A stretch of 64,000 nucleotides of DNA from assembly GCA_017395425.1 (NCBI GenBank), contig JAFPUM010000061.1, positions 62,001 to 126,000 on the forward strand. Direction: 5' to 3'. The DNA comes from Clostridia bacterium. Lineage in GTDB: Bacteria; Bacillota; Clostridia; Oscillospirales; Acutalibacteraceae. Below the pieces are notes generated by a model that did no database searches, was not told the origin of the DNA, and was given only the letters and a program-made list of their open reading frames with translations. Shown in pieces: positions 1 through 64,000 of this stretch (position 1 is the first letter of the stretch; each line of letters begins with the position of its first letter). Position numbers and translations under genes: made by a program.

Positions 1-437
1 GGCAGCTCGAATTGGCACAGGAAGCAGGACTGCCGGTGATTATCCATGACCGTGAGGCGCACGGAGACACCTACCGCATTCTGCGCAAGTACCGTCCGGA
101 GGGCGTCCTGCACTGTTTCAGCGGCAGCGTGGAGCTGATGCGTGAAGCGGTGGGTCTGGGACTGTACATCGGCATGGGCGGTTCGGTGACATTCAGCGGC
201 GCGGTGCATCCGCTCGAGGTAGCCAAAGCCGTACCGCTGCATCATCTCGTGCTGGAAACCGACGCGCCCTTCCTGATTCCGACGCCCTGCCGCACGGATC
301 CCAACCGCCGCGAACGCTCCGATTCTTCGATGATCCGCGCGGTGGCGGAATGTATCGCAGCGGCTCGGGGCATGGATACCGACGAATTGCTTTCAATCAC
401 CGAGGCCAACGCCCGGCAGCTGTACCGGCTGGCATAA
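1..437 (+). CDS. tatD: TatD family metal-dependent hydrolase/DNase, 5' truncated by window edge
   Basis: The reading frame is open to the first bases of the window, so this is the C-terminal part of a larger protein (TatD proteins are about 255 residues). Visible blocks are VIIHDREAHGD, GVLHCFSGS, LGLYIGMGGSVTF and LETDAPFLIP, the usual metal-ligand and barrel motifs of TatD nucleases (His in IIHDRE, His in LHCFSG, Asp in LETDAP). The family hydrolyses DNA 3' ends and acts in repair; the exact substrate here is inference. It ends at a TAA and is followed by a strong hairpin terminator shared with the convergent ackA. Confidence 0.93.
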   Translation, partial: QLELAQEAGLPVIIHDREAHGDTYRILRKYRPEGVLHCFSGSVELMREAVGLGLYIGMGGSVTFSGAVHPLEVAKAVPLHHLVLETDAPFLIPTPCRTDPNRRERSDSSMIRAVAECIAAARGMDTDELLSITEANARQLYRLA

Positions 438-478
438 ACGAACCTCATATGATGATTTTCATATAATTATTTAAGACT

Positions 479-522
479 AAAGCGGCGGTTTACTCTCCCG
501 GGAGAATAAACCGCCGCTTTTT
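479..522. terminator. Bidirectional terminator between tatD and ackA
   Basis: A perfect 14-bp stem (479-492 with 507-520) encloses a 14-nt loop; the arms end in A-runs and T-runs on both strands, so it can terminate both the rightward tatD and leftward ackA transcripts. Confidence 0.9.
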
Positions 523-551
523 ATGTCCTGTTTATAGCTGTGTGCAAAACC

Positions 552-1766
552 TTACTTGCTCATGCCTTCCACAATGGCTTTGGTGTCGCGGGCGATGACC
601 ATTTCCTCATCAGTGGGAATGACATAGACCTTGACCTTGCTTTCGGGGGTGGAAAGCTCCATCTCCTTGCCGTGGGTCGCGGCATTGACTTCCTCGTCCA
701 GTTCCACACCGAGGCATTCGAGATAATGGCAGATGCGGGAACGGTGGAGCGTCTGGTTCTCGCCGATACCGGCGGTGAAGACCAGCGCGTCCATGCCGCC
801 GAGGGCGACATAGTAGCTGCCGATGAACTTCGCGATCTGATATTCGAGAATCTGGTGGGTGAGGATGGCTCTCTCATTGCCTTCCTGCGCGGCGGCGGTG
901 ACGTCGCGGTCATCGCTGGAAACGCCGGACAGACCCAGCATACCCGACTTCTTGTTGAGGATATTGTCCATCTCGCCGGGGGTCAGACCTTCCTTCTCCA
1001 TGATGAAGGTCACAACCGATGGATCAAGCGAACCCGAGCGGGTGCCCATGATGAAGCCGTCGAGGGGGGTCAGACCCATCGACGTGTCGATGACCTTACC
1101 GTCCTTCACCGCGGAAATCGAGGAACCATTGCCGAGGTGACAGTTGATGATCCTGGTGCCGGCGGGATTGTCGGCTTTGCCGAGCAGTTCCAGGCAGCGA
1201 CCGGTGACATAGCGGTGGCTGGTGCCGTGGAATCCGTAGCGGCGGATGGAATACTTCTCGTAATATTCATAGGGAATGCCGAAGGTGTAGGCTTTGGCAG
1301 GCATGGTGGAGTGGAAGGAAGTGTCGAACACAGCCACCTGCGGCACATCCTTGCCGAATACGTCCACAGCGGCTTCAATGCCCTGAATGTGAGCCGGGTT
1401 ATGCAGCGGTGCCAGCGGGCTGAGTTCGCGGATGCCTTCCAGTACCTCATCGGTCACGAGGCAGGAATCCTTGAATTTGTCGCCGCCCTGTACAACGCGA
1501 TGTCCCAGTGCCGAGATGTCACTCAGATTGTCCACAACCTTGCCTTCGCCGGAGGTCAGCGCGTCCTTGACCGCGTTGAATGCCTCGGTGTGGTTGGTCA
1601 TGGGGACTTCGGTGACATAGGACTGACCGTTCACCTTATGGGTGAGCTTGCTGCCCTCGATGCCGATTCGTTCGCAAAGGCCCTTTGCGATGACCTGCTC
1701 GTTGTCCATATCAATGAGCTGATACTTGAGAGACGAGCTGCCTGCGTTGATAACGAGAATTTTCAT
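552..1766 (-). CDS. ackA: Acetate kinase
   Basis: Makes acetate and ATP from acetyl phosphate and ADP, the energy-yielding end of fermentation. The 404-residue length is typical. Motifs are MKILVINAGSSSLKYQ at the N-terminus (phosphate-binding Asn), GHRVVQGG, FDTSFHSTMP, GFHGTSH, HLGNGSS, GTRSGSLDP, FTAGIGE and the C-terminal DEEMVIARDT with the magnesium-binding Glu. The start at 1766 is chosen because the family begins MKILVINAG and AGGAG lies 9 bases upstream; the longer open frame to 1832 adds non-conserved residues. It is monocistronic here: pta is not adjacent. A TTGTTT-17-TATTCT promoter lies just upstream. Confidence 0.98.
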   Translation of the reverse strand: MKILVINAGSSSLKYQLIDMDNEQVIAKGLCERIGIEGSKLTHKVNGQSYVTEVPMTNHTEAFNAVKDALTSGEGKVVDNLSDISALGHRVVQGGDKFKDSCLVTDEVLEGIRELSPLAPLHNPAHIQGIEAAVDVFGKDVPQVAVFDTSFHSTMPAKAYTFGIPYEYYEKYSIRRYGFHGTSHRYVTGRCLELLGKADNPAGTRIINCHLGNGSSISAVKDGKVIDTSMGLTPLDGFIMGTRSGSLDPSVVTFIMEKEGLTPGEMDNILNKKSGMLGLSGVSSDDRDVTAAAQEGNERAILTHQILEYQIAKFIGSYYVALGGMDALVFTAGIGENQTLHRSRICHYLECLGVELDEEVNAATHGKEMELSTPESKVKVYVIPTDEEMVIARDTKAIVEGMSK

Positions 1767-1803
1767 GGGAATGATCTCCTTGTCCTGATGTAGTATTGGT
1801 TTC

Positions 1804-1832
1804 AGAATACCGCAAACGCCTTTGTGAAACAA
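1804..1832 (-). promoter_or_regulatory. Promoter of ackA
   Basis: On the minus strand TTGTTT and TATTCT are separated by 17 bases, ending about 37 bases before the ackA start. It is back to back with the tmcAL promoter. Confidence 0.6.
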
Positions 1833-1838
1833 TTGAAT

Positions 1839-1867
1839 TTGACGGCAACATTCTTATAGTATATAAT
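1839..1867 (+). promoter_or_regulatory. Promoter of tmcAL
   Basis: TTGACG at 1839-1844, a 17-base spacer and a perfect TATAAT at 1862-1867, giving a leader of about 80 bases to the tmcAL start. Confidence 0.8.
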
Positions 1868-1954
1868 AGTACATCATCCCCGAAATTGCAAGGATTTGGA
1901 CAAAAAAAACCTGCTCCAAATCCAAAAAAACAAACAGAAGCGGAGGAAAACCAC

Positions 1955-3163
1955 ATGAGTATGTCCGGCGGCGGCAGAGTTGCCGCCATTATCGCGGAAT
2001 ACAACCCCTTTCACAACGGTCATGCCTATCACCTGACCGAGACGCGGCGGCTCACAGGCGCGGATACGGTGGTGGTGATCATGAGCGGTAATTTTGTACA
2101 ACGAGGGGAATGTGCGATTTGCGACAAATTCACCCGCACCCGTATGGCACTGGCGGGCGGCGCGGATCTGGTACTGGAGCTGCCGCTGCCTTTTGCCTGC
2201 GCCGGAGCCGAAACCTTTGCGCGGGGTGGCGTGGCGCTGGCGGATGCGCTGGGATGCGTGGATACACTCAGCTTCGGCATGGAATGCGGTGACGTTTCTT
2301 CCCTGATGAAGGCAGCCGACGCGGTTTCGGACGACGCCGTCAAGCCGCTCCTGGCGGAGAAGCTCGCGGAGGGCAGAAATTTCGCGGCAGCGCGTACCCA
2401 AGCAGTGCGGATGCTCTACGGCGACGATATCGCTTCGCTGCTCTGTCTGCCCAACAATACGCTGGCGGTGGAATATATCCGCGCTCTGCGTCAGATGATG
2501 TCCCCCATACGCCCATTGGGCGTGCTTCGCAGCGGTGCGGCACATGACGCGCCTGCGGCTGCGGGAGATTTTGCCTCGGCAACCGCCGTGCGGGACATGC
2601 TCCGAAAGGACGACGGGGCGGTGAGGCGTTACCTTCCCGCCGCCTCGCGGGAGTTGCTGGACGCGGCAGCGGAAAAGGGAAGCGCTCCCGCTGATCTGAA
2701 GTTGTGCGAACGTGCTGTTTTGTCACGCCTCCGTTCCATGACCCGCGAACAGATGGCGCTCCTGCCCGATGTGTCGGAGGGATTGGAAAACCGTCTGTAT
2801 ACCTGTGTAAAGACGGCTGCCTCACTGGAAGAACTGTATGCCGCCGTGAAATCCAAGCGGTACAGTCATGCCCGTATCCGACGCATCATACTTTCGGCAT
2901 TTCTCGGAATTCGAGCTACCCATACCCAGACGGTTCCTTACCTCAGAATTCTGGGAATGAATGCGCGGGGACGTGCGCTTCTGGCGAATGTCCGTCCTAA
3001 GCTGCCTGTTATTTCCTCTTATAAGCATACGGCGTCGCTTTCACCCGAAGCGCAAAATCTCTATCGACTGGAATGCCACGCCGATGATCTGTGGGGACTG
3101 ATGACGCCTTCCGTCCAGCCATGCGGTGCCGATATGACCGCCCGGCTGATCGTGGAATCCTGA
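1955..3163 (+). CDS. tmcAL: tRNA(Met) cytidine acetate ligase (TmcAL/YlbM family)
   Basis: The family forms N4-acetylcytidine at the wobble base of elongator tRNA-Met from acetate and ATP, through an acetyl-adenylate. The 402-residue protein starts VAAIIAEYNPFHNGHAYHL, the nucleotidyltransferase HxGH-type motif, followed by VVVIMSGNFVQRGE and the Asp/Lys/Arg-rich CDKFTRTRMAL and ADLVLELP blocks. The start at 1955 has GGAGG 8 bases upstream; the open frame to 1796 would run through the promoter. Its acetate substrate makes the divergent neighbour ackA a suggestive partner, though that link is inference. It converges on the HD-GYP gene across a shared terminator. Confidence 0.93.
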   Translation: MSMSGGGRVAAIIAEYNPFHNGHAYHLTETRRLTGADTVVVIMSGNFVQRGECAICDKFTRTRMALAGGADLVLELPLPFACAGAETFARGGVALADALGCVDTLSFGMECGDVSSLMKAADAVSDDAVKPLLAEKLAEGRNFAAARTQAVRMLYGDDIASLLCLPNNTLAVEYIRALRQMMSPIRPLGVLRSGAAHDAPAAAGDFASATAVRDMLRKDDGAVRRYLPAASRELLDAAAEKGSAPADLKLCERAVLSRLRSMTREQMALLPDVSEGLENRLYTCVKTAASLEELYAAVKSKRYSHARIRRIILSAFLGIRATHTQTVPYLRILGMNARGRALLANVRPKLPVISSYKHTASLSPEAQNLYRLECHADDLWGLMTPSVQPCGADMTARLIVES

Positions 3164-3200
3164 TGTTTTCCATTGACACACGCGATTGACACACGCGAAA

Positions 3201-3240
3201 AAAACGTCTGCGGTTCCGGAAGAAACAGCAGACGTTTTGT
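3201..3240. terminator. Bidirectional terminator between tmcAL and HD-GYP gene
   Basis: Arms AAAACGTCTGC (3201-3211) and GCAGACGTTTT (3228-3238) form an 11-bp stem with A and T runs at the outer edges. Confidence 0.82.
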
Positions 3241-3261
3241 GTATTGACTGGAGAAAATTGC

Positions 3262-5184
3262 TTACAGTGAGATAGGGGTGACAATGGACGGATCCACATC
3301 AATCTTGGGAAGCTGCTTACGGCGATCCTGCACAGACTGACCCTGATTCTGGGAGGCGGGACCTGCCTGATCGAAAGAATCGTCGCTGATCAGCAATACC
3401 TCGTCCTGATCGTCATCGGGGAACTGATCGCGGATCTTGAGCATTTCGACGTAACACTTCTTAAACGCTTCCACAGCGGCGGGATCAAACTGTCTGCCGC
3501 TCTGGGAGGTAATTTCCTCGTATACCTTCTGTGCGGGCCATGGTGCCTTATAGCTTCGACGGCTGAGCAGCGCGTCGAAAACGTCACACACCGATACATA
3601 CCGGGCAAACTGATCGATATCCTCGCCGGACACACCAAGATAACCCGTGCCGTCCCAGCGCTCGTGATGATGCAGGATGATATGTCTTGCCATTTCCATG
3701 ACTTCACCCGGCGCCGTACCGATGATATCGCGACCGTAGATGACATGCTTCTTCATGACGCCGAATTCTTCCGCGGTAAGACGACCCGGCTTTTCGATAA
3801 TTTCCTTGGGGATCATGAGCTTGCCGATATCATGCAGCATCGCGGCAATACGGAAGGTTTCGAGCTGTTCCTCGGTTTCGCAGATAAACCGACCCATGAC
3901 TCTGGCATATTCGGAAACGCGTCGGATATGCTGACCGGTTTCCTGAGAGGAATTTTCCGAAACAACAGCGAGCGAATAGGCAAGCTGCTCCTGCGTGCGG
4001 AACATATCATATGTCAGCATGGTATTATTGATAATATTGGTAATACCGGAAGTGAAGATATCCAGAACTTCCTTCATGCTGTAATCGTCGGAATCCACAT
4101 CCTGTTTGAAAACGGCAAAGCCCTTCAATTCACCCTGATTGTAGAATTTGAGATTGACAAATCCCTCGCGCACTTCCGCAAAACTGGTGGCGCCGTTGAT
4201 GAACTTGCTGAGCTTGAAGCGGGCATTGCAGAATTCAAACCCGATTTCCTCGCCGAGATCGCGGCAAAGATCGACAGGTTTGCCCGCAGCATCCACCGTA
4301 TAGAAACGGTCTCCGTCGAGCAGACTCACAATGCCGTTTTTAATGCTGTCCTTGTCCAGTTCCAGCATAGACGACATCAGTGTGCAGATGCTCGGCGCCA
4401 TCGCCTTCGCCAACGACTTGATATCACGGGTGTTCATCATATTCTGGGTCTGATCCATCACCATCTGGATACCGCCCGTCATACGACCGACCTCGTTGGA
4501 ATTATCCACGGTGTCGGTAAGCATTTTGGAGGACTTGCGGGCAACCTGGCGTGCGATGTAAGCAATGGAGAGGAACAGAATCGTGCGGGGAAGCGCACCG
4601 TAAATCATGGCAGCCGGAACGGTTCTGAGAGGATCATCGCCCAGACAGAGGAACGTTGCCGCGAGATAGTGACCGATCACAATGCCCACAATGGAAATGA
4701 ATGTGGAGAAATTCATGAGCTTTTTATCGAAGTACAGGATGCTTGCCACCAGCGGGAAAGTCCACATCATCATCACATGATAGGACAAGAAAGAATAAAG
4801 CATGATAATGATGAGCAGTATGTCCGTGATCATAAAATACTTAACCCATGCGCCGGTACTCCGTGCCAGAAAAACCACCACAAACGGAATAAAGAAGAGA
4901 ATCGCTGACGCAATACAGACAATGCGCATCAGCACAGGGTCAATGACAAAGATGCCGAATTCATTGAGCAAAAGACAGAAAAGCACCAGAAAACCGGAAA
5001 ACAGGCAAATCTTGGCAAAAAGCCGATTGGATTTCTGTTCATTGCTGTTCATCAGCTTATCCTGTTCCAAATTGATTTCCAGCGTGCCGTGAACTTTCTT
5101 GACGGGTTCCTTTTTTAGTTTGTTCACTTTGATCTTTTGTTCCTTCTCGGTCTTTGTTTTGGTTTCTTTTTGTTTCTTTGGCAT
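3262..5184 (-). CDS. Membrane-anchored HD-GYP-type phosphodiesterase protein
   Basis: 640 residues. A Lys/Glu-rich cytoplasmic N-terminus (about 1-45) is followed by five or six hydrophobic helices (about 60-215), a linker that looks GAF-like, and a C-terminal HD-GYP domain (about 410-600). The metal-binding HDIGK lies near residue 449 and HHHERWDGTGYLG near 506; canonical members read GYP where this one reads GYL. HD-GYP enzymes degrade cyclic di-GMP, so a membrane sensor that lowers this messenger is the likely role; activity with the altered motif is uncertain. It is a single gene with its own promoter and a terminator shared with tmcAL. AGGAGG sits 13 bases before the ATG, rather far. Confidence 0.88.
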   Translation of the reverse strand: MPKKQKETKTKTEKEQKIKVNKLKKEPVKKVHGTLEINLEQDKLMNSNEQKSNRLFAKICLFSGFLVLFCLLLNEFGIFVIDPVLMRIVCIASAILFFIPFVVVFLARSTGAWVKYFMITDILLIIIMLYSFLSYHVMMMWTFPLVASILYFDKKLMNFSTFISIVGIVIGHYLAATFLCLGDDPLRTVPAAMIYGALPRTILFLSIAYIARQVARKSSKMLTDTVDNSNEVGRMTGGIQMVMDQTQNMMNTRDIKSLAKAMAPSICTLMSSMLELDKDSIKNGIVSLLDGDRFYTVDAAGKPVDLCRDLGEEIGFEFCNARFKLSKFINGATSFAEVREGFVNLKFYNQGELKGFAVFKQDVDSDDYSMKEVLDIFTSGITNIINNTMLTYDMFRTQEQLAYSLAVVSENSSQETGQHIRRVSEYARVMGRFICETEEQLETFRIAAMLHDIGKLMIPKEIIEKPGRLTAEEFGVMKKHVIYGRDIIGTAPGEVMEMARHIILHHHERWDGTGYLGVSGEDIDQFARYVSVCDVFDALLSRRSYKAPWPAQKVYEEITSQSGRQFDPAAVEAFKKCYVEMLKIRDQFPDDDQDEVLLISDDSFDQAGPASQNQGQSVQDRRKQLPKIDVDPSIVTPISL

Positions 5185-5334
5185 GATGGATCTGAAGCCT
5201 CCTGATTACTTCCGGTGCATGACGCTCCGAACGCCCCGAACCCGGATTTTTTTGAACCGGCAGATGTATCAGCCGAGTGAAAACCGCAAGCCGATGTACA
5301 TGCAACGACCTGACTCCAAAAATCGCTTACAATC

Positions 5335-5362
5335 ATTATAGCATAGATTCATTAAAATGCAA
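5335..5362 (-). promoter_or_regulatory. Promoter of the HD-GYP membrane protein gene
   Basis: TTGCAT and TATAAT on the minus strand with a 16-base spacer. It leaves a leader of about 145 bases in which I recognise no riboswitch. Confidence 0.65.
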
Positions 5363-5466
5363 CCGATTTTTTATTTTTTTGCAAAAAAATATAAAAGGTT
5401 CCGGAATCTTTTAGGCAAAAAAGCGAACCGATTGACACGGACGGAGAATCATATGAAAAAAACAGG

Positions 5467-5497
5467 AAAAGCCATGATCCGACGGCAGATGGCTCAC
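5467..5497 (-). terminator. Possible terminator after the lytic transglycosylase gene
   Basis: On the minus strand AGCCAT and ATGGCT form a short stem followed by TTTTCCTGTTTTTTT. The stem is only 6-7 bp, so this is a weak call. Confidence 0.45.
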
Positions 5498-5500
5498 CTT

Positions 5501-6073
5501 CTACGCATCCCCGCTCGGATACAACGTCTGATACACGCGTTTCGCACGTTCCACCTTACGGACATAATGCTCCGTGTCACTGAACGGAATGTATGACAGC
5601 GACCTGCCGTCCGGCGATACCAGTTCATCGCCCAGCCATTGGCTCACCCGTCCCATGCCCGCGTGATAGGCGGCAACCGCCAGCCGTTCGTCCCCGAATT
5701 CCTGATGCAGCAGCGACAGAAAATAAATGCCGTATTGAATATTGGTTTCGGGGTCAAAAATATCTTCGCTTCCGTCGGCGTCCATCTTGGTTCCGAGCCA
5801 TCCAAAGGTTTCGGGCATAAGCTGCATCAGTCCGCAGGCGCCCATAGAGGAAACCGCGTTGCTGTCAAACCCGCTTTCCGTGTGAATAATCGCGAAGGCC
5901 AGATTCTCGTCCACTCCGTAAAGCACACAGTATTTTTCCACATACGTCCGATAGCCTTTGGGAAAACAAGTCCGCCTTACCCCATACAAAGCGCCTCCTG
6001 CCACGCCCGCGAGCAGCACTGCCGTCAGCAGAAAGCCGATCCATCTTCTTTTTGTGTGAAGGTTGATCACCAT
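5501..6073 (-). CDS. Lytic transglycosylase, SLT domain, membrane-anchored
   Basis: Cleaves the MurNAc-GlcNAc bond of peptidoglycan. The 190-residue protein has one N-terminal membrane segment (about 11-31) and then an SLT/lysozyme-like domain. AIIHTESGFD places the catalytic Glu at residue 66, followed by the usual SSMGACGLMQLMP and AVAAYHAGMGRV motifs. Its ATG directly follows the coaE stop with no gap, so the two are one transcript and probably translationally coupled. In sporulating Clostridia close relatives serve in wall remodelling; a specific role in sporulation is only a guess. Confidence 0.93.
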   Translation of the reverse strand: MVINLHTKRRWIGFLLTAVLLAGVAGGALYGVRRTCFPKGYRTYVEKYCVLYGVDENLAFAIIHTESGFDSNAVSSMGACGLMQLMPETFGWLGTKMDADGSEDIFDPETNIQYGIYFLSLLHQEFGDERLAVAAYHAGMGRVSQWLGDELVSPDGRSLSYIPFSDTEHYVRKVERAKRVYQTLYPSGDA

Positions 6074-6709
6074 CTATGACACTCCCTCTCCCCCGTCCCG
6101 GAGAATTTCACCGATCACCGCTTCGGTTTTGCGTTCAAGCCGGTCAATGTCGCTGTCGTTGCAAATGTGATACTGACAGCGCCGGATAAAAAAGGAATCT
6201 TCATGCTGCCGCGCCGCCCGCCGACGTATCTCTTCTTCGGTCAGACCGTCCCGCTGCACCAGCCGCTTCACACGGAGTTCCAAGGGCGCCGTCACTGCCA
6301 CACAGCAGTCGCACGCGTCTTCCATACCGGCTTCAAACAGCTGGGGCGCGTCGAAAATCACGTTGATATGAGCGGCACGGCACGCGTCCGCCCGCGCCAG
6401 CATCCGTCTCCGGATCTCCCCGTGCATAATGGCGTTGAGACGGTCGGTATTCTCCCGTGACGCAAACGCAATCGCCGCCAAGCCGCGCCGGTTCAGCGTG
6501 CCGTCAGGCAGAAGTATCTCCCCGCCGAACGCCTCCGTCAGCCGGATCAGCGTGGCTTCTCCCGGACGCACGACTTCCCGCGCCACCCTGTCCGCATCGA
6601 TCACACAAAACCCGTGCGCCGCAAAACGCTTGACCACCAGTCCCTTGCCCGCGCCGCTTGGTCCTGTCAGGCCTACCACCATAACCTTATCACCGTCCTT
6701 TTCATCCAA
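6074..6709 (-). CDS. coaE: Dephospho-CoA kinase
   Basis: Phosphorylates the ribose 3'-hydroxyl of dephospho-CoA, the last step to coenzyme A. The 211-residue P-loop kinase has GLTGPSGAGKG as Walker A, FCVIDADRVAREVV with the conserved DAD, IFDAPQLFEAGM, and the LID arginines in VQRDGLTEEEIRRR. The start at 6709 is preceded by AGGAAG at 8 bases; a second ATG at 6682 is possible and would fit a TTGACA-17-TATCAT promoter at 6722-6750, which would leave almost no leader for the first start. It forms an operon with the downstream lytic transglycosylase. Confidence 0.94.
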   Translation of the reverse strand: MDEKDGDKVMVVGLTGPSGAGKGLVVKRFAAHGFCVIDADRVAREVVRPGEATLIRLTEAFGGEILLPDGTLNRRGLAAIAFASRENTDRLNAIMHGEIRRRMLARADACRAAHINVIFDAPQLFEAGMEDACDCCVAVTAPLELRVKRLVQRDGLTEEEIRRRAARQHEDSFFIRRCQYHICNDSDIDRLERKTEAVIGEILRDGGEGVS

Positions 6710-6826
6710 TACGCTTCCTTCATGATATTATGCGCTCACCGGTATGTCAACCTCATATTTGTAAACATTTTCGCATCATCGCCGCAATCATTATCATGAT
6801 TCTCAGAAATTATCTCAGAATCATTA

Positions 6827-6855
6827 TTGACAAACCCTGCAAAATATGGTTAAAT
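6827..6855 (+). promoter_or_regulatory. Promoter of the Ntn-hydrolase-like gene
   Basis: TTGACA at 6827-6832, a 17-base spacer and TTAAAT, about 39 bases before the chosen start. Confidence 0.65.
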
Positions 6856-6893
6856 GTATATGAATCCTATCATTGAATACGGAGGCTTTTGTT

Positions 6894-8087
6894 ATGAATG
6901 TACAGTTAAATGACAGCGGTATTCCTATCACCAAAGAAAAAACGCTGGTGCAGAAAATCAAGGGATATATTCTGTGGGCTATCCTCATTGTCCTCACCAT
7001 CGCCGCGGGTCTGCTGGTGTATCTCTGCTTCGCGGGCGCCAGTGAGATGGCATCGCTCACCACCTTCAAACGGGTCAGCGACCATCCGTATTACACCATG
7101 AGCTATGACAGCTTTGACTACACCGACATGGTCAACGCTGAACTCAAAGATAACAACGCGGTCATCAAGCATTTCAAAAAGAAATTCTTCAAGGGACTTG
7201 GCGGCATCGCTCCGGGCGAAAATAAAAATGAATACACGCCCAGAGGGTCGGTTTCCTTTTACAGCCGCACCTTTGTTTACAGCTACATGAAGGGGCGCAT
7301 TTTCAACGGCTATGACACACCTATCCTGATGGTTATTTCCAAACCCGCCAACGGCTATAAGTCCTGGAACATCATCGATATGGCGGACGTGGGTCTCCAG
7401 TCGGGTGCCAGCGTTGATCAGTGGATCGGCAATGCCTTCCAGACCGTCGCCGCCACTTACTGCACCTCTGAGGGCATCAATCAGGAAGGTCTTTCGGTTT
7501 CGCTGATTTCCTGCCCTGTGGCAGATTGCACCGACACCACTCAGATCAATATCACGCCCTCTATGGCGGTGAGACTCATGCTCGACCGCGCCACTACGGT
7601 AGACAGCGCTGTGGAAGTACTCAGCGGCTACGATGTGGATTTCAGCAGCGGTTCCTATCATTTCTTTGTATCGGACAATGAAGGCAAAAGTGCTGTGATC
7701 GAATACATCAACGGCAAAATGTGGGTCAAGAATATGGAAACCGGCGCGAATTATCAGGTCTGTTCCAACGCTATGGTCAACGAAAAGCTGCCTGCCGCCA
7801 CCAAGGATTACAACGACGCTTACAAGGAAGTTACCCTGAACGAATTCTTCGACAAGGCGCTTTCCGAGCAGCTCGCGGGCGGTGCGCCGGGTATGTCGCA
7901 GGATTACGCGCAGTCCCTGCTTGCTTCCAATTCCTCCGATATGGCAAAGAGCGATGAAGAGCATTTCGGCACGGAACTCTACGGAACCCAGTACACCGTA
8001 TTCTATGATCTGCAAAAGATGAAGATGCAGATTGTCGTGGAAAACGATACCCGTTCCCAGACCTACACCTACGATCTCACCAAATAA
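6894..8087 (+). CDS. Membrane-anchored Ntn-hydrolase-like protein (linear amide C-N hydrolase/C45 type), nucleophile changed
   Basis: 397 residues with one membrane helix (about 24-46) and an outside domain. The order RGSVSFYSRT, KGRIFNGYDTP, ILMVISKPANGY, then SGSYHFFVSDNEGKSAVIE matches the choloylglycine hydrolase/linear amide hydrolase superfamily, whose members cut non-peptide C-N bonds after exposing an N-terminal Cys. At the position where the family has Cys this protein has Ser119 preceded by RG, and the usual GRNFD reads GRIFN. Ser is a nucleophile in other Ntn hydrolases, so the protein may still be active, may have a new substrate, or may be a non-catalytic binder. The start at 6894 has GGAGG 8 bases upstream. 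It stands alone between promoter and terminator. Confidence 0.72.
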   Translation: MNVQLNDSGIPITKEKTLVQKIKGYILWAILIVLTIAAGLLVYLCFAGASEMASLTTFKRVSDHPYYTMSYDSFDYTDMVNAELKDNNAVIKHFKKKFFKGLGGIAPGENKNEYTPRGSVSFYSRTFVYSYMKGRIFNGYDTPILMVISKPANGYKSWNIIDMADVGLQSGASVDQWIGNAFQTVAATYCTSEGINQEGLSVSLISCPVADCTDTTQINITPSMAVRLMLDRATTVDSAVEVLSGYDVDFSSGSYHFFVSDNEGKSAVIEYINGKMWVKNMETGANYQVCSNAMVNEKLPAATKDYNDAYKEVTLNEFFDKALSEQLAGGAPGMSQDYAQSLLASNSSDMAKSDEEHFGTELYGTQYTVFYDLQKMKMQIVVENDTRSQTYTYDLTK

Positions 8088-8118
8088 TCCGGTTCATTGA
8101 TTTTGACACATCTTCTAT

Positions 8119-8158
8119 GCAAAACAGCCCTGTACCATTTTGGTACGGGGCTGTTTTT
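8119..8158. terminator. Terminator between the Ntn-like gene and the SNF2 gene
   Basis: A long stem pairs AACAGCCC-GTACCA with TGGTAC-GGGGCTGTT (8122-8155) and ends in T6 on the plus strand; the A-run on the left side lets it serve the convergent SNF2 transcript too. Confidence 0.85.
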
Positions 8159-8190
8159 TGAAGTGTCATCGAAAATCGGCAGCTTCTGCA

Positions 8191-11100
8191 TCAGCTCAGC
8201 AGCGCAATCAGATCTTCCTTGGTCATCTGCGACAGACTGCTCTCCGTCGCGCTGCCCGCGAGAATTTCATCCGCCAGATTCTTTTTGAGTTCCTGCAATT
8301 GCAGGATTTTTTCCTCGATGGAATCTTTGACAATCAGACGGTACACGGAAACCGTGCGGGTCTGTCCGATACGGTGGGCGCGGTCGGTTGCCTGATTCTG
8401 GGCAGCCACGTTCCACCACGGGTCGTAGTGAATCACCACATCCGCGCCCGTCAGATTCAGTCCCGTGCCGCCCGCCTTGAGCGAAATCAGAAATACCGGC
8501 GTATCGCCCGTATTGAATTGCTCCACCAGCTCCATACGTTCCTTCTTGGGCGTACTGCCGGTGATTTTGAAAAATGCGATGCCCGCTCCGCGCAGGTCTT
8601 CTTCCAGCAGCGCCAGCATGGAGGTAAACTGCGAGAAAAGCAGCACGCGATGCTCGCCTTCCATAGCACTCTGAATCAGTTCCAGACAGGTCTGACGCTT
8701 GGCGGAACCGCCGTGATAATCCTCCAGCAGCAGCGAGGGATCGCAGCAGATTTGCCGTATCTTGGTCAGTTCCGCCAGAATCTGCAGCTTATTCTTCCGC
8801 ACAAACTCGTCATCTTTCCCTTCCACCATGCCGGTCATGTATACAACCTGACTGTCGTATACCAACTGCTGTTCCTTCTCGAACTTCGCATAACGCACCT
8901 CTTCGATCTTGTCAGGCAGATCGCGGAGAACGTCGCTTTTCAAACGGCGCAGAATGAAGGGCGACACCATGCGCTTCAGCCGACGGGACGCCTCCTCGTC
9001 GTTCTTCTTGGTGATAGGGGTTTCAAATTCCTTCCGGAAGGTTTCGTAGCCATAGAGAAAACCCGGCATCAGATAATCAAAAATGCTCCACAATTCGCTC
9101 AGCCGGTTCTCAATGGGCGTGCCGGTCAGCGCAAACCGTACCTTGCTTTGGAGCAGCTTCACCGATTTTGCTGCCGCCGTGGTATGGGTCTTGATGTACT
9201 GCGCCTCGTCGATCACCTGATAGAGGAAGGATTTGCCTTCGTACAGTTCCACATCCCGCTTGAACAGGTCATAAGACGTCACCGCCACATCGTAGTTTCC
9301 CAGATGGTCAATCAGTTCCGAACGTTCCTTCTGCGTACCTGCCACGACCACCGCCGACAGCTCCGGCGCAAACCGGTTGAGTTCCGCCAGCCAGTTATAC
9401 ACCAGCGACGACGGACAGATGACCATCGAAGTGCCTTGTTTTCCCTCTGCCTTTGCGGCGGCGAAAACCGAGATCATCTGTAAAGTTTTGCCCAGACCCA
9501 TGTCGTCCGCCAGAATGCCGCCGAAGCCGTAAGCCTCCAGCGTGCGCAGCCACTTGTGACCGTACACCTGATAGCCGCGCATAATGTCCTGCAATCCTTC
9601 CGGCACTTCGAAATCCGATTCGCTCACGGTTTTAAAACCCTGAATGATTTTCTTGAAAGCCTTGTCCCGTCTGATATCCAGCGCGTCGCTGTCCTCCGAC
9701 ATTTTGTCGAGATACAGAGCGCGATAGGAGGGAATTTTGGCGCCGCCCTTCAGAAGATCCTTCTGGGAAAGATGCAGCGTGTCCATCATGGCGCTGAGTT
9801 CGGAAACGTCCTCGCCGATATCCACAAAGTCGCCGCTTTTCAGCCGGTGATACCGCTTCTTGCGTCGGTAGCTTGCCAGAATTTCCAGCAGTTCCTCCGG
9901 CGACACGTCAGTACTGCCGATGGTGAGATTCATGAGATCACTCTCGACCGATACGCCCACCTTGATATGTACCTTGGGACGGATGCGAAGCGCGCGGAAG
10001 TCGTCGCTGCCCTGCACCTCGCCGATCTGCGAGAGCGCTTCAATGCCGTTTTCCAGCAGGTTATAAACCGATTCCTCGTCGCCGTCCGACACAAACAGTC
10101 CCTGTTTCTCATCTATTTGCGGGAAGTAGCGCTGAATCGCTTCCACTGCATCCCGCTCACGGTGCATATCACGGAACCGCTCCAACACTATATCAGGATT
10201 GATGGAATCCATCGTCGCGCGTTCCTGCTCCCCGTACTGCGACACCGCACGGCAAACCGGCACGCCGCCCGGCAGATCGAGATAAAACACAAACTTCACT
10301 TCCGGCGGCAGATAATCCTCCACCAGCGCCGCGTCCTGCTCCTGAATGTCAAACGACGCCCGAAGCCGCGGCAGTACGGTATAGTAAAATTCCGACAGGC
10401 TCTGCCGTCCGATGGAAAACCGGATATTCCCTTTCTCATCCGCCTGATCAAAGACCGTACCCGCCACATAATCGTCATCGCTCATACGGTACAGGGTATG
10501 CTCCCGCAGAAAATAACGGTACTGCGACGTCTCATAGAAGTGCGGTATCTGTCCACTGACAAGCACGCCATGAAATACTCCGTAGCGATCCACCTGTTTG
10601 CTGATCGTCAGGGTCACACGGGGAACCTCATCACCGAACCGCAGAACCCCTTCGTCCTTGCTGTCCTTCGCGGTCTTTTTGACGGACGGTGCGCCTGCCT
10701 TCGCGTCTTTATCCACAAACGGTACGCTGCGATCCCGCACAATCTCAAAGAAACGATCCAGCCGCTGCCCGTAAAGATTGATATCTGATTTTACGGTGAA
10801 CTCGGTTTTGTAAAAATAATAGGAATTTTGCAAAAGCTCGGAATGATACTGTTCATCCTCTATGACCGATTTGATCATATTGTAAAGCGGCATATCCTCC
10901 TTGCGGATGACGTCCCGTGAAAAATCCAGCGTGAGCTTGCCATAGGAAATTTCCCGCTTATTCTCCGCAAACGTCACCAGATCGGTGAGATTGCGCACCA
11001 CATACAGTTTGTCACAGCCCACACGGAAGGAAAGCCGCAGTTCGTCATCCTCGCGGGTGATGCGCGGTTCCAGCGTCACCTGCCGTCCCGCGGCGGCGCC

Positions 11101-11907
11101 CTCTTCATCGGAAGACGTATGTATGCCCTTCTCCCTGCGCAGCGCTGCCAGAAAATCAGAGCCAGCCTCGTCGGTTGCGTCGCCGTATTCATGATTGTGG
11201 ATAAATTCATTCGCCGCGATCAGCATCGCCAGCGTATGCTCGCAGGGTTCCTCTTTGGAACCCACCAGATTGCAGTCCGGGTGCCGACTGCGGCAGTTCG
11301 GCACGTCGCAGCGCAGTTGTCTGAGGGATTCGCAGTTAAACGCAACGCCTACGAAAGCTTCCCTGCCTTTGGGAAGATGTACCGTGCCTTCGGTCACGCA
11401 GCAGGGAGCTCCGTCTTGTTTGTCATAACTGATGAACAATCTATCGGGAACCAATGTCCCGTCTTTCAGCAGCTTGACCGCCGCGTCATAGGTATCGTCG
11501 TAAATCACCGTCCGACGGGTAATGCGCCCCAGATCGTAATAATTGTACGCCTGTTTGTCCTTGCCCTTTGTCGTGCCGGTCGTGGCAAAGGGATGAATTT
11601 TTTCCCTCGCGGCAGAGGAATCCTTCCGCTCCGCCGGGCTGAATTTCTGCTGCTCCAGCGCGAACAGCAGTGCCGCCATGTGCTTGCAGGTTCTCCCCGA
11701 TGAGGCAAAGGGACAGGTGCATTTCATGCTTTCCACTTCGCCGCCCGAAAAGCTCACAAAGGTGTTGTATTGCTTACCGTCCGATCCTTTTATATTGGCA
11801 GTATAACGGTTTTCACTCAGTTTCAGAAACGGACCTACTCTCCCCTTCTGAAAATACTGCCTTCCACGTGTCAATGTCTCACTGCTGAATAAATACTTCC
11901 AGTTCAA
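8191..11907 (-). CDS. SWIM zinc-finger SNF2 family DNA-dependent ATPase/helicase
   Basis: 1238 residues. Near the N-terminus CTCPFASSGRTCKHM is a SWIM CxCx(n)CxH zinc site. The centre (about 280-760) matches the bacterial SNF2-associated region in position, and the C-terminal 450 residues are a full SNF2 motor: ILADDMGLGKT (Walker A, about residue 799), VIDEAQ (DEAx box), ALTGTPIENRLSELWSIFDY, FSQFTSMLALL, LISLKAGGTGLNLTGAD, YDPWWN and DRAHRIGQT. Such proteins translocate on double-stranded DNA; a role in repair or in remodelling RNA polymerase-DNA complexes is plausible but not shown. The start is TTG with AGGAG 9 bases upstream. A MITE-like element lies 31 bases before the start and may affect its expression. 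Confidence 0.93.
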   Translation of the reverse strand: MNWKYLFSSETLTRGRQYFQKGRVGPFLKLSENRYTANIKGSDGKQYNTFVSFSGGEVESMKCTCPFASSGRTCKHMAALLFALEQQKFSPAERKDSSAAREKIHPFATTGTTKGKDKQAYNYYDLGRITRRTVIYDDTYDAAVKLLKDGTLVPDRLFISYDKQDGAPCCVTEGTVHLPKGREAFVGVAFNCESLRQLRCDVPNCRSRHPDCNLVGSKEEPCEHTLAMLIAANEFIHNHEYGDATDEAGSDFLAALRREKGIHTSSDEEGAAAGRQVTLEPRITREDDELRLSFRVGCDKLYVVRNLTDLVTFAENKREISYGKLTLDFSRDVIRKEDMPLYNMIKSVIEDEQYHSELLQNSYYFYKTEFTVKSDINLYGQRLDRFFEIVRDRSVPFVDKDAKAGAPSVKKTAKDSKDEGVLRFGDEVPRVTLTISKQVDRYGVFHGVLVSGQIPHFYETSQYRYFLREHTLYRMSDDDYVAGTVFDQADEKGNIRFSIGRQSLSEFYYTVLPRLRASFDIQEQDAALVEDYLPPEVKFVFYLDLPGGVPVCRAVSQYGEQERATMDSINPDIVLERFRDMHRERDAVEAIQRYFPQIDEKQGLFVSDGDEESVYNLLENGIEALSQIGEVQGSDDFRALRIRPKVHIKVGVSVESDLMNLTIGSTDVSPEELLEILASYRRKKRYHRLKSGDFVDIGEDVSELSAMMDTLHLSQKDLLKGGAKIPSYRALYLDKMSEDSDALDIRRDKAFKKIIQGFKTVSESDFEVPEGLQDIMRGYQVYGHKWLRTLEAYGFGGILADDMGLGKTLQMISVFAAAKAEGKQGTSMVICPSSLVYNWLAELNRFAPELSAVVVAGTQKERSELIDHLGNYDVAVTSYDLFKRDVELYEGKSFLYQVIDEAQYIKTHTTAAAKSVKLLQSKVRFALTGTPIENRLSELWSIFDYLMPGFLYGYETFRKEFETPITKKNDEEASRRLKRMVSPFILRRLKSDVLRDLPDKIEEVRYAKFEKEQQLVYDSQVVYMTGMVEGKDDEFVRKNKLQILAELTKIRQICCDPSLLLEDYHGGSAKRQTCLELIQSAMEGEHRVLLFSQFTSMLALLEEDLRGAGIAFFKITGSTPKKERMELVEQFNTGDTPVFLISLKAGGTGLNLTGADVVIHYDPWWNVAAQNQATDRAHRIGQTRTVSVYRLIVKDSIEEKILQLQELKKNLADEILAGSATESSLSQMTKEDLIALLS

Positions 11908-11937
11908 ACCGATCTCTCCTTCTCACTTTGCAGCGTC

Positions 11938-12042
11938 TTAGGAACTATGCAGAATTTAATCAGTCATTTTCTGCTTAAAAATACTGGTTGCTTGCGTGTT
12001 TCAGCAAGTGAAATGTATCAATTATTTCTGCATAGTTCCTTA
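11938..12042. mobile_element. MITE-like element, copy 1 (105 bp with TTA flanks)
   Basis: A perfect 14-bp terminal inverted repeat, GGAACTATGCAGAA and its complement, closes a 99-bp element flanked by TTA on both sides, which looks like a 3-bp target duplication. A nearly identical element lies in the opposite orientation at 48281-48383. No coding capacity. The right flank TTA provides the stop codon of the CotH gene; the left end is 31 bases from the SNF2 start. The inner GCAGAA and TTCTGC can also form a small hairpin. Confidence 0.85.
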
Positions 12043-14955
12043 TTCATAGACTGCCAGTTCCTCTTCTGTCAATCCGAATGCCTCCCGCAGATGCCGCCGC
12101 GCAATCGCGGGCTTGGCTTTGATAATGCGGTGCATGGCATTGATATTGTATGTGTAAAAACCGCTGCTGGGTTTGCCCCAGCGCTCATATTGGCGGGACA
12201 TCTCCGGATCAATTTCCGATTGCAGTTCATCCAGCAGTCCCTCCAGCCGCTCCGGGTCAAAGGTGGTGTTGATATGATACAGATACCGCCGGATAAACCG
12301 GTCACGGAAATCCGGATTGGTCAGCATACGGCGTATGAGCGTGTTACGGCAGCCGGACAGTCCGTGTGTCGATCCCATCGCGTATTTTTTGATGTAATTC
12401 ACTCTGTAATAGGAAAGATGAAACGCATCGTCAAGATCGAACAGCATCCAGTGCCATTTGCCGCCGTTCTGATCGCGGCAGCAGCGCACGTTGCCTGTGT
12501 CATCATTGCCGACGTATGTTTCAAACACCCACCAGTCAATCAGCGAATCCACGTCCACCTTGTCGCAGACATAGCGGTAATTGGCTTCGTCCTGCAAATC
12601 GTTGTCCGCGCAGAAATCCAGCAGCGCTTTCCATTCGGCGAGCAAACCGGACTGGGCACTTCCTTCCCACTTGATGATGTCTATCTTTCCCTTGGTGTAG
12701 CCGTACCGGTTGACCAGATAGTCCTCGTTGAGCTTTTCCCGGATATAATACAGTCCCCAGTATTCGCCGTTGATATACAGCGCCACAGGCTGGGCTTCCT
12801 GATAATCGCATTGCACGCCGCTGTCATCAGCCGCGCTTGCCCGGACAATCCGCGAACAGAATTCGTCCCGCAGATGGGCACGCAGCCAGTCCTGCCCGGA
12901 AGGACGCAGCAGCAGCGATTCGGTTTTGGACGGACTGTACGCGCCGAAGAAGGGAAAATAACAGGCGTTCACGCCGTAGCGTTCACTCATGATGACAGCC
13001 ATCCCCTTTTGGGGAAAACGCCGGGAATAGTCGCCTGCCACCTTGAGTCCGCAGCGGAAGGAAACCGCTTTCTGCCCGTCAATGAAATATTCAAATGTCG
13101 CTTCCCGCTTTTCATCGCTCAGATAATTGGCTTTGCCCGGCACCAATTGATTGACTGCCTTGGAAAAAATGCCGGTTTCGCGGGAAAAAAGTCCGTCAGG
13201 CGGTGAGGATACCGACACGACGGGAATGGTATGGGGCGTTTGGGTGAGGAACGTGGCAGTTGTCACCCGACTGGGCAAACATCCGTCCCGGTAGGCAACA
13301 GCGCTCACGACCGCGTTTTGTTCGATGACCAGCGGTGCGCCCGTCTGCCAGCGCAGAGAGGAACGGTCGGGCAGCGTGCCGTCGGTCGTCACATAGACCT
13401 CGCAGTCCGCCGACGCGTCAAATGACAATGCAAAACCGGCTTTGACATAGCCCCCCTCGGAGGATAACACCGGCGCGGGCGCGTAACCTTCATATACAGC
13501 CACGCCGTCATTGCTTTTGCCGGGCGTGGGCGTTTCAAACACGACAACCTGATTGATCCGACCGGCAATCCGCCCGGACGAATGTCCGCAGGTCTGCGGT
13601 CCTGTCCGCATGATGTCGAGAATGCGGCCTTCGCCGTCAAACAGATACAGTTCCTCCCCGCCCTGATTCAGCCTGAAAGGCGCTGTCAGTTCTGACTTGC
13701 CATCCTGCCTGTCGCCGACACAGTACACAATGAGATACTCACCCGCACCAAGCGTCACGTCGGGAAAAGCATAACGGGTTCCTTCGGAACTTTTGGCAAG
13801 CGCGTATCCGTCCAGCGAAACGGCTTTGACACCGGCGTTGTGAAGCTCGACGTAATCGCGGTCAAATTCGCCTTCATTGTCCGACACACACAGCGCTTCG
13901 CTGATATACAGCGAGGTCAGCGGGTCGGCGCCAACCGATTGGGTGAGCGCGTAGGAATAGGTCGTGTTGGCGCGTCCCGGCGTGGGACTGGAAAACTGCC
14001 GGAATTCCCCGCTTTTCGGGTCGCGCCCGCAGGAGACATTGGGATTGAGCGGAAACGCCGTCACAGCATCCTCCACCAATCCGGCGGCATTGTAGAACGC
14101 GATTGTCTCGCCCTCACTCAGACGGAAGTCCGCGTGACAGATACCCGGCTGCTCCGACACGGTATCCGTGCAGAAAACCACCAGATACTCTCCCGCACCC
14201 AAAGAGGCTCCCTTCGGAAAGAACCATTTGGCACCGTCATCGGAATCGCCCAGTGCGCAGCCGTATAAGCTCACGGCTTCATCGGAACCGTTATAGAGTT
14301 CGATCCAATCGCTGTAATCCCCGCAGCCGTCGGTGATGCCGCAGATATTTTTGGTCATGTATTCGTTGATGACCACCCCGGTTTCGGGAACGGTCAGTTC
14401 ATCCGGCGACGACGCCGTGCTGCCGCGGTTGGGCTGACCGGGCGTGGGATTGGCATACCAGAGATATTGTTTCTTCTCCTCCGACAGTCCGTAAGAAATA
14501 TTCCGCAGCGTACACGGCGGTATCGTGAGAATCTGTTCCGCTTCTCCCGACGCGCTGCACAGTACCAGTGTTTCTCCCTTGGAGGAAAGCTTGAAACTGG
14601 CGTGCAGATATCCTTCCTCATCCACGGTATCCTTTCCGGAAAGATAGATCACGCCGTATTCTCCCGGCGCAATGACATAATCCGTCGGCACCTTCCACTT
14701 CCGGGCGTCGCCGGTGCTGTCCGAAAGCGACCAGTTTTTGAGATTCACCTGACGGGAGGAAGCGTTCTGAATCTCGATCCAGTCGCAGCAGCTTCCGTCG
14801 GACAGAGGCGCATAACAGGTGTTGCGGCTCATGACCTCGCTGATGCGTATCTCGCCCACCGACACCTTCGATGAATTTCCACATCCCGACAGTAACCAAA
14901 GAATTGCCGTCAGCGTCGGCAGCAGCCATCGTTTAAAACAGTTCACCCGAAGCAC
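12040..14955 (-). CDS. CotH-like kinase lipoprotein with three lamin-tail domains
   Basis: 971 residues. Signal peptide with lipobox LLSGC (Cys25), so it is anchored outside the membrane. Three lamin-tail domains follow (about 34-150, 190-320, 345-470), each with a DWIEI/DWIEL/DYVEL core, W/Y-rich beta strands and a GAGEY-type turn. A chitobiase C-terminal-like segment (VYVTTDGTLPD, about 515-565) precedes the CotH domain (about 575-920), with LYINGEYWGLYYIREK and the acidic MLFDLDDAF. CotH proteins are atypical kinases; the spore-coat members phosphorylate coat proteins. Here the protein is probably a surface or wall-associated modifier. It follows the serine-hydrolase gene by 12 bases in one transcript. 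Its stop codon comes from the adjoining MITE edge. Confidence 0.9.
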   Translation of the reverse strand: MLRVNCFKRWLLPTLTAILWLLSGCGNSSKVSVGEIRISEVMSRNTCYAPLSDGSCCDWIEIQNASSRQVNLKNWSLSDSTGDARKWKVPTDYVIAPGEYGVIYLSGKDTVDEEGYLHASFKLSSKGETLVLCSASGEAEQILTIPPCTLRNISYGLSEEKKQYLWYANPTPGQPNRGSTASSPDELTVPETGVVINEYMTKNICGITDGCGDYSDWIELYNGSDEAVSLYGCALGDSDDGAKWFFPKGASLGAGEYLVVFCTDTVSEQPGICHADFRLSEGETIAFYNAAGLVEDAVTAFPLNPNVSCGRDPKSGEFRQFSSPTPGRANTTYSYALTQSVGADPLTSLYISEALCVSDNEGEFDRDYVELHNAGVKAVSLDGYALAKSSEGTRYAFPDVTLGAGEYLIVYCVGDRQDGKSELTAPFRLNQGGEELYLFDGEGRILDIMRTGPQTCGHSSGRIAGRINQVVVFETPTPGKSNDGVAVYEGYAPAPVLSSEGGYVKAGFALSFDASADCEVYVTTDGTLPDRSSLRWQTGAPLVIEQNAVVSAVAYRDGCLPSRVTTATFLTQTPHTIPVVSVSSPPDGLFSRETGIFSKAVNQLVPGKANYLSDEKREATFEYFIDGQKAVSFRCGLKVAGDYSRRFPQKGMAVIMSERYGVNACYFPFFGAYSPSKTESLLLRPSGQDWLRAHLRDEFCSRIVRASAADDSGVQCDYQEAQPVALYINGEYWGLYYIREKLNEDYLVNRYGYTKGKIDIIKWEGSAQSGLLAEWKALLDFCADNDLQDEANYRYVCDKVDVDSLIDWWVFETYVGNDDTGNVRCCRDQNGGKWHWMLFDLDDAFHLSYYRVNYIKKYAMGSTHGLSGCRNTLIRRMLTNPDFRDRFIRRYLYHINTTFDPERLEGLLDELQSEIDPEMSRQYERWGKPSSGFYTYNINAMHRIIKAKPAIARRHLREAFGLTEEELAVYE

Positions 14956-14967
14956 CCCCTCCCGTCC

Positions 14968-16551
14968 TTATTTGTCAATCAGGTCGGCATAACATTTCTC
15001 GGTGATTTTCTTGCATACCGTATAGAAATGGTAATCGTCCACATAGCCGATGGCGCCGCTGGTCATGACCACTACGCCGCTCTTCTGCTGCTCGTCATAA
15101 CACACACTCGCGTAAACGCCATAGGCATTGCCGCCGTGATAGTAGAGGTCATGCCCTTCCACATAGGCGGTGGTCTTTTTGAAGCCGAGACAGTAACGGA
15201 ATTTGTCGTCCTTGAGATATTCCTTTTCGACTTCCTTCACCGCGTCCTCCGAAAGCACGCGGATATTGCCGTACATACCGTCGTTGATAAAAATCGTCAC
15301 CAGCTTGGCGTAATTCTGGGGACTGATGATCAGACTGCCCTGCGCGAGAATGTAGGTCTCGCCGGGTTCGCGGATCACACGATCCTTGACCAGCACCGAA
15401 CGGGCACGCGCTACCTTGTCCACCTTATAGCAGTCCGCAACGTTGTTTTTGTCCTTCAGGCTCTGTCCGCCGAAGGCGGCATCCATGCCCAGACGCTGGA
15501 ACAACACCGAGTCAGTGAAATAGATGTAGGGCATATTGGTGATGACCTCGTCGAGCGAGCCCACAATGCCGAAGCCGGAATTGCTGTAAGAGAATTCCTT
15601 GCCGGGCTGCTGGCTCTTGTAGCTTTTGAGATTGACCACGAGATCCTTGAGCCGTTCGCCCGCGTTGCTGCCGGTATAGATGATATACTCGTCGTCGAGA
15701 GAGGACGTATGGTTGAGCAGCATACGCGGTGTGATTTCGGTCTTGGGGAAGTAGGGATTGCGGAATTTGTAATGGAAATAATCCTCCACATTGCGGTCGA
15801 GGTCGAGCTTGCCCGCGTCCACCAGCGTCATGGTGGAAAGAGTGGAGATGATCTTGGAGAGCGACGCAGGACGGAATTTGGTGTCGGCGTTGATTTTTTT
15901 GCCCTGCTGCTTGTTGGCATAGCCGTAGGAATAGGTGTACTGCACGGTGCCGTCCTTAATGACCGCGACGCCCACGCCCATCGCGCTGTAATCCTGACAG
16001 ATTTTCTTGATGGCGGATGCGGAAGAGCCGGTCAGCTCGGTGGGCTGATGGGGGTCGACCAGCGCGGGTTCCTCCTGCCCTTCGCGGACCACGTAATATT
16101 TGTCAATCCAGCCGAAGCAGCTTTTAATGTACTCAATGCGGTAAAATTCGCCGCTGGTTTCCAGCACTTCAAAGGACTGTCCTTTATGGGCAGTGTTCTG
16201 GAGCTTTTTTTTGCCGCCGGGTTCGGAGCAGAGCGGCGCGACGGTAAATTTGACCGTCACCTGAAAGCCGCTTTCGGGTTCCTCGGAAGAGACGTCCCCC
16301 CCGCCGAGAACAGTGGAAACCGTACCCGGCGTTTTGGGGGCAAACAGTCCCGCCATGACCTTCGCGTAATCGACAGGCGAAAGCACAAAGGTAATCACGA
16401 TACTGAGCGTCACGATCACCGCCAGACCTACCGTGCCAATGCCGCGCAGACGATTGCCGCGATAATATTTCAGATACTGACGGCGCTTGTCCTCCCAGAA
16501 AGCCGCCGGTGCACCGCTGTTCCGGGTGTTTTTTTTGTCAGATTGCCGCAT
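14968..16551 (-). CDS. Membrane-anchored serine hydrolase (beta-lactamase/penicillin-binding fold) with SH3 domain
   Basis: 527 residues: cytoplasmic N-terminus, one membrane helix (about 38-58), a bacterial SH3 domain (about 95-165, with FKVTV-like strands, GWIDKYYVV at its end), then a serine beta-lactamase-like domain (about 170-525). Active-site motifs are intact: FRPASLSK (SxxK, near residue 230), FSYSNSGFG (YxN) and YYHGGNAYG (HGG in place of KTG, as in class C-like esterases and D-amino-acid peptidases). The substrate is probably a wall peptide or small ester. First gene of a two-gene unit with the CotH lipoprotein, from its own promoter. Confidence 0.9.
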   Translation of the reverse strand: MRQSDKKNTRNSGAPAAFWEDKRRQYLKYYRGNRLRGIGTVGLAVIVTLSIVITFVLSPVDYAKVMAGLFAPKTPGTVSTVLGGGDVSSEEPESGFQVTVKFTVAPLCSEPGGKKKLQNTAHKGQSFEVLETSGEFYRIEYIKSCFGWIDKYYVVREGQEEPALVDPHQPTELTGSSASAIKKICQDYSAMGVGVAVIKDGTVQYTYSYGYANKQQGKKINADTKFRPASLSKIISTLSTMTLVDAGKLDLDRNVEDYFHYKFRNPYFPKTEITPRMLLNHTSSLDDEYIIYTGSNAGERLKDLVVNLKSYKSQQPGKEFSYSNSGFGIVGSLDEVITNMPYIYFTDSVLFQRLGMDAAFGGQSLKDKNNVADCYKVDKVARARSVLVKDRVIREPGETYILAQGSLIISPQNYAKLVTIFINDGMYGNIRVLSEDAVKEVEKEYLKDDKFRYCLGFKKTTAYVEGHDLYYHGGNAYGVYASVCYDEQQKSGVVVMTSGAIGYVDDYHFYTVCKKITEKCYADLIDK

Positions 16552-16620
16552 AACGGAGGTGTCACCTCATTTCAATTGTCAGGCTTTTTTTGCGCCCGCA
16601 GCCGATAGATGTTTCTATAT

Positions 16621-16649
16621 ATTATAGCAAACATCCCTTTGCAATACAA
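16621..16649 (-). promoter_or_regulatory. Promoter of the serine hydrolase-CotH unit
   Basis: TTGTAT and a perfect TATAAT on the minus strand with a 17-base spacer, about 70 bases before the gene start. Confidence 0.75.
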
Positions 16650-16809
16650 GGGGCAACACAAAAAAATGCTGGTTGGTTATTGTTATACAGGAAGTATAAT
16701 GAAAAAAATCAGCCTTGTCCCAAGAATGCAATAAAGCTGAATTTTGATTTTTCCATTATCTGTTTTCAACAGGGCTTTTCTTTAATCCCAGCTCGTCTTT
16801 TTAGATAAT

Positions 16810-16931
16810 AGTGAATAAAGAATGGTGAATAATGAATAGTACAACAGCGCGGCGAAGTTTATCGCCTTACGTTATTCACTATTCATTATTCACCATTCAC
16901 TCTTCACTTAGCGGCGTCAGCCGCGCTGTTG
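16810..16931. repeat. Two interleaved inverted repeats next to tRNA-Pro
   Basis: Arm A (16810-16840) pairs with 16878-16908 over 31 bases with only three mismatches. Arm B (16842-16853) pairs perfectly over 12 bases with 16920-16931. The order A-B-A'-B' means the two stems cross, as in a pseudoknot. B' runs into the 3' CCA end of tRNA-Pro. The rest of the 16650-16929 spacer holds no gene that I can support. Confidence 0.8.
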
Positions 16932-17005
16932 GTCGGAGTGGGGAGACTCGAACTCCCGGCTTCCACATCCCAAATGTGGCGCCCTACCACCTGGGCTACA
17001 CCCCG
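16930..17005 (-). tRNA. tRNA-Pro (UGG)
   Basis: 76 bases including an encoded CCA. The acceptor stem CGGGGTG pairs with CACTCCG (one G-T), the anticodon stem CCACA/TGTGG encloses TTTGGGA giving anticodon TGG with G37, and the T-arm has GTTCGAG. It is alone on this strand. Confidence 0.95.
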
Positions 17006-17164
17006 ATTGGCGACTATTATACCATAACCATTCCCGGCTGTCAACCACTTATCTTCCGTTTTTTCGGTTCACAAAACACAAAAAGCGGAAAGCTGCGTTT
17101 TTTCTCTCAACTCTCCGCTTATCCATCAATGATTCTGTTTGCCGGACTGCTTTTGTTGAAAATC

Positions 17165-18109
17165 TCAGAAAAACGTCGCGACCGGATTTTCCGGGGCATT
17201 GTCAGGCGTGAGAGAAATCAATTTAAGCACTGGTCCCTTGCGACCGTAGATGCGGCTGTGCTTGACGGTAATTTTGGCGGAAATCCGCACCCAGTCTGTG
17301 TCCTTCACGCTGTCGCCGCCGTCCTCGCAGAGCAGACCGCAGTACTGGATATCCTCCACGCAGCAGGTCATGATGGGACGTCCTACAAAGAAACTTCGGG
17401 CAGGCAGCCTGCTGTTTTTATTGACTCTGCCGAGGAAGGTGACAGTCTTGCCGTTGTACTGCATGGTATTCTCACAGAGATCGCGGTAGAACAGCGCATA
17501 ATCGCCGTCCCCGATTTCGATGACAGGTGCGTCGATGTCAAAGGGCAGGGGATCCTCGATGTCGTCATAGGCAATCTGACCGTCGGTGCGTTCATAGACA
17601 ATATCGGCGCGGCGGCTGATGGTGCGCACGAGCTGATGACGCGCCTGAAAATCGGTATCGGGTGTGCAGCGGTTAAATACCACAATGTCGCAGCTGCTGA
17701 GTTTATCCACCACGAGATTGCGCATATTGGCATTGTAGACGTCGATGGTGGTATCATCCACAAACATAAACTCCTGATACACCGCCCAGTCTTCGGGCAT
17801 GAACCGGAAGAGATCGTTCACCAGCCACATACCGTTATATTCAATCATTACGCGGGTGGCGTTGTGCTTACGGCGCAGCGCCTCCAGTTTGTCGGGATTG
17901 ATGCGCTTCCGGTCATCGATCACCTCAATGAACACATCGGGGGACGCGAATTGTGCGGGAGACAACTCCTCTTCCCCTTCCTCACACAGCAGCACCAGCG
18001 TCCGATCCTTGCCGCTTTCAAAGAAACTTTTGTCAGAGAGCGTTTCCTGCAAAAACTTGGTTTTGCCCGCCTCCAGAAATCCGGTAAAAAGATACACGGG
18101 AATGTCCAT
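17165..18109 (-). CDS. G3E (CobW-like) GTPase joined to a YcgQ/DUF1980-like C-terminal domain
   Basis: 314 residues. The N-terminal part has Walker A GFLEAGKT (10-17), a position equivalent to ExxG reading VMIEYNG, and VVFNRCTPD where the guanine-specificity motif is expected. It lacks the CxCC metal motif of most G3E metallochaperones. The last 110 residues (about 205-314), with NGKTVTFLGRVNK, FVGRPIMTCCVED, CGLLCE and DWVRISAKI, look to me like the C-terminal domain of TIGR03943/YcgQ proteins, which accompany a permease and are often under zinc control. A metal-handling protein in the membrane or cytoplasm is the inference. It is the second gene of a pair, 30 bases after the His-rich G3E gene. 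Confidence 0.72.
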   Translation of the reverse strand: MDIPVYLFTGFLEAGKTKFLQETLSDKSFFESGKDRTLVLLCEEGEEELSPAQFASPDVFIEVIDDRKRINPDKLEALRRKHNATRVMIEYNGMWLVNDLFRFMPEDWAVYQEFMFVDDTTIDVYNANMRNLVVDKLSSCDIVVFNRCTPDTDFQARHQLVRTISRRADIVYERTDGQIAYDDIEDPLPFDIDAPVIEIGDGDYALFYRDLCENTMQYNGKTVTFLGRVNKNSRLPARSFFVGRPIMTCCVEDIQYCGLLCEDGGDSVKDTDWVRISAKITVKHSRIYGRKGPVLKLISLTPDNAPENPVATFF

Positions 18110-18139
18110 AGGAAAATCATGCTCCTTTCGGGGGAATGG

Positions 18140-19255
18140 TTACTGCGCGGCGCCGTTTGCCACTGTGAACAGCGCTTTCAGACCCTTCTTGTTCAGTCCG
18201 GTGCCGATGACGCAGAGCTTGCCGATGACATCGGCAGCGCCGAAGCGGATTTCCTTTTCACCGGGTACATAATCAAAGTGAATCCACTGACCGTCCGCTG
18301 TGGCAACAATGCCCTTGGCACGCAGCACCATGCCGTAACGTCCGGTCATGAGTTCGTCGAGACAGTCCTCTACGAAGCCTTGTGTAAACTTTTCGGCGGT
18401 TTCGGTTCCCCAACTGGTAAAGACCTCGTCGGCATGATGATCATGGTGGTGATGGTGATGATGCTCGTGTTCTTCTTCATCGTCATGGTGGTGATGATGA
18501 TGGTGATGCTCGTGTTCCTCGTCTTCATCGTCGTGGTGATGATGGTGGCACTCGCATTCGGGATCGTCGCACTCTTCCCCGTCGTGATGGTGATGATGGT
18601 GATGATGCTTTTCTTTTTCCTTCTGCTCTTCCAGCAGATGCTCAAGCTCTGCCTCAAGCGTGCTGCGCTTTTCCATCGCGGCGAGAATCGCGCTGCCGTC
18701 AAGCTGATCCCACGGGGTCGTGATAAGCGTCGCGTGTTCGTTGAGCGAACGCACAATGGCAACCACATCGTCCAGCTTATCCTGCCGCAGTCCGTCCGTG
18801 CGGGACAGCACCACCGAGGACGCAAATTCAATCTGATTCTGATAGAATTCCGCGAAATTCTTCAGATACATCTTGCACTTGGACGCGTCAATCACCGTGG
18901 TGAATGCGTTGAGTTCCATATCCTCAATGCCCGCGCCCTGTACGGCGCGAATGACGTCGCTAAGCTTGCCCACGCCGGACGGCTCGATGATAATGCGGTC
19001 GGGGTTGTACTGCTCCTTGACCTGTGCCAGCGCCTTGCCGAAATCGCCCACCAGACTGCAGCAGATACAGCCGGAATTCATCTCCGTGATCTGAATGCCC
19101 GCTTCCTTGAGAAATCCGCCGTCAATGCCGATCTGACCAAATTCGTTCTCAATAATCACCAGCATTTCATCATGATATGCCTCTTTGATGAGTTTTTTGA
19201 TGAGCGTGGTTTTGCCGGCTCCCAAAAAGCCGGAGAAAATATCTACTTTTGTCAT
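18140..19255 (-). CDS. G3E (CobW/COG0523) GTPase metallochaperone, His-rich
   Basis: 371 residues. Walker A FSGFLGAGKTTL (8-19), GCICC (Cys63, 65, 66) as the CxCC metal site, IIEPSGVGK and LSRTD in the NKxD position. Between about residues 215 and 275 lies a run of His blocks broken by Asp/Glu and a Cys pair, a clear metal-binding insert, followed by the CobW C-terminal domain (YGMVLRAKGIV and WIHFDYVPGE). COG0523 proteins use GTP to load zinc, nickel or cobalt; His-rich members usually go with zinc or nickel. First gene of the pair with the YcgQ-like fusion. The DNA of the insert is a CAT/GAT low-complexity run (18430-18610). Confidence 0.92.
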   Translation of the reverse strand: MTKVDIFSGFLGAGKTTLIKKLIKEAYHDEMLVIIENEFGQIGIDGGFLKEAGIQITEMNSGCICCSLVGDFGKALAQVKEQYNPDRIIIEPSGVGKLSDVIRAVQGAGIEDMELNAFTTVIDASKCKMYLKNFAEFYQNQIEFASSVVLSRTDGLRQDKLDDVVAIVRSLNEHATLITTPWDQLDGSAILAAMEKRSTLEAELEHLLEEQKEKEKHHHHHHHHDGEECDDPECECHHHHHDDEDEEHEHHHHHHHHDDEEEHEHHHHHHHDHHADEVFTSWGTETAEKFTQGFVEDCLDELMTGRYGMVLRAKGIVATADGQWIHFDYVPGEKEIRFGAADVIGKLCVIGTGLNKKGLKALFTVANGAAQ

Positions 19256-19290
19256 AAGTATCCTGTACCTCCATTTCTTTACAAATCTAT

Positions 19291-19319
19291 ATTATAACAA
19301 ATGCCGTGCTGCAAAACAA
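19291..19319 (-). promoter_or_regulatory. Promoter of the G3E GTPase pair
   Basis: TTGTTT and a perfect TATAAT on the minus strand with a 17-base spacer. I do not see a convincing Zur-type palindrome beside it. Confidence 0.7.
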
Positions 19320-19393
19320 GTGGCAGATGTAAATTTTTTTCGGTGGGCAATGCACACGAATCTGCAAGGCATATGAAATAATGATAAAATATA

Positions 19394-19422
19394 TTGACAT
19401 TTTATGAAAAATATGGTATAAT
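19394..19422 (+). promoter_or_regulatory. Promoter of the first BspA-LRR gene
   Basis: Full consensus TTGACA-17-TATAAT. The region from inside the spacer into the coding sequence (19407-19510) is identical to 23305-23408 upstream of the paralogue. Confidence 0.88.
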
Positions 19423-19442
19423 TATAACACAACATTTTGATG

Positions 19443-19459
19443 TACGCACAGATTGCGTA
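19443..19459 (+). promoter_or_regulatory. Leader hairpin/operator of the first BspA-LRR gene
   Basis: TACGCA-CAGAT-TGCGTA, a perfect 6-bp inverted repeat beginning about 15 bases after the predicted transcription start. It could be a repressor site or a 5' stabilising hairpin. Confidence 0.55.
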
Positions 19460-19486
19460 AGATCAAAGACGAAAGGACATGATGAA

Positions 19487-22400
19487 ATGAGGTTTAAGAA
19501 ATTCTTCGCCGTGCTGCTTGTTGCGGCAATGTTCCTGTCGATGGGAACGGGGGTGTTCCCGCTGCTTGACCGGATACCGATGGTGGCATACGCGGCGGGG
19601 AACAGTGATTTTGTCATCGAAGACGGCGTGCTGACAAAATATAAAGGCAGCGGCGGAGATGTGGTGATACCCAATTCCGTCAAGGAAATCGGCCAGCGGG
19701 CTTTTTCTGGTTGCAAAAAATTGACGAGTGTGATGATACCAGATTCCGTAAAATACATTGCCGGATATTTTTATTTTGATGATGAGTGTGGAGATAACAC
19801 GTACTATGGAGCTTTTAAGGATTGCACGAGCTTGAAGAGTATTACCATACCGGATTCCGTCACGTCAATAGGACCGTGTGCATTTATGGGTTGCAATAGC
19901 TTAACAAGTGTGACAATGCCCAATTCTGTCACGTCAATTAATATGCGCACTTTTTTCAACTGCACAGGCTTAACAAGTGTAACGATATCCAATTCTGTCA
20001 CGTCGATTGGCAAGGAGGCTTTTTATGGCTGCAATAGCTTAACAAGTGTGACAATACCCAATTCTGTCACGTCGATTGACTATTATGCTTTTAAATCTTG
20101 CAGTAGATTGAAAAGCATAACAATACCGGATTCCATTAAATGGATTGGCAATGCCACATTTTTAGGCTGCACGGGATTGACAAGTGTGACGATTGGCAAT
20201 TCCGTCACGTCAATTGGTGAAGATGCTTTTAGAGACTGCACAGGATTAACAAGTGTGACAATACCGGATTCCGTCAAAACGATTGGCTCGAGTGCTTTTT
20301 CCGGTTGCACGGGATTGACAAGTGTGACCATACCAAATTCTGTCACGAAGATTGATATGCGGGCTTTTTCCGGCTGCACGAGATTGACAAATGTGACGAT
20401 ACCAAATTCTGTCACTTCAATCGGCTCAAGTGCTTTTTCCGACTGCACGGGATTGACAAGTGTGGCGATTGGCAATTCTGTCACTTCAATTGGCTCAAGT
20501 GCTTTTTCCGACTGCACGGGATTGACAAGTGTGGCGATTGGCAATTCTGTCACTTCAATTGGCTCAAGTGCTTTTTCCGGCTGCACGGGATTGACAAATG
20601 TGACAATACCAAATTCTGTCACAAAGATTGACAGTTCTGCTTTTTCTGGTTGCACGGGATTGACAAATTTGACGATGTCGGATTCCGTCACTTGGATTGG
20701 CTCGAGTGCTTTTTCCGGCTGCACGGGATTGACCAGTGTGACAATACCAAATTCCGTCACTTCAATTGGCGATTTGGCTTTTTCCGATTGCACGGGATTG
20801 ACAAGTGTGACGATTGGCAATTCCGTCACGTCAATTGGCAAAAGTGCTTTTTATAACTGCACAGGATTGACAAGTGTGACAATACCCAATTCTGTCACAA
20901 AGATTTACAGTTCTGCTTTTTCCGACTGCATGGGATTGACAAATTTGACGATGTCTGATTCCGTCACGTCAATTGGCAAAAGTGCTTTTTATAACTGCAC
21001 AGGATTGACAAGTGTGACAATACCAAATTCCGTCACTTCAATTTACCAGAGTGCTTTTTCCGGCTGCAAGGGATTGACAAGTGTGACGATTGGCAATTCC
21101 GTCACTTGGATTGGCTCGAGTGCTTTTTCCGGCTGTACAGGATTGACAAGTGTGACAATACCAAATTCCGTCACATCAATTGATCAGAGTGCTTTTTCCA
21201 ATTGCAAGGGATTGACAAGTGTGACGATTGGCAATTCCGTCACATCAATTGATCAGTATGCTTTTTCCGGCTGCACGGTTTTGACAAGTGTGACGATTGG
21301 CAATTCCGTCACATCAATTGATCAGTATGCTTTTTCCGGTTGCACGGGATTGACAAGTGTGACAATACCAAATTCCGTCACTTTAATTGGCGCGAGTGCT
21401 TTTTCCAGTTGCACGGGATTGACAAGTGTGACGATTGGCAATTCCGTCAAAACAATTGGCTGGAGTGCTTTTTCCGGCTGCACAGACATAAAAGATGTTT
21501 ATTATTCAGATACAATAGATCATTGGAATAAAATAAATATTGCAAGTTATAACGAGTATTTAACCAGTGCCACTATACATTACAATAGTCCGGCTATTCC
21601 AATAATCTCTTCTATTTCGGTGAAATCAGTTCCAAGTAAAGTAGATTATAATGTCGGCGACACGCTTGACATGACAGGCTTAATTCTCGTTGCCAAATAC
21701 ACCGACGGTTCACCCCAAGAAATCACGGAAGGCTTCACCTGCACGCCCACGGCACTCAATACTGCTGGCTCACAGACCATTACGGTGACGTATGAAGGAA
21801 AGGAAACCTCGTTCGATGTCACTGTTAATGAAGCAAAAGAACTCCGTATCCTCTCCCAGCCGGAGGACACGATTGCCAACGAAGGCGACGATCTCACCTT
21901 CACCATTGTAGCGGAAGGTGACAATATCACCTATAAATGGCAGCAGAGCGACGACAATTGCAAGACGTGGAAGACGCTCACCGACGTGACGGGAGACACG
22001 CTTCAAACCACGCTGACGAAAGAGAACAATCACCGCTGCTTCCAGTGCATTCTGCGCGATTCGCACGGGAACAAGGTGGTTTCCAAGGCGTTCTCGATGG
22101 AATTTCTCACGCTTGAAATTTCGACCCAGCCTGAATCTGTCACGGCAAAAGTCGGCGATCTGATGAGCTTTAAGGTCGTTGCCGAGGGCGACGGACTGAC
22201 CTATCAATGGCAGCTTTCGGACGATCAGGGTCTGACGTGGCGCAACAGCAAGGCGACCGTTGCCAATTATTCCACCACCCTCAGCACCACCAATAACGGA
22301 CGGTTCCTGCGCTGCATTGTGACCGACCAGTACGGCAATTCCGTGACTTCACAAAACGCGTCCATGAAAATTGCCGCCACGCAGCTTCGGATTCTCTCCC

Positions 22401-23188
22401 AGCCGGAGGATACCATTGCGAACGAGGGCGACAGACTGACCTTTACCATCAAGGCACAAGGCGACAATATCACCTATAAATGGCAGCAGAGTGATGACAA
22501 TTGCAAGACGTGGCGGACACTCACGGATGTGACGGGCAACACGCTTTCCACCACGCTGACAAGACAGAACAACCACAGATGTTTCCAGTGCATTCTCCGG
22601 GATTCTCACGGGAACAAGGTGGTTTCCAAGACGTTCTCGATGGAATACGCCTCTATTGTCATTACGGAGCAGCCGTCGCCTGTGACAGCCAAAGAGGGCG
22701 ATCTGGTCAGCTTCAAGATCAAGGCGACCGGCGAAGGACTGACCTATCAATGGCAGCTTTCGGATGATCAGGGCAAGTCGTGGCGCAACAGCAAGGCGAC
22801 TACGCCGAGCTATACCACCACCCTCACCACTGCCAATAACAAGCGGTATCTGCGCTGTATTGTCACAGATCAGTACGGAAACAAATTGAAATCCGACGCG
22901 ACGTATATGAAAATCACATCGCTGAAAATCAGCGGACAGCCCATCAACGCGGAAGCGCCCAAGGGCGGCAAGGTGACGTTCAAGGTAACGGCGTCGGGAC
23001 CGAGCATCACCTATCAGTGGCAGCTCTCTGACGACAAAGGAAAGACCTGGCGCAACAGTTCCACCAAAACCGCGACGTACTCGACCACATTGAGCGACAA
23101 GAACGACGGACGGTATGTCCGCTGCATTGTGACCGACAAGTACGGCAACAGCGTTATCTCCGACCCGGCACGTATGGAAGCCGCGTAA
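19487..23188 (+). CDS. Secreted BspA-type leucine-rich repeat protein with Ig-like domains
   Basis: 1233 residues. Signal peptide (about 1-36, ending VAYA), a conserved cap (NSDFVIEDGVLTKYKGSGG), then 26 LRR_5/BspA repeats of about 23 residues (about 64-668) with the pattern AFxxCTGLTSVTIPNSVTSIG. A Big_3-like domain follows (about 704-780, SVPSKVDYNVGDTLDMTGL) and five Ig-like modules of about 90 residues, each with a YQWQ/YKWQ core and RCI(V/L)xD. No LPxTG or S-layer motif is visible, so wall attachment is unknown. BspA-LRR proteins mediate adhesion to host matrix or to other microbes. The start at 19487 is set by AAAGGA and the signal peptide. It is a paralogue of the next gene. Confidence 0.93.
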   Translation: MRFKKFFAVLLVAAMFLSMGTGVFPLLDRIPMVAYAAGNSDFVIEDGVLTKYKGSGGDVVIPNSVKEIGQRAFSGCKKLTSVMIPDSVKYIAGYFYFDDECGDNTYYGAFKDCTSLKSITIPDSVTSIGPCAFMGCNSLTSVTMPNSVTSINMRTFFNCTGLTSVTISNSVTSIGKEAFYGCNSLTSVTIPNSVTSIDYYAFKSCSRLKSITIPDSIKWIGNATFLGCTGLTSVTIGNSVTSIGEDAFRDCTGLTSVTIPDSVKTIGSSAFSGCTGLTSVTIPNSVTKIDMRAFSGCTRLTNVTIPNSVTSIGSSAFSDCTGLTSVAIGNSVTSIGSSAFSDCTGLTSVAIGNSVTSIGSSAFSGCTGLTNVTIPNSVTKIDSSAFSGCTGLTNLTMSDSVTWIGSSAFSGCTGLTSVTIPNSVTSIGDLAFSDCTGLTSVTIGNSVTSIGKSAFYNCTGLTSVTIPNSVTKIYSSAFSDCMGLTNLTMSDSVTSIGKSAFYNCTGLTSVTIPNSVTSIYQSAFSGCKGLTSVTIGNSVTWIGSSAFSGCTGLTSVTIPNSVTSIDQSAFSNCKGLTSVTIGNSVTSIDQYAFSGCTVLTSVTIGNSVTSIDQYAFSGCTGLTSVTIPNSVTLIGASAFSSCTGLTSVTIGNSVKTIGWSAFSGCTDIKDVYYSDTIDHWNKINIASYNEYLTSATIHYNSPAIPIISSISVKSVPSKVDYNVGDTLDMTGLILVAKYTDGSPQEITEGFTCTPTALNTAGSQTITVTYEGKETSFDVTVNEAKELRILSQPEDTIANEGDDLTFTIVAEGDNITYKWQQSDDNCKTWKTLTDVTGDTLQTTLTKENNHRCFQCILRDSHGNKVVSKAFSMEFLTLEISTQPESVTAKVGDLMSFKVVAEGDGLTYQWQLSDDQGLTWRNSKATVANYSTTLSTTNNGRFLRCIVTDQYGNSVTSQNASMKIAATQLRILSQPEDTIANEGDRLTFTIKAQGDNITYKWQQSDDNCKTWRTLTDVTGNTLSTTLTRQNNHRCFQCILRDSHGNKVVSKTFSMEYASIVITEQPSPVTAKEGDLVSFKIKATGEGLTYQWQLSDDQGKSWRNSKATTPSYTTTLTTANNKRYLRCIVTDQYGNKLKSDATYMKITSLKISGQPINAEAPKGGKVTFKVTASGPSITYQWQLSDDKGKTWRNSSTKTATYSTTLSDKNDGRYVRCIVTDKYGNSVISDPARMEAA
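19680..21490 (+). repeat. Tandem 69-bp repeats encoding the LRR array
   Basis: Twenty-six units of mostly 69 bp. Units around 20418-20556 are near-identical at the DNA level, including the unusual GTGGCGATTGGC variant, showing recent duplication. Confidence 0.9.
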
Positions 23189-23218
23189 TCGATGGCAAAG
23201 CCGTTTGTGCTGCATGAA

Positions 23219-23270
23219 ACAACCCGCCGCCTGACGGATATCTTCGGATATCGGTCGGCGGCGGGTTTTA
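23219..23270 (+). terminator. Terminator after the first BspA-LRR gene
   Basis: AACCCGCCGCC pairs with GGCGGCGGGTT and the stem extends inward through GATATC; a T-run follows. Confidence 0.85.
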
Positions 23271-23291
23271 TTAAAACAATCATAAAAAATA

Positions 23292-23320
23292 TTGACGAAT
23301 ATTAAAAAATATGGTATAAT
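23292..23320 (+). promoter_or_regulatory. Promoter of the second BspA-LRR gene
   Basis: TTGACG-17-TATAAT. Downstream sequence is identical to that of the first paralogue. Confidence 0.87.
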
Positions 23321-23340
23321 TATAACACAACATTTTGATG

Positions 23341-23357
23341 TACGCACAGATTGCGTA
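23341..23357 (+). promoter_or_regulatory. Leader hairpin/operator of the second BspA-LRR gene
   Basis: Exact copy of the TACGCA-CAGAT-TGCGTA inverted repeat at 19443-19459, at the same distance from promoter and start. Confidence 0.55.
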
Positions 23358-23384
23358 AGATCAAAGACGAAAGGACATGATGAA

Positions 23385-26300
23385 ATGAGGTTTAAGAAAT
23401 TCTTCGCCATGCTGCTTGTCGCGGCAATGTTCCTGTCGATGGGAACGGGGCTGTTCCCGCTGCTTGACCGGATGTCCATGGTGGCATACGCGGCGGGGAA
23501 CAGTGATTTCGTCATCGAAGACGGCGTGCTGACAGAATACAAAGGCAGCGGCGGAGATGTGGTGATTCCTGATTCCGTCAAGGAGATTGGCAGTAGTGCT
23601 TTTGCTTATTGTAGTAACTTGAAGAGCGTGACGATACCGAAATCTGTCAAGGAGATTGGCAGTAATGCTTTTTCTGATTGCCGTAGATTGACCAGTATCA
23701 ATGTAAACAGTCAGAATCCGAGCTATACCTCCAAAAACGGTGTTTTGTACAGTAAAGATATGAAAGTGCTGATACAATATCCGTGCGGAAAAACCGGAGC
23801 GTTTGCCACCATACCGGATTCGGTCAGAATCATTGAAGAGGAAGCTTTTGTAAACTGCATCGAATTGACAAGCGTGACAATCCCGGATTCGGTCAGAATC
23901 ATTGAAGAGGAAGCTTTTGTAAACTGCATCGAATTGACAAGCGTGACAATCCCGAATTCCGTCACAGAGATTGGCGATGATGCTTTTTATGGCTGCACGG
24001 GCTTGAAAAAAATCAATGTAAACAGTCAGAATCCGAGTTATACCAGCAAAGACGGTGTTTTGTACAGCAAAGACATGAAAACACTGATACAATATCCGTG
24101 CGGAAAAACCGGAACATTTGCCATTCCGGATTCGGTCAGAACCATTGAAGACGGTGCTTTTTCAAATAGTTCAGGATTGACCGGCATCACCATACCCAAT
24201 TCGGTTCAGTCGATCGGCGGATGTGCTTTTTGGGGCTGCAAGGGATTAAGCAGTATCAGATTACCCGATTCTGTGAAGCACATTGATGATTATGCTTTTT
24301 ATGAGTGTACAGGTCTGACGAATATAACCTTATCGAGTTCCATTAAGAAGATCGGCGAAAGTTCTTTTGAAGGCTGCAATAGCTTGACAAGTGTAACGAT
24401 ACCCAATTCCGTCAAGGAGATTGGTGAGTATGCTTTTGATTATTGCAGCAGCTTGAAGAGTGTGAAAATACCAAACTCTGTCACGGAGATTGGCGATTAT
24501 GCTTTTTGGTATTGCAGCAGCCTGACGGATGTGATAATACCGAATTCCGTCACGGAGATCGGCGAATTGGCTTTTTATGGCTGCACAAGCTTGAAAAAAA
24601 TCAATGTAAACAGTCAGAATCCGAGTTATACCAGCAAAGACGGCGTTTTGTACAGTAAAGATATGTCAGAACTGATTCAGTGTCCGTGTAAAAAATCCGG
24701 CGCATTTTCCATACCGAATTCCGTCACAGAAATTGGCGTAAGAGCTTTTGAAGACTGCACCAGTCTGATCAGTGTCACCATACCGAATTCCATCACAGAA
24801 ATTGGTTATGATGCTTTTTATGGCTGCACAAGTCTGACAAGTGTCAACATACCGAATTCCGTCACAGAAATTGGTGATGATGCTTTTTATGGCTGCACAA
24901 GTCTGACAAGTGTCAACATACCGAATTCCGTCACAGAAATTGGTGATGGTGCTTTTTGTGGCTGCACTGGCTTGAAAAAAATCAACGTAAACAGTCAGAA
25001 TCCGAGTTATACCAGCAAAGACGGTGTTTTGTACAGCAAAGACATGAAAACACTGATACAATATCCGTGCGCCAAGACCGGAACATTTGCCATACCAAAT
25101 ACCGTCAGAACCATTGAAGACGGTGCTTTTGCAGAATGCGCGGGATTGACAGGCGTTACCATACCCAATTCCGTCAAAGAGATAGGCTTTTGGGTTTTTA
25201 ACCACTGCACAGGCTTGACGAGTATCACCATACCGAAATCCGCCACAGATATAGCTGAAAATGTCTTTTACGGTTGTACAAAACTGACTGCAATCCATGT
25301 AAACAGCGAAAATCCAAATTATTCCAGCAAAGACGGCGTCTGGTACAATAAGGAGAAAACCGAACTCATACAATGCCCCATGAAAAAATCCGGAACATTT
25401 ACGATTCCCAATTCCGTCACATGGATTGATCATCTGTCTTTTTCCGGTTGCAAGGGACTGACAAGCGTGACGATACCGAATTCCGTCACATTTATCGGAA
25501 GCGGCGCATTTGAGAACTGCACGGGCTTGAAGCACGTTACCATACCCGATTCGGTGAATTGGATTGGCGACGGCGCATTTTTTGGCTGCACAGGCTTGAC
25601 AAGCGTGATCATACCGGCTTCCGTTGATTCCATTAACCCTGAAGCCAGTGGCATAGAAGACGCTTGCTTTGCGGGCTGCGTCAATCTCAAAGACGTCTAT
25701 TACGGAGATACTGAACTGCAATGGAAAAGACTGATTCATTTCAATGGCATACCGGATATGAACTTAGGCATCAACAAAAACGCAACCATCCATTATAACT
25801 ATGTATCGGAATCTCTTTCCATCACGACCCAGCCGTCACCTGTCACGGCAAAATCCGGCAATACGGTGAGTTTTAAAATCAAAGCCACAGGCGAGGGACT
25901 GACCTATCAATGGCAGCTCTCCGATGATCAGGGCAAGACGTGGCGGGACAGTTCCGCCAAGACCGCTGTGTATTCCACCACGTTGAGCGACAAGAATAAC
26001 GGACGGTATGTCCGCTGCATCGTCACCGATAAGACCGGCAAAGCTGTAAAATCCAACGCGGCTTATATGAAAATCACGTCGCTGAAAATCACAGAGCAGC
26101 CCGCACCCGTGACAGCGAAAGCAGGCGATCCGGTGACATTCAAGGTGACAGCGTCGGGTCCGAGCATCACCTATCAATGGCAGCTCTCCGACGATCAGGG
26201 CAAGACATGGCGAAACAGCAAGGCAACCACCGCCAGCTATTCCACAACCCTCAGCACCGACAACAACGGACGGTATCTGCGCTGCATTGTGACGGATAAG

Positions 26301-26615
26301 TACGGCAATTCCGTCAAGTCGGATGCGGCTTATATGAAGATTACCTCCCTGAAAATCACCAAACAGCCCACCAACGCAAAAGCAGCCAAGGGCAGCAAAG
26401 TAACGTTCAAGGTAACGGCGTCGGGACCGAGCATCACCTATCAGTGGCAGCTCTCCGACGATCAGGGCAAGACGTGGCGGAACAGTTCCACCAAGGCTGC
26501 TACGTACTCCACGACGTTGAATGACAAGAACGACGGACGGTATGTCCGCTGCATTGTGACCGACAAGTATGGCAACAGCGTTATCTCCAACCCGGCACGT
26601 ATGGAAGCCGCGTAA
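23385..26615 (+). CDS. Secreted BspA-type leucine-rich repeat protein with Ig-like domains, paralogue 2
   Basis: 1076 residues. Same signal peptide and cap as the preceding paralogue. The LRR part (about 58-772) is more diverse and is broken five times by a module of about 40 residues of the type VNSQNPSYTSKDGVLYSKDM followed by LIQYPC, a known companion of BspA repeats. Three Ig-like modules close the protein (about 810-1076), ending in nearly the same residues as its neighbour (NPARMEAA versus DPARMEAA). No sorting signal is visible. The likely role is surface adhesion or binding. The start is set by AAAGGA and the signal peptide; a terminator follows. Confidence 0.93.
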   Translation: MRFKKFFAMLLVAAMFLSMGTGLFPLLDRMSMVAYAAGNSDFVIEDGVLTEYKGSGGDVVIPDSVKEIGSSAFAYCSNLKSVTIPKSVKEIGSNAFSDCRRLTSINVNSQNPSYTSKNGVLYSKDMKVLIQYPCGKTGAFATIPDSVRIIEEEAFVNCIELTSVTIPDSVRIIEEEAFVNCIELTSVTIPNSVTEIGDDAFYGCTGLKKINVNSQNPSYTSKDGVLYSKDMKTLIQYPCGKTGTFAIPDSVRTIEDGAFSNSSGLTGITIPNSVQSIGGCAFWGCKGLSSIRLPDSVKHIDDYAFYECTGLTNITLSSSIKKIGESSFEGCNSLTSVTIPNSVKEIGEYAFDYCSSLKSVKIPNSVTEIGDYAFWYCSSLTDVIIPNSVTEIGELAFYGCTSLKKINVNSQNPSYTSKDGVLYSKDMSELIQCPCKKSGAFSIPNSVTEIGVRAFEDCTSLISVTIPNSITEIGYDAFYGCTSLTSVNIPNSVTEIGDDAFYGCTSLTSVNIPNSVTEIGDGAFCGCTGLKKINVNSQNPSYTSKDGVLYSKDMKTLIQYPCAKTGTFAIPNTVRTIEDGAFAECAGLTGVTIPNSVKEIGFWVFNHCTGLTSITIPKSATDIAENVFYGCTKLTAIHVNSENPNYSSKDGVWYNKEKTELIQCPMKKSGTFTIPNSVTWIDHLSFSGCKGLTSVTIPNSVTFIGSGAFENCTGLKHVTIPDSVNWIGDGAFFGCTGLTSVIIPASVDSINPEASGIEDACFAGCVNLKDVYYGDTELQWKRLIHFNGIPDMNLGINKNATIHYNYVSESLSITTQPSPVTAKSGNTVSFKIKATGEGLTYQWQLSDDQGKTWRDSSAKTAVYSTTLSDKNNGRYVRCIVTDKTGKAVKSNAAYMKITSLKITEQPAPVTAKAGDPVTFKVTASGPSITYQWQLSDDQGKTWRNSKATTASYSTTLSTDNNGRYLRCIVTDKYGNSVKSDAAYMKITSLKITKQPTNAKAAKGSKVTFKVTASGPSITYQWQLSDDQGKTWRNSSTKAATYSTTLNDKNDGRYVRCIVTDKYGNSVISNPARMEAA
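23818..23957 (+). repeat. Two tandem copies of one 69-bp LRR unit
   Basis: The unit encoding PDSVRIIEEEAFVNCIELTS occurs twice in succession with almost no DNA change, a recent duplication inside the second LRR gene. Confidence 0.85.
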
Positions 26616-26650
26616 TCGATGGCAATCCATCCGAAGCACCACCAACTGCA

Positions 26651-26692
26651 AGGGCAGTATCACATAAAAAATTATGTGATACTGCCCTTTTT
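26651..26692 (+). terminator. Terminator after the second BspA-LRR gene
   Basis: AGGGCAGTATCACATAA pairs perfectly with its complement across a short A-rich loop, followed by T5. Confidence 0.92.
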
Positions 26693-26737
26693 CCTCACCG
26701 TTGCTTTCACTGGTAAATGAAACAATCTCATAAAATG

Positions 26738-26766
26738 TTGACGAAATCTGAAAAAGACGGTATAAT
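26738..26766 (+). promoter_or_regulatory. Promoter of the PHP phosphatase gene
   Basis: TTGACG-17-TATAAT, with a GGTATAAT core like the two LRR promoters. Confidence 0.82.
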
Positions 26767-26819
26767 AATCATACAACATTCAAATCATAACGGAGCCTAT
26801 ACAAACGGAGGAACACGAT

Positions 26820-27602
26820 ATGCTGACCAATTATCACACTCACACCTTTCGATGCCAGCACGCCAACGGCACGGTGGAGGATTATGTACGCGAAGCCATC
26901 GCCAAGGGATTTGACATATTAGGCATGAGTGATCATGTACCCTATCCCCACTACGAATTCGGTTATCGGATGCCAATGGCGGAAATCTGGGATTACATCT
27001 ATGAGGTGGAAGACGCTCAAAAAAAATTCGGGAAACAATTGCAGATCCTGCTGGGTTTTGAAAGTGAATATCTCTGTGCAAAGCGCTCCTATTATGAGGA
27101 ACTGCTGGAGGGATATCAGGTGGAATACCTTGTGCTCGGGCAGCACTTTTTCGACTATGGCGGCTCCTTCAAAAGCTCCTATGCCCTCAAAGACAGCGCC
27201 GAATGCGTGCGATATGCCAAAAGTGTGGCAGAGGGTCTTTCTACCGGATACTTTTCTCTTCTGGCGCACCCCGATATCGTGGGCGTCAACTGCCTGTCAT
27301 GGGACAGAAATATGGACGAAATGACCGACATCATTCTCGAAGCCGCCATGCGGTATGACGTGCCACTGGAAGTCAACGCCAACGGTATCCGCCGCGGTAC
27401 AATTCACGACAAAGAACTCGGGCGTCATTATATGTATCCTCACTTCAAATTCTGGGAAAAGGCGGCAGCGGCAAAGGTGCCGACCGTCATCAGTTCCGAC
27501 TGCCATATGCCATCCTTGCTGTATGACGCAGACGTGCTGCGTACCCGTCAGTTCGCCGAGGAAATGGGCATAAATATCATCGAAAATATCACCATCAAAT
27601 AA
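26820..27602 (+). CDS. PHP-domain phosphatase, histidinol-phosphatase-like
   Basis: 260 residues. NYHTHTFRCQHA holds the first metal-binding HxH (His7, His9), and LGMSDHVPYP, LLGFESEYL, VLGQHFF, LLAHPDIVG and VISSDCHMP supply the remaining ligands of the trinuclear PHP site. HisK-type PHP enzymes dephosphorylate histidinol phosphate. No other histidine genes are near, so a different phosphoester substrate is possible. The start at 26820 has GGAGG in front. It has its own promoter and no obvious operon partner. Confidence 0.88.
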   Translation: MLTNYHTHTFRCQHANGTVEDYVREAIAKGFDILGMSDHVPYPHYEFGYRMPMAEIWDYIYEVEDAQKKFGKQLQILLGFESEYLCAKRSYYEELLEGYQVEYLVLGQHFFDYGGSFKSSYALKDSAECVRYAKSVAEGLSTGYFSLLAHPDIVGVNCLSWDRNMDEMTDIILEAAMRYDVPLEVNANGIRRGTIHDKELGRHYMYPHFKFWEKAAAAKVPTVISSDCHMPSLLYDADVLRTRQFAEEMGINIIENITIK

Positions 27603-27686
27603 AAATCCCAGTTATAAATTATAATGTAAAGAATTGCGGAATGTTTTTTTCAGTATGAAACGAAGAAAACTGCATACAATAGAGGT

Positions 27687-27832
27687 GCGGGCGCGGCGGA
27701 CGCGGCTTCGGCATTGCTCCGAAGGAAATCCCATTCGGCACGCTCCGCGCTTTCTGCCCCGAAACGATGTGAGCCGCCGGCGCGGTTCATCCTCCGCCGA
27801 CGCTTTGGTCGGCTCACCGCGGGCAGCGCCTG
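27687..27832. other. GC-rich structured spacer upstream of the DUF378 gene
   Basis: In the 268-base gap between the PHP gene and the DUF378 gene the sequence turns sharply GC-rich. GTGAGCCG (27769-27776) and CGGCTCAC (27810-27817) form a perfect 8-bp stem with a second CCGGCG/CGCCG stem inside. The small open frames on both strands are Arg/Ser-rich without family features and I do not believe them. It may be an inserted repeat or a structured leader. Confidence 0.45.
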
Positions 27833-27871
27833 TATTCTATCATTCCATCCTTCAAGCAAGGAGATGACAAC

Positions 27872-28087
27872 ATGCTGGACAGAACATCCCTGATACTGGT
27901 CATCATCGGCGCCCTGAACTGGGGTTCCATCGGTCTTTTCAAATTTGACTTTGTGGGCTGGCTCTTCGGCGGACAGGCCGCCACGCTCAGCCGCATTGTC
28001 TTTGCCCTGGTGGGTCTCGCGGGTCTGTGGTGCATTTCGCTACTCTTCCGCGACCGGGACGAAATCGTGGATTCTATTCACGATTAA
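27872..28087 (+). CDS. DUF378 family small membrane protein
   Basis: 71 residues with two hydrophobic helices (about 5-25 and 38-60). The start LDRTSLILVIIGALNWGSIG and the central FKFDFVGWLFGG are the hallmark of DUF378 (YuzA-like) proteins. Function is unknown; it sits in the cytoplasmic membrane. AAGGAG lies 9 bases before the ATG. It is followed by a hairpin shared with the opposing restriction-modification operon. Confidence 0.9.
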   Translation: MLDRTSLILVIIGALNWGSIGLFKFDFVGWLFGGQAATLSRIVFALVGLAGLWCISLLFRDRDEIVDSIHD

Positions 28088-28118
28088 CGTTTCTTTCCCT
28101 GTCCATGCGCATGGACAC

Positions 28119-28178
28119 CAAAACGGCAGTACCCCTCCCGCGACTAATTTTCGCAGGAAAGGGTACTGCCGTTTTTTT
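28119..28178. terminator. Bidirectional terminator, right-hand neighbour of the restriction cassette's 3' end
   Basis: AAAACGGCAGTACCC (28120-28134) pairs with GGGTACTGCCGTTTT (28161-28175), with A and T tails on both sides. It ends the DUF378 transcript and the restriction-modification transcript. It closely resembles the hairpin at 29517-29570. Confidence 0.88.
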
Positions 28179-28189
28179 CATAGATATGT

Positions 28190-28855
28190 TCAATGGGCAG
28201 CTTCTTCGGTCGTAAGAGAATGACCGTGCGCAACGGTATGGTTGGCATATGTCTGCCAGTCCGGCTCATATGCATCCGTCGCCTGATTGCCCCACATATC
28301 CCAACCGCCGCGGCTGCCGCGTGCAAAAAGCTCCAGATACGGTCCGGGCGAACAGGCTTCAATCAGGCTTACAAACTCATCGGGCTTGCGGCTGTGTTCC
28401 CGCTTCATGGCTCGTATGAGGTTTACCTGTGAACGTCCCGGCTGAAGTGTACGGTTTTTTTCTCCTACAATACCAAACAGCAGCACCTCGGTGACATTGC
28501 GAAAATAAAATCCCACACCTCTACCGTCGGGCTGCCCGTCCTTTCGCACCTTTTCCCATACGAGATTAGTTTTATAGGAAAACCCCCACGCCTTCATAAC
28601 CTCCAGTCCATCAGGCAGCAACGCATTGGGAACCCACAGATATAGATGACAGCGTTCCGCCGCGCAATCGCCCACCGGCAGTGCCATGATATCTTCCAGC
28701 GTCATGGTTTCATACCGGTTCAGCCGCTTATGCTCCGGCGCGACTTTTCCTGTACGGTTTTGAAACTGCCATGGCGGATCGGCATAAATCGTCTGATACT
28801 GCTTTCCCTCCGTGAAAGTTCTCAGGTTTTCGATGGTTTCCTCGAGAGTTGTCAT
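28190..28855 (-). CDS. MT-A70 family adenine-N6 DNA methyltransferase
   Basis: 221 residues. IYADPPWQF (DPPW at 26-29) is the catalytic motif of MT-A70 methyltransferases, with SAM-binding residues expected in YLELFARGSR. Such enzymes form N6-methyladenine. Its start overlaps the stop of the restriction endonuclease gene by 4 bases (ATGA), so the two make a type II restriction-modification pair with the endonuclease gene first. The recognition site is likely within the RGATCY/AGATCT class, judging only by the partner. Confidence 0.9.
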   Translation of the reverse strand: MTTLEETIENLRTFTEGKQYQTIYADPPWQFQNRTGKVAPEHKRLNRYETMTLEDIMALPVGDCAAERCHLYLWVPNALLPDGLEVMKAWGFSYKTNLVWEKVRKDGQPDGRGVGFYFRNVTEVLLFGIVGEKNRTLQPGRSQVNLIRAMKREHSRKPDEFVSLIEACSPGPYLELFARGSRGGWDMWGNQATDAYEPDWQTYANHTVAHGHSLTTEEAAH

Positions 28856-29499
28856 GCTTCATAATCCTTTACACAAGATTTTCTGATGCCCACCGCCAGA
28901 ATCGGACAACCACCGTTTCGGCGGGAATCCAATCGGTTGAGCAATTTTCCCATCCATGTGGTGGACGCACCGTATTTGCTGAGAATATTCATTTCCCGAA
29001 ACACCTCGTTCAATTCTTCGGATCGGGTTACGATAATACCCACGTCCACCAATCCGCAATCAAAATAGGTACGCATCGCCAGCAAATCGCGGTCAAATGT
29101 CTGATCCTTGCTGTTCCATTCCAGATCGAACGCCACCTGATGCTTGATAAAATCAATATTATGTCCGTCGATATATCCTTTGATAATTCTTTCCTCAAAC
29201 GGCTCATCGGCAAAGCGACCGCGTCGCTGTGCGGTGCGGCGGGGAAACAATTTCACCAGCAAATCGCCTGTAATCCGGATTTCCCGCCATCCAAGCGGAT
29301 AAAGCACATCATCGAATTTTTTAGGAATAGGGCTCTCATTACCGCCTGCCTGCTGCAATTCTTCTTTTGTAACAGTAAACTGATGGAGACAGGCTTGTAT
29401 TTCTGCCCATTCATCCGGAAATGCCTCCGTCAGAATTTCCAACGCGTGACCGTAACTGTAAAATTCATATTTGTTGGCAAGGTTTGTCGGAATAGCCAT
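28852..29499 (-). CDS. BglII/BstYI-like type II restriction endonuclease
   Basis: 215 residues. The block NIDFIKHQVAFDLEWNSKDQ (114-133) followed by TFDRDLLAMR matches the catalytic region of the BglII/BstYI family: Asp116, then Glu127 with the adjacent W-N. These enzymes cut AGATCT or RGATCY; the exact site here cannot be read from sequence. The start at 29499 is preceded by GGAGG; the longer open frame to 29574 runs through the secA terminator hairpin and is not credible. There is no C-protein regulator. Translational coupling to the methyltransferase through ATGA. Confidence 0.88.
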   Translation of the reverse strand: MAIPTNLANKYEFYSYGHALEILTEAFPDEWAEIQACLHQFTVTKEELQQAGGNESPIPKKFDDVLYPLGWREIRITGDLLVKLFPRRTAQRRGRFADEPFEERIIKGYIDGHNIDFIKHQVAFDLEWNSKDQTFDRDLLAMRTYFDCGLVDVGIIVTRSEELNEVFREMNILSKYGASTTWMGKLLNRLDSRRNGGCPILAVGIRKSCVKDYEA

Positions 29500-29516
29500 T
29501 GATACCTCCAAAAACC

Positions 29517-29570
29517 AAAAGCGGCAGTACCCTCTTCCACGCGACAGTGGGCGCGGGAGGGTACTGCCCC
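29517..29570 (-). terminator. Hairpin terminator after secA, in front of the restriction cassette
   Basis: GGCAGTACCCTC (29522-29533) pairs with GAGGGTACTGCC (29556-29567). On the minus strand it is followed by GCTTTTGGTTTTT, an imperfect terminator. It lies in the leader of the endonuclease gene and is a sister of the hairpin at 28119-28178. Confidence 0.75.
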
Positions 29571-29617
29571 TCATGTGATATGCAACAATGATAACGGCAG
29601 ATCAAACTGCACCGGTA

Positions 29618-32353
29618 TTACTTACCCTTGCCGCAGCACTGCTTGTACTTTTTGCCGCTGCCGCAGGGACAGGGATCATTACGACCGATCTTCTTTCCGG
29701 CGCGCGCGGGCATGGATTCTGAATCGGCATCTGGCTCGTTGGGCTTCTGAATCTGTTCGCGCTTGGGTTCCTCCTGCTTGCGCACCTGCACGGTGAGAAT
29801 CTGGAGAGCGGTGTCCTCCTTGATCTGTGCAATCATTTCGTCGAACATCTCAAAGCCTTCCTGCGTATAGGCAATTGCGGGGTCTTTCTGACCGTAGGAA
29901 CGCAGACCGATACCCTTTTTGAGCTCCTCCATCGCGTCGATGTGCGCCATCCAGAGGGTATCCACCACGCGCAGCAGCACCACACGATCCAGTTCGCGGG
30001 CAATTTCTTCGCCGAATTCCTCTTCACGCTTCTCATAAAGCGCATGGGCGCGGTCAATCAGTTCATCAGCAATGGTCTGGCGTTCCAGCGTATCCAGATC
30101 ATCCACCGTATAATGGAAGTCATCCGGCTTGGTCAGCAGATTGAGATAGGTCTGGCGCAGACCGTCAAAGTTCCATTCGTCCTTTTCATCCGATCCGAGA
30201 TACAATCCCACATTGGCTTCGATGGAATCGTCAATCATCCTGATAATGTTGTCACGGATATTCTCGCCGTCCAGCACGCGGTCGCGCTCGGTATAGATCA
30301 GTTCGCGCTGACGGTTCATAACGTCGTCGTAGCGAAGCACGTTTTTACGAATGGCAAAGTTGCGACCTTCCACCTTCGCCTGCGCACCCTCGATGCTTCT
30401 GGAAACCATTCTCGAATCAATGGCGGTATCCTCGTCGATATTCAGGGACGCCATCATGGACTGGAGACGTTCACCGCCGAAAATACGCATGAGATCATCT
30501 TCAAGCGAGAGATAGAAACAGCTCTCGCCCGGGTCGCCCTGACGTCCTGAACGACCGCGCAGCTGATTGTCGATACGACGCGATTCATGGCGCTCGGTAC
30601 CGATGATAATCAAACCGCCCGCCTCACGCACTTTTTCACCTTCCGCGTCGGTGACTTCCTTGAACTTGGCTTTGAGGTCACTGAACTTCTGACGCGCCTC
30701 GATGATTTCCTCGTCATCGGTATCGCTGTAAGCGGTAGACTCCTCAATCAGTTCCTCGGAATACCCCTGTTTGCGCATTTCGCTCTTTGCCATAAATTCG
30801 GGGTTGCCGCCGAGCAGAATATCCGTACCGCGTCCCGCCATGTTGGTGGCAATGGTGACGGCACCGTACTTGCCCGCCTGTGCCACGATTTCGGCTTCCT
30901 TCTCGTGATACTTGGCATTGAGAACGGAGTGCTTGATGCCGCGGCGGCTGAGCGCCTGACCCAGCATTTCGGACTTGTCGATGGAAACGGTACCCACCAG
31001 TACCGGCTGCCCGTGTTCATGTGCTTCGATGATGCGCTCGATCACGGCATGATACTTGCCCTTGGCAGTGGAATAAATCTTATCGGGCAGATCCACACGG
31101 ATGGTGGGACGGTTCGTCGGAATTTCCACGCAGTCGAGCTTGTAAATCTCGTTGAACTCGTTTTCTTCCGTGAGAGCCGTACCGGTCATGCCGGAGAGTT
31201 TACTGTAAAGACGGAAATAATTCTGGAAGGTGATGGAGGCAAGCGTCTTGGATTCCCGCTCCACGGTCACGCCTTCCTTGGCTTCGATCGCCTGATGCAG
31301 ACCTTCATTGTAACGGCGGCCGTACATAATGCGTCCGGTAAATTCATCGACGATCAGCACCTTGCCGTCCTGCACCACGTAGTCCACATCCAGGTGCATC
31401 ACGCCGTGCGCCTTGATCGCCTGGTTGATGTGGTGCAGAATGGTGATGGCTTCGGGACTGTTGTCCATCAGATTTTCAATGCCGAACGTCTTTTCGGCAC
31501 GCGCCACACCCTTGGGCGTCAGGGTAGCGGTTTTGGCTTTTTCGTCTACGATATAATCCGCATCGCCATACTTGTCGTCATGCTCTTCCTTTTCGTCCAC
31601 CTCGGCGATAACCTCGTACTGGAGCTTCTTGGCAAAATCGTTGACCGTATTGTAAAGAGCCGTGGATTTGTCGCCCTGACCTGAAATAATCAGCGGGGTT
31701 CTTGCCTCGTCGATCAGAATGGAGTCCACCTCGTCCACGACGGCAAAATGATGACCGCGCTGCACCTTCTGTTCCTTATAGATAACCATGTTATCGCGCA
31801 GATAGTCAAAGCCCAGCTCGTTATTGGTACCGTAGGTGATATCGCAGGCATAGGAAGCGCGGCGCTCATCGTTCTTCATATCATGCAGGATCAGACCCAC
31901 GCTCAGACCCAGAAAACGGTGAATCTTGCCCATCCATTCGCTGTCGCGCTTGGCGAGATAGTCATTGACCGTAACGACGTGCACCCCTTGGCCGGTCAAC
32001 GCGTTCAGATAGGAGGGCAGCGTTGCTACCAGCGTTTTGCCTTCACCGGTCTTCATTTCGGCAATGCGCCCCTGATGGAGGATGATGCCGCCGATGATCT
32101 GCACCGGGAAATGCTTCATGCCCAGCACGCGCCAGCCAGCCTCACGGCAGACTGCAAAGGCGTCGGGCAGAATGTCGTCGAGGGTTTCTCCCTCGGCAAG
32201 CCTTCCTTTCAGAATATCCGTCTGCGCCCGCAGTTCGCTGTCCGACATAGCGGCGTAGGTATCCTCCAGTGCCAGCACCTGATCGCAGATCGGCTGTACG
32301 CGCTTGATCTCGCGATCGGAATAACTGCCAAATATCTTGCTTAAAATACCCAT
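29618..32353 (-). CDS. secA: Preprotein translocase ATPase SecA
   Basis: Motor that drives unfolded preproteins through SecYEG. 911 residues from the conserved MGILSKIFG start (a longer frame to 32368 adds five residues). Walker [26 protein letters not shown] (DEAD), FAKTIQ-type helix reading [40 protein letters not shown] and the C-terminal zinc site [13 protein letters not shown] are all present. It ends with the hairpin in front of the restriction cassette. The spacer 32370-32640 upstream is AT-rich and I see no gene in it. Confidence 0.98.
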
Positions 32354-32640
32354 GTGATATTCAACCATCCTTCCTCGTCCGGTTCAAACAGCAAATCAAA
32401 AAACCGGACAACCATTTTTGACCGACGGCGGCACACACATTTCCGTTCCCGTCAGCACAATACACACATGATAGCACATATAAAATGATTTTACAATATC
32501 ATGGACAAAAAAATGTTAATCAATTGAAAATAATTTTGCCTTGCGTTGGGCGCTTCCTACAAAAAAGCCCCAAAAAACGTTTGAAAGGTTGTTAAAAACA
32601 GCACGAACAAATAAATTTGCTGTTTTTCAATAAAATTTAC

Positions 32641-32669
32641 TTGACAAACGCATATATCCGTGGTATGAT
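32641..32669 (+). promoter_or_regulatory. Promoter of the 115-residue orphan gene
   Basis: TTGACA-17-TATGAT, giving a leader of about 110 bases that contains two tandem duplications. Confidence 0.75.
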
Positions 32670-32707
32670 GAAAGCACCATAAACGACGTGCTGTTGTTTT
32701 CAGAAGG

Positions 32708-32777
32708 TCTGCATTTTTTCAAAAATCTGCATTTTTTCAAAAAGAATGACGTATCGGAAAGAATGACGTATCGGAGG
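32708..32777 (+). repeat. Two adjacent tandem duplications in a 5' leader
   Basis: An 18-bp unit starting TCTGCATTTTTT is present twice (32708-32725, 32726-32743) and is followed at once by a 17-bp unit GAATGACGTATCGGAAA present twice (32744-32760, 32761-32777, last two bases changed). The second copy supplies the GGAGG ribosome site. Confidence 0.85.
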
Positions 32778-32784
32778 TAATGTC

Positions 32785-33132
32785 ATGTCGGTGATTTTTT
32801 CGTTTGCCTTGACCGGGGTGGGACACCTTGCTCACGCGGTATCGCTGGCAGCCGAGACACTGCTGATGAAAAAAACATTCCATTCGGAATATGAGTTGAG
32901 CCAGGACGGTGAAACGGTTTGGAACGGAACCGTATCCTATACCTTTGTGGGCTTCGGCGAGGACGGGGATTTCTCCTCTTCTTTCGGCAGGGAACCGGTT
33001 TCGGTGGGCAGACGGCTGGGTCGGCTCAAGGACGAGCCGGAGTACCGCGTGTGGCAGCTCAAAGCGGCAGGCGGCGATTACATCATGGTAAAAAGCAAAG
33101 CGGACACCGCCGAGGTTTTCCGTCGGGTATAA
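32785..33132 (+). CDS. Hypothetical protein, 115 residues
   Basis: I do not recognise this protein. It has a weakly hydrophobic start (SVIFSFALTGVGHLAHAVSL) and then a soluble part rich in beta-forming residues, with TVSYTFVGFGEDGDFSSSFG and EYRVWQLKAAGG. GGAGG 6 bases upstream of the ATG, a consensus promoter and a strong terminator argue that it is real and expressed as a single gene. It could be a small scaffold or a domain with a PilZ-like size, but nothing identifies it. Confidence 0.65.
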   Translation: MSVIFSFALTGVGHLAHAVSLAAETLLMKKTFHSEYELSQDGETVWNGTVSYTFVGFGEDGDFSSSFGREPVSVGRRLGRLKDEPEYRVWQLKAAGGDYIMVKSKADTAEVFRRV

Positions 33133-33197
33133 TTTTCCTGACGGAGCCGGGCAGCAGGCTGTTTCGGTGTGCCGCCAAACATAATCAATACCCAAGC

Positions 33198-33242
33198 GGA
33201 ATCCCGACTTTGGCGCTTTGCCAAAGTCGGGATTCCTTTTTT
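33198..33242 (+). terminator. Terminator after the orphan gene
   Basis: A perfect 17-bp stem (33198-33214 with 33220-33236) with a 5-base loop and a T6 tail. Confidence 0.93.
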
Positions 33243-33328
33243 CCGTTTTTTCAAACGCATCCTTTCATAGGGGAAAACCTTTGATGAATTGCACAGTTTC
33301 ATTCTGAAAATTATTCGAGATACATCAA

Positions 33329-33357
33329 TTGACAAAAACCGCAATTTACTATAACAT
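33329..33357 (+). promoter_or_regulatory. Possible promoter of the kinase-response regulator unit
   Basis: TTGACA then 17 bases to TAACAT, a weak -10. The leader to the kinase start is about 180 bases and AT-rich; I see no cyclic-di-GMP riboswitch or other known element in 33243-33540. Confidence 0.5.
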
Positions 33358-33540
33358 TATAGACGTATATTTTTATTTCTTTATTTACAGATCAGAAAAA
33401 TCAGCGCAGAAAAGCTTCACTTTATCATTAATTCCCGCACCATTATCACTGTATCACGAAAGAATGACAGTTCGATAAGGTATAGCCATTCATCATAAGT
33501 TTAAGTTATTAATCGCTAACCACTAATTGGGGGTGTGCAA

Positions 33541-36315
33541 ATGAAGCACAGAGAGATCACCCACCGCACGGTGGAGAAGATTATGTTCGGCGCAAGTATG
33601 CTGTTTTTCACGGTCTTTGGAATTGCCTGTCTGCTGACCGGAATGCCCCTGTATGTCTGGAGCACCATGCTGGTCATACCGGCGGTCATCGGTCTGGTAA
33701 CCTTTCTGCCGCCGTGTCAGGGAGCGGTACAGGCTTATGTGACGGTTGCCTGCCTGGAAACGGCAGCCACGGTGTATGCGCTGTCAACCAATTCCCTTTC
33801 GGTCATGCAGGAAGCGTTTCTGCTGATTCTGTGTCTGGCTGCGCTCTATCGGCGCATCGGTCTGACCGTGTCTCAGATTGTCTATGTCACATTGCTGTAT
33901 GCAACAGCCTATCTGCTGGCGCCGGCAAGAATCTTTGCCCAGCATGAAAACTCCTTTGAAGAAATTACCCGCATGGTGCTTTTTTATATCGGCAGCGCCG
34001 CCGTCATAATGCTGATTGCCTGTTTCCGCAGCGCTATCCGTCTCGCCGAAATGCGCAGCCAGAGTGTCACTGATCTCTATGAAGAAGTGGCGCGGGAAAA
34101 ACAGAAGGCGGAAGCCGGTACCCGTGAAAAGGACGACTTTCTCGCCAATATGAGCCACGAGATGCGCACGCCCATGATCGCCGTGTGCGGCATGAGCGAA
34201 TTGCTGCTCCAGAACGACCTCACGCCGCTTGAGGAGGAATATGTCCGCACGATTCAGAATTCCGCAAGCAATCTGCTGAGCATGGTCAACGATATTCTGG
34301 ACTTTTCCAAGATTGAAGCCAACATGATGAACCTGGATGAGGCGCCCTATCACATCGAATCGCTGGTGGCTGACGTCGCCAATATTATCAATGTACGGGT
34401 GGGCGAAAAGAACGTGGCTTTCATCGCGGAGCTGGATCCCAATATGCCCGCCACGCTCATCGGCGATGAAGTCCGCATCCGTCAGATCCTGATCAATCTG
34501 CTCAACAACGCGGTCAAATTCACCGATGAAGGCATGGTAAAGCTGACCATTGATTACAGCATGGATGAATGGAATCATTCGTGGCTGACGATCGTGGTGA
34601 AAGATACGGGCATCGGCATTACCCGCGAGGATCAGAAGCGGCTCTTCTCACAGTTTACACAGGTGGATCACGACCATAAGCGTTCCATTCAGGGAACCGG
34701 ACTGGGGCTGGTCATCTCCCAGCGTCTGGCGAATAAAATGAACGGCAATATCACACTCGAAAGCGAATACGGCAAAGGCTCTGCCTTCACCGCAACCATC
34801 GAACAGCGGGTGGCGACCCCTGCCGAACTGGCAACTGTACCTGCCCCCGACGGCTATCTGGCTTATCTTTATGAACCCAACCCCTACTACTTCGACAGTA
34901 TGAAGCGAATGCTTTCCCGTCTGGGCATATCAGTTGTCACAGTAAGCGACATCGCCACATGGGATTATTACAACGCCGACCGGGCCGGTGCGATGCTTTT
35001 CTTTGACTACGCCGCCGGCATTGCGGGCGTCAACGCTTTCGCCACCAAACTCCACAAAATGCGTCTGGTGACAATGATTTCCCACGACACGTTTGTGGAA
35101 GCGGGCATCAAGGACAACATTCTGCTGCTGCACAAGCCCATTCTCACCGGGCAGCTCGCGGCATTGATCCGCGGAGAAAACCTTGATGACTTCCGCCGTG
35201 ACAAGAAGCTGCGAAGCCATATCTATATTCCCGACGCACGTATTCTGGTGGTGGACGACAATTATGTCAATCTCCGCGTGACAGCAGGTCTGCTCGGCAT
35301 TTTCAAGCCGGAGGTAGTCATGGTCAACAGCGGTCGGGAAGCTTACGAACTGCTGAAGGAAGACCGCAGCTTCGACCTGATCTTTATGGATCATATGATG
35401 CCCGATTGGGACGGCGTGGAAACCGTCATCCATATCCGTGCGCTGGAGGACGATTATTACAAGCACGTCCCCATCATCGCACTCTCTGCCAATGTCAGCC
35501 AGGAAGCGCGGGAGATGTTCCTGCGCGAAGGGATGAATGATTTTGTGGGCAAGCCGATGAGTACGGATACCCTTTCCACCGTACTGAAAAAATACATTGC
35601 CCCCGAAAAACAGCTTAACGAATACACCGAAAAGGTCGATCCCATGATGACCGTCAGCCGACCGCGGGACGAATATATTTCCGCTGCGGCCACGGGCAGG
35701 TCGTGTGACATTGACATTCCCGGATTGGACACCGCGCGCGGTGTCTTCAATATGGGCGGAAACGCGGATGACTATCTCAAAATTCTCAGCGTGTTTCTCA
35801 AGGATGGTCGTATCAAGGTCAATCAGATGGAAAAAGACGTGAAATCCGGTCATTTTGACTCCTATAGCAGAGAATCCCATTCACTGCGGAGCGTGGCTGC
35901 CAGCATCGGCGCAGCCTCACTTTCAGAGCTTGCCAAGCAGCACGAGAAGGCGGCACGCGACGGTGAAACCGAATTTATCCGGCAGCATTACGCCGCACTG
36001 CTTTCACAGTACGCTGACATACTCAACGCGGTGGAGCAATATCTGACGGTTCATCATCTGCTCGAACCACAAGGTCAATCCGCTTCAGAGGATGAACGGC
36101 ATTGGCAGCCGATTTCCGCCCGATACAAACGCGAATGTCTCGACGAGATCATCGGACTGACCGAGCGTTTCGTCGGCGACGAAGCAGTTGACAAAATCCA
36201 CGAGTTGCAGCGCTGCCAGTTGGAGCCGCACGAACGCGCCGCATTGCAGCGTGCCGAGGGGCAGTTGACGGATTACCTGTTTGAGGAAGCCCTGCAGACC
36301 TTAAAGACCATCTGA
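33541..36315 (+). CDS. Hybrid sensor histidine kinase with receiver and Hpt domains
   Basis: 924 residues. About six N-terminal membrane helices (to about 165), a coiled linker, HisKA with NMSHEMRTP (His206), a full HATPase (NAVKFTDEG, DTGIGI, GTGLGL), a degenerate receiver-like segment (about 440-545, starting LAYLYEPNP and lacking the acidic pair), a true receiver (ILVVDDNYVN, phospho-acceptor in FMDHMMPD near 616), and a C-terminal Hpt domain with SRESHSLRS (His near 780). This is a complete intramolecular phosphorelay. The likely output is the REC-HD-GYP regulator 98 bases downstream. ATG 33541 is preferred over GTG 33535 because GGGGG then has proper spacing. Confidence 0.92.
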   Translation: MKHREITHRTVEKIMFGASMLFFTVFGIACLLTGMPLYVWSTMLVIPAVIGLVTFLPPCQGAVQAYVTVACLETAATVYALSTNSLSVMQEAFLLILCLAALYRRIGLTVSQIVYVTLLYATAYLLAPARIFAQHENSFEEITRMVLFYIGSAAVIMLIACFRSAIRLAEMRSQSVTDLYEEVAREKQKAEAGTREKDDFLANMSHEMRTPMIAVCGMSELLLQNDLTPLEEEYVRTIQNSASNLLSMVNDILDFSKIEANMMNLDEAPYHIESLVADVANIINVRVGEKNVAFIAELDPNMPATLIGDEVRIRQILINLLNNAVKFTDEGMVKLTIDYSMDEWNHSWLTIVVKDTGIGITREDQKRLFSQFTQVDHDHKRSIQGTGLGLVISQRLANKMNGNITLESEYGKGSAFTATIEQRVATPAELATVPAPDGYLAYLYEPNPYYFDSMKRMLSRLGISVVTVSDIATWDYYNADRAGAMLFFDYAAGIAGVNAFATKLHKMRLVTMISHDTFVEAGIKDNILLLHKPILTGQLAALIRGENLDDFRRDKKLRSHIYIPDARILVVDDNYVNLRVTAGLLGIFKPEVVMVNSGREAYELLKEDRSFDLIFMDHMMPDWDGVETVIHIRALEDDYYKHVPIIALSANVSQEAREMFLREGMNDFVGKPMSTDTLSTVLKKYIAPEKQLNEYTEKVDPMMTVSRPRDEYISAAATGRSCDIDIPGLDTARGVFNMGGNADDYLKILSVFLKDGRIKVNQMEKDVKSGHFDSYSRESHSLRSVAASIGAASLSELAKQHEKAARDGETEFIRQHYAALLSQYADILNAVEQYLTVHHLLEPQGQSASEDERHWQPISARYKRECLDEIIGLTERFVGDEAVDKIHELQRCQLEPHERAALQRAEGQLTDYLFEEALQTLKTI

Positions 36316-36413
36316 ACGTTACAGCTATTATGTTCATAGGCATGAGAGAAAAACTCCTTTTACCCGTCATGCCATCGTTTTCTGATGAATCATGAGGAGG
36401 TACATCGGTTAAA

Positions 36414-37463
36414 ATGAAGAAGATTCTGGTGATTGACGACAATAAGACCACACTCGCAATGGCAAAACAGGCCATCGGTGACGAATATACCGTTATTGCG
36501 GTGATTTCCGGGTATCAGGCACTCAAATATCTCGAACGGGAAATTCCCGACCTGATTCTGCTGGATCTGAATATGCCGGATATGGACGGCAAGCAGACCA
36601 TGCGCCGCATGAAAAGCAATGAAAAATGGGCAGATATTCCGATCATTGTACTGACCGTAGAGAACAGTCCCCAGACAGAGGTGGAATGTCTCGAAATGGG
36701 CGCAATCGATTTTATTGCCAAACCGTTTGTGCCGCAGGTCATGAAGTCCCGCATCGCCCGGGCACTGGAACTGGAAGATTACCGCCGCCGGCTTCAGCTC
36801 GACAACGAGAAGAAGCGTATGCAGCTTGAAAAAATGAAATCCCAGACCATCATGGTACTCGCCAATATGATCGACACCCGCGATACGGTTACGGGCGTAC
36901 ACGTCCGCCGTGTAAGCGCCATTGTGGAAACATTGGTCAAAAAAATGCGGGCGGCGGGGATGTATCCCGAATTTCTCGACGACCGCTATGTATTAAGCAT
37001 TACGCTGGCGGCACCGCTGCACGACATCGGCAAAATCAAGATTCCCGACACGGTTCTCAAAAAGCAGGGCGATCTCACAGAGGAAGAGTTTGAACTCATG
37101 AAAACCCACACCATTGAAGGCGCCAAGATTCTGCAGGCCTTTGCCGATGAGATTGACGACAATTACTATCTCCTGCTGGGCAAGGATATGGCCGCCTATC
37201 ATCATGAATGGTGGAACGGCAAGGGCTATCCCTACGGTCTGAGAGGGACAAAAATCCCGTTCTGTGCGCGTGTGCTGGCAGTCGCGGACGTGTTCGACGC
37301 GCTGATTTCCAAACGCAGCTACAAGCAGCAGATGACCTTTGATCAGGCATTTGAAATTATCAAAAAGGGCAGCGGCGGTCATTTTGACCCCGAAATCGTA
37401 GATATGTTCCTGCGCATCCGTCCCGAAATCGAACGGGTGGCACTCATTGGTATCGACGACTGA
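36414..37463 (+). CDS. Response regulator with HD-GYP cyclic-di-GMP phosphodiesterase output
   Basis: 349 residues. Receiver (1-125) with ILVIDDN, phospho-acceptor Asp51 in LILLDLNMPD, and IAKPF lysine; then an HD-GYP domain with HDIGK (near 203) and HHEWWNGKGYPYG (near 262), the intact signature of cyclic-di-GMP hydrolases. Phosphorylation by the upstream hybrid kinase would therefore change cyclic-di-GMP levels. A short coiled segment (about 128-146) joins the domains. It is followed within 20 bases by a NUDIX gene, so the three may be cotranscribed. Confidence 0.93.
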   Translation: MKKILVIDDNKTTLAMAKQAIGDEYTVIAVISGYQALKYLEREIPDLILLDLNMPDMDGKQTMRRMKSNEKWADIPIIVLTVENSPQTEVECLEMGAIDFIAKPFVPQVMKSRIARALELEDYRRRLQLDNEKKRMQLEKMKSQTIMVLANMIDTRDTVTGVHVRRVSAIVETLVKKMRAAGMYPEFLDDRYVLSITLAAPLHDIGKIKIPDTVLKKQGDLTEEEFELMKTHTIEGAKILQAFADEIDDNYYLLLGKDMAAYHHEWWNGKGYPYGLRGTKIPFCARVLAVADVFDALISKRSYKQQMTFDQAFEIIKKGSGGHFDPEIVDMFLRIRPEIERVALIGIDD

Positions 37464-37483
37464 TCCGGAAGGGAGATTCTTGC

Positions 37484-37930
37484 ATGGCACGCACCGAAAC
37501 CGTCATACTGACCAATATGTGTCTGCTGCGTGACGCCCAGGGACGTATTCTGGTCGAGAACCGCGTGGATGAGCATTGGGGCGGCATAGCGCTGCCGGGC
37601 GGACATGTGGAGCCGGGTGAGCCCTTTGTGGCGTCGATGGTTCGCGAGATGCAGGAAGAAACCGGTTTGACTGTCGAGCATCCCAAACTCTGCGGCATAT
37701 GTCAGTTCACGCACTATCAGGGCTACCGCTACATCGTGCTGCTCTTTTGTGCCGACCGCTTCAGCGGTGAGCTGCATTCATCGGAAGAAGGCGAGGTTTT
37801 CTGGCTCGACCGCCGGAATATCGGGCAGTACAAAACCGTTCCTGACTTTGAGCGGATTCTGGAAGCCTTTGAAAACGATGATATCAGCGAATTCTTTTAC
37901 GATACGGATTTCAACATTCAACTTCTTTGA
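37484..37930 (+). CDS. NUDIX hydrolase
   Basis: 148 residues. GGHVEPGEPFVASMVREMQEETG (split across residues 39-61) has the NUDIX box residues G, E, REM and EE. The family hydrolyses nucleoside diphosphates linked to another moiety; relatives of this size are often 8-oxo-dGTP diphosphatases. It begins 20 bases after the HD-GYP regulator and has a terminator behind it, so it is probably the last gene of that transcript. Confidence 0.92.
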   Translation: MARTETVILTNMCLLRDAQGRILVENRVDEHWGGIALPGGHVEPGEPFVASMVREMQEETGLTVEHPKLCGICQFTHYQGYRYIVLLFCADRFSGELHSSEEGEVFWLDRRNIGQYKTVPDFERILEAFENDDISEFFYDTDFNIQLL

Positions 37931-37937
37931 ATGCAAT

Positions 37938-37980
37938 AAGGCGGGCAGAGGGTCAATTGACGACCGATTGCCCGCCTTTT
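37938..37980 (+). terminator. Terminator after the NUDIX gene
   Basis: AAGGCGGGCA pairs with TGCCCGCCTT, followed by TTGATTTT. Confidence 0.85.
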
Positions 37981-38017
37981 GATTTTGGGAACATCGTTTG
38001 CCCATCGTCTGACCGTC

Positions 38018-38046
38018 TTGACATCAAAGACAAAGAGCGATATAAT
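38018..38046 (+). promoter_or_regulatory. Promoter of the first Rpn gene
   Basis: Full consensus TTGACA-17-TATAAT, 20 bases before the start. Confidence 0.88.
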
Positions 38047-38065
38047 AAAGGCAGGAAGGGATGTG

Positions 38066-39097
38066 ATGACAATGGCGGACAAAGATACAGTGACAAAGGA
38101 ATATATGCAGGACAGCGCCACCTTTGCAGATGCTTTTAACTTCCTGCTTTATGACGGTCGGCAGGTGATCCGACCCGAATCGCTCCGACCGTTGGATACG
38201 ACCGCTATCGTGCTGCCCTACGGAGACAGGGATGACAGCCTTTCCGTGCCGATGCAGCGGTACAGAGATGTACTGAAACTCGTGACGGTCATGGAAGATG
38301 ACAAGGCGGCTTATCTGCTGCTGGGCATTGAGAATCAGTCGCAGATTCATTACGCAATGCCTGTGAGAAATATGCTCTACGACGCAATACAATATGCGGC
38401 ACAGATCGAAAACACCGCCAAGGCTCACCGCAAGGGCGGTCACAAGCCCGCCACCGGCGCGGAGTTCCTATCGGGTTTTTATGGTACGGATAAGCTTTTG
38501 CCGGTGATTACGCTGACGATGTATTTCGGCGCGGAACAATGGACGGCGCCGACGGATTTATACGGTATGCTGTCAGCAGATACCGATATTCTTCGATTCG
38601 TCGATAATTATCACCTTCATTTGATTGCGCCAGCTCAGATACCGGACGAGGACTTTCGCAAATTTCACACGGAACTCAATCAGGCATTGAAATATGTGAA
38701 ATATTCCTCAAATAAAAACCGTCTGAACGATCTCCTATACGAAGACGAGACATATAGACATATTTCAAGAAAAACAGCAAATATGCTGAATCTGGTGACA
38801 GGATCTGATTTACACTATGAAAAAGGAAAGGAGACAGTGGATATGTGTCTTGCAATTGAAGAAATGAGAAACGCCGCGAAAGCGGAAGGCATGGAAACCG
38901 GCATGGAAAAAGGTATGGCGCAGGGCATGGAAAAAGGCATGGCGCAGGGCATGGAAAAAGGGATTCTCGGTGCCATTGCAATATGCCGCGATCTTGGCTT
39001 GGATAATAACGATATCATTGCCAGAATAATTGCGAAATTCTCCGTTACCCGAACGGATGCCGAGCGGTATCTGAATGCGGCTCTTTCCGAGACATGA
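38066..39097 (+). CDS. Rpn family (PD-(D/E)XK) putative nuclease, copy 1
   Basis: 343 residues. The core YLLLGIENQSQIHYAMPVR (ExQ in place of ExK) and the following YDAIQYAAQIE are typical of the Rpn/COG5464 group, recombination-promoting nucleases related to transposase-like PD-(D/E)XK enzymes. The C-terminal part carries a GMEKGMAQ repeat of 24-bp units (38889-38960) and a helical tail. GGAAGGG precedes the ATG at 38066; an ATG two codons later is possible. It is a single gene. Two other Rpn loci lie in this window. The cellular role of the family is not settled; a toxin or phage-defence role has been suggested for some members. Confidence 0.85.
   Translation: MTMADKDTVTKEYMQDSATFADAFNFLLYDGRQVIRPESLRPLDTTAIVLPYGDRDDSLSVPMQRYRDVLKLVTVMEDDKAAYLLLGIENQSQIHYAMPVRNMLYDAIQYAAQIENTAKAHRKGGHKPATGAEFLSGFYGTDKLLPVITLTMYFGAEQWTAPTDLYGMLSADTDILRFVDNYHLHLIAPAQIPDEDFRKFHTELNQALKYVKYSSNKNRLNDLLYEDETYRHISRKTANMLNLVTGSDLHYEKGKETVDMCLAIEEMRNAAKAEGMETGMEKGMAQGMEKGMAQGMEKGILGAIAICRDLGLDNNDIIARIIAKFSVTRTDAERYLNAALSET
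38889..38960 (+). repeat. 24-bp in-frame tandem repeat in Rpn copy 1
   Basis: Units encoding GMEKGMAQ, about two and a half copies plus a diverged leading half. Confidence 0.8.
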
Positions 39098-39117
39098 CGA
39101 CAGACGCAATAAAAATT

Positions 39118-39177
39118 CAAAAACACACTGTTGCTTTCCGGTGCAATCGCGTATAGAAGACAGCAGTGTGTTTTATT
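39118..39177. terminator. Bidirectional terminator between Rpn copy 1 and sigK
   Basis: AAAACACACTGTTG and CAGCAGTGTGTTTT form the stem with A and T tails. Confidence 0.8.
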
Positions 39178-39188
39178 TTTGGGCGTTA

Positions 39189-39893
39189 TCAAAGCTTCCG
39201 GCGCAGGCGTTCAAGCAGCTTTTTTTCGATACGGCTGACATAGGAGCGGGAGATGTGCATTTCCTCGGCAATCTCCCGCTGGGTGCGGGGCTTGCGTCCG
39301 TCCAGTCCGTAGCGCTGGATTAAAATACGCCGCTCGGCATCGTCCAGTTCCTCCCGGAGCAGCCGGCGCAGCTTGCGGCATTGCAGATCGTCGGCAATAT
39401 CGTCCGCAATGGTATCATCCACTGCAATGGTATCCATGATGGTCAGTACATTGCCGCTTCGGTCGGTTTCAATGGGGTCGTTCAGCGAGACATCGAGAGA
39501 ATGTTTTTTGCCGCTTCGGAGCGCCATGAGAATTTCGTTCTGAATGCAGATAGAAGCATACGAGGAAAATCTAGCGGCTTTTTCGGCACAAAAAGTATCG
39601 GCGGCTTTAATCAGACCGATCGTTCCGATGGAAATCAAGTCGTCCGCGTCGGGTACCGCACCCGCATATTTTTTGCTGATATGCGCCACAAGCCGCAGAT
39701 TATGCTCGATCAGGCGCTGACGGGCATGACGATCACCTTTTGCCATGGCTTCAATACAGGCACGTTCCTCAGCGGGAGAAAGACGGGGCGGAAAGCCAGA
39801 AATGGATGACACGCTCAGAAACAGACTGTAAAACCCGCAGAGTACCTCCGGCAGCGCCCTGCCGCATTCCCACAGCAATTGCATGATTCCCAT
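39189..39893 (-). CDS. sigK: Sporulation sigma factor, SigK type
   Basis: 234 residues. A short hydrophobic pro-region (MGIMQLLWECGRALPEVL...) precedes region 2 with RQRLIEHNLRLVAHISKKY and DLISIGTIGLIKA, and region 4 ends in TQREIAEEMHISRSYVSRIE. The arrangement and the pro-sequence fit the mother-cell sigma factor K, made inactive and cleaved late in sporulation; SigE is the main alternative. The gene is intact, with no skin element. The start at 39893 has GGAGG 7 bases upstream; the frame to 39929 is not supported. It implies that the organism can sporulate. Confidence 0.88.
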   Translation of the reverse strand: MGIMQLLWECGRALPEVLCGFYSLFLSVSSISGFPPRLSPAEERACIEAMAKGDRHARQRLIEHNLRLVAHISKKYAGAVPDADDLISIGTIGLIKAADTFCAEKAARFSSYASICIQNEILMALRSGKKHSLDVSLNDPIETDRSGNVLTIMDTIAVDDTIADDIADDLQCRKLRRLLREELDDAERRILIQRYGLDGRKPRTQREIAEEMHISRSYVSRIEKKLLERLRRKL

Positions 39894-40061
39894 AATGATT
39901 CCTCCCCCGGACATGACATGCCGGTTCAAACTTCAGCCATTCACTGACAGCATATGCGTCAGCGTTTGTTTGTGTGTCTGTCCGGGGTAGAAATCCACGC
40001 AATATGAATTCTTCTTGAATTTTTCTTCACAAAAATATGAAAAAAATATGAAAAAAACACC

Positions 40062-40090
40062 TAGACAAACGACGGGATTTGTTGTATGAT
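40062..40090 (+). promoter_or_regulatory. Promoter of the DUF3221-like lipoprotein gene
   Basis: TAGACA-17-TATGAT, about 70 bases before the TTG start. Confidence 0.6.
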
Positions 40091-40160
40091 AAGATAGTCT
40101 ATTCGGATAAATTTATAGATTTACTGTCGGTCTGTACGCCGACAGTCGGAGGGTACTGCT

Positions 40161-40937
40161 TTGAAACCAACTATTTCCCTGATATCCCTCGTGCTGGCTG
40201 CGACGCTGCTGCTGTCTGTATGCGTTTCCTGCCGTGGCGAGGATACTTCCGGTCAGCCGCCGCTTGCCAGCGGTTCGGTCATCGTGGCGGACGATTCGAT
40301 TCCCGACCGTGCGCCAAATATCACCGGTGTGGTGACTGCCGTGACGGCGGTGCGCGAAGGCGTCACGCTGCTGGTGGAAATCCCCGGCAAAAACAACACC
40401 TATGCCGATGAGCGGGTATATGTCACCGTGACATCCCATACCATCGTGGAAACCGGCGACCGGCATCGTCTGGATGACGCGGCTTCCATCGCGCCCGGAG
40501 ACACCGTTTCGGTCTGGTACACTGGCAGCGCCGCCGGTACCTCCCCTGCCTATGCGACAGCACACGGCGTGCGGGTCACGGCGCGGGTAGAGGATATGCT
40601 GCTTAAGCTCCGTCTGGGCGGGACGGAAATTATGGCTTCTCCCGCGGAGAACGAAGTCACCGCCACGGATATCAAGCCCCTGCTCTACGGATCCTATCTG
40701 GTCTGGCCGGGAGAAGGAACCATTCATCTGTCATTTCCCAAAAAAGTCACCGCACTTTCCGCTACTGCCACGCCGCTGAAAATCCAGACCGAGGGCAGCT
40801 ATCATCTCAAAACCGACGCGGCGGGACTGTTGCTGGAGGTGCCCGCCAATCTCCCGTCCGGGGAATCACTCGTATCGCTGCGGGTAGATTACGAGGAAGG
40901 CACCGATTATTATATGTTCCTGCTGCATGTGAGATAA
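40161..40937 (+). CDS. Lipoprotein of unknown function, DUF3221-like N-terminal domain
   Basis: 258 residues from a TTG start with GGAGGG upstream. A signal peptide ends in a Cys-rich lipobox region (LSVCVSC), then a small beta-barrel-like segment (NITGVVTAVTAVREGVTLLV to the VWYTGSA region) resembling DUF3221/OB-type domains of secreted proteins, and a C-terminal beta-rich part with SYLVWPGEG and LPSGESLVSLRVDY. Probably anchored on the outer face of the membrane. I assign no function. It stands alone and reads toward glyS, which has its own promoter. Confidence 0.72.
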   Translation: MKPTISLISLVLAATLLLSVCVSCRGEDTSGQPPLASGSVIVADDSIPDRAPNITGVVTAVTAVREGVTLLVEIPGKNNTYADERVYVTVTSHTIVETGDRHRLDDAASIAPGDTVSVWYTGSAAGTSPAYATAHGVRVTARVEDMLLKLRLGGTEIMASPAENEVTATDIKPLLYGSYLVWPGEGTIHLSFPKKVTALSATATPLKIQTEGSYHLKTDAAGLLLEVPANLPSGESLVSLRVDYEEGTDYYMFLLHVR

Positions 40938-40976
40938 CACAAATCAGCCCACGGAATTTTATCGCTTTTCAGACAC

Positions 40977-41006
40977 TTGACAGAACTGCTCCTGACGTGG
41001 TATGAT
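40977..41006 (+). promoter_or_regulatory. Promoter of glyS
   Basis: TTGACA-18-TATGAT. The leader is under 35 bases, so there is no room for a T-box. Confidence 0.75.
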
Positions 41007-41040
41007 ATACAGTACGTAACAGCAAAGGAAGGTTTTTACA

Positions 41041-42441
41041 ATGCAAAACACCGAAAAAATCATGGACAAAATCGTGGCGCTCTGCAAGGGCAGAGGCTTT
41101 GTCTATCCCGGCTCCGAAATCTACGGCGGTCTTTCCAATACCTGGGACTACGGCCCGCTGGGTGTGCTGCTCAAAAACAACATCAAAAACGCATGGCTCA
41201 AGAAGTTCGTGCAGGAAAGCAAATACAACGTCGGACTGGATGCCGCGATTCTCATGAATCCCCAGACATGGGTGGCTTCGGGACATCTGGGCGGCTTCTC
41301 CGACCCGCTGATGGACTGCAAGGAGTGCAAAACCCGTCACCGCGCCGACAATCTCATCGAGGATTTTGACGGCACCAACGTCGCCGGCTGGACCAACGAA
41401 CAGCTTGTCGCTTATATCAATGAAAAGCAGATTCCCTGCCCCAACTGCGGCAAGCACAACTTCTCGGATATCCGCCAGTTCAATCTGATGTTCAAGACAT
41501 TCCAGGGCGTCACGGAAGACACCAAGAGTGAACTCTACCTCCGTCCCGAAACCGCCCAAGGTATCTTTGTCAACTTCGCCAATATCCAGCGCACCACCCG
41601 CCGCAAGGTTCCCTTCGGCGTGGCACAGATCGGTAAGTCCTTCCGCAACGAGATTACCCCCAAGAACTTCATCTTCCGCGTGCGGGAATTTGAGCAGATG
41701 GAACTGGAATTCTTCTGCAAACCCGGCACCGACCTCGAATGGTTCGAGTATTGGCGCGGCTTCTGCCGTGACTGGCTCTATGCTCTCGGCATCAAGGAGG
41801 AAAATCTCCGTCTGCGCGACCATTCCGCCGAGGAGCTTTGCTTCTATTCCAAGGCAACCACCGACTTTGAATATCTCTTCCCGTTCGGCTGGGGCGAGCT
41901 CTGGGGCGTCGCCGACAGAACCGATTATGACCTCACCCAGCACATCAACACCAGCGGCAAGAGCCTAGAATACTTCGATCCCGTGACCAATGAGAAATAC
42001 ATTCCCTATGTCATCGAACCGTCGCTCGGTGTGGAACGCCTGTTCCTCGCCATCATGACCGAAGCCTATGACGAAGAAACGGTGGACGAAGCCAAGAACG
42101 ACGTGCGTACCGTGCTGCACCTGCATCCGGCGCTCGCTCCGTATAAAGCTGCGGTTCTGCCACTTTCCAGGAAGCTCTCCCCCGCTGCAGAAGAGATTTA
42201 CGCTATGCTGTCCAAGGACTTCATGGTGGACTTTGATGACACCGGCTCCATCGGCAAGCGCTACCGCCGCGAGGACGAAATCGGTACCCCCTACTGCATC
42301 ACCGTAGACTTCCAGACCGTCGGCGACGACAAGACGCCCGCTGACCACTGTGTGACCGTCCGCGACCGCGACACGATGGAACAGGTGCGTATTCCGATCA
42401 GCGAGCTCAAAGCCTTCCTCTCGGAGAAAATTGCGTTCTGA
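41041..42441 (+). CDS. glyS: Glycyl-tRNA synthetase, single-chain (alpha2) type
   Basis: Charges tRNA-Gly. The 466-residue class II synthetase begins [22 protein letters not shown], with motif 2 [21 protein letters not shown] and motif 3 [15 protein letters not shown], and a C-terminal anticodon-binding domain (about 360-466). This is the homodimeric type (GlyQS-like archaeal/eukaryal/Gram-positive form), not the alpha2beta2 pair. Length and motifs are complete. It has a promoter with a very short leader and no T-box, unlike many synthetase genes in Firmicutes. Confidence 0.96.
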
Positions 42442-42564
42442 AATAAGCGGAACCCGTCACACATACGATAAAAATGCAGTCCTGCCTTTCGTTCACAGGA
42501 ACGGAGACAGGGCTGCCTTGTATTTCTGTTTCACGATGCACACAGAAAGGAGACAAAAACCAAA

Positions 42565-43419
42565 ATGAAACTGAAATCCATTGTTTCGGCGCTGCTGGCA
42601 CTGGTCATGGGACTGTTTACCGGATGCGCCAATCAAGAATCCGACCCTGCCAATCCTGCGGCATCACAGAAAACCCGCGTCACGCTTACCGCTCTTAACG
42701 TGGGCAAAGCGGACTGTCTGGTGATTCAATCGGCAGGCACCGTCGTCATGATTGACACGGGTACGGAGGAATCGGTCGGTGACATTGAGCGCTTTTTGGA
42801 AAAAAACGATATTTCCAGAATCGACGTGCTGATGCTCACGCATTTTGACCGTGACCATGTGGGCGGTGCCGACAAACTTATCAAACGCTATGACATCGGC
42901 AAGGTGTATGCCACTTACTACATCGCCAAGGAATCTGATGATATCGACGAATATCTCAAGGCGCTCAAAAAGAAACAGCTGGAGCCGATTCCCGTGGATC
43001 AGGAGATGACTTTTACGCTGGACGGTGTCAAATGGCAGCTGTTCCCGCCGCTGAAAGACAGCTATAAAAAAGAGGAAAGCAACAATTCTTCCATGGCAGC
43101 GCGTATGTGCTATGGCGAAACGTCCGTACTCTTTACAGGCGACGCGCAGAAGGCGAGAATTGACGAGCTTCTGGACATCGACGGTCTGCAAAGCGACGTC
43201 ATCAAAATGCCGCATCATGGCGGTTATGAAAAAAATCTGGACGATCTTCTCGAGGCGGTACAGCCCACCTATGCGATTCTGACCGATTCGGACGATCAGC
43301 CGACCGCCAGCAAGACCCAAGCCCTGCTGGAAGATTATCAGGTGCAGTCCTATTCCACGCGGGACGGAGATATTGTCATCATGACGGACGGCGAGCATAT
43401 CAGTGTCTCACAGTCATAA
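42565..43419 (+). CDS. ComEC-like metallo-beta-lactamase fold lipoprotein
   Basis: 284 residues. Lipobox GLFTGC (Cys21) gives an outside-anchored lipoprotein. The domain begins LTALNVGKADCLVIQSAG and carries the metal motif LTHFDRDHVGG (near 91-101) and later FTGDAQKAR and MPHHGG, as in the extracellular hydrolase domain of ComEC and stand-alone relatives. The ComEC domain is a nuclease in DNA uptake; stand-alone lipoproteins may cut extracellular DNA or phosphodiesters. No competence genes adjoin, though comF is in the window. GAAAGGAG precedes the ATG. Confidence 0.9.
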   Translation: MKLKSIVSALLALVMGLFTGCANQESDPANPAASQKTRVTLTALNVGKADCLVIQSAGTVVMIDTGTEESVGDIERFLEKNDISRIDVLMLTHFDRDHVGGADKLIKRYDIGKVYATYYIAKESDDIDEYLKALKKKQLEPIPVDQEMTFTLDGVKWQLFPPLKDSYKKEESNNSSMAARMCYGETSVLFTGDAQKARIDELLDIDGLQSDVIKMPHHGGYEKNLDDLLEAVQPTYAILTDSDDQPTASKTQALLEDYQVQSYSTRDGDIVIMTDGEHISVSQS

Positions 43420-43425
43420 CAGAAT

Positions 43426-43472
43426 AGACCGCACTTTTACACGATGGTTTGTGTGAAAGTGCGGTCTTTTTA
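43426..43472. terminator. Terminator between the MBL lipoprotein gene and the small membrane protein gene
   Basis: AGACCGCACTTT-ACAC pairs with GTGT-AAAGTGCGGTCT and is followed by T5. Confidence 0.9.
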
Positions 43473-43526
43473 TCTGTATTCGTCTGATTGTATGAATGGT
43501 TCAGCGTGTCCTGTGACTGCATCTTG

Positions 43527-43778
43527 CTACTTGTCGTTTTGCGCCGAGGATGCGCCGTCTTTCTGGGATTGGTCCTTCTTAACATATCGGGCAAAGCTGC
43601 TGGCGAGAAAAAAAACGGCGTGGAGCAGCAGCAGAATCGCGGCGCCGAGCAGCATACCGCATATGAATGCGTTGTCCTCAAACGCGCCCCGGCGTTCGAG
43701 GTACATTTCCGCCATGAGTGCCGCAAAGCCAAATCCCATATAGGCGAGAGCCTTACCGTCAATGATTTTCTTTTCCAT
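43527..43778 (-). CDS. Small membrane protein, 83 residues
   Basis: Not recognised. Two hydrophobic helices (about 11-24 and 38-62) joined by an acidic loop, and a charged tail (KKDQSQKDG). GGGAGG lies 8 bases before the ATG. It follows the DUF2812 gene by 40 bases on the same strand, so it is probably the third gene of the PadR-DUF2812 unit and may act with it in the membrane. Confidence 0.72.
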   Translation of the reverse strand: MEKKIIDGKALAYMGFGFAALMAEMYLERRGAFEDNAFICGMLLGAAILLLLHAVFFLASSFARYVKKDQSQKDGASSAQNDK

Positions 43779-43818
43779 GTGTGTTTCCTCCCATTGTTTT
43801 TATGTTTTCGCCATGTGC

Positions 43819-44559
43819 TTATTGCGCTTTCGTTTTGCGGCTGTGAAACACCGCGATCATGACAATAAACAGCACCACAAGGATGCCGACCATCATACCC
43901 AGTGCTCCATAAGAACCTTCCTTTATCAGCACGAATACGGCTGAGATAAGGAGTACCGCAAGCATCGGAAACAGCAGTCCCAGAAACAGCTTCATCGGAT
44001 ATGGACGGGTGTTCTTCTGCCCGTTGATCATACGGTTGATATTGATAATGCCGGCTGTGAGCATACCAAACGTCAACCCGCAGGTGATCAGCATCCCAAC
44101 GCCGATATAGCTGGCATCACTGGTTGACAGAATGCGCGTCGAATTGCCGAAATTGAGAAGCATCACGCCGAAACAGATATAACAGACTTTTTTCCAGCGC
44201 CTGAGCATATCCACGCGGGACTGCTCGTCGGTGTAGATTTTGTATTCCTCGTCGGGAAGGTTGCGATCATAAGCCTTGCGGAACACATGCCAGCCGTTGG
44301 CGGTGGAATTCACCCGTTCCCAGCCCGCGTCGCGGAAGGTTTCGTCGTAGCGTGCCATATCCGTGATATGGTTGTTGTAATCCAGTTGATAGCGATAGAT
44401 CACGCTGTCGTCAAATACATATTTCTGACTGAAATTGCCGCCGTTCACGAGCTGCCAGCCCTGCTCCGACATACGGTTGTATTCCTGCTCTTCAAATTCA
44501 TAGTCCCACGCGGCAAAGATTTTGAAGGTTCTCTTGGTTTTTTTGGTGTTTTTCATCAT
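43819..44559 (-). CDS. DUF2812 domain membrane protein
   Basis: 246 residues. The soluble N-terminal part (KIFAAWDYEFEEQEYNRMSEQGWQL and DAGWERVNSTANGWHVFRK, split here at residues about 12-110) is DUF2812, which is regularly encoded next to PadR regulators; four hydrophobic helices follow (about 130-240). Function unknown. The start at 44559 has GGGAGG 5 bases upstream; the longer frame to 44667 overlaps the padR gene. It begins 19 bases after the PadR stop and is surely cotranscribed with it. Confidence 0.88.
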   Translation of the reverse strand: MMKNTKKTKRTFKIFAAWDYEFEEQEYNRMSEQGWQLVNGGNFSQKYVFDDSVIYRYQLDYNNHITDMARYDETFRDAGWERVNSTANGWHVFRKAYDRNLPDEEYKIYTDEQSRVDMLRRWKKVCYICFGVMLLNFGNSTRILSTSDASYIGVGMLITCGLTFGMLTAGIININRMINGQKNTRPYPMKLFLGLLFPMLAVLLISAVFVLIKEGSYGALGMMVGILVVLFIVMIAVFHSRKTKAQ

Positions 44560-44578
44560 GACTTCCTCCCTTGCATTA

Positions 44579-44902
44579 TCAATTCGTTGCTTCAATAATA
44601 TTCTTCGCACTCTCGGAAAGCTCAGAAATGCGGCGATACTCGGCGAGGAACACGTCTCTTCCCTCATCGGTCAGGCGATACATTCGCCGACGCTCGCCGC
44701 CGATTTCGGGGCATTCAATAATCCAGCCCTTTTTGAGCATATTGCCGGTGGCACCGTACATCGTGCCGGAACCGATCCTGACCCTTCCGCCGGAAAGTTG
44801 TTCGGTCATCTGCATAATGCCGTAACCGTGTTTGTCGCCGCTGTAAAGGCACAGCAGAATATAAAAATAACTCTCGGTCAGCGGTTCTGTTTGTTTTCCC
44901 AT
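44579..44902 (-). CDS. PadR family transcriptional regulator
   Basis: 107 residues. A winged helix with YILLCLYSGDKHGYGIMQMTE (split), GSGTMYGATGNMLKKGWI and GGERRRMYRLTDEG, the standard PadR-N signature. It probably represses its own operon, since the 7-bp inverted repeat at 44962-44980 sits between the -10 box and the gene. The downstream DUF2812 protein is the usual partner of this PadR subgroup. Confidence 0.94.
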   Translation of the reverse strand: MGKQTEPLTESYFYILLCLYSGDKHGYGIMQMTEQLSGGRVRIGSGTMYGATGNMLKKGWIIECPEIGGERRRMYRLTDEGRDVFLAEYRRISELSESAKNIIEATN

Positions 44903-44961
44903 CTTTTTCTCTCCTTTCTGTCGTAGAGCGATATGCCGTCGCTCAATATGTTGATTATCGC

Positions 44962-44980
44962 TATATCGTGTTTCGATATA
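44962..44980 (-). promoter_or_regulatory. Candidate PadR operator
   Basis: TATATCG-TGTTT-CGATATA, a perfect inverted repeat directly after the -10 box of the padR promoter. Related half-sites (GCGATAT) recur nearby at about 44931 and 44957. Confidence 0.7.
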
Positions 44981-45009
44981 AATATATCATAGAATATGTC
45001 GTCTGTCAA
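44981..45009 (-). promoter_or_regulatory. Promoter of the padR-DUF2812 unit
   Basis: TTGACA and TATATT on the minus strand with a 17-base spacer. Confidence 0.75.
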
Positions 45010-45064
45010 CATAGTTTGGCGATATTTACAAATAATTCATAATTTATAAATTCAACCGATACAG

Positions 45065-45108
45065 AAAAAGCTGCGGTCATGATTTCCAAGGAAATCGTGA
45101 CCGCAGCC
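45065..45108 (-). terminator. Terminator after Rpn copy 2
   Basis: GCTGCGGTCACGATTTCC pairs with its complement (one G-T), followed by TTTTTCTG on the minus strand. Confidence 0.88.
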
Positions 45109-45118
45109 GATGATGTTT

Positions 45119-46087
45119 TTACGCATTTGCATTTGCTGATGTAAGAGAAGCCGCCAGCTCGTTGATTTTTTCGATCGGGAACCCTGTCGCTAAAGCGATG
45201 TTTTCTTTAGAAAACAATCCGAGCCGGAGCATGTTGGAAGCAATCTCCGCTTGCTTTTCCATCTGCCCTTCGGTTCTGCCCTGTGCCATGCCCTGTGCCA
45301 TGCCCTGTGCCATGCCCTGTGCCATGCCCTGTGCCATGCCTCTTTTTATACCCTGGGCTAAGCCTTCCGCTCTGCCCAGTTTGAGATTGTATTCTTTTTC
45401 CGACAGATCATATTGCTGCCGCTGCCATTCTTCATCGAATAATTCTTCCATCATTGTGATCACCTCCACTTGATGATCCGTTAGAAATTCGCTCAGATAA
45501 CCCCGCTGCATACAAATATCGACGGTTCGACGGGCACATTCGTGGCTGTCGTGATAGATGCTGCGCTGTTCATCATAAACATGACAATATCCGATATACT
45601 CGCCGCAGATTGTCTCGTCCACACGGTTGAGCACCTTCACCTGCACGTCTAACGGTGCATTCCCACCGAAAAACGCTTTGGCAAACGATATTTCCGCCGG
45701 CACCTCCCGGTTTCCGCTGTACACGACATACAATTCCGGCTGAGGCAGCTGTACGGGTCGCGAACTGTGTTCATTCTGCTTTGTCTCCGAAAGATAACGG
45801 CGGTAGGTTTCCGACAGATAAAACAGCATTCGAAGCGGTATATTGGGACACCACTGGCTCTGTGCTTCCACCAGTACCACCAGCCTGTCTTTAACCACAA
45901 AACCCAGATCGTTATACAACGTGTTGAGCATGAAGGAATGCAGCGTGTCAACGTGAATATCCTCCAGACTGATCTCTGCATCTTCCGGGTGCAGTTCTGT
46001 ATACAGACGGCGCACATATCTCTTATCCTCAAACAGCTTGACAAACACACTGTCCTTCGACTTTCGTTTGGTGGTTTCCTGTCCCAT
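45119..46087 (-). CDS. Rpn family (PD-(D/E)XK) putative nuclease, copy 2
   Basis: 322 residues. SVFVKLFEDKRYVRRLY, NTLYNDLGFVVKDRLVVLVE and VEAQSQWCPNIPLRMLFYL give a nuclease core with Asp followed by ExQ. The C-terminal region contains five GMAQ units coded by a perfect 12-bp tandem repeat, then a helical tail. Sequence and layout differ enough from copy 1 to be a separate subfamily. The start at 46087 has GGAG 9 bases upstream; the ATG at 46096 is too close to it. It has its own promoter and terminator. Confidence 0.87.
   Translation of the reverse strand: MGQETTKRKSKDSVFVKLFEDKRYVRRLYTELHPEDAEISLEDIHVDTLHSFMLNTLYNDLGFVVKDRLVVLVEAQSQWCPNIPLRMLFYLSETYRRYLSETKQNEHSSRPVQLPQPELYVVYSGNREVPAEISFAKAFFGGNAPLDVQVKVLNRVDETICGEYIGYCHVYDEQRSIYHDSHECARRTVDICMQRGYLSEFLTDHQVEVITMMEELFDEEWQRQQYDLSEKEYNLKLGRAEGLAQGIKRGMAQGMAQGMAQGMAQGMAQGRTEGQMEKQAEIASNMLRLGLFSKENIALATGFPIEKINELAASLTSANANA
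45281..45340 (-). repeat. Five perfect 12-bp tandem repeats inside Rpn copy 2
   Basis: Five units of CTGTGCCATGCC as read on the plus strand, encoding GMAQ. Copy-number change would alter protein length by four residues without a frameshift. Confidence 0.93.
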
Positions 46088-46110
46088 GGGTCTCATCTCC
46101 CTCTGCGATT

Positions 46111-46139
46111 ATTGTATCACATCCCGCGCCAAATTGCAA
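46111..46139 (-). promoter_or_regulatory. Promoter of Rpn copy 2
   Basis: TTGCAA and TACAAT on the minus strand with a 17-base spacer. Confidence 0.7.
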
Positions 46140-46171
46140 CCGGCAATCTTCTCCGCTTGTGAAAATAGTGC

Positions 46172-46212
46172 AAAAAACTCCCGCAATCGACTGTGATTGC
46201 CGATTGCGGGAG
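46172..46212 (-). terminator. Terminator of the rpsB-tsf operon
   Basis: A perfect 12-bp stem (CTCCCGCAATCG and its complement) followed by T6 on the minus strand. Confidence 0.92.
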
Positions 46213-46250
46213 GCTGATAGTTTGCAAAACGGGAAATGTAACGGAAAGAA

Positions 46251-47174
46251 TTACTTAATCATGCTGGCGACTTCGTCAGCAAAATTTTCTTCCTTCTTCG
46301 CAAGACCTTCGCCCTTCTCAAAGCGTGCGAAAGCCACAACTTTGATGTCGCCGCCGAGTTCTTTGGCAGTGTTCGCGACATAGGTCTCCACGTTGATATC
46401 GCCGTCCTTGACAAACGCCTGCTTCAGGAGGCAGATTTCCTCGAAGAGCTTGTTGACGCGACCGGGGAGAATCTTCTCCTCGATGATCTTCGCGGGCTTC
46501 TTGGCGTTCTTGGGATCGTTGTGAATCTGCTCCATCAGAATTGCCTTTTCCTTCTCGAGCTCCTCGGCGGGCATATCCTCGGGAGCGATGTACTTGGGAT
46601 TGACAGCCGCAATCTGCATGGCAATGTCCTTGCCGAACTCGGTGAATTCGGGCTTTGCCGCAACCTCATCGGTGGTCTCAAACTTGACCATAACGCCGAT
46701 TCTGCCGCCGCCGTGGACATACGTTACCACAGGACCTTCATACTTGACAAAACGGCGAATCTTGATGTTTTCGCCGATGACCAGAATCTTCTCCTTGAGC
46801 ATCGCGTCAACGGTCATATCGCTGCCCACAGCGGTGCAGGCAAGCAGTGCCTCCACATCAGCGGGATTCTCGGCAATGACAGTCTTGGCACAGGTATCTA
46901 CAAACGCCATGAATTCGGCGTTCTTGGCAACAAAGTCGGTCTCTGCGTTGACCTCGATGACCACACCGGTATTGCCCTCGACCAGCGCGTAAACGGTGCC
47001 TTCGGCAGCGATTCTGCCAGCCTTCTTCTGGGACGCGGCAAGACCCTTCTCGCGGAGAATGTCAACCGCCTTATCCATATCCCCGTCGGCTTCGGTGAGT
47101 GCCTTCTTGCAGTCCATCATGCCGCAGCCGGTCATTTCTCTCAGATTCTTTACATCAGTTGCTGTAAAAGCCAT
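46251..47174 (-). CDS. tsf: Translation elongation factor Ts
   Basis: Nucleotide exchange factor for EF-Tu. 307 residues, starting TATDVKNLREMTGCGMMDCK with the catalytic region NAETDFVAKN and a typical GGRIGVMVKFE core. GGAGG precedes the ATG. It follows rpsB by 70 bases in the conserved rpsB-tsf operon, closed by a perfect terminator. Confidence 0.98.
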   Translation of the reverse strand: MAFTATDVKNLREMTGCGMMDCKKALTEADGDMDKAVDILREKGLAASQKKAGRIAAEGTVYALVEGNTGVVIEVNAETDFVAKNAEFMAFVDTCAKTVIAENPADVEALLACTAVGSDMTVDAMLKEKILVIGENIKIRRFVKYEGPVVTYVHGGGRIGVMVKFETTDEVAAKPEFTEFGKDIAMQIAAVNPKYIAPEDMPAEELEKEKAILMEQIHNDPKNAKKPAKIIEEKILPGRVNKLFEEICLLKQAFVKDGDINVETYVANTAKELGGDIKVVAFARFEKGEGLAKKEENFADEVASMIK

Positions 47175-47244
47175 GATAAATTCCTCCTACTAACGAATTT
47201 TTATGGAATTCAAAACAAACAGTCAAAATAAGGGTAATTGATAA

Positions 47245-47979
47245 TTACTCGGCTGCTTCCTCTGCCTCGACTGCTTCCGCCTCGGCTTCGCCCTGAGCGC
47301 CCTGTCTGCCTTCGATAATCGCGTTGGCGATGACGGAGGAGATGAGCTTGACAGCGCGGATGGCGTCGTCGTTGCCCGGAATCACATAGTCGATGTCGTC
47401 GGGATCGCAGTTGGTATCAACAATGGCGACCACCGGAATGTCGAGCTTCTTCGCCTCGGAAACCGCGATTTTCTCCTTGCGGGGGTCCACAATGAAGAGC
47501 GCGCCGGGGAGCTTGTTCATGTTCTTGATGCCGCCGAGGAACTTTTCGAGCTTCTCGATTTCGAGGTTGAACTTGATAACTTCCTTCTTGGGGAGGCGGT
47601 CAAAGGTGCCGTCGGTGGCCATGGTATTGAGCTGGTTGAGACGTCCGATTCTGCGGCGGATGGTCGTGAAATTGGTCAGCATACCGCCGAGCCATCTCTC
47701 ATTGACAAAATAAGAATCCGAACGGAGCGCTTCTTCCTTGATGGATTCCTGCGCCTGCTTCTTGGTGCCGACGAAGAGGACGGACTCGCCGTTTTCCGCA
47801 ACGGTCTTGACAAACGCGTAGGCTTCGTCGAGCTTGCGCACGGTCTTCTGCAGGTCGATGATGTAGATGCCGTTGCGCTCGGTGAAGATGTACTCCGCCA
47901 TTTTCGGGTTCCAGCGTCTGGTCTGATGACCAAAGTGAACGCCTGCTTCCAGTAACTGTTTCATAGATGCTACTGCCAT
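47245..47979 (-). CDS. rpsB: Ribosomal protein S2
   Basis: 244 residues with [20 protein letters not shown] (residues 5-24), [24 protein letters not shown] and [14 protein letters not shown], plus a Glu/Ala-rich tail. GGGAGG lies 9 bases upstream of the ATG. First gene of the operon with tsf. The leader of about 180 bases contains a branched stem and a terminator-like hairpin, which suggests control by attenuation. Confidence 0.98.
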
Positions 47980-48030
47980 AGTGAAAATTCCTCCCGGTTA
48001 CTACCTCCGCCCACGCTTTAAGTCCAGTGT

Positions 48031-48054
48031 AAAAAAGCGCGCTGCGCACAGCGC
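48031..48054 (-). promoter_or_regulatory. Terminator-like hairpin (attenuator candidate) in the rpsB leader
   Basis: On the minus strand GCGCTG-TGCG-CAGCGC is followed by GCTTTTTT, 52 bases before the rpsB start, downstream of the only good promoter. A second GCGCTGT in the leader (48141-48147) could compete for CAGCGC. Confidence 0.65.
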
Positions 48055-48082
48055 ATGACGCACCGAATGATGAAAAATTTAG

Positions 48083-48154
48083 ACACATGGAGAGTCATCA
48101 GCGCCTCGGCGGCTGCCGCAAGCCCTGCACCGTACTCTCCACAGCGCGGCGTGT
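48083..48154 (-). promoter_or_regulatory. Structured leader stem of rpsB-tsf
   Basis: GTGT/ACAC (48151-48154 with 48083-48086) and ACTCTCC/GGAGAGT (48134-48140 with 48089-48095) can close a stem with an inner GGC-GCC helix, in the middle of the rpsB leader. Confidence 0.5.
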
Positions 48155-48167
48155 GAATTTCTTATCA

Positions 48168-48196
48168 ATTATAGCACGGCTTTCCAAGGAATGCAA
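48168..48196 (-). promoter_or_regulatory. Promoter of the rpsB-tsf operon
   Basis: TTGCAT and TATAAT on the minus strand with a 17-base spacer. Confidence 0.8.
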
Positions 48197-48280
48197 GAGG
48201 TTTTTTCTATTTTTTTCATCAATCATGTGAAATGCTTCGGATACGTTCTCCGTTTTCCCCCATACAGACGGCGCTGTACG

Positions 48281-48383
48281 TTAGGAGCTATGCAGAATCA
48301 TCATATATTTCACTCACTGAAACGCGCCAGCAGACGGTATTTTTAAGCAGAAAATGACTGATTAAATTCTGCATAGTTCCTTA
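48281..48383. mobile_element. MITE-like element, copy 2 (103 bp with TTA flanks)
   Basis: Same element as at 11938-12042, in inverted orientation. The inner end CTTTCTGC-TTAAAAATAC and the GACTGATTAAATTCTGC end are shared; the middle differs at scattered sites and by two bases in length. The left inverted repeat has one change (GGAGCTATGCAGAA). TTA on both sides. It ends a few bases before the promoter of the LRR membrane protein gene. Confidence 0.85.
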
Positions 48384-48388
48384 CTGTT

Positions 48389-48418
48389 TTGAGTTTTTTC
48401 ATATTTCGTTAATATATT
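48389..48418 (+). promoter_or_regulatory. Possible promoter of the LRR membrane protein gene
   Basis: TTGAGT-18-TATATT, starting six bases after the MITE flank. Confidence 0.5.
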
Positions 48419-48471
48419 TGTGCTATATTCTATGTATGATAGGTTCATAAAGAGATGTGGAGGAATGCTTT

Positions 48472-49962
48472 TTGGATCGCCATTACCAAAATGACGCAAA
48501 CAACGACCAGACGCGCCAAAAGCGCACATTCAACAAAAATTCCTCAAGCCATGCGTCCGTTCCCGCAACAGGTACGGGTTCCCGCACGGGGAACAGTTCA
48601 TCCCGTTCACGCGGCGCGTCCCATTCGCCCTATGCCAATGTAGGGGAACCGACAGAAGTACGTCGCAGCCGCACACAGGCGGCGCGTCCGGGCAGTACGC
48701 CCCGTCCCGCTGATGCCGACCGGCAGGGAATGCGGGACGCGGAAAAGCTGCGCGAACAGCGACGTCTGCAAAAGCAGCGTGCCGAGGATCCGCACGGCTA
48801 TGTCCGCGGCACTTCCACCGGGACAAGCCGCTCACCGGTCAGCGAGATTCTCAGCGAAACCAGCGAAAGAAACGGTCAGAATGCCCGCCGGGAATTCCGC
48901 CGCACCCGTCCTTCCGGAATTTCCGTGGAAGGACAGAGCGACGGCAGACCAAGCCGTTCCGATGTGCGCAGAAGCGGCGGTTCCCCTGCTCCGGAAGCTG
49001 CACGCACGGCGGACAGGCACAGTACCTTTGACCTCAGCTACGGAGAGGACGCACGCGAGGAAAAACAACGCAAGGCTCCTAAAGAAGGCAATTCCACCCG
49101 TCCGGTCGTCATTTCCGCTATGCTGCTGGCGGCGGTGATGCTGTCGGTGGTCATCTGGGTTGTCACCGTCAAGGGCGGACCCGGGGGTACGGTCAGCGGA
49201 TCGGACAGCGAGATTCATTATAATATTCCCAACTCTGTGAAAATCGGCGGACAGAAGCTGCGCACCGACGCGGATTACATCGAAATCATCGGCAAAAAGG
49301 TCACTGATATCCGCGACCTTTCCTATTGCTTCATGGTGCAAAGCCTGTTTCTGAGCAACAATCAGATTGAGGACATCTCCCCCCTCAAAAACTGCACCGT
49401 TCTTCAGACGCTTGACCTCACCAGCAATCAGGTCAAGGATATCACGCCGCTCGCGGGTCTGAAAAAGCTCACTGACCTTAAACTCGCCGACAACCGCATT
49501 TCCGACCTTTCCCCTCTCGCCGATATGACCCAGATGGAATATCTCGATATCAGCAACAACGAGATTGATTACAATTTTTATTCGGTGCAGGGCATGACGT
49601 CTCTGCGGCAGCTTTACGCTTCCAACGACGGCATTTCGGATATCTCCTGCGTGGCGGGACTGGTGTCGCTCACCTCTCTCGAACTCGGCGGCAACGATAT
49701 TACCGATGTTTCGCCTCTCGTCAATCTCACCAACCTCGTTTCGCTCGGTCTGTCGGACAACGAAATCGAAAGCGTGACCGCGCTCTCCACCATGACCAAC
49801 CTCAAAATGCTCGATCTCAGCGGCAACACCGCTATCACGAATGTGGAACCGCTCATGAGCCTGACCAACCTGCTCGACCTCAAGCTCAATGAAACAGGCG
49901 TCAGTGAAAAGGATGTGGAGGCGCTGCGTGAGGCGCTTCCCAATTGCAGTATTTCCCGATAA
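48472..49962 (+). CDS. Membrane protein with disordered N-terminus and internalin-type LRR domain
   Basis: 496 residues. The first 205 residues are polar, rich in Ser, Arg, Thr and Gly and likely disordered in the cytoplasm. One membrane helix (about 211-236, SAMLLAAVMLSVVIWVV) is followed by an outside LRR domain (about 255-490) of 22-residue internalin-like repeats such as LTDLKLADNRISDLSPLADM. This LRR class differs from the BspA repeats at 19-26 kb. The role is probably protein binding at the surface. TTG 48472 is preferred (GGAGG at 8 bases) over GTG 48457, which overlaps that ribosome site. Confidence 0.87.
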   Translation: MDRHYQNDANNDQTRQKRTFNKNSSSHASVPATGTGSRTGNSSSRSRGASHSPYANVGEPTEVRRSRTQAARPGSTPRPADADRQGMRDAEKLREQRRLQKQRAEDPHGYVRGTSTGTSRSPVSEILSETSERNGQNARREFRRTRPSGISVEGQSDGRPSRSDVRRSGGSPAPEAARTADRHSTFDLSYGEDAREEKQRKAPKEGNSTRPVVISAMLLAAVMLSVVIWVVTVKGGPGGTVSGSDSEIHYNIPNSVKIGGQKLRTDADYIEIIGKKVTDIRDLSYCFMVQSLFLSNNQIEDISPLKNCTVLQTLDLTSNQVKDITPLAGLKKLTDLKLADNRISDLSPLADMTQMEYLDISNNEIDYNFYSVQGMTSLRQLYASNDGISDISCVAGLVSLTSLELGGNDITDVSPLVNLTNLVSLGLSDNEIESVTALSTMTNLKMLDLSGNTAITNVEPLMSLTNLLDLKLNETGVSEKDVEALREALPNCSISR

Positions 49963-49987
49963 TCGGACAAAGTAACATTTGCAAAAT

Positions 49988-50033
49988 AACACGGAGACGG
50001 CGCGTTTGACAGACAGCCGTCCCCGTGTTTTTC
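49988..50033 (+). terminator. Terminator after the LRR membrane protein gene
   Basis: AACACGGAGACGGC pairs with GCCGTCCCCGTGTT (one mismatch) and is followed by T5. Confidence 0.8.
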
Positions 50034-50102
50034 GTTGAATAAAAAATGAAAAAATGTACGCAGACGTGCCGCTGCACGCCTGTACGAAAGGAATGACAGT
50101 AT

Positions 50103-50831
50103 ATGTCCCATCCGTTTTCCCGCACACAGCTTTTGCTGGGTAAAGACGCAATGGAAACACTCGCCGCTTCCCGCGTTGCGGTCTTCGGCGTGGGCGGTGT
50201 AGGCGGCTTTGCGGTGGAAGCCCTCGCCCGTTCGGGCGTGGGAACGCTCGACCTCATCGACAGCGACACCGTCTCCCTCACCAATCTCAACCGCCAGATT
50301 ATCGCTACCCGCCGCACAATCGGACTGTATAAAACCGACGTCGCCGCCGCACGGGTTCATGAGATCAATCCCGACGCGGTGGTGCATACCCATCGCGTCT
50401 TTTATACGCCCGAAACGGCGGGACAGTTTGATTTCTCTCAGTACGATTACATCGTGGACGCCATCGACACCGTGACCGGCAAGATTACCCTTGTATTACA
50501 GGCACAGGCTGCCGGTACGCCCATCATCAGTTCCATGGGTGCGGGCAACAAACTCGATCCCACCGCCTTCCGCGTGGCGGATATCTATCAGACCTCGGTC
50601 TGCCCGCTGGCGCGGGTCATGCGGCAGGAACTCAAAAAACGCGGCGTAAAGCATCTCAAGGTAGTCTATTCGCAGGAACCCCCACGCCAGCCATTGCCCG
50701 ATCCCGACGACATGGAACTCCCGCAGGAAGGGCGCCGCAGTGTACCGGGCAGCACGGCGTTTGTGCCGTCCGTGGCAGGACTGATTCTCGCGGGTGAGGT
50801 CATCAAGGAACTCGCGGGAATTGAGCGCTGA
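50103..50831 (+). CDS. tcdA: tRNA threonylcarbamoyladenosine dehydratase, TcdA/ThiF family
   Basis: 242 residues. VAVFGVGGVGGFAVEALARSG is split at residues 26-46 and holds the GxGGxG nucleotide site; DLIDSDTVSLTNLNRQ contains the ThiF/E1-like Asp and Arg. TcdA cyclises t6A37 of tRNAs to ct6A using ATP. Length and the FSRTQLLLG N-terminus fit the TcdA (YgdL) branch rather than ThiF or MoeB. It runs toward the beta-lactamase-like gene with 3 bases between the stop codons. Confidence 0.92.
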   Translation: MSHPFSRTQLLLGKDAMETLAASRVAVFGVGGVGGFAVEALARSGVGTLDLIDSDTVSLTNLNRQIIATRRTIGLYKTDVAAARVHEINPDAVVHTHRVFYTPETAGQFDFSQYDYIVDAIDTVTGKITLVLQAQAAGTPIISSMGAGNKLDPTAFRVADIYQTSVCPLARVMRQELKKRGVKHLKVVYSQEPPRQPLPDPDDMELPQEGRRSVPGSTAFVPSVAGLILAGEVIKELAGIER

Positions 50832-50834
50832 TTT

Positions 50835-51665
50835 CTAATCGCGATAGGGCATTCTCCGGATCGCGTCCTCCCGCTCCAGATAATAATTGTAAATCCAGTT
50901 CGCAACCCGTCCCCGCATACGCAGCACATCGAGTTTGGAACGTGGCGTGGCATCAGGGTTGGACGTGAAGATTGCCAGAAAGAAATCCACATACCGCAGA
51001 TAAAAAATGCCCGCCTCATGACTGACGATGCCCGATTCGCCGCCTTTGCGTCCGATGTCAATATCGTCGCAGATATAGCGTGTAAAACCGCCGTTGCCCC
51101 GCTGCCGCAGAAACAGCCGTCCCGCATACTCACAAAGCCAGCGGCTGAGTCCCCGGTTGCGGTAGATATTTTCAAAAAACACCAGCATGTCCTGCGCGCA
51201 GGTAAGATTGCGGCGGGGATCACCAGGAATTTTGGTGCGCCCCACGTAGCTTTCCAGCGTTGTGTGGTTCATACCGAACCGACGACAGCAGGCGTTGATA
51301 TAATTGAATCCCATGAGCTCTATGAGTACATTGGCGGGGGTATCCTCGTTGGCGGCAATCATCCACGACAGAAGCTCGTCGATGGAATAGGACATGGTTC
51401 CCCGCTCGAACGCGCCGGGCGCGGGCGTAATCCAGAGATCCGGCACGATCACGCAGTCGTCCAGACTCAGTTTTCCCTCATCAATGCGCATAAGCACTGC
51501 CAGCAGCACTGCCACATGCGCCATGCCCGCTGCCTGCATGATAGCATCCGGCGCAAACTGAAAGGGAATAGTGTCGGTATCAAAGTCCTTATAGAGAATC
51601 GAAATGACACCGTCTGCGGTATGAATCTCGTCCAGCAGTTTCTGAGAGAGTTCGGGGTGTGTCAC
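50835..51665 (-). CDS. Class A beta-lactamase-like protein lacking the catalytic residues
   Basis: 276 residues, no signal peptide. The fold is recognisable: AHVAVLLAVLMRIDEGKLSLDD follows the first motif position, then ANEDTPANVLIELMG, GRTKIPGDPRRNLTCAQDM and a late KGG. At the SxxK site it reads GMAH (47-50), at SDN it reads NED (106-108) and at KTG it reads KGG. Without Ser and Lys it cannot act as a serine beta-lactamase. A binding or scaffolding role toward wall peptides or another ligand is possible. GTG start with GGAGG 8 bases upstream. It is 31 bases downstream of an LD-carboxypeptidase gene, which also works on muropeptides, suggesting a functional link. Confidence 0.82.
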   Translation of the reverse strand: MTHPELSQKLLDEIHTADGVISILYKDFDTDTIPFQFAPDAIMQAAGMAHVAVLLAVLMRIDEGKLSLDDCVIVPDLWITPAPGAFERGTMSYSIDELLSWMIAANEDTPANVLIELMGFNYINACCRRFGMNHTTLESYVGRTKIPGDPRRNLTCAQDMLVFFENIYRNRGLSRWLCEYAGRLFLRQRGNGGFTRYICDDIDIGRKGGESGIVSHEAGIFYLRYVDFFLAIFTSNPDATPRSKLDVLRMRGRVANWIYNYYLEREDAIRRMPYRD

Positions 51666-51696
51666 GCAGTCTGCCTCCTTATTTTTTCATTTGCGG

Positions 51697-52599
51697 CTAA
51701 CCGACCAGCCTGACAGTCACCGAATCGGCATCTAAAATAACCTTCATTCCTAGCGGCAGAGACATCGACGGCGCACTGTGACCGCACGGAATCCCGCTCA
51801 ACACGGGTATCCCTAACGGCGCAAACCATTCGCGGAACAGTTTCTCCATCTCATCGGACGAACCGCAGTTCCGCCATGTACCCAGCAGAATGCCCGCGCA
51901 TCGCCCCAGCAGACCGCCGTCCCGCAGCTGTAGCAATGCCCGGTCGATGGCGTATGGCTTTTCGTTCACATCCTCCAAAAAAAGAATGCAGCCGTCGGTA
52001 TCGCGCTGATACGGCGTACCCACAGTGGATGCCAGCACGGTGAGATTGCCGCCCGTGAGGATGCCCCCCGCGCGCCCCGGACAAAGTCTGCGCAGCGGCT
52101 CATCCCATCCCAGAAGTGTATGCGGAAAATCGCCCCGCAGTATCGCCGCGAACGCCTCGCGGCTGCGGCTGTCTTCGCGCATTTCCGCGATACCCGGCAT
52201 GGGTGTGTGAAAAGTAATCAGGCGGCAGCGCTCATTGAGAAATCCGTGAAGTACCGTCACGTCACTGTATCCGCAGAACAGTTTGGGGTGTGACGATATG
52301 GCTGCAGCGTCCAGATAAGATATCAGCCGGGCGCTTCCGTATCCGCCGCGCACGGCAATAACCGCTTTTACCCATGGGTCAGCAAAAGCGCGGTTCAGGT
52401 CGGCGGCGCGGGTGAGATCATCACCGGCGAGATATTGCTTGCGACAGCGGCAGGAAGGGTATATTTCGGGCGTATAGCCCAGTTCCCGGATAAAATCGAC
52501 TGCGGGCGCAAGCTGTTCCGGGTCAGGCGGCGAACAGGGCGCCACAAGGGCAACGCGGTCGCCCTGTCGCAGCGGTGGAGGCATAGTCATTGGGTACAT
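51697..52599 (-). CDS. LD-carboxypeptidase, peptidase S66 family
   Basis: 300 residues. VALVAPCSPP, VIAVRGGYGSARL, LFCGYSDVTVLHGFL (nucleophile Ser in GYSD), ILFLEDVNEKPYAIDR (Glu) and IPCGHSAPSMSLPLG (His) give the full Ser-Glu-His triad. S66 enzymes cleave the L-D bond in muropeptide tetrapeptides (LdcA) or cut microcin-like substrates (MccF). No signal peptide, so recycling of wall peptides in the cytoplasm is likely. AAAGGATGG precedes the ATG. It forms a pair with the degenerate beta-lactamase-like gene downstream. Confidence 0.93.
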   Translation of the reverse strand: MYPMTMPPPLRQGDRVALVAPCSPPDPEQLAPAVDFIRELGYTPEIYPSCRCRKQYLAGDDLTRAADLNRAFADPWVKAVIAVRGGYGSARLISYLDAAAISSHPKLFCGYSDVTVLHGFLNERCRLITFHTPMPGIAEMREDSRSREAFAAILRGDFPHTLLGWDEPLRRLCPGRAGGILTGGNLTVLASTVGTPYQRDTDGCILFLEDVNEKPYAIDRALLQLRDGGLLGRCAGILLGTWRNCGSSDEMEKLFREWFAPLGIPVLSGIPCGHSAPSMSLPLGMKVILDADSVTVRLVG

Positions 52600-52704
52600 C
52601 AGCCATCCTTTCGTTTCCGATGTGTTTGCGTTATCTGTCAGGATATTGTACGCCGGTGCGTCTCATCATATGAATGCCGCCTCACCCTGTCGATGTACTC
52701 TCTT

Positions 52705-53361
52705 TCACATTGCTCCCGGAAAGTGTGTCTCTATGGCAGACAAAACCGACTTGGCAGTTTCCTGTGCCAGCACTTCCCGGATATGCTTCTCTGCCATTGG
52801 TCGGTGAACTTCATCGCACAATTCATCCAGAAAAGCAACAGCCGCGCAGCGGATATGATAATCCCTGCTGCGAAGGAATCCGGCGATCTGTGTCAGCGCC
52901 TCTTCCTGACCGAAACGGCACAGCGCATACCACAGCGTCAGGCGGACATGTTCCCCGCATGGCTGCTGCTGCATTTCCCGCACGGTTTCTGCCGCCGCGG
53001 ACAAATCGCGGCACAATCCCACTGTAACATCCGCCCATGAGAGAATCGCATAGCTGCGGGCAAGCGGTTCCCATTCCTCTTCCATGGCATTGGTCAGGCA
53101 TTGTGCCACTTCGTCGCACGGAAACACCGACAGCGAATCATATGCTTCCGCACGAACCAGTTCTTCCTCGTCACGGGTCAACATCAGCAATAACGCCTTG
53201 GTGTCCGGATGTGTGAAATTGACAGCCGCCGCCGCGGCTTCCGCACGGATATACGGGTCGGCATCCCGTACCAGCGCTCGCAGCACCGTAAAATGTTCCC
53301 CGGTGCAGAAATCGTCATCATAGCAGTTGTCTATAAAATTCAGTTTATGTTCCTCGTCCAA
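52705..53361 (-). CDS. HEAT-repeat protein
   Basis: 218 residues. Regular helical pairs such as LRALVRDADPYIRAEAAAAA, LMLTRDEEELVRAEAYDSL and IAGFLRSRDYHIRCAAVAFL mark HEAT/PBS-lyase-like repeats across the whole length. These are protein-binding scaffolds; no partner can be named. TTG start with GAGGTG upstream. About 105 bases upstream of the LD-carboxypeptidase on the same strand; cotranscription is possible. Confidence 0.83.
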   Translation of the reverse strand: MDEEHKLNFIDNCYDDDFCTGEHFTVLRALVRDADPYIRAEAAAAAVNFTHPDTKALLLMLTRDEEELVRAEAYDSLSVFPCDEVAQCLTNAMEEEWEPLARSYAILSWADVTVGLCRDLSAAAETVREMQQQPCGEHVRLTLWYALCRFGQEEALTQIAGFLRSRDYHIRCAAVAFLDELCDEVHRPMAEKHIREVLAQETAKSVLSAIETHFPGAM

Positions 53362-53525
53362 AAGGATTCACCTCTTCCCCGTTTTCCTTCTGTATGATAA
53401 TTCCATTATATAAGAACCTCTCTCTCTTTTCAAGCAGATATTCTGAATGTTTCCTTTCCTGCTATCTGAAACCTGCGCTTCTTCAAAAATTCTTCAAAAG
53501 AAAAAGAAAAAAATGAAAAAACTGC

Positions 53526-53554
53526 TTGACAAATCAATCATAAGCTGTTATAAT
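53526..53554 (+). promoter_or_regulatory. Promoter of the tRNA-Asp/tRNA-Thr unit
   Basis: Full consensus TTGACA-17-TATAAT, 63 bases before the first tRNA. The rest of the 53362-53617 spacer is AT-rich with no gene visible. Confidence 0.9.
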
Positions 53555-53617
53555 GATGAAGCTGTCGCGGTGAGGTGCTTCAAACGAAGCGGATTCGGGG
53601 CGGCGGAGTGGAGAAAT

Positions 53618-53694
53618 GGCCCGGTAGTTCAGCTGGTTAGAACGCTAGCCTGTCACGCTAGAGGTCGACGGTTCGAGCCCGTTCCGGGTCGCCA
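53618..53694 (+). tRNA. tRNA-Asp (GUC)
   Basis: 77 bases with encoded CCA. GGCCCGG pairs with CCGGGTC (one G-T), anticodon loop CTGTCAC gives GTC, and the T-arm has GTTCGAG. Confidence 0.97.
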
Positions 53695-53703
53695 ATTCCA
53701 CAT

Positions 53704-53779
53704 GCTGTTATAGCTCAGTAGGCAGAGCACTTCCTTGGTAAGGAAGAGGTCACCAGTTCGAATCTGGTTAACAGCTCCA
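53704..53779 (+). tRNA. tRNA-Thr (GGU)
   Basis: 76 bases with encoded CCA. GCTGTTA pairs with TAACAGC; CTTCC/GGAAG encloses TTGGTAA, giving anticodon GGT. Nine bases after tRNA-Asp, in the same transcript. Confidence 0.96.
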
Positions 53780-53782
53780 TTT

Positions 53783-53820
53783 ATCGACAGAAAGTTTCCG
53801 CTTTCTGTCGATTTTTTCTT
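53783..53820 (+). terminator. Terminator of the tRNA unit
   Basis: Perfect 12-bp stem ATCGACAGAAAG with its complement, 6-base loop, T6 tail. Confidence 0.93.
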
Positions 53821-53868
53821 TTGTATTGCGCTCGACCAAACGTTACCATAAAAGCGGAGGTGATACGA

Positions 53869-56103
53869 TTGCCCGATTGGGAGAACGCCAAAAACAGAGC
53901 GGTGGAAGAAATCGAGGGAACAGTCGAAGAGATCACCTTCCGCAATGAGCAGAGCGGATTCACGGTCATGGAACTCGATGTAGAAGGCGACCCCGTGATA
54001 GCGGTGGGAGCATTGCCGCCCGTCAATGTCGGCGAAGAGGTTCATCTGTACGGTCACTGGACTTCCCATCCGAAGTTTGGGCGGCAGTTTGCCGCCGACA
54101 GCCTCGAAACCACCCTGCCGTCAGGCGCAACCGCTATCCTGCGCTATCTATCCTCCGGGGCGGTCAAGGGCATCGGACCCTCCACGGCAGCTAAAATCGT
54201 GGAGGCTTTCGGTGAACGCACACTCGATATCATCGAAAACCAGCCCCTCCGTCTGGCGGAGATTCGGGGTATTTCCAAAACCAAAGCGCAGCAGATTTCC
54301 GACGATTTCCGGGCGCATTTCGGATTGCGCGAAGCCATGAATTTTCTGGGGCAGTATAAAATCCTCCCGCAGGAGGCACTGGCTGTTTGGAAACGTTTCG
54401 GAACAGGCTGCATTGACATGATCCGTGAAGACCCGTATCTTCTTTGCGCCGAAGGACTTCCTATCGGTTTTGAACGGGCGGACGCGATTGCGTTAGGCAT
54501 GGAAAAGGCACGCGACAGCAGCCGTCGGATTTCAGCCGGTCTGACCTATGTGCTGACCCACAACCTCGGCAACGGTCACACCTGTCTTCCCCGCGAGAAA
54601 CTTATCAATGTAGCCGCACAACTGCTGGAACTGGAACGTGATCCCGTGGCAGAAGAATTGGAAGCCGCCGTAGACGACGGAGAATTCATGGAAGACGAAT
54701 GGAACAACACGCCCTTTGTCTTTCTGCCGACGCTGTATCAGGCGGAACTGTACGTCGCCGGACGTATTACCACTATGTCCATGTGTCCCGCAGAGCCGAT
54801 CAAAAATTATGCCCGCCAGATGGATTTGATTGAAAGCATGACCGGCATTGCCTATAATGCCCGGCAAACCGAAGCCATTGACGCCGCTATGAACAAGGGG
54901 CTTCTGGTACTGACCGGCGGTCCCGGCACCGGTAAGACTACCACGCTCAACGCAATCATCCAGCTGCTCGAAATGTATGGGCACAAGGTGGCGATTGCCG
55001 CTCCCACGGGTCGCGCCGCCAAGCGCATTACCGAGATTACGGGGCATGAAGCCAAAACCATTCACCGTCTTCTGGAAGTGGAATGGGGGGAAAACGATAC
55101 CCAGTCCTTTGCCCGCAACGACAAAAATCCCCTCGACTGCGACGCATTGATTGTGGACGAGCTGTCCATGACCGATATCCTGCTGTTTCAGAGTCTGCTG
55201 CGGGCGGTGAAATTCGGCTGCCGTCTGGTGCTGGTGGGAGACAGCGACCAGCTCCCGAGTGTGGGCGCCGGGAACGTATTGGGCGACCTCATTCAGTCGG
55301 GACGGGTGCCGGTGGTACAGCTCACCGAGGTATTCCGTCAGGCGCAGAAAAGCGCCATTGTCATGAACGCCCATCGCATTGTGGGCGGTGAAATGCCCCA
55401 GCTTGACCTGCTGGACAACGATTTCTTTTTTCTGCCGCTGCGGGAAAAGGACGCTATCGCCAAAATGATCAGCGATCTGTGCTTTCAGCGTCTGCCGGAT
55501 GCCTATGGCTTTCACCCCCTCCGGGATATTCAGGTACTGTGTCCCGGTCGCAAAGGCGAATTGGGAACGGTGGCACTCAATCAGATTTTACAGCAGCGGT
55601 TCAACCCCTCTCATCAGAAACGCTCCGAACTGAAACTCAACGGCGTCACCTTCCGGCAGGGAGATAAGATCATGCAGGTCAAAAACAATTACAACGTGGA
55701 ATGGACACGCGACGACGGCACCGAAGGAACCGGGATTTACAACGGCGACGTGGGAATGCTGGAGGAAATCGACCGGCTTCGCGGCACCCTCAAGGTGCGG
55801 TTTGACGACCGCGTGGCACTCTATTCCGTGGACAACGCTGATGAACTCGAACACGCCTACGCCATTACGGTTCATAAAAGCCAGGGCAGCGAATTTCCCG
55901 CTGTGATCATTCCCATGTACCCGATGGCGCCTCAGCTCTGCTACCGGAATCTGCTGTATACCGCCGTCACCCGCGCCAAAAAAATTCTGATTATGGTGGG
56001 ACACAAGCAAATCGCCCTGCAAATGACGCGCAATCAGAAAAAGACATTGCGGTATTCGGCGTTAAGCGTCTTTTTACAGCGCGATTTAACAGACAATCCT
56101 TAA
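53869..56103 (+). CDS. recD2: RecD2-type ATP-dependent 5'-3' DNA helicase
   Basis: 744 residues. An N-terminal OB-like part (about 8-85), a helix-hairpin-helix region (about 95-200, GIGPSTAAKIVEAFG and IRGISKTKAQQI), then a superfamily 1B motor: LTGGPGTGKTTT (near 350), LIVDELSMTD, VLVGDSDQLPSVGAG, VFRQ and HKSQGSEFPAVI. RecD2 is the RecBC-free relative of RecD and acts in repair and fork restart. TTG 53869 is preferred because GGAGG lies 8 bases upstream; the open frame to 53821 enters the terminator region. It is followed by comF after 25 bases. Confidence 0.94.
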   Translation: MPDWENAKNRAVEEIEGTVEEITFRNEQSGFTVMELDVEGDPVIAVGALPPVNVGEEVHLYGHWTSHPKFGRQFAADSLETTLPSGATAILRYLSSGAVKGIGPSTAAKIVEAFGERTLDIIENQPLRLAEIRGISKTKAQQISDDFRAHFGLREAMNFLGQYKILPQEALAVWKRFGTGCIDMIREDPYLLCAEGLPIGFERADAIALGMEKARDSSRRISAGLTYVLTHNLGNGHTCLPREKLINVAAQLLELERDPVAEELEAAVDDGEFMEDEWNNTPFVFLPTLYQAELYVAGRITTMSMCPAEPIKNYARQMDLIESMTGIAYNARQTEAIDAAMNKGLLVLTGGPGTGKTTTLNAIIQLLEMYGHKVAIAAPTGRAAKRITEITGHEAKTIHRLLEVEWGENDTQSFARNDKNPLDCDALIVDELSMTDILLFQSLLRAVKFGCRLVLVGDSDQLPSVGAGNVLGDLIQSGRVPVVQLTEVFRQAQKSAIVMNAHRIVGGEMPQLDLLDNDFFFLPLREKDAIAKMISDLCFQRLPDAYGFHPLRDIQVLCPGRKGELGTVALNQILQQRFNPSHQKRSELKLNGVTFRQGDKIMQVKNNYNVEWTRDDGTEGTGIYNGDVGMLEEIDRLRGTLKVRFDDRVALYSVDNADELEHAYAITVHKSQGSEFPAVIIPMYPMAPQLCYRNLLYTAVTRAKKILIMVGHKQIALQMTRNQKKTLRYSALSVFLQRDLTDNP

Positions 56104-56128
56104 CAATGAATAAGACGGGATATATTCA

Positions 56129-56848
56129 ATGGAACTGTGGAAACACCCAATAGAAAACCTGCTCAATCTGATTTTTCCCCCAAGATGTCCGATGTGCGGA
56201 GAACTGCTCTGTCACGGTGAACATATATGCAGCAGGTGTATCAATGAAACGGAATTCATCTGCCATCCCATCTGTCGCCAATGCGGACGACCGTGGGGAC
56301 GCTGCCGCTGCGGAACGGAATCGTCCCCGTTCTTCTTCACCCGCAATATCTCTCCGCTGATCTATTCCAAAGCCGCCAGAAGCGGCATTCATCGCATGAA
56401 ATTTCACAACTCGCCGTCGTCCTGCACCTATTTCGGCAAGCTGATGGCACTGGCTGTGCGAACGGAATATCTTGATGCGGGTATCCCCATTGACTGTGTG
56501 ATGGGCGTGCCGATGTATTGCGATGATGAGCGAAGGCGGGGTTACAATCAGGCAAATCTTCTGGCGAAAATCGTCGCTTCGGAACTGAATCTTCCCTGTT
56601 TTTCCCGCGTTCTGACCAAGTATCGAAAAAATGAAAACCAGCACACGCTTTCTTACGCCGAACGGCAGAAAAATATCCGGAATGTGTTCCGTGTGGCACA
56701 TCCAAAGAAAATAACAGATAAAACCGTACTTCTATGTGACGATGTGATCACTTCCGGCAGCACCCTGAACGAATGCGCACGAATTCTGCTGGAGGCGGGC
56801 GCCGGAGCAGTCTATTGTGTGACGGCTACGACTGCTGTTCAATCCTGA
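56129..56848 (+). CDS. comFC: ComF family phosphoribosyltransferase-like protein
   Basis: 239 residues. Four Cys pairs in the N-terminal part (CPMCGELLC, CSRC, CRQCGRPWGRCRC) suggest a zinc ribbon, followed by a type I PRTase fold with the PRPP loop VLLCDDVITSGST (near 201-213) and the ERRRGYNQA motif. ComFC is needed for DNA uptake in Bacillus; in other bacteria it may serve DNA metabolism. The recD2-comF order fits a DNA-handling unit. No late competence genes adjoin. Confidence 0.92.
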   Translation: MELWKHPIENLLNLIFPPRCPMCGELLCHGEHICSRCINETEFICHPICRQCGRPWGRCRCGTESSPFFFTRNISPLIYSKAARSGIHRMKFHNSPSSCTYFGKLMALAVRTEYLDAGIPIDCVMGVPMYCDDERRRGYNQANLLAKIVASELNLPCFSRVLTKYRKNENQHTLSYAERQKNIRNVFRVAHPKKITDKTVLLCDDVITSGSTLNECARILLEAGAGAVYCVTATTAVQS

Positions 56849-56878
56849 CAGGAAATCAAAAATTCACATAAAAAACTA

Positions 56879-56907
56879 TTGCAAGTATCATCGATCTTTG
56901 CTATAAT
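56879..56907 (+). promoter_or_regulatory. Promoter of glyA
   Basis: TTGCAA-17-TATAAT, about 55 bases before the start. The leader is too short for a glycine riboswitch. Confidence 0.82.
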
Positions 56908-56962
56908 CAAAAGGTCACTTATCTTTACAAAAGAAAAATCCCCTGAAAGGAAGTTTTACCCT

Positions 56963-58216
56963 ATGTACGCAGATATGCTTGATTCCATCGGTTTTCTGAA
57001 TGCCTATGACAGCGACGTAGCCGCCGCCATGGGTGATGAACTGGCTCGCCAGAAAAGAAATCTCGAACTCATCGCTTCCGAAAACCTTGTTTCCCCCGCT
57101 GTGATGGCGGCGATGGGCAGTGTGCTTACCAACAAATACGCCGAAGGCTATCCGGGCAAGCGTTACTACGGCGGCTGCCAGTGTGTGGACGTGGTGGAGG
57201 AAATCGCCCGCAAGAGAGCCTGTGAGCTGTTCGGCGCTCAGCACGCCAACGTCCAGCCCCATTCCGGCGCACAGGCGAACACCGCCGTGTATTTTGCCCT
57301 GCTCGAACCCGGCGACACCGTCATGGGCATGAATCTCGCCGAGGGCGGTCATCTGACCCACGGTTCCCCTGTGAATCTGTCCGGCAAGTATTTCAACTTC
57401 GTCGCTTACGGCGTGGACGGTGAGACCGGGCGCATTGATTACGACAAACTCTATGAAACCGCCAAGCAGGTCAAGCCCAGAATGATCGTCGCTGGCGCAA
57501 GTGCCTATCCCCGCGCTATCGATTTCGCCAAGTTCAGCGAGATCGCCAAGGAAGTCGGCGCATATCTCATGGTCGATATGGCGCACATCGCCGGTCTGGT
57601 CGCCGCAGGTATGCACCAGAATCCCGTCGAGTATGCCGACATCGTCACCACCACCACTCACAAGACCCTTCGCGGCCCGCGCGGCGGCATGATTCTCTGC
57701 CGTGAGGAATACGCCAAGGCAATCGACAAGGCAATCTTCCCCGGCACACAGGGCGGTCCCCTCATGCACACCATCGCTGCCAAGGCGGTTTGTCTCGGCG
57801 AAGCGCTCAAGCCCGAATTCAAGGCATACGGCAAGCAGATTGTCGCCAACGCAGCTGCTATGGCGGAAGAATTCGACGCGCGCGGCGTGAAGATGGTTTC
57901 GGGCGGTACGGACAACCATCTCATTCTGCTCGACCTGCGCGGCACCGGCATCACCGGCAAGGAACTGGAACGCCGTCTGGACGACGTCTACATCACCGCC
58001 AACAAGAACACCATTCCCAATGAACCCCTCAGCCCGTTTGTGACCAGCGGCGTGCGTCTGGGCACTCCCGCCGTCACCACACGCGGTCTGGTCGAGAAGG
58101 ACATGAAGAAGATCGCCGAGTACATTTCCCTCGCTATTACCGATTTTGATAACAGCGCCGACGCAATCCGCGCGGGCGTAACCGAGCTGCTCGAAGCCTA
58201 TCCGCTCTACGAATAA
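56963..58216 (+). CDS. glyA: Serine hydroxymethyltransferase
   Basis: Converts serine and tetrahydrofolate to glycine and 5,10-methylene-THF with PLP. 417 residues, typical. [56 protein letters not shown] and the PLP-lysine motif [14 protein letters not shown] (Lys near 234) are intact. The start at 56963 (AAAGGAAG upstream) begins [11 protein letters not shown]; the frame to 56879 runs through the promoter. Monocistronic, ended by a strong hairpin. Together with glyS it touches glycine supply and use, but the two genes are not linked. Confidence 0.98.
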
Positions 58217-58257
58217 TGCAGTCGGAACAATTCACTCTGTAAACTGGTGACAATCAA

Positions 58258-58315
58258 TAAAACGCCGCGCCCATGTCGGGATTTGTTGCAAATTCTGACA
58301 TGGGCGCGGTGTTTA
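58258..58315. terminator. Bidirectional terminator between glyA and the Cys-rich gene
   Basis: AACGCCGCGCCCATGTC pairs with GACATGGGCGCGGTGTT (one mismatch), flanked by A- and T-rich tails. Confidence 0.88.
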
Positions 58316-58322
58316 TTTGTTA

Positions 58323-58544
58323 TCATGGATGGAATCGTCGGGAGTAAATATACTCTGTCTGGAAATCATCGCAAAGTGAATGGGAAGACGTTTCTATATT
58401 GTGACATTTACATATATCTTTGATACTGTCTTCATAAACTGTGTCTCCCGTGGAAAAATCGTATTGTTTCACAGCCTCCCCGCACCAATATTGGCAGAGA
58501 GCGCAGCATCTTCCGCCTTGAAAAGAATTTGTCATTATTTGCAT
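58323..58544 (-). CDS. Small Cys-rich protein, 73 residues
   Basis: Not recognised. Eight cysteines in 73 residues, grouped as GGRCCALCQYWCGE and ICKCHN plus a late LCDDF, suggest zinc or metal binding. The start at 58544 has GGGAGG 6 bases upstream; an ATG three codons later is possible. It is transcribed away from an XRE-type regulator with a perfect inverted repeat between them, so it may be that regulator's target. Known small Cys-rich proteins of this shape are often stress- or metal-related, but nothing more can be said. Confidence 0.7.
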   Translation of the reverse strand: MQIMTNSFQGGRCCALCQYWCGEAVKQYDFSTGDTVYEDSIKDICKCHNIETSSHSLCDDFQTEYIYSRRFHP

Positions 58545-58576
58545 CGTATTCCTCCCGCATAAATTTATCATTACAG

Positions 58577-58603
58577 CCTCAGTATATTTATAATATACTA
58601 AGG
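58577..58603. promoter_or_regulatory. Candidate operator between the Cys-rich gene and the XRE regulator
   Basis: AGTATAT-TTATA-ATATACT (58581-58599), a perfect 7-bp inverted repeat extended by CCT/AGG on the flanks. Confidence 0.6.
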
Positions 58604-58675
58604 TATGCCTGAAAAGTCAAGTTATATTTTACAATAGTATATAGATATTTGACTTTCAGAAAGAAGTAAATAACC

Positions 58676-58966
58676 ATGTTTGAAGAGATCCTTAAGGAAT
58701 TACGATTAAATAGGGGACTTAATCAGGTACAGTTAGCAGAAGAACTGTTTGTCACGAAACAAACAGTTTCTAATTGGGAAAATGGATATCTTATGCCTTC
58801 GGTTGATTTGTTGATGAGAATCGCCAAATACTTTTCCGTCAGTACGGACTATCTGCTGGGGCTGGACGACAGGCGGTATCTTGAAACCACAGGCCTGACT
58901 GACAAACAAATCACGCATATTCAGATGATTATTGACGATATTCTGGGAGACAAAGGAGAAAAATAA
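58676..58966 (+). CDS. XRE family HTH regulator
   Basis: 96 residues. The HTH covers about 5-60 (LRLNRGLNQVQLAEELFVTK, then QTVSNWENGYLMPSVDLL and FSVSTDYLLGLDD), the Cro/CI-type fold common in Firmicutes regulators. AGAAAG lies before the ATG. The divergent Cys-rich gene and the inverted repeat at 58581-58599 are its likely target. A strong terminator follows. Confidence 0.93.
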   Translation: MFEEILKELRLNRGLNQVQLAEELFVTKQTVSNWENGYLMPSVDLLMRIAKYFSVSTDYLLGLDDRRYLETTGLTDKQITHIQMIIDDILGDKGEK

Positions 58967-59022
58967 TCACAGAACCCGCATGAGAGATTGGAAAAATCCC
59001 CCATGCGGGTTCTGTGATTTTT
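58965..59022. terminator. Bidirectional terminator after the XRE gene
   Basis: AATCACAGAACCCGCATG pairs perfectly with its complement at 59002-59019; T5 follows, and the A-run in front serves the opposing Rpn fragment. Confidence 0.92.
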
Positions 59023-59044
59023 GAACATTACGCTATGAAAAAAA

Positions 59045-59389
59045 TTATTCACCAAGTAATTCCTTAATCTGTTCCTCCGTAAAACCTTTTTGACGCCACA
59101 TCTCCATTAATTCATTTTTAACCTCCGCTCTGCCCTCCGCTCTGCCTTCTGCTCTGCCTTTGCGTGTTGCATTGCCGATGGCAGTTGCCTCATCGTGCAA
59201 ACGCTTCTCGCGGTAATAAGCATCACGCCGAACCTGTTCGTCAGCGCTGAGCTGCCGCAGCATGACAATCGTCTCCTTCACTTCCGGAATCATGGTTCTC
59301 TGCTGAAGTTCCATCAATTCTCCCTCCGTTTCCGCGTCGATCAGATGGAGCCAGTCCTCCATTGCCTGATTCTTTCTGACGTTGTCCAA
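59045..59389 (-). pseudogene. Rpn family C-terminal fragment (copy 3, truncated)
   Basis: 114 residues matching only the C-terminal half of Rpn proteins: MEDWLHLIDAETEGELMEL, the IVMLRQLSADEQ region, a GRAE repeat of 12-bp units and the helical tail WRQKGFTEEQIKELLGE. The catalytic D and ExQ part is missing. Upstream the same frame stays open (through LANEKLDNV) until it meets the edge of an inverted-repeat element near 59419, so the gene was probably cut there. A TTG at 59389 could still start a short protein, but no good ribosome site is seen. Confidence 0.75.
59123..59160 (-). repeat. 12-bp in-frame repeat in the Rpn fragment
   Basis: About three units coding GRAE, the counterpart of the repeats in the other two Rpn genes. 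Confidence 0.75.
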
Positions 59390-59418
59390 TTTTTCATTTG
59401 CAAGACATATTACCGCTT

Positions 59419-59516
59419 AGGCTCTGTTGAAAAATAAGTTGAACATTTCTCGGAAATCAATCCCGATTATACGATGCTTGTCGAGGATTTCTGTTCAAGT
59501 TATTTCATGACAGTTC
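59419..59516. mobile_element. Possible short inverted-repeat element or IS remnant
   Basis: The 20-base arms 59426-59445 and 59492-59511 match as inverted repeats at 15 of 20 positions and share the inner TTGAACA. The sequence between has no reading frame. The left edge truncates the Rpn fragment, and the right arm contains the stop codon of the glycosyltransferase gene. The GGCTCTGTTGAAAAA edge resembles insertion-sequence ends, but I cannot name a family. Confidence 0.5.
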
Positions 59517-60566
59517 CTTAAAAATCAGTTTCTTCTGTATGACATAATTAAAAACAAACAGTGTGCAGTCCACAATGATTTTGATGAGCAGTTCCGGCCA
59601 ATGCAGGAGACCGTAGAGCCAATCCACCGCGTTGGCGGAAATCAGCATGACAACCACCGCCAAAGCAAAATATTTCACAGCCGTAGAACCCAGATTCCCT
59701 TTTTTGCGGAAGACGATCTCTTTATTGATGGTGAAATTGACAGTGCAGGACACCACACGCGCCAGTATCGTAGCAAGCTGAATGCGATAGACAAAATCAT
59801 CCGGCAGTACCAGTTTTGCCAGCACCGTGAAGCACAGCAGATCTACTGCCATGCTGGCGGCAGATGACAGGAAATAGGTCAGGAACCGCCGACAGATCAG
59901 CCAGTAGATTTTGACCGAATCCACGACAGGTCGGAAATGGGAGCTGTCGTTTTCGTCAATATATACCGTTTCAATCGGAATCTCATACAGTTCAATCTTC
60001 CGCTGACGGCATTCGATGAGCATATTCATCTCATATTCGTACCGCTCGCCGTCGATTTCCAGCATGACCGGCAGAAGCGCCGCCGGAATGCCGCGCAGCC
60101 CGGTCTGGGTATCCATCAGCTTCTGCCCGAAAAACAGGGCAAACACATGGGACGTCAGCCGGTTGCCATAGGCGGAACGGGGCGGAATATTGGGTGCGTG
60201 GAAATCGCGCGAACCGAGAATCACCCGGTTATCGTTCTCCGTGATCGCCTGCGCGATATGCAGCACGTCATTGAGTTTGTGCTGACCGTCCGCGTCCACC
60301 GTGACAATGCCGTCACACTTCGGAAAATGCTTCATGACAAACGCCATGCCGGTTTTGAGCGCTCTGCCCTTGCCCTGATTGACTTTGTGCGTGAGTACCC
60401 GGCATTTGTCCATTCTGCCAATGGCGGCAAACTTCTTGCGGAACTTGGCGGAGCTGCCGTCATTGATGACGATGATCTGCATAAAATCCTCTTTTGCCAG
60501 CGCCGCAACATAATCTATCAGCGATTTGTCCGGATTGAGGGAGGGAATCATCACAATAATATTCAT
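59505..60566 (-). CDS. GT2 glycosyltransferase fused to a GtrA-like membrane domain
   Basis: 353 residues. An N-terminal DPM1-like GT-A domain (about 1-225) with VMIPSLNPD, VINDGSS, NQGKGRALKTG and VTVDADGQH (DxD). Four hydrophobic helices follow (about 230-353) with the GtrA pattern (FTINKEIVFRKKG). Such proteins load a lipid carrier with a sugar (GT) and may flip or hold it (GtrA); here both are in one chain. No strong ribosome site is seen before the ATG. The stop codon lies inside the right arm of the adjoining inverted-repeat element. Confidence 0.9.
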   Translation of the reverse strand: MNIIVMIPSLNPDKSLIDYVAALAKEDFMQIIVINDGSSAKFRKKFAAIGRMDKCRVLTHKVNQGKGRALKTGMAFVMKHFPKCDGIVTVDADGQHKLNDVLHIAQAITENDNRVILGSRDFHAPNIPPRSAYGNRLTSHVFALFFGQKLMDTQTGLRGIPAALLPVMLEIDGERYEYEMNMLIECRQRKIELYEIPIETVYIDENDSSHFRPVVDSVKIYWLICRRFLTYFLSSAASMAVDLLCFTVLAKLVLPDDFVYRIQLATILARVVSCTVNFTINKEIVFRKKGNLGSTAVKYFALAVVVMLISANAVDWLYGLLHWPELLIKIIVDCTLFVFNYVIQKKLIFKELS

Positions 60567-60655
60567 ACTAAAATCTCACAATCATGATAAAATTCTATCG
60601 CTTTTATCACGTTATCTCCAAATAACACGCCATTTGCCAAACGACCACTGTTACA

Positions 60656-62467
<1,812 letters not shown>

Positions 62468-62534
62468 TGTTTGTTACACCTCATTGTGATTGATGGTTGA
62501 TTTTGGTGCGCCTTTCCGGCGGCAGCACCTACGG

Positions 62535-62846
62535 CTAATCCCGCTGTCTGACCGGTCTTTTCCGGCGTCTGGCGCGTCTGGCTTTTTTAACGGCTTCATC
62601 CCGCCGCAGCGCCAATACCACGCAGATGACCGCTACACCCAGATCGGTGAGAATCAGGGCGGCAGTATCAAACGTCACAGACGCTCTTACGACCAGAATC
62701 AGAATCAGCTGTATCATGGCAAAAAGCGCAAAAATCGCCACCGTCACCAGTCCCGCCAGCACATAGCGGTCGGTATGACGTATCTTACGGCTGAGTCTTT
62801 TGAGACGGTTGGTCAGTTGTTGAATATAAGAAGTCAATGATTCCAT
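62535..62846 (-). CDS. Small membrane protein, 103 residues
   Basis: Not recognised. Basic N-terminus, two membrane helices (about 29-53 and 63-82) and a very basic tail (RRDEAVKKARRARRRKRPVRQRD split). GGAGG lies 7 bases before the ATG. Together with the next gene it forms a short minus-strand cluster upstream of lepA. Confidence 0.75.
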   Translation of the reverse strand: MESLTSYIQQLTNRLKRLSRKIRHTDRYVLAGLVTVAIFALFAMIQLILILVVRASVTFDTAALILTDLGVAVICVVLALRRDEAVKKARRARRRKRPVRQRD

Positions 62847-62884
62847 AAGGATGCCTCCGGGTAGTAATCATGTAAGGAAAAACA

Positions 62885-63712
62885 TCAGTATTTTTTCAGC
62901 CCGCGGTAGTACTTGTCGGGCAGCAGTCGGTTGCGGGAACGCAGTGAATCCGAACCGCCCGTGCTGTAACGCCGACGGCTGCCGGGCGATACATTGAGTT
63001 TGGGCGTGCGAAGACTGATAATAACCGAGAAAATATACACCACCGCCGAAATGATGAAAATCCACGCGATAAGTCCGATGAGCAGTGAAGACGCATTGGC
63101 ATTGGTGCGGGATTTGGCATAGGCGATGAGCATAGGGTCGTCAGTAGAGGAAAACAAATCCAGATCGTTATCGTTTTCATACCCCGTGACAATGCCTGCG
63201 CCGCCGTCCGAGACCGGTTCTGACTCGGCGGGTTCCGATGTCAACTCTCCGTCACCCACAACCAGTGTGTATTTTGCCACTTTGGTTTCCTTATTGTTGG
63301 CTTCCACCGTGGCGGTAATCGTAACCACGCCGCTTTTCAGTCCCACTACTTTGACCGCGCGGTTATCCACCTGCGTAACGGTAGCAATGGATTTATCCGA
63401 AGAGTCAAAGGTGGTGGAAAACCGATAGCCCATATCCTTGACGGTGAGGTAGAGCGTGGTAGATTTTCCAACCGCGATGCGCTTGGTATTGGCGTCGGAA
63501 AAGCCGGCGGTTCCCAGCGTTTCCTGCGGATTGGAAGAGACAATGTCCTCCGGCACGCTGTCGTCACTGGGTGGAGATATGGAAGACGACGGGTTCGATG
63601 ACAGAGAGGATGATGTGTCCGGCGACGCCGCCACAGAAATCCCCCACCAGCCCACCGCGCAGATCACAGCCGCCATCAGTGCCGCGGCGCACTTGCCCGG
63701 TTTGCCCTTCAA
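62885..63712 (-). CDS. Secreted/membrane protein with Big-2-like Ig domain
   Basis: 275 residues from a TTG start with GAGGTG upstream. Signal segment (about 8-28), a Ser/Pro-rich linker, a Big_2-like domain (about 70-145, with the typical RIAVGKSTTLYLT and SGVVTITATVEA strands), an acidic linker, one membrane helix (about 205-230) and a short basic cytoplasmic tail. The domain is extracytoplasmic and probably binds wall or partner proteins. Function unknown. Confidence 0.8.
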   Translation of the reverse strand: MKGKPGKCAAALMAAVICAVGWWGISVAASPDTSSSLSSNPSSSISPPSDDSVPEDIVSSNPQETLGTAGFSDANTKRIAVGKSTTLYLTVKDMGYRFSTTFDSSDKSIATVTQVDNRAVKVVGLKSGVVTITATVEANNKETKVAKYTLVVGDGELTSEPAESEPVSDGGAGIVTGYENDNDLDLFSSTDDPMLIAYAKSRTNANASSLLIGLIAWIFIISAVVYIFSVIISLRTPKLNVSPGSRRRYSTGGSDSLRSRNRLLPDKYYRGLKKY

Positions 63713-63814
63713 GAGAATCACCTCATTCTATGATTTCAATTCATTATAACAAATGAATTTGGGGATTGCAAGATTTTTACGTGTTTTTTCAGGGAATTCC
63801 CATTCCAATACGCC

Positions 63815-64000
63815 CTATATCCGCGCCTGCTGTGTTGGCAAAGAACCGTCATTGATCCGGATAATCTTGACATACATCACCCGTTTGGGCGTAGCCTCCG
63901 AAACCGATATACGGAACCCGCCAAATTCAATTCCCTCGCCCACCTGCGGTATCTTTCCCATACGTTCGGTGAGCCATCCGCTGATGGTCACAGCCTGCGT
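63815..64000 (-). CDS. CorC/HlyC-type transporter, C-terminal fragment (5' part beyond window)
   Basis: The last 61 residues of a protein that continues past the window end. VTISGWLTERMGKIPQVGE and the following FGGFRISVSEATPKRVMYVK are the CorC_HlyC transporter-associated domain found at the C-terminus of hemolysin-family CBS-domain membrane proteins, proposed magnesium or cation exporters. The stop is TAG at 63815-63817. Confidence 0.82.
   Translation of the reverse strand, partial: TQAVTISGWLTERMGKIPQVGEGIEFGGFRISVSEATPKRVMYVKIIRINDGSLPTQQARI

Follow-up and report, generated by a model that had tools for sequence, protein, structure and literature searches.

Two short inverted repeats of a Clostridia genome are almost certainly copies of a mobile 99-bp MITE, probably moved by an IS5-type transposase

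Background

The window analysed here (the whole stretch of DNA under study, 64,000 nucleotides from a Clostridia bacterium) contains two copies of a short repeat with inverted ends. The question that this locus raises is whether they are copies of a mobile element and, in that case, how a unit of this size could move. We conclude that the two repeats are almost certainly copies of a MITE, that is, of a 99-bp non-autonomous DNA transposon. The whole statement, namely that this MITE is moved in trans by an IS5-type transposase with TTA/TAA as target, is in our judgement probably correct.

Results

Anatomy of the two window copies

The coordinates of the two copies and of their parts are collected in Table 1.

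Table 1. Coordinates of the two MITE copies and their parts in the window
Feature	Position	Strand	Remarks
Copy 1, low-side target-site duplication TTA	11938..11940		the orthologous empty site of the relative G001 has one triplet here
MITE copy 1	11941..12039	+	99 bp
Copy 1, terminal inverted repeat GGAACTATGCAGAA	11941..11954	+	
Copy 1, terminal inverted repeat GGAACTATGCAGAA	12026..12039	-	
Copy 1, high-side target-site duplication TTA	12040..12042		
Copy 2, low-side target-site duplication TTA	48281..48283		
MITE copy 2	48284..48380	-	97 bp, 39.2% GC
Copy 2, terminal inverted repeat GGAGCTATGCAGAA	48284..48297	+	one mismatch
Copy 2, terminal inverted repeat GGAACTATGCAGAA	48367..48380	-	
Copy 2, high-side target-site duplication TTA	48381..48383		

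TTA was found at each end of both copies, and the copies are oppositely oriented, in agreement with the original prediction. The terminal arms are identical at 14 of 14 positions in copy 1 and at 13 of 14 in copy 2. The perfect 14-bp repeats claimed for both copies are therefore present in copy 1 only, because the low-coordinate arm of copy 2 reads GGAGCTATGCAGAA. Copy 2 is 86% identical to copy 1, which has a GC content of 34.3% against the 52.0% of the window. The two units (99 and 97 bp) are short, with a coding capacity of at most 33 codons, and have no transposase gene. A transposase had also been said to be absent from the window; consistent with this, the two families scanned (DDE_Tnp_1 and DUF4096) had their own-genome matches only on other contigs.

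We counted the matches to the 14-mer GGAACTATGCAGAA with at most two mismatches: the window has 4, compared with 0.33 expected, and none of 100 shuffles reached 4. The genome search with the 14-bp ends that had been proposed along with the original prediction gave 46 exact matches in the whole own genome, and the reversed control pattern gave none.

The family in the own genome

The own assembly consists of 2,361,148 bases in 62 contigs. A whole-assembly search with the element gave 36 rows, represented by 31 near-full copies (86-100% identity), a 42-bp form (contig C26), a lone end (contig C49) and three opposite-strand echoes. We compared the flanks of 30 of the 31 copies, and these were unrelated except for four nested copies, a tandem pair and the copies at loci L048 and L059. 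The flanking triplets were identical in 26 of these 30 copies (17 TTA, 7 TAA, 1 TGA and 1 TAT) and mismatched in four. TTA and TAA are one site, read from opposite strands; they account for 24 of the 26 matched triplets, and TNA for 25, the remaining one being TAT. The tandem copies (L054/L056) are arranged head to tail and separated by one TTA. The copies at L048 (G000:C20 start) and L059 (G000:C6 end), which differ in orientation, have a common outer repeat on the AAACCGCCTTTCTGC side, and on this side their ends are damaged.

A wider catalogue was compiled from all the loci examined. It consisted of 77 end pairs, of which a false one (32 bp) was left out, giving 76 elements: 68 are 99 bp in length, three 98, two 100, one 63 and two 42. 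A target-site duplication is present in 61 of the 76, and identical arms in 45 of the 73 elements of at least 98 bp. The decay after transposition by which the differences between the copies had been explained was tested in part: some differences recur across sets of copies and could be older than the insertions.

Both 42-bp forms (L089 5534-5575, G000:C26; L209 144-185, G001:C58) have TAA on each side and unrelated flanks. They miss the same inner part, between TTTCTGC repeats, and could be either in-place deletions between these repeats or mobile mini-elements. The lone end, whose partner end is absent (L088 5393-5424; G000:C49:89392-89423), is located just upstream of an ORF that, judged by eye, resembles a helix-turn-helix regulator.

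Empty sites and nesting

We joined the flanks of copy 1, leaving one TTA between them, and compared them with the relative G001. The alignment was gap-free over 499 bases, 460 of which were identical, and the site is represented in G001 by a single triplet, TTT, in place of the element and the two TTA that flank it in the own genome. The empty site in a relative that the original prediction had suggested looking for is, in this case, in a genome that carries the family, because G001 has 42 element matches elsewhere. In G007, which has no element match, the flanks matched in two pieces, and in the remaining 15 relatives the flank search gave no match. This orthologous test covered window copy 1, and a comparison of all flanks among the examined loci gave an empty counterpart for window copy 1 only.

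Paralogous empty sites were found in a second repeat family of the own genome, 94-95 bp in length including the flanking TA, with ends GGGAWACGCTGAWTAA, which we take to be possibly an IS630-type MITE (TA target). The own-genome positions of this second repeat are C36:32810, C22:3709, C13:5267 and C57:196021, and a short form of 38 bp is seen at L224 1502-1539. Four loci (L217 1502-1595, L218, L222 and L223) hold the second MITE without the element; on C5, C36, C8 and C18 it holds the element inside, always at the same point. Precisely, two filled copies from which 99 bp and one TAA are removed are identical to two empty ones (94 bases). The C18 pair is unlike the other three, as its second MITE is 72-74% identical and its inner element belongs to another subfamily, nearest to the copies on C16 and C46. 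Since both parts of the C18 pair differ from the other three, the insertion point was probably hit at least twice. In the three other composites (C5, C36 and C8) the inner parts are similar and the outer flanks unrelated, from which it seems that the nested 196-197-bp unit moved as a whole.

The mobility of the element is seen twice, in orthologous and in paralogous empty sites. These, with the dispersed copies, bear out the proposal of a mobile TIR element with a 3-bp duplication. The absence of other copies and of empty sites had been named as the outcome that would speak against mobility; 31 copies and empty sites were found.

Distribution

Fourteen of the 18 genus genomes, the own one included, had an element match, and four had none. 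Outside the genus, a search with the whole element gave no match in 12 genomes, and an exact 17-bp end pattern, a strict one that misses diverged forms, was found in none of 294 genomes of the order. A scan of genome contigs with a 30-base pattern gave 46 stretches; the titles of their records name Clostridia, Clostridiales or Ruminococcus, and among them were some RUG isolates (RUG is a name for rumen genomes) and two from goat omasum. The window may accordingly derive from a lineage of the ruminant gut. A plasmid search gave no match to the element.

Single end-like matches were also inspected. Among seven of them, one (G004:C292) is a diverged 99-bp copy and another (G005:C176) a copy cut by a contig end; the other five have neither a second end nor an element-like interior, and were taken for chance. 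Similarly, the 17-bp end pattern occurs in 28 viral contigs, where only one end lies in the stretch available; these were set down to chance.

These data bear on the reading of the repeats as a segmental duplication of a chromosomal stretch, or as an assembly artefact. Six of the examined copies lie near contig ends, as such a reading could expect, but the flanks of most copies are unrelated right up to the triplet, 13 genus genomes other than the own one have matches, and for copy 1 the clean orthologous empty site refutes it. We give this explanation practically no credence.

Position relative to genes and hairpin

Copy 1 lies exactly at the TAA stop of a minus-strand ORF (12040-14955, with LTD and CotH domains). 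In fact, its high-side TTA, read on the minus strand, is this TAA, and the duplication preserves the stop. The matching triplet in G001 is the sense codon AAA, so that the protein of the relative would be longer by a few residues. Copy 2 separates two divergently pointing ORFs, 47245-47979 on the minus strand (Ribosomal_S2) and 48457-49962 on the plus strand (LRR). Elsewhere in the window, positions 19394-26615 encode two large BspA-type LRR proteins next to each other (1264 and 1107 aa), with 69-bp tandem repeats; a 300-bp stretch at the 5′ end of each is 93% identical between the two.

Among the copies called intergenic, 10 of 18 had a stop codon at most 25 bp upstream, whereas the same is true of 25.7% of 307 intergenic TTA/TAA sites (P 0.007). 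The ORF caller was crude (10 of 28 copies fell inside its ORFs, which are perhaps not genes) and the count left out 2 of 30 copies (L048 and L059, at contig ends), so the bias toward gene 3′ ends is only suggestive.

This position would suit a structured RNA or a protein-binding palindrome, REP-like or terminator-like, kept by the host and spread by recombination, and so would the long hairpin that the element can form (z of -6.0 for copy 1 and -3.0 for copy 2 with DNA parameters). Against it, changes in the arms are uncompensated (43 in one arm versus 2 in both arms, over 73 elements chosen for ends with no more than 3 mismatches each), which argues that the hairpin is not kept as such, and on these grounds an RNA function was set aside. 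Moreover, the only Rfam matches of the window at gathering thresholds are three tRNAs, and such a palindrome would not be expected to show duplicated triplets or empty sites. A host-kept palindrome is accordingly a very improbable account of the repeats, and we retain the MITE.

A copy in frame in a protein gene

The unit and its duplication make 102 bp, that is, 34 codons. In 31 of the 76 elements (both strands examined), frame 0 counted from the target triplet stays open over the whole unit. By our estimate, an open frame of such length is not improbable in AT-rich DNA; because of this, and because only these 31 keep the frame, we did not consider it as evidence of coding selection.

In one case (L075 1168-2142, G003:C232) the MITE is in frame in a long ORF of an AAA_25 ATPase gene: the 34 added residues are preceded by 111 residues and followed by 180, at which point the contig ends. 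An AAA_25 domain was identified in the protein (E 9.3e-27), together with weaker similarity to phage replication families, and in a tblastn search it matched 94 phage records, all with less than 60% identity. Three viral-contig homologues were found; in the two that were aligned, each 64% identical, exactly the 34 residues are absent. Judging from these alignments, L075 is a clean in-frame insertion of 34 residues. No other copy among the 76 has long parts on both sides, the next best having 43 and 15 codons, or 22 and 105.

One could read the MITE as frame-neutral, a portable peptide or 3′-end cassette tolerated for its length and its target, with the AAA_25 ATPase copy giving a working, longer protein; we consider this quite improbable. 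If it were true, a hit in a gene could add a 34-residue peptide instead of breaking the gene, one frame of the unit would be open when the target reads TTA (Leu), and a hit at a TAA stop would leave the stop in place.

Search for the driving transposase

We searched for a partner in the 18 genus genomes by means of the DDE_Tnp_1 and DUF4096 families and one transposase protein. This gave 45 DDE_Tnp_1 and 6 DUF4096 places, which were inspected with flanks of at most about 1.5 kb. The places were scanned for the 14-bp ends and for inverted ends of any sequence flanked by a duplicated triplet, and a laxer scan was run on 19 loci. A full-length IS with the same ends, which the original prediction had proposed to look for (sought here as GGAACKATGCAGAA), was present at none of these 45 and 6 places of the 18 genomes, several of which are truncated at contig ends and may thus lack an end; draft assemblies can also lose multi-copy IS.

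Two IS of the genus are of interest for their targets. The first, of 876 bp (G006:C30; L158 1475-2350), duplicates TTA, has ends GAGCCTGTTCAGAATCTT, and carries DUF4096 on one ORF and DDE_Tnp_1 with DDE_Tnp_1_2 on the other; the second, of 932 bp (G006:C37), duplicates TAA. The own genome has a 280-base piece of the 876-bp kind, and a piece of the 932-bp kind running into a contig end. The ends of the 876-bp IS match those of the MITE at 10 of 15 positions. This is the highest agreement among a few comparisons looked at; for a single comparison, with base frequencies of 25% and uncorrected for this choice, P is about 0.0008. A third repeat (L122 from 447, L045 from 1604 and L108 from 7285), with ends GAGCCTGTTCAGTATCT or close to it, lies beside TTA/TAA, and may be a MITE of the 876-bp IS, since its ends resemble those of that IS.

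As regards the IS5-related origin originally suggested, complete IS5-type elements of the genus do duplicate TTA or TAA, but none of those found has these ends, and this origin is a putative one. The same MITE could be driven by a non-IS5 transposase family that also makes a 3-bp duplication, and the missing partner with MITE ends in the two families searched is what such a driver would leave. The genus IS5-type elements with TTA or TAA duplications, one of them with partly similar ends, weigh against it, as do other repeats of the genus that carry ends near those of the 876-bp IS, also beside TTA/TAA. A non-IS5 driver is therefore unlikely, although it deserves more weight than the other explanations considered above. 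An IS5-type driver is the likeliest, because genus IS5-type IS duplicate TTA/TAA and one has partly similar ends.

Discussion

What marks the repeats as a MITE is the combination of short length, terminal inverted repeats, target-site duplication, many dispersed copies and empty sites. A unit of 99 bp is too short for a transposase and must therefore be moved in trans. The identity of this transposase and the chemistry of the move, which we infer beyond the copies, ends, duplication, empty sites and nesting observed, may be pictured as follows. The transposase would be provided in trans, most likely by an IS5-type IS specific for TNA (above all TTA/TAA); it would recognise the 14-bp ends and move the unit, which would be joined into TTA/TAA with a 3-bp stagger, and the stagger would then be copied. 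We compared the arms of the 73 elements, a set selected for ends with no more than 3 mismatches each: positions 8-11 (TGCA) never differ between the two arms of an element, and position 6 differs most (15 of 73). TGCA is thus a putative inner binding site, and the outer part may be tolerant.

Bacterial MITEs in general (reviewed in PMC10969869), of which MITEAba12 (PMC6382973) and the QMITEs of Coxiella (PMC5896051) are examples, share with the present element a short length without a transposase gene, TIRs, a target duplication and many copies. Compared with these, the duplication of the present element is 3 bp and mostly TTA/TAA. The end sequence GGAACTATGCAGAA was not found as an unbroken string in the literature searched, and the papers retrieved on MITEs of Clostridia and the rumen were, judging by their titles, on other subjects. 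The family therefore appears to be undescribed within the literature searched, while its kind is known.

The IS5 family has members in the genus with DUF4096/DDE_Tnp_1 and TTA or TAA duplications, and the ends of one partly agree with those of the MITE. Members of the IS427 group are mostly listed with a 2-bp duplication, and one with a 4-bp duplication, in PMC3281130. Unlike the IS5 family, the present element has no transposase, and the places examined in the 18 genus genomes yielded no IS whose ends are identical to its own.

Rickettsia palindromic elements are short palindromic repeats that can sit in frame in protein genes. In our family a convincing in-frame copy is only 1 in 76, and we claim no homology. 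With the nested MITE, the 42- and 63-bp forms and the in-frame copy, the minimum size, the target choice and the protein effects of bacterial MITEs become testable.

Tourist MITEs belong to the PIF/Harbinger elements of eukaryotes. PIF/Harbinger elements make a 3-bp TWA duplication, as here, and in PMC4482050 bacterial IS5 is placed in a tree of the same superfamily; there, the target of bacterial IS5 is written ANT, which does not fit the TNA of the present element. The host here is bacterial, and the likeness is in the target duplication, with no claim of homology. The MITE family that our analysis brings to light in gut-type Clostridia is genus-wide and has been mobile recently, and its TTA/TAA target resembles that of eukaryotic Harbinger-type elements.
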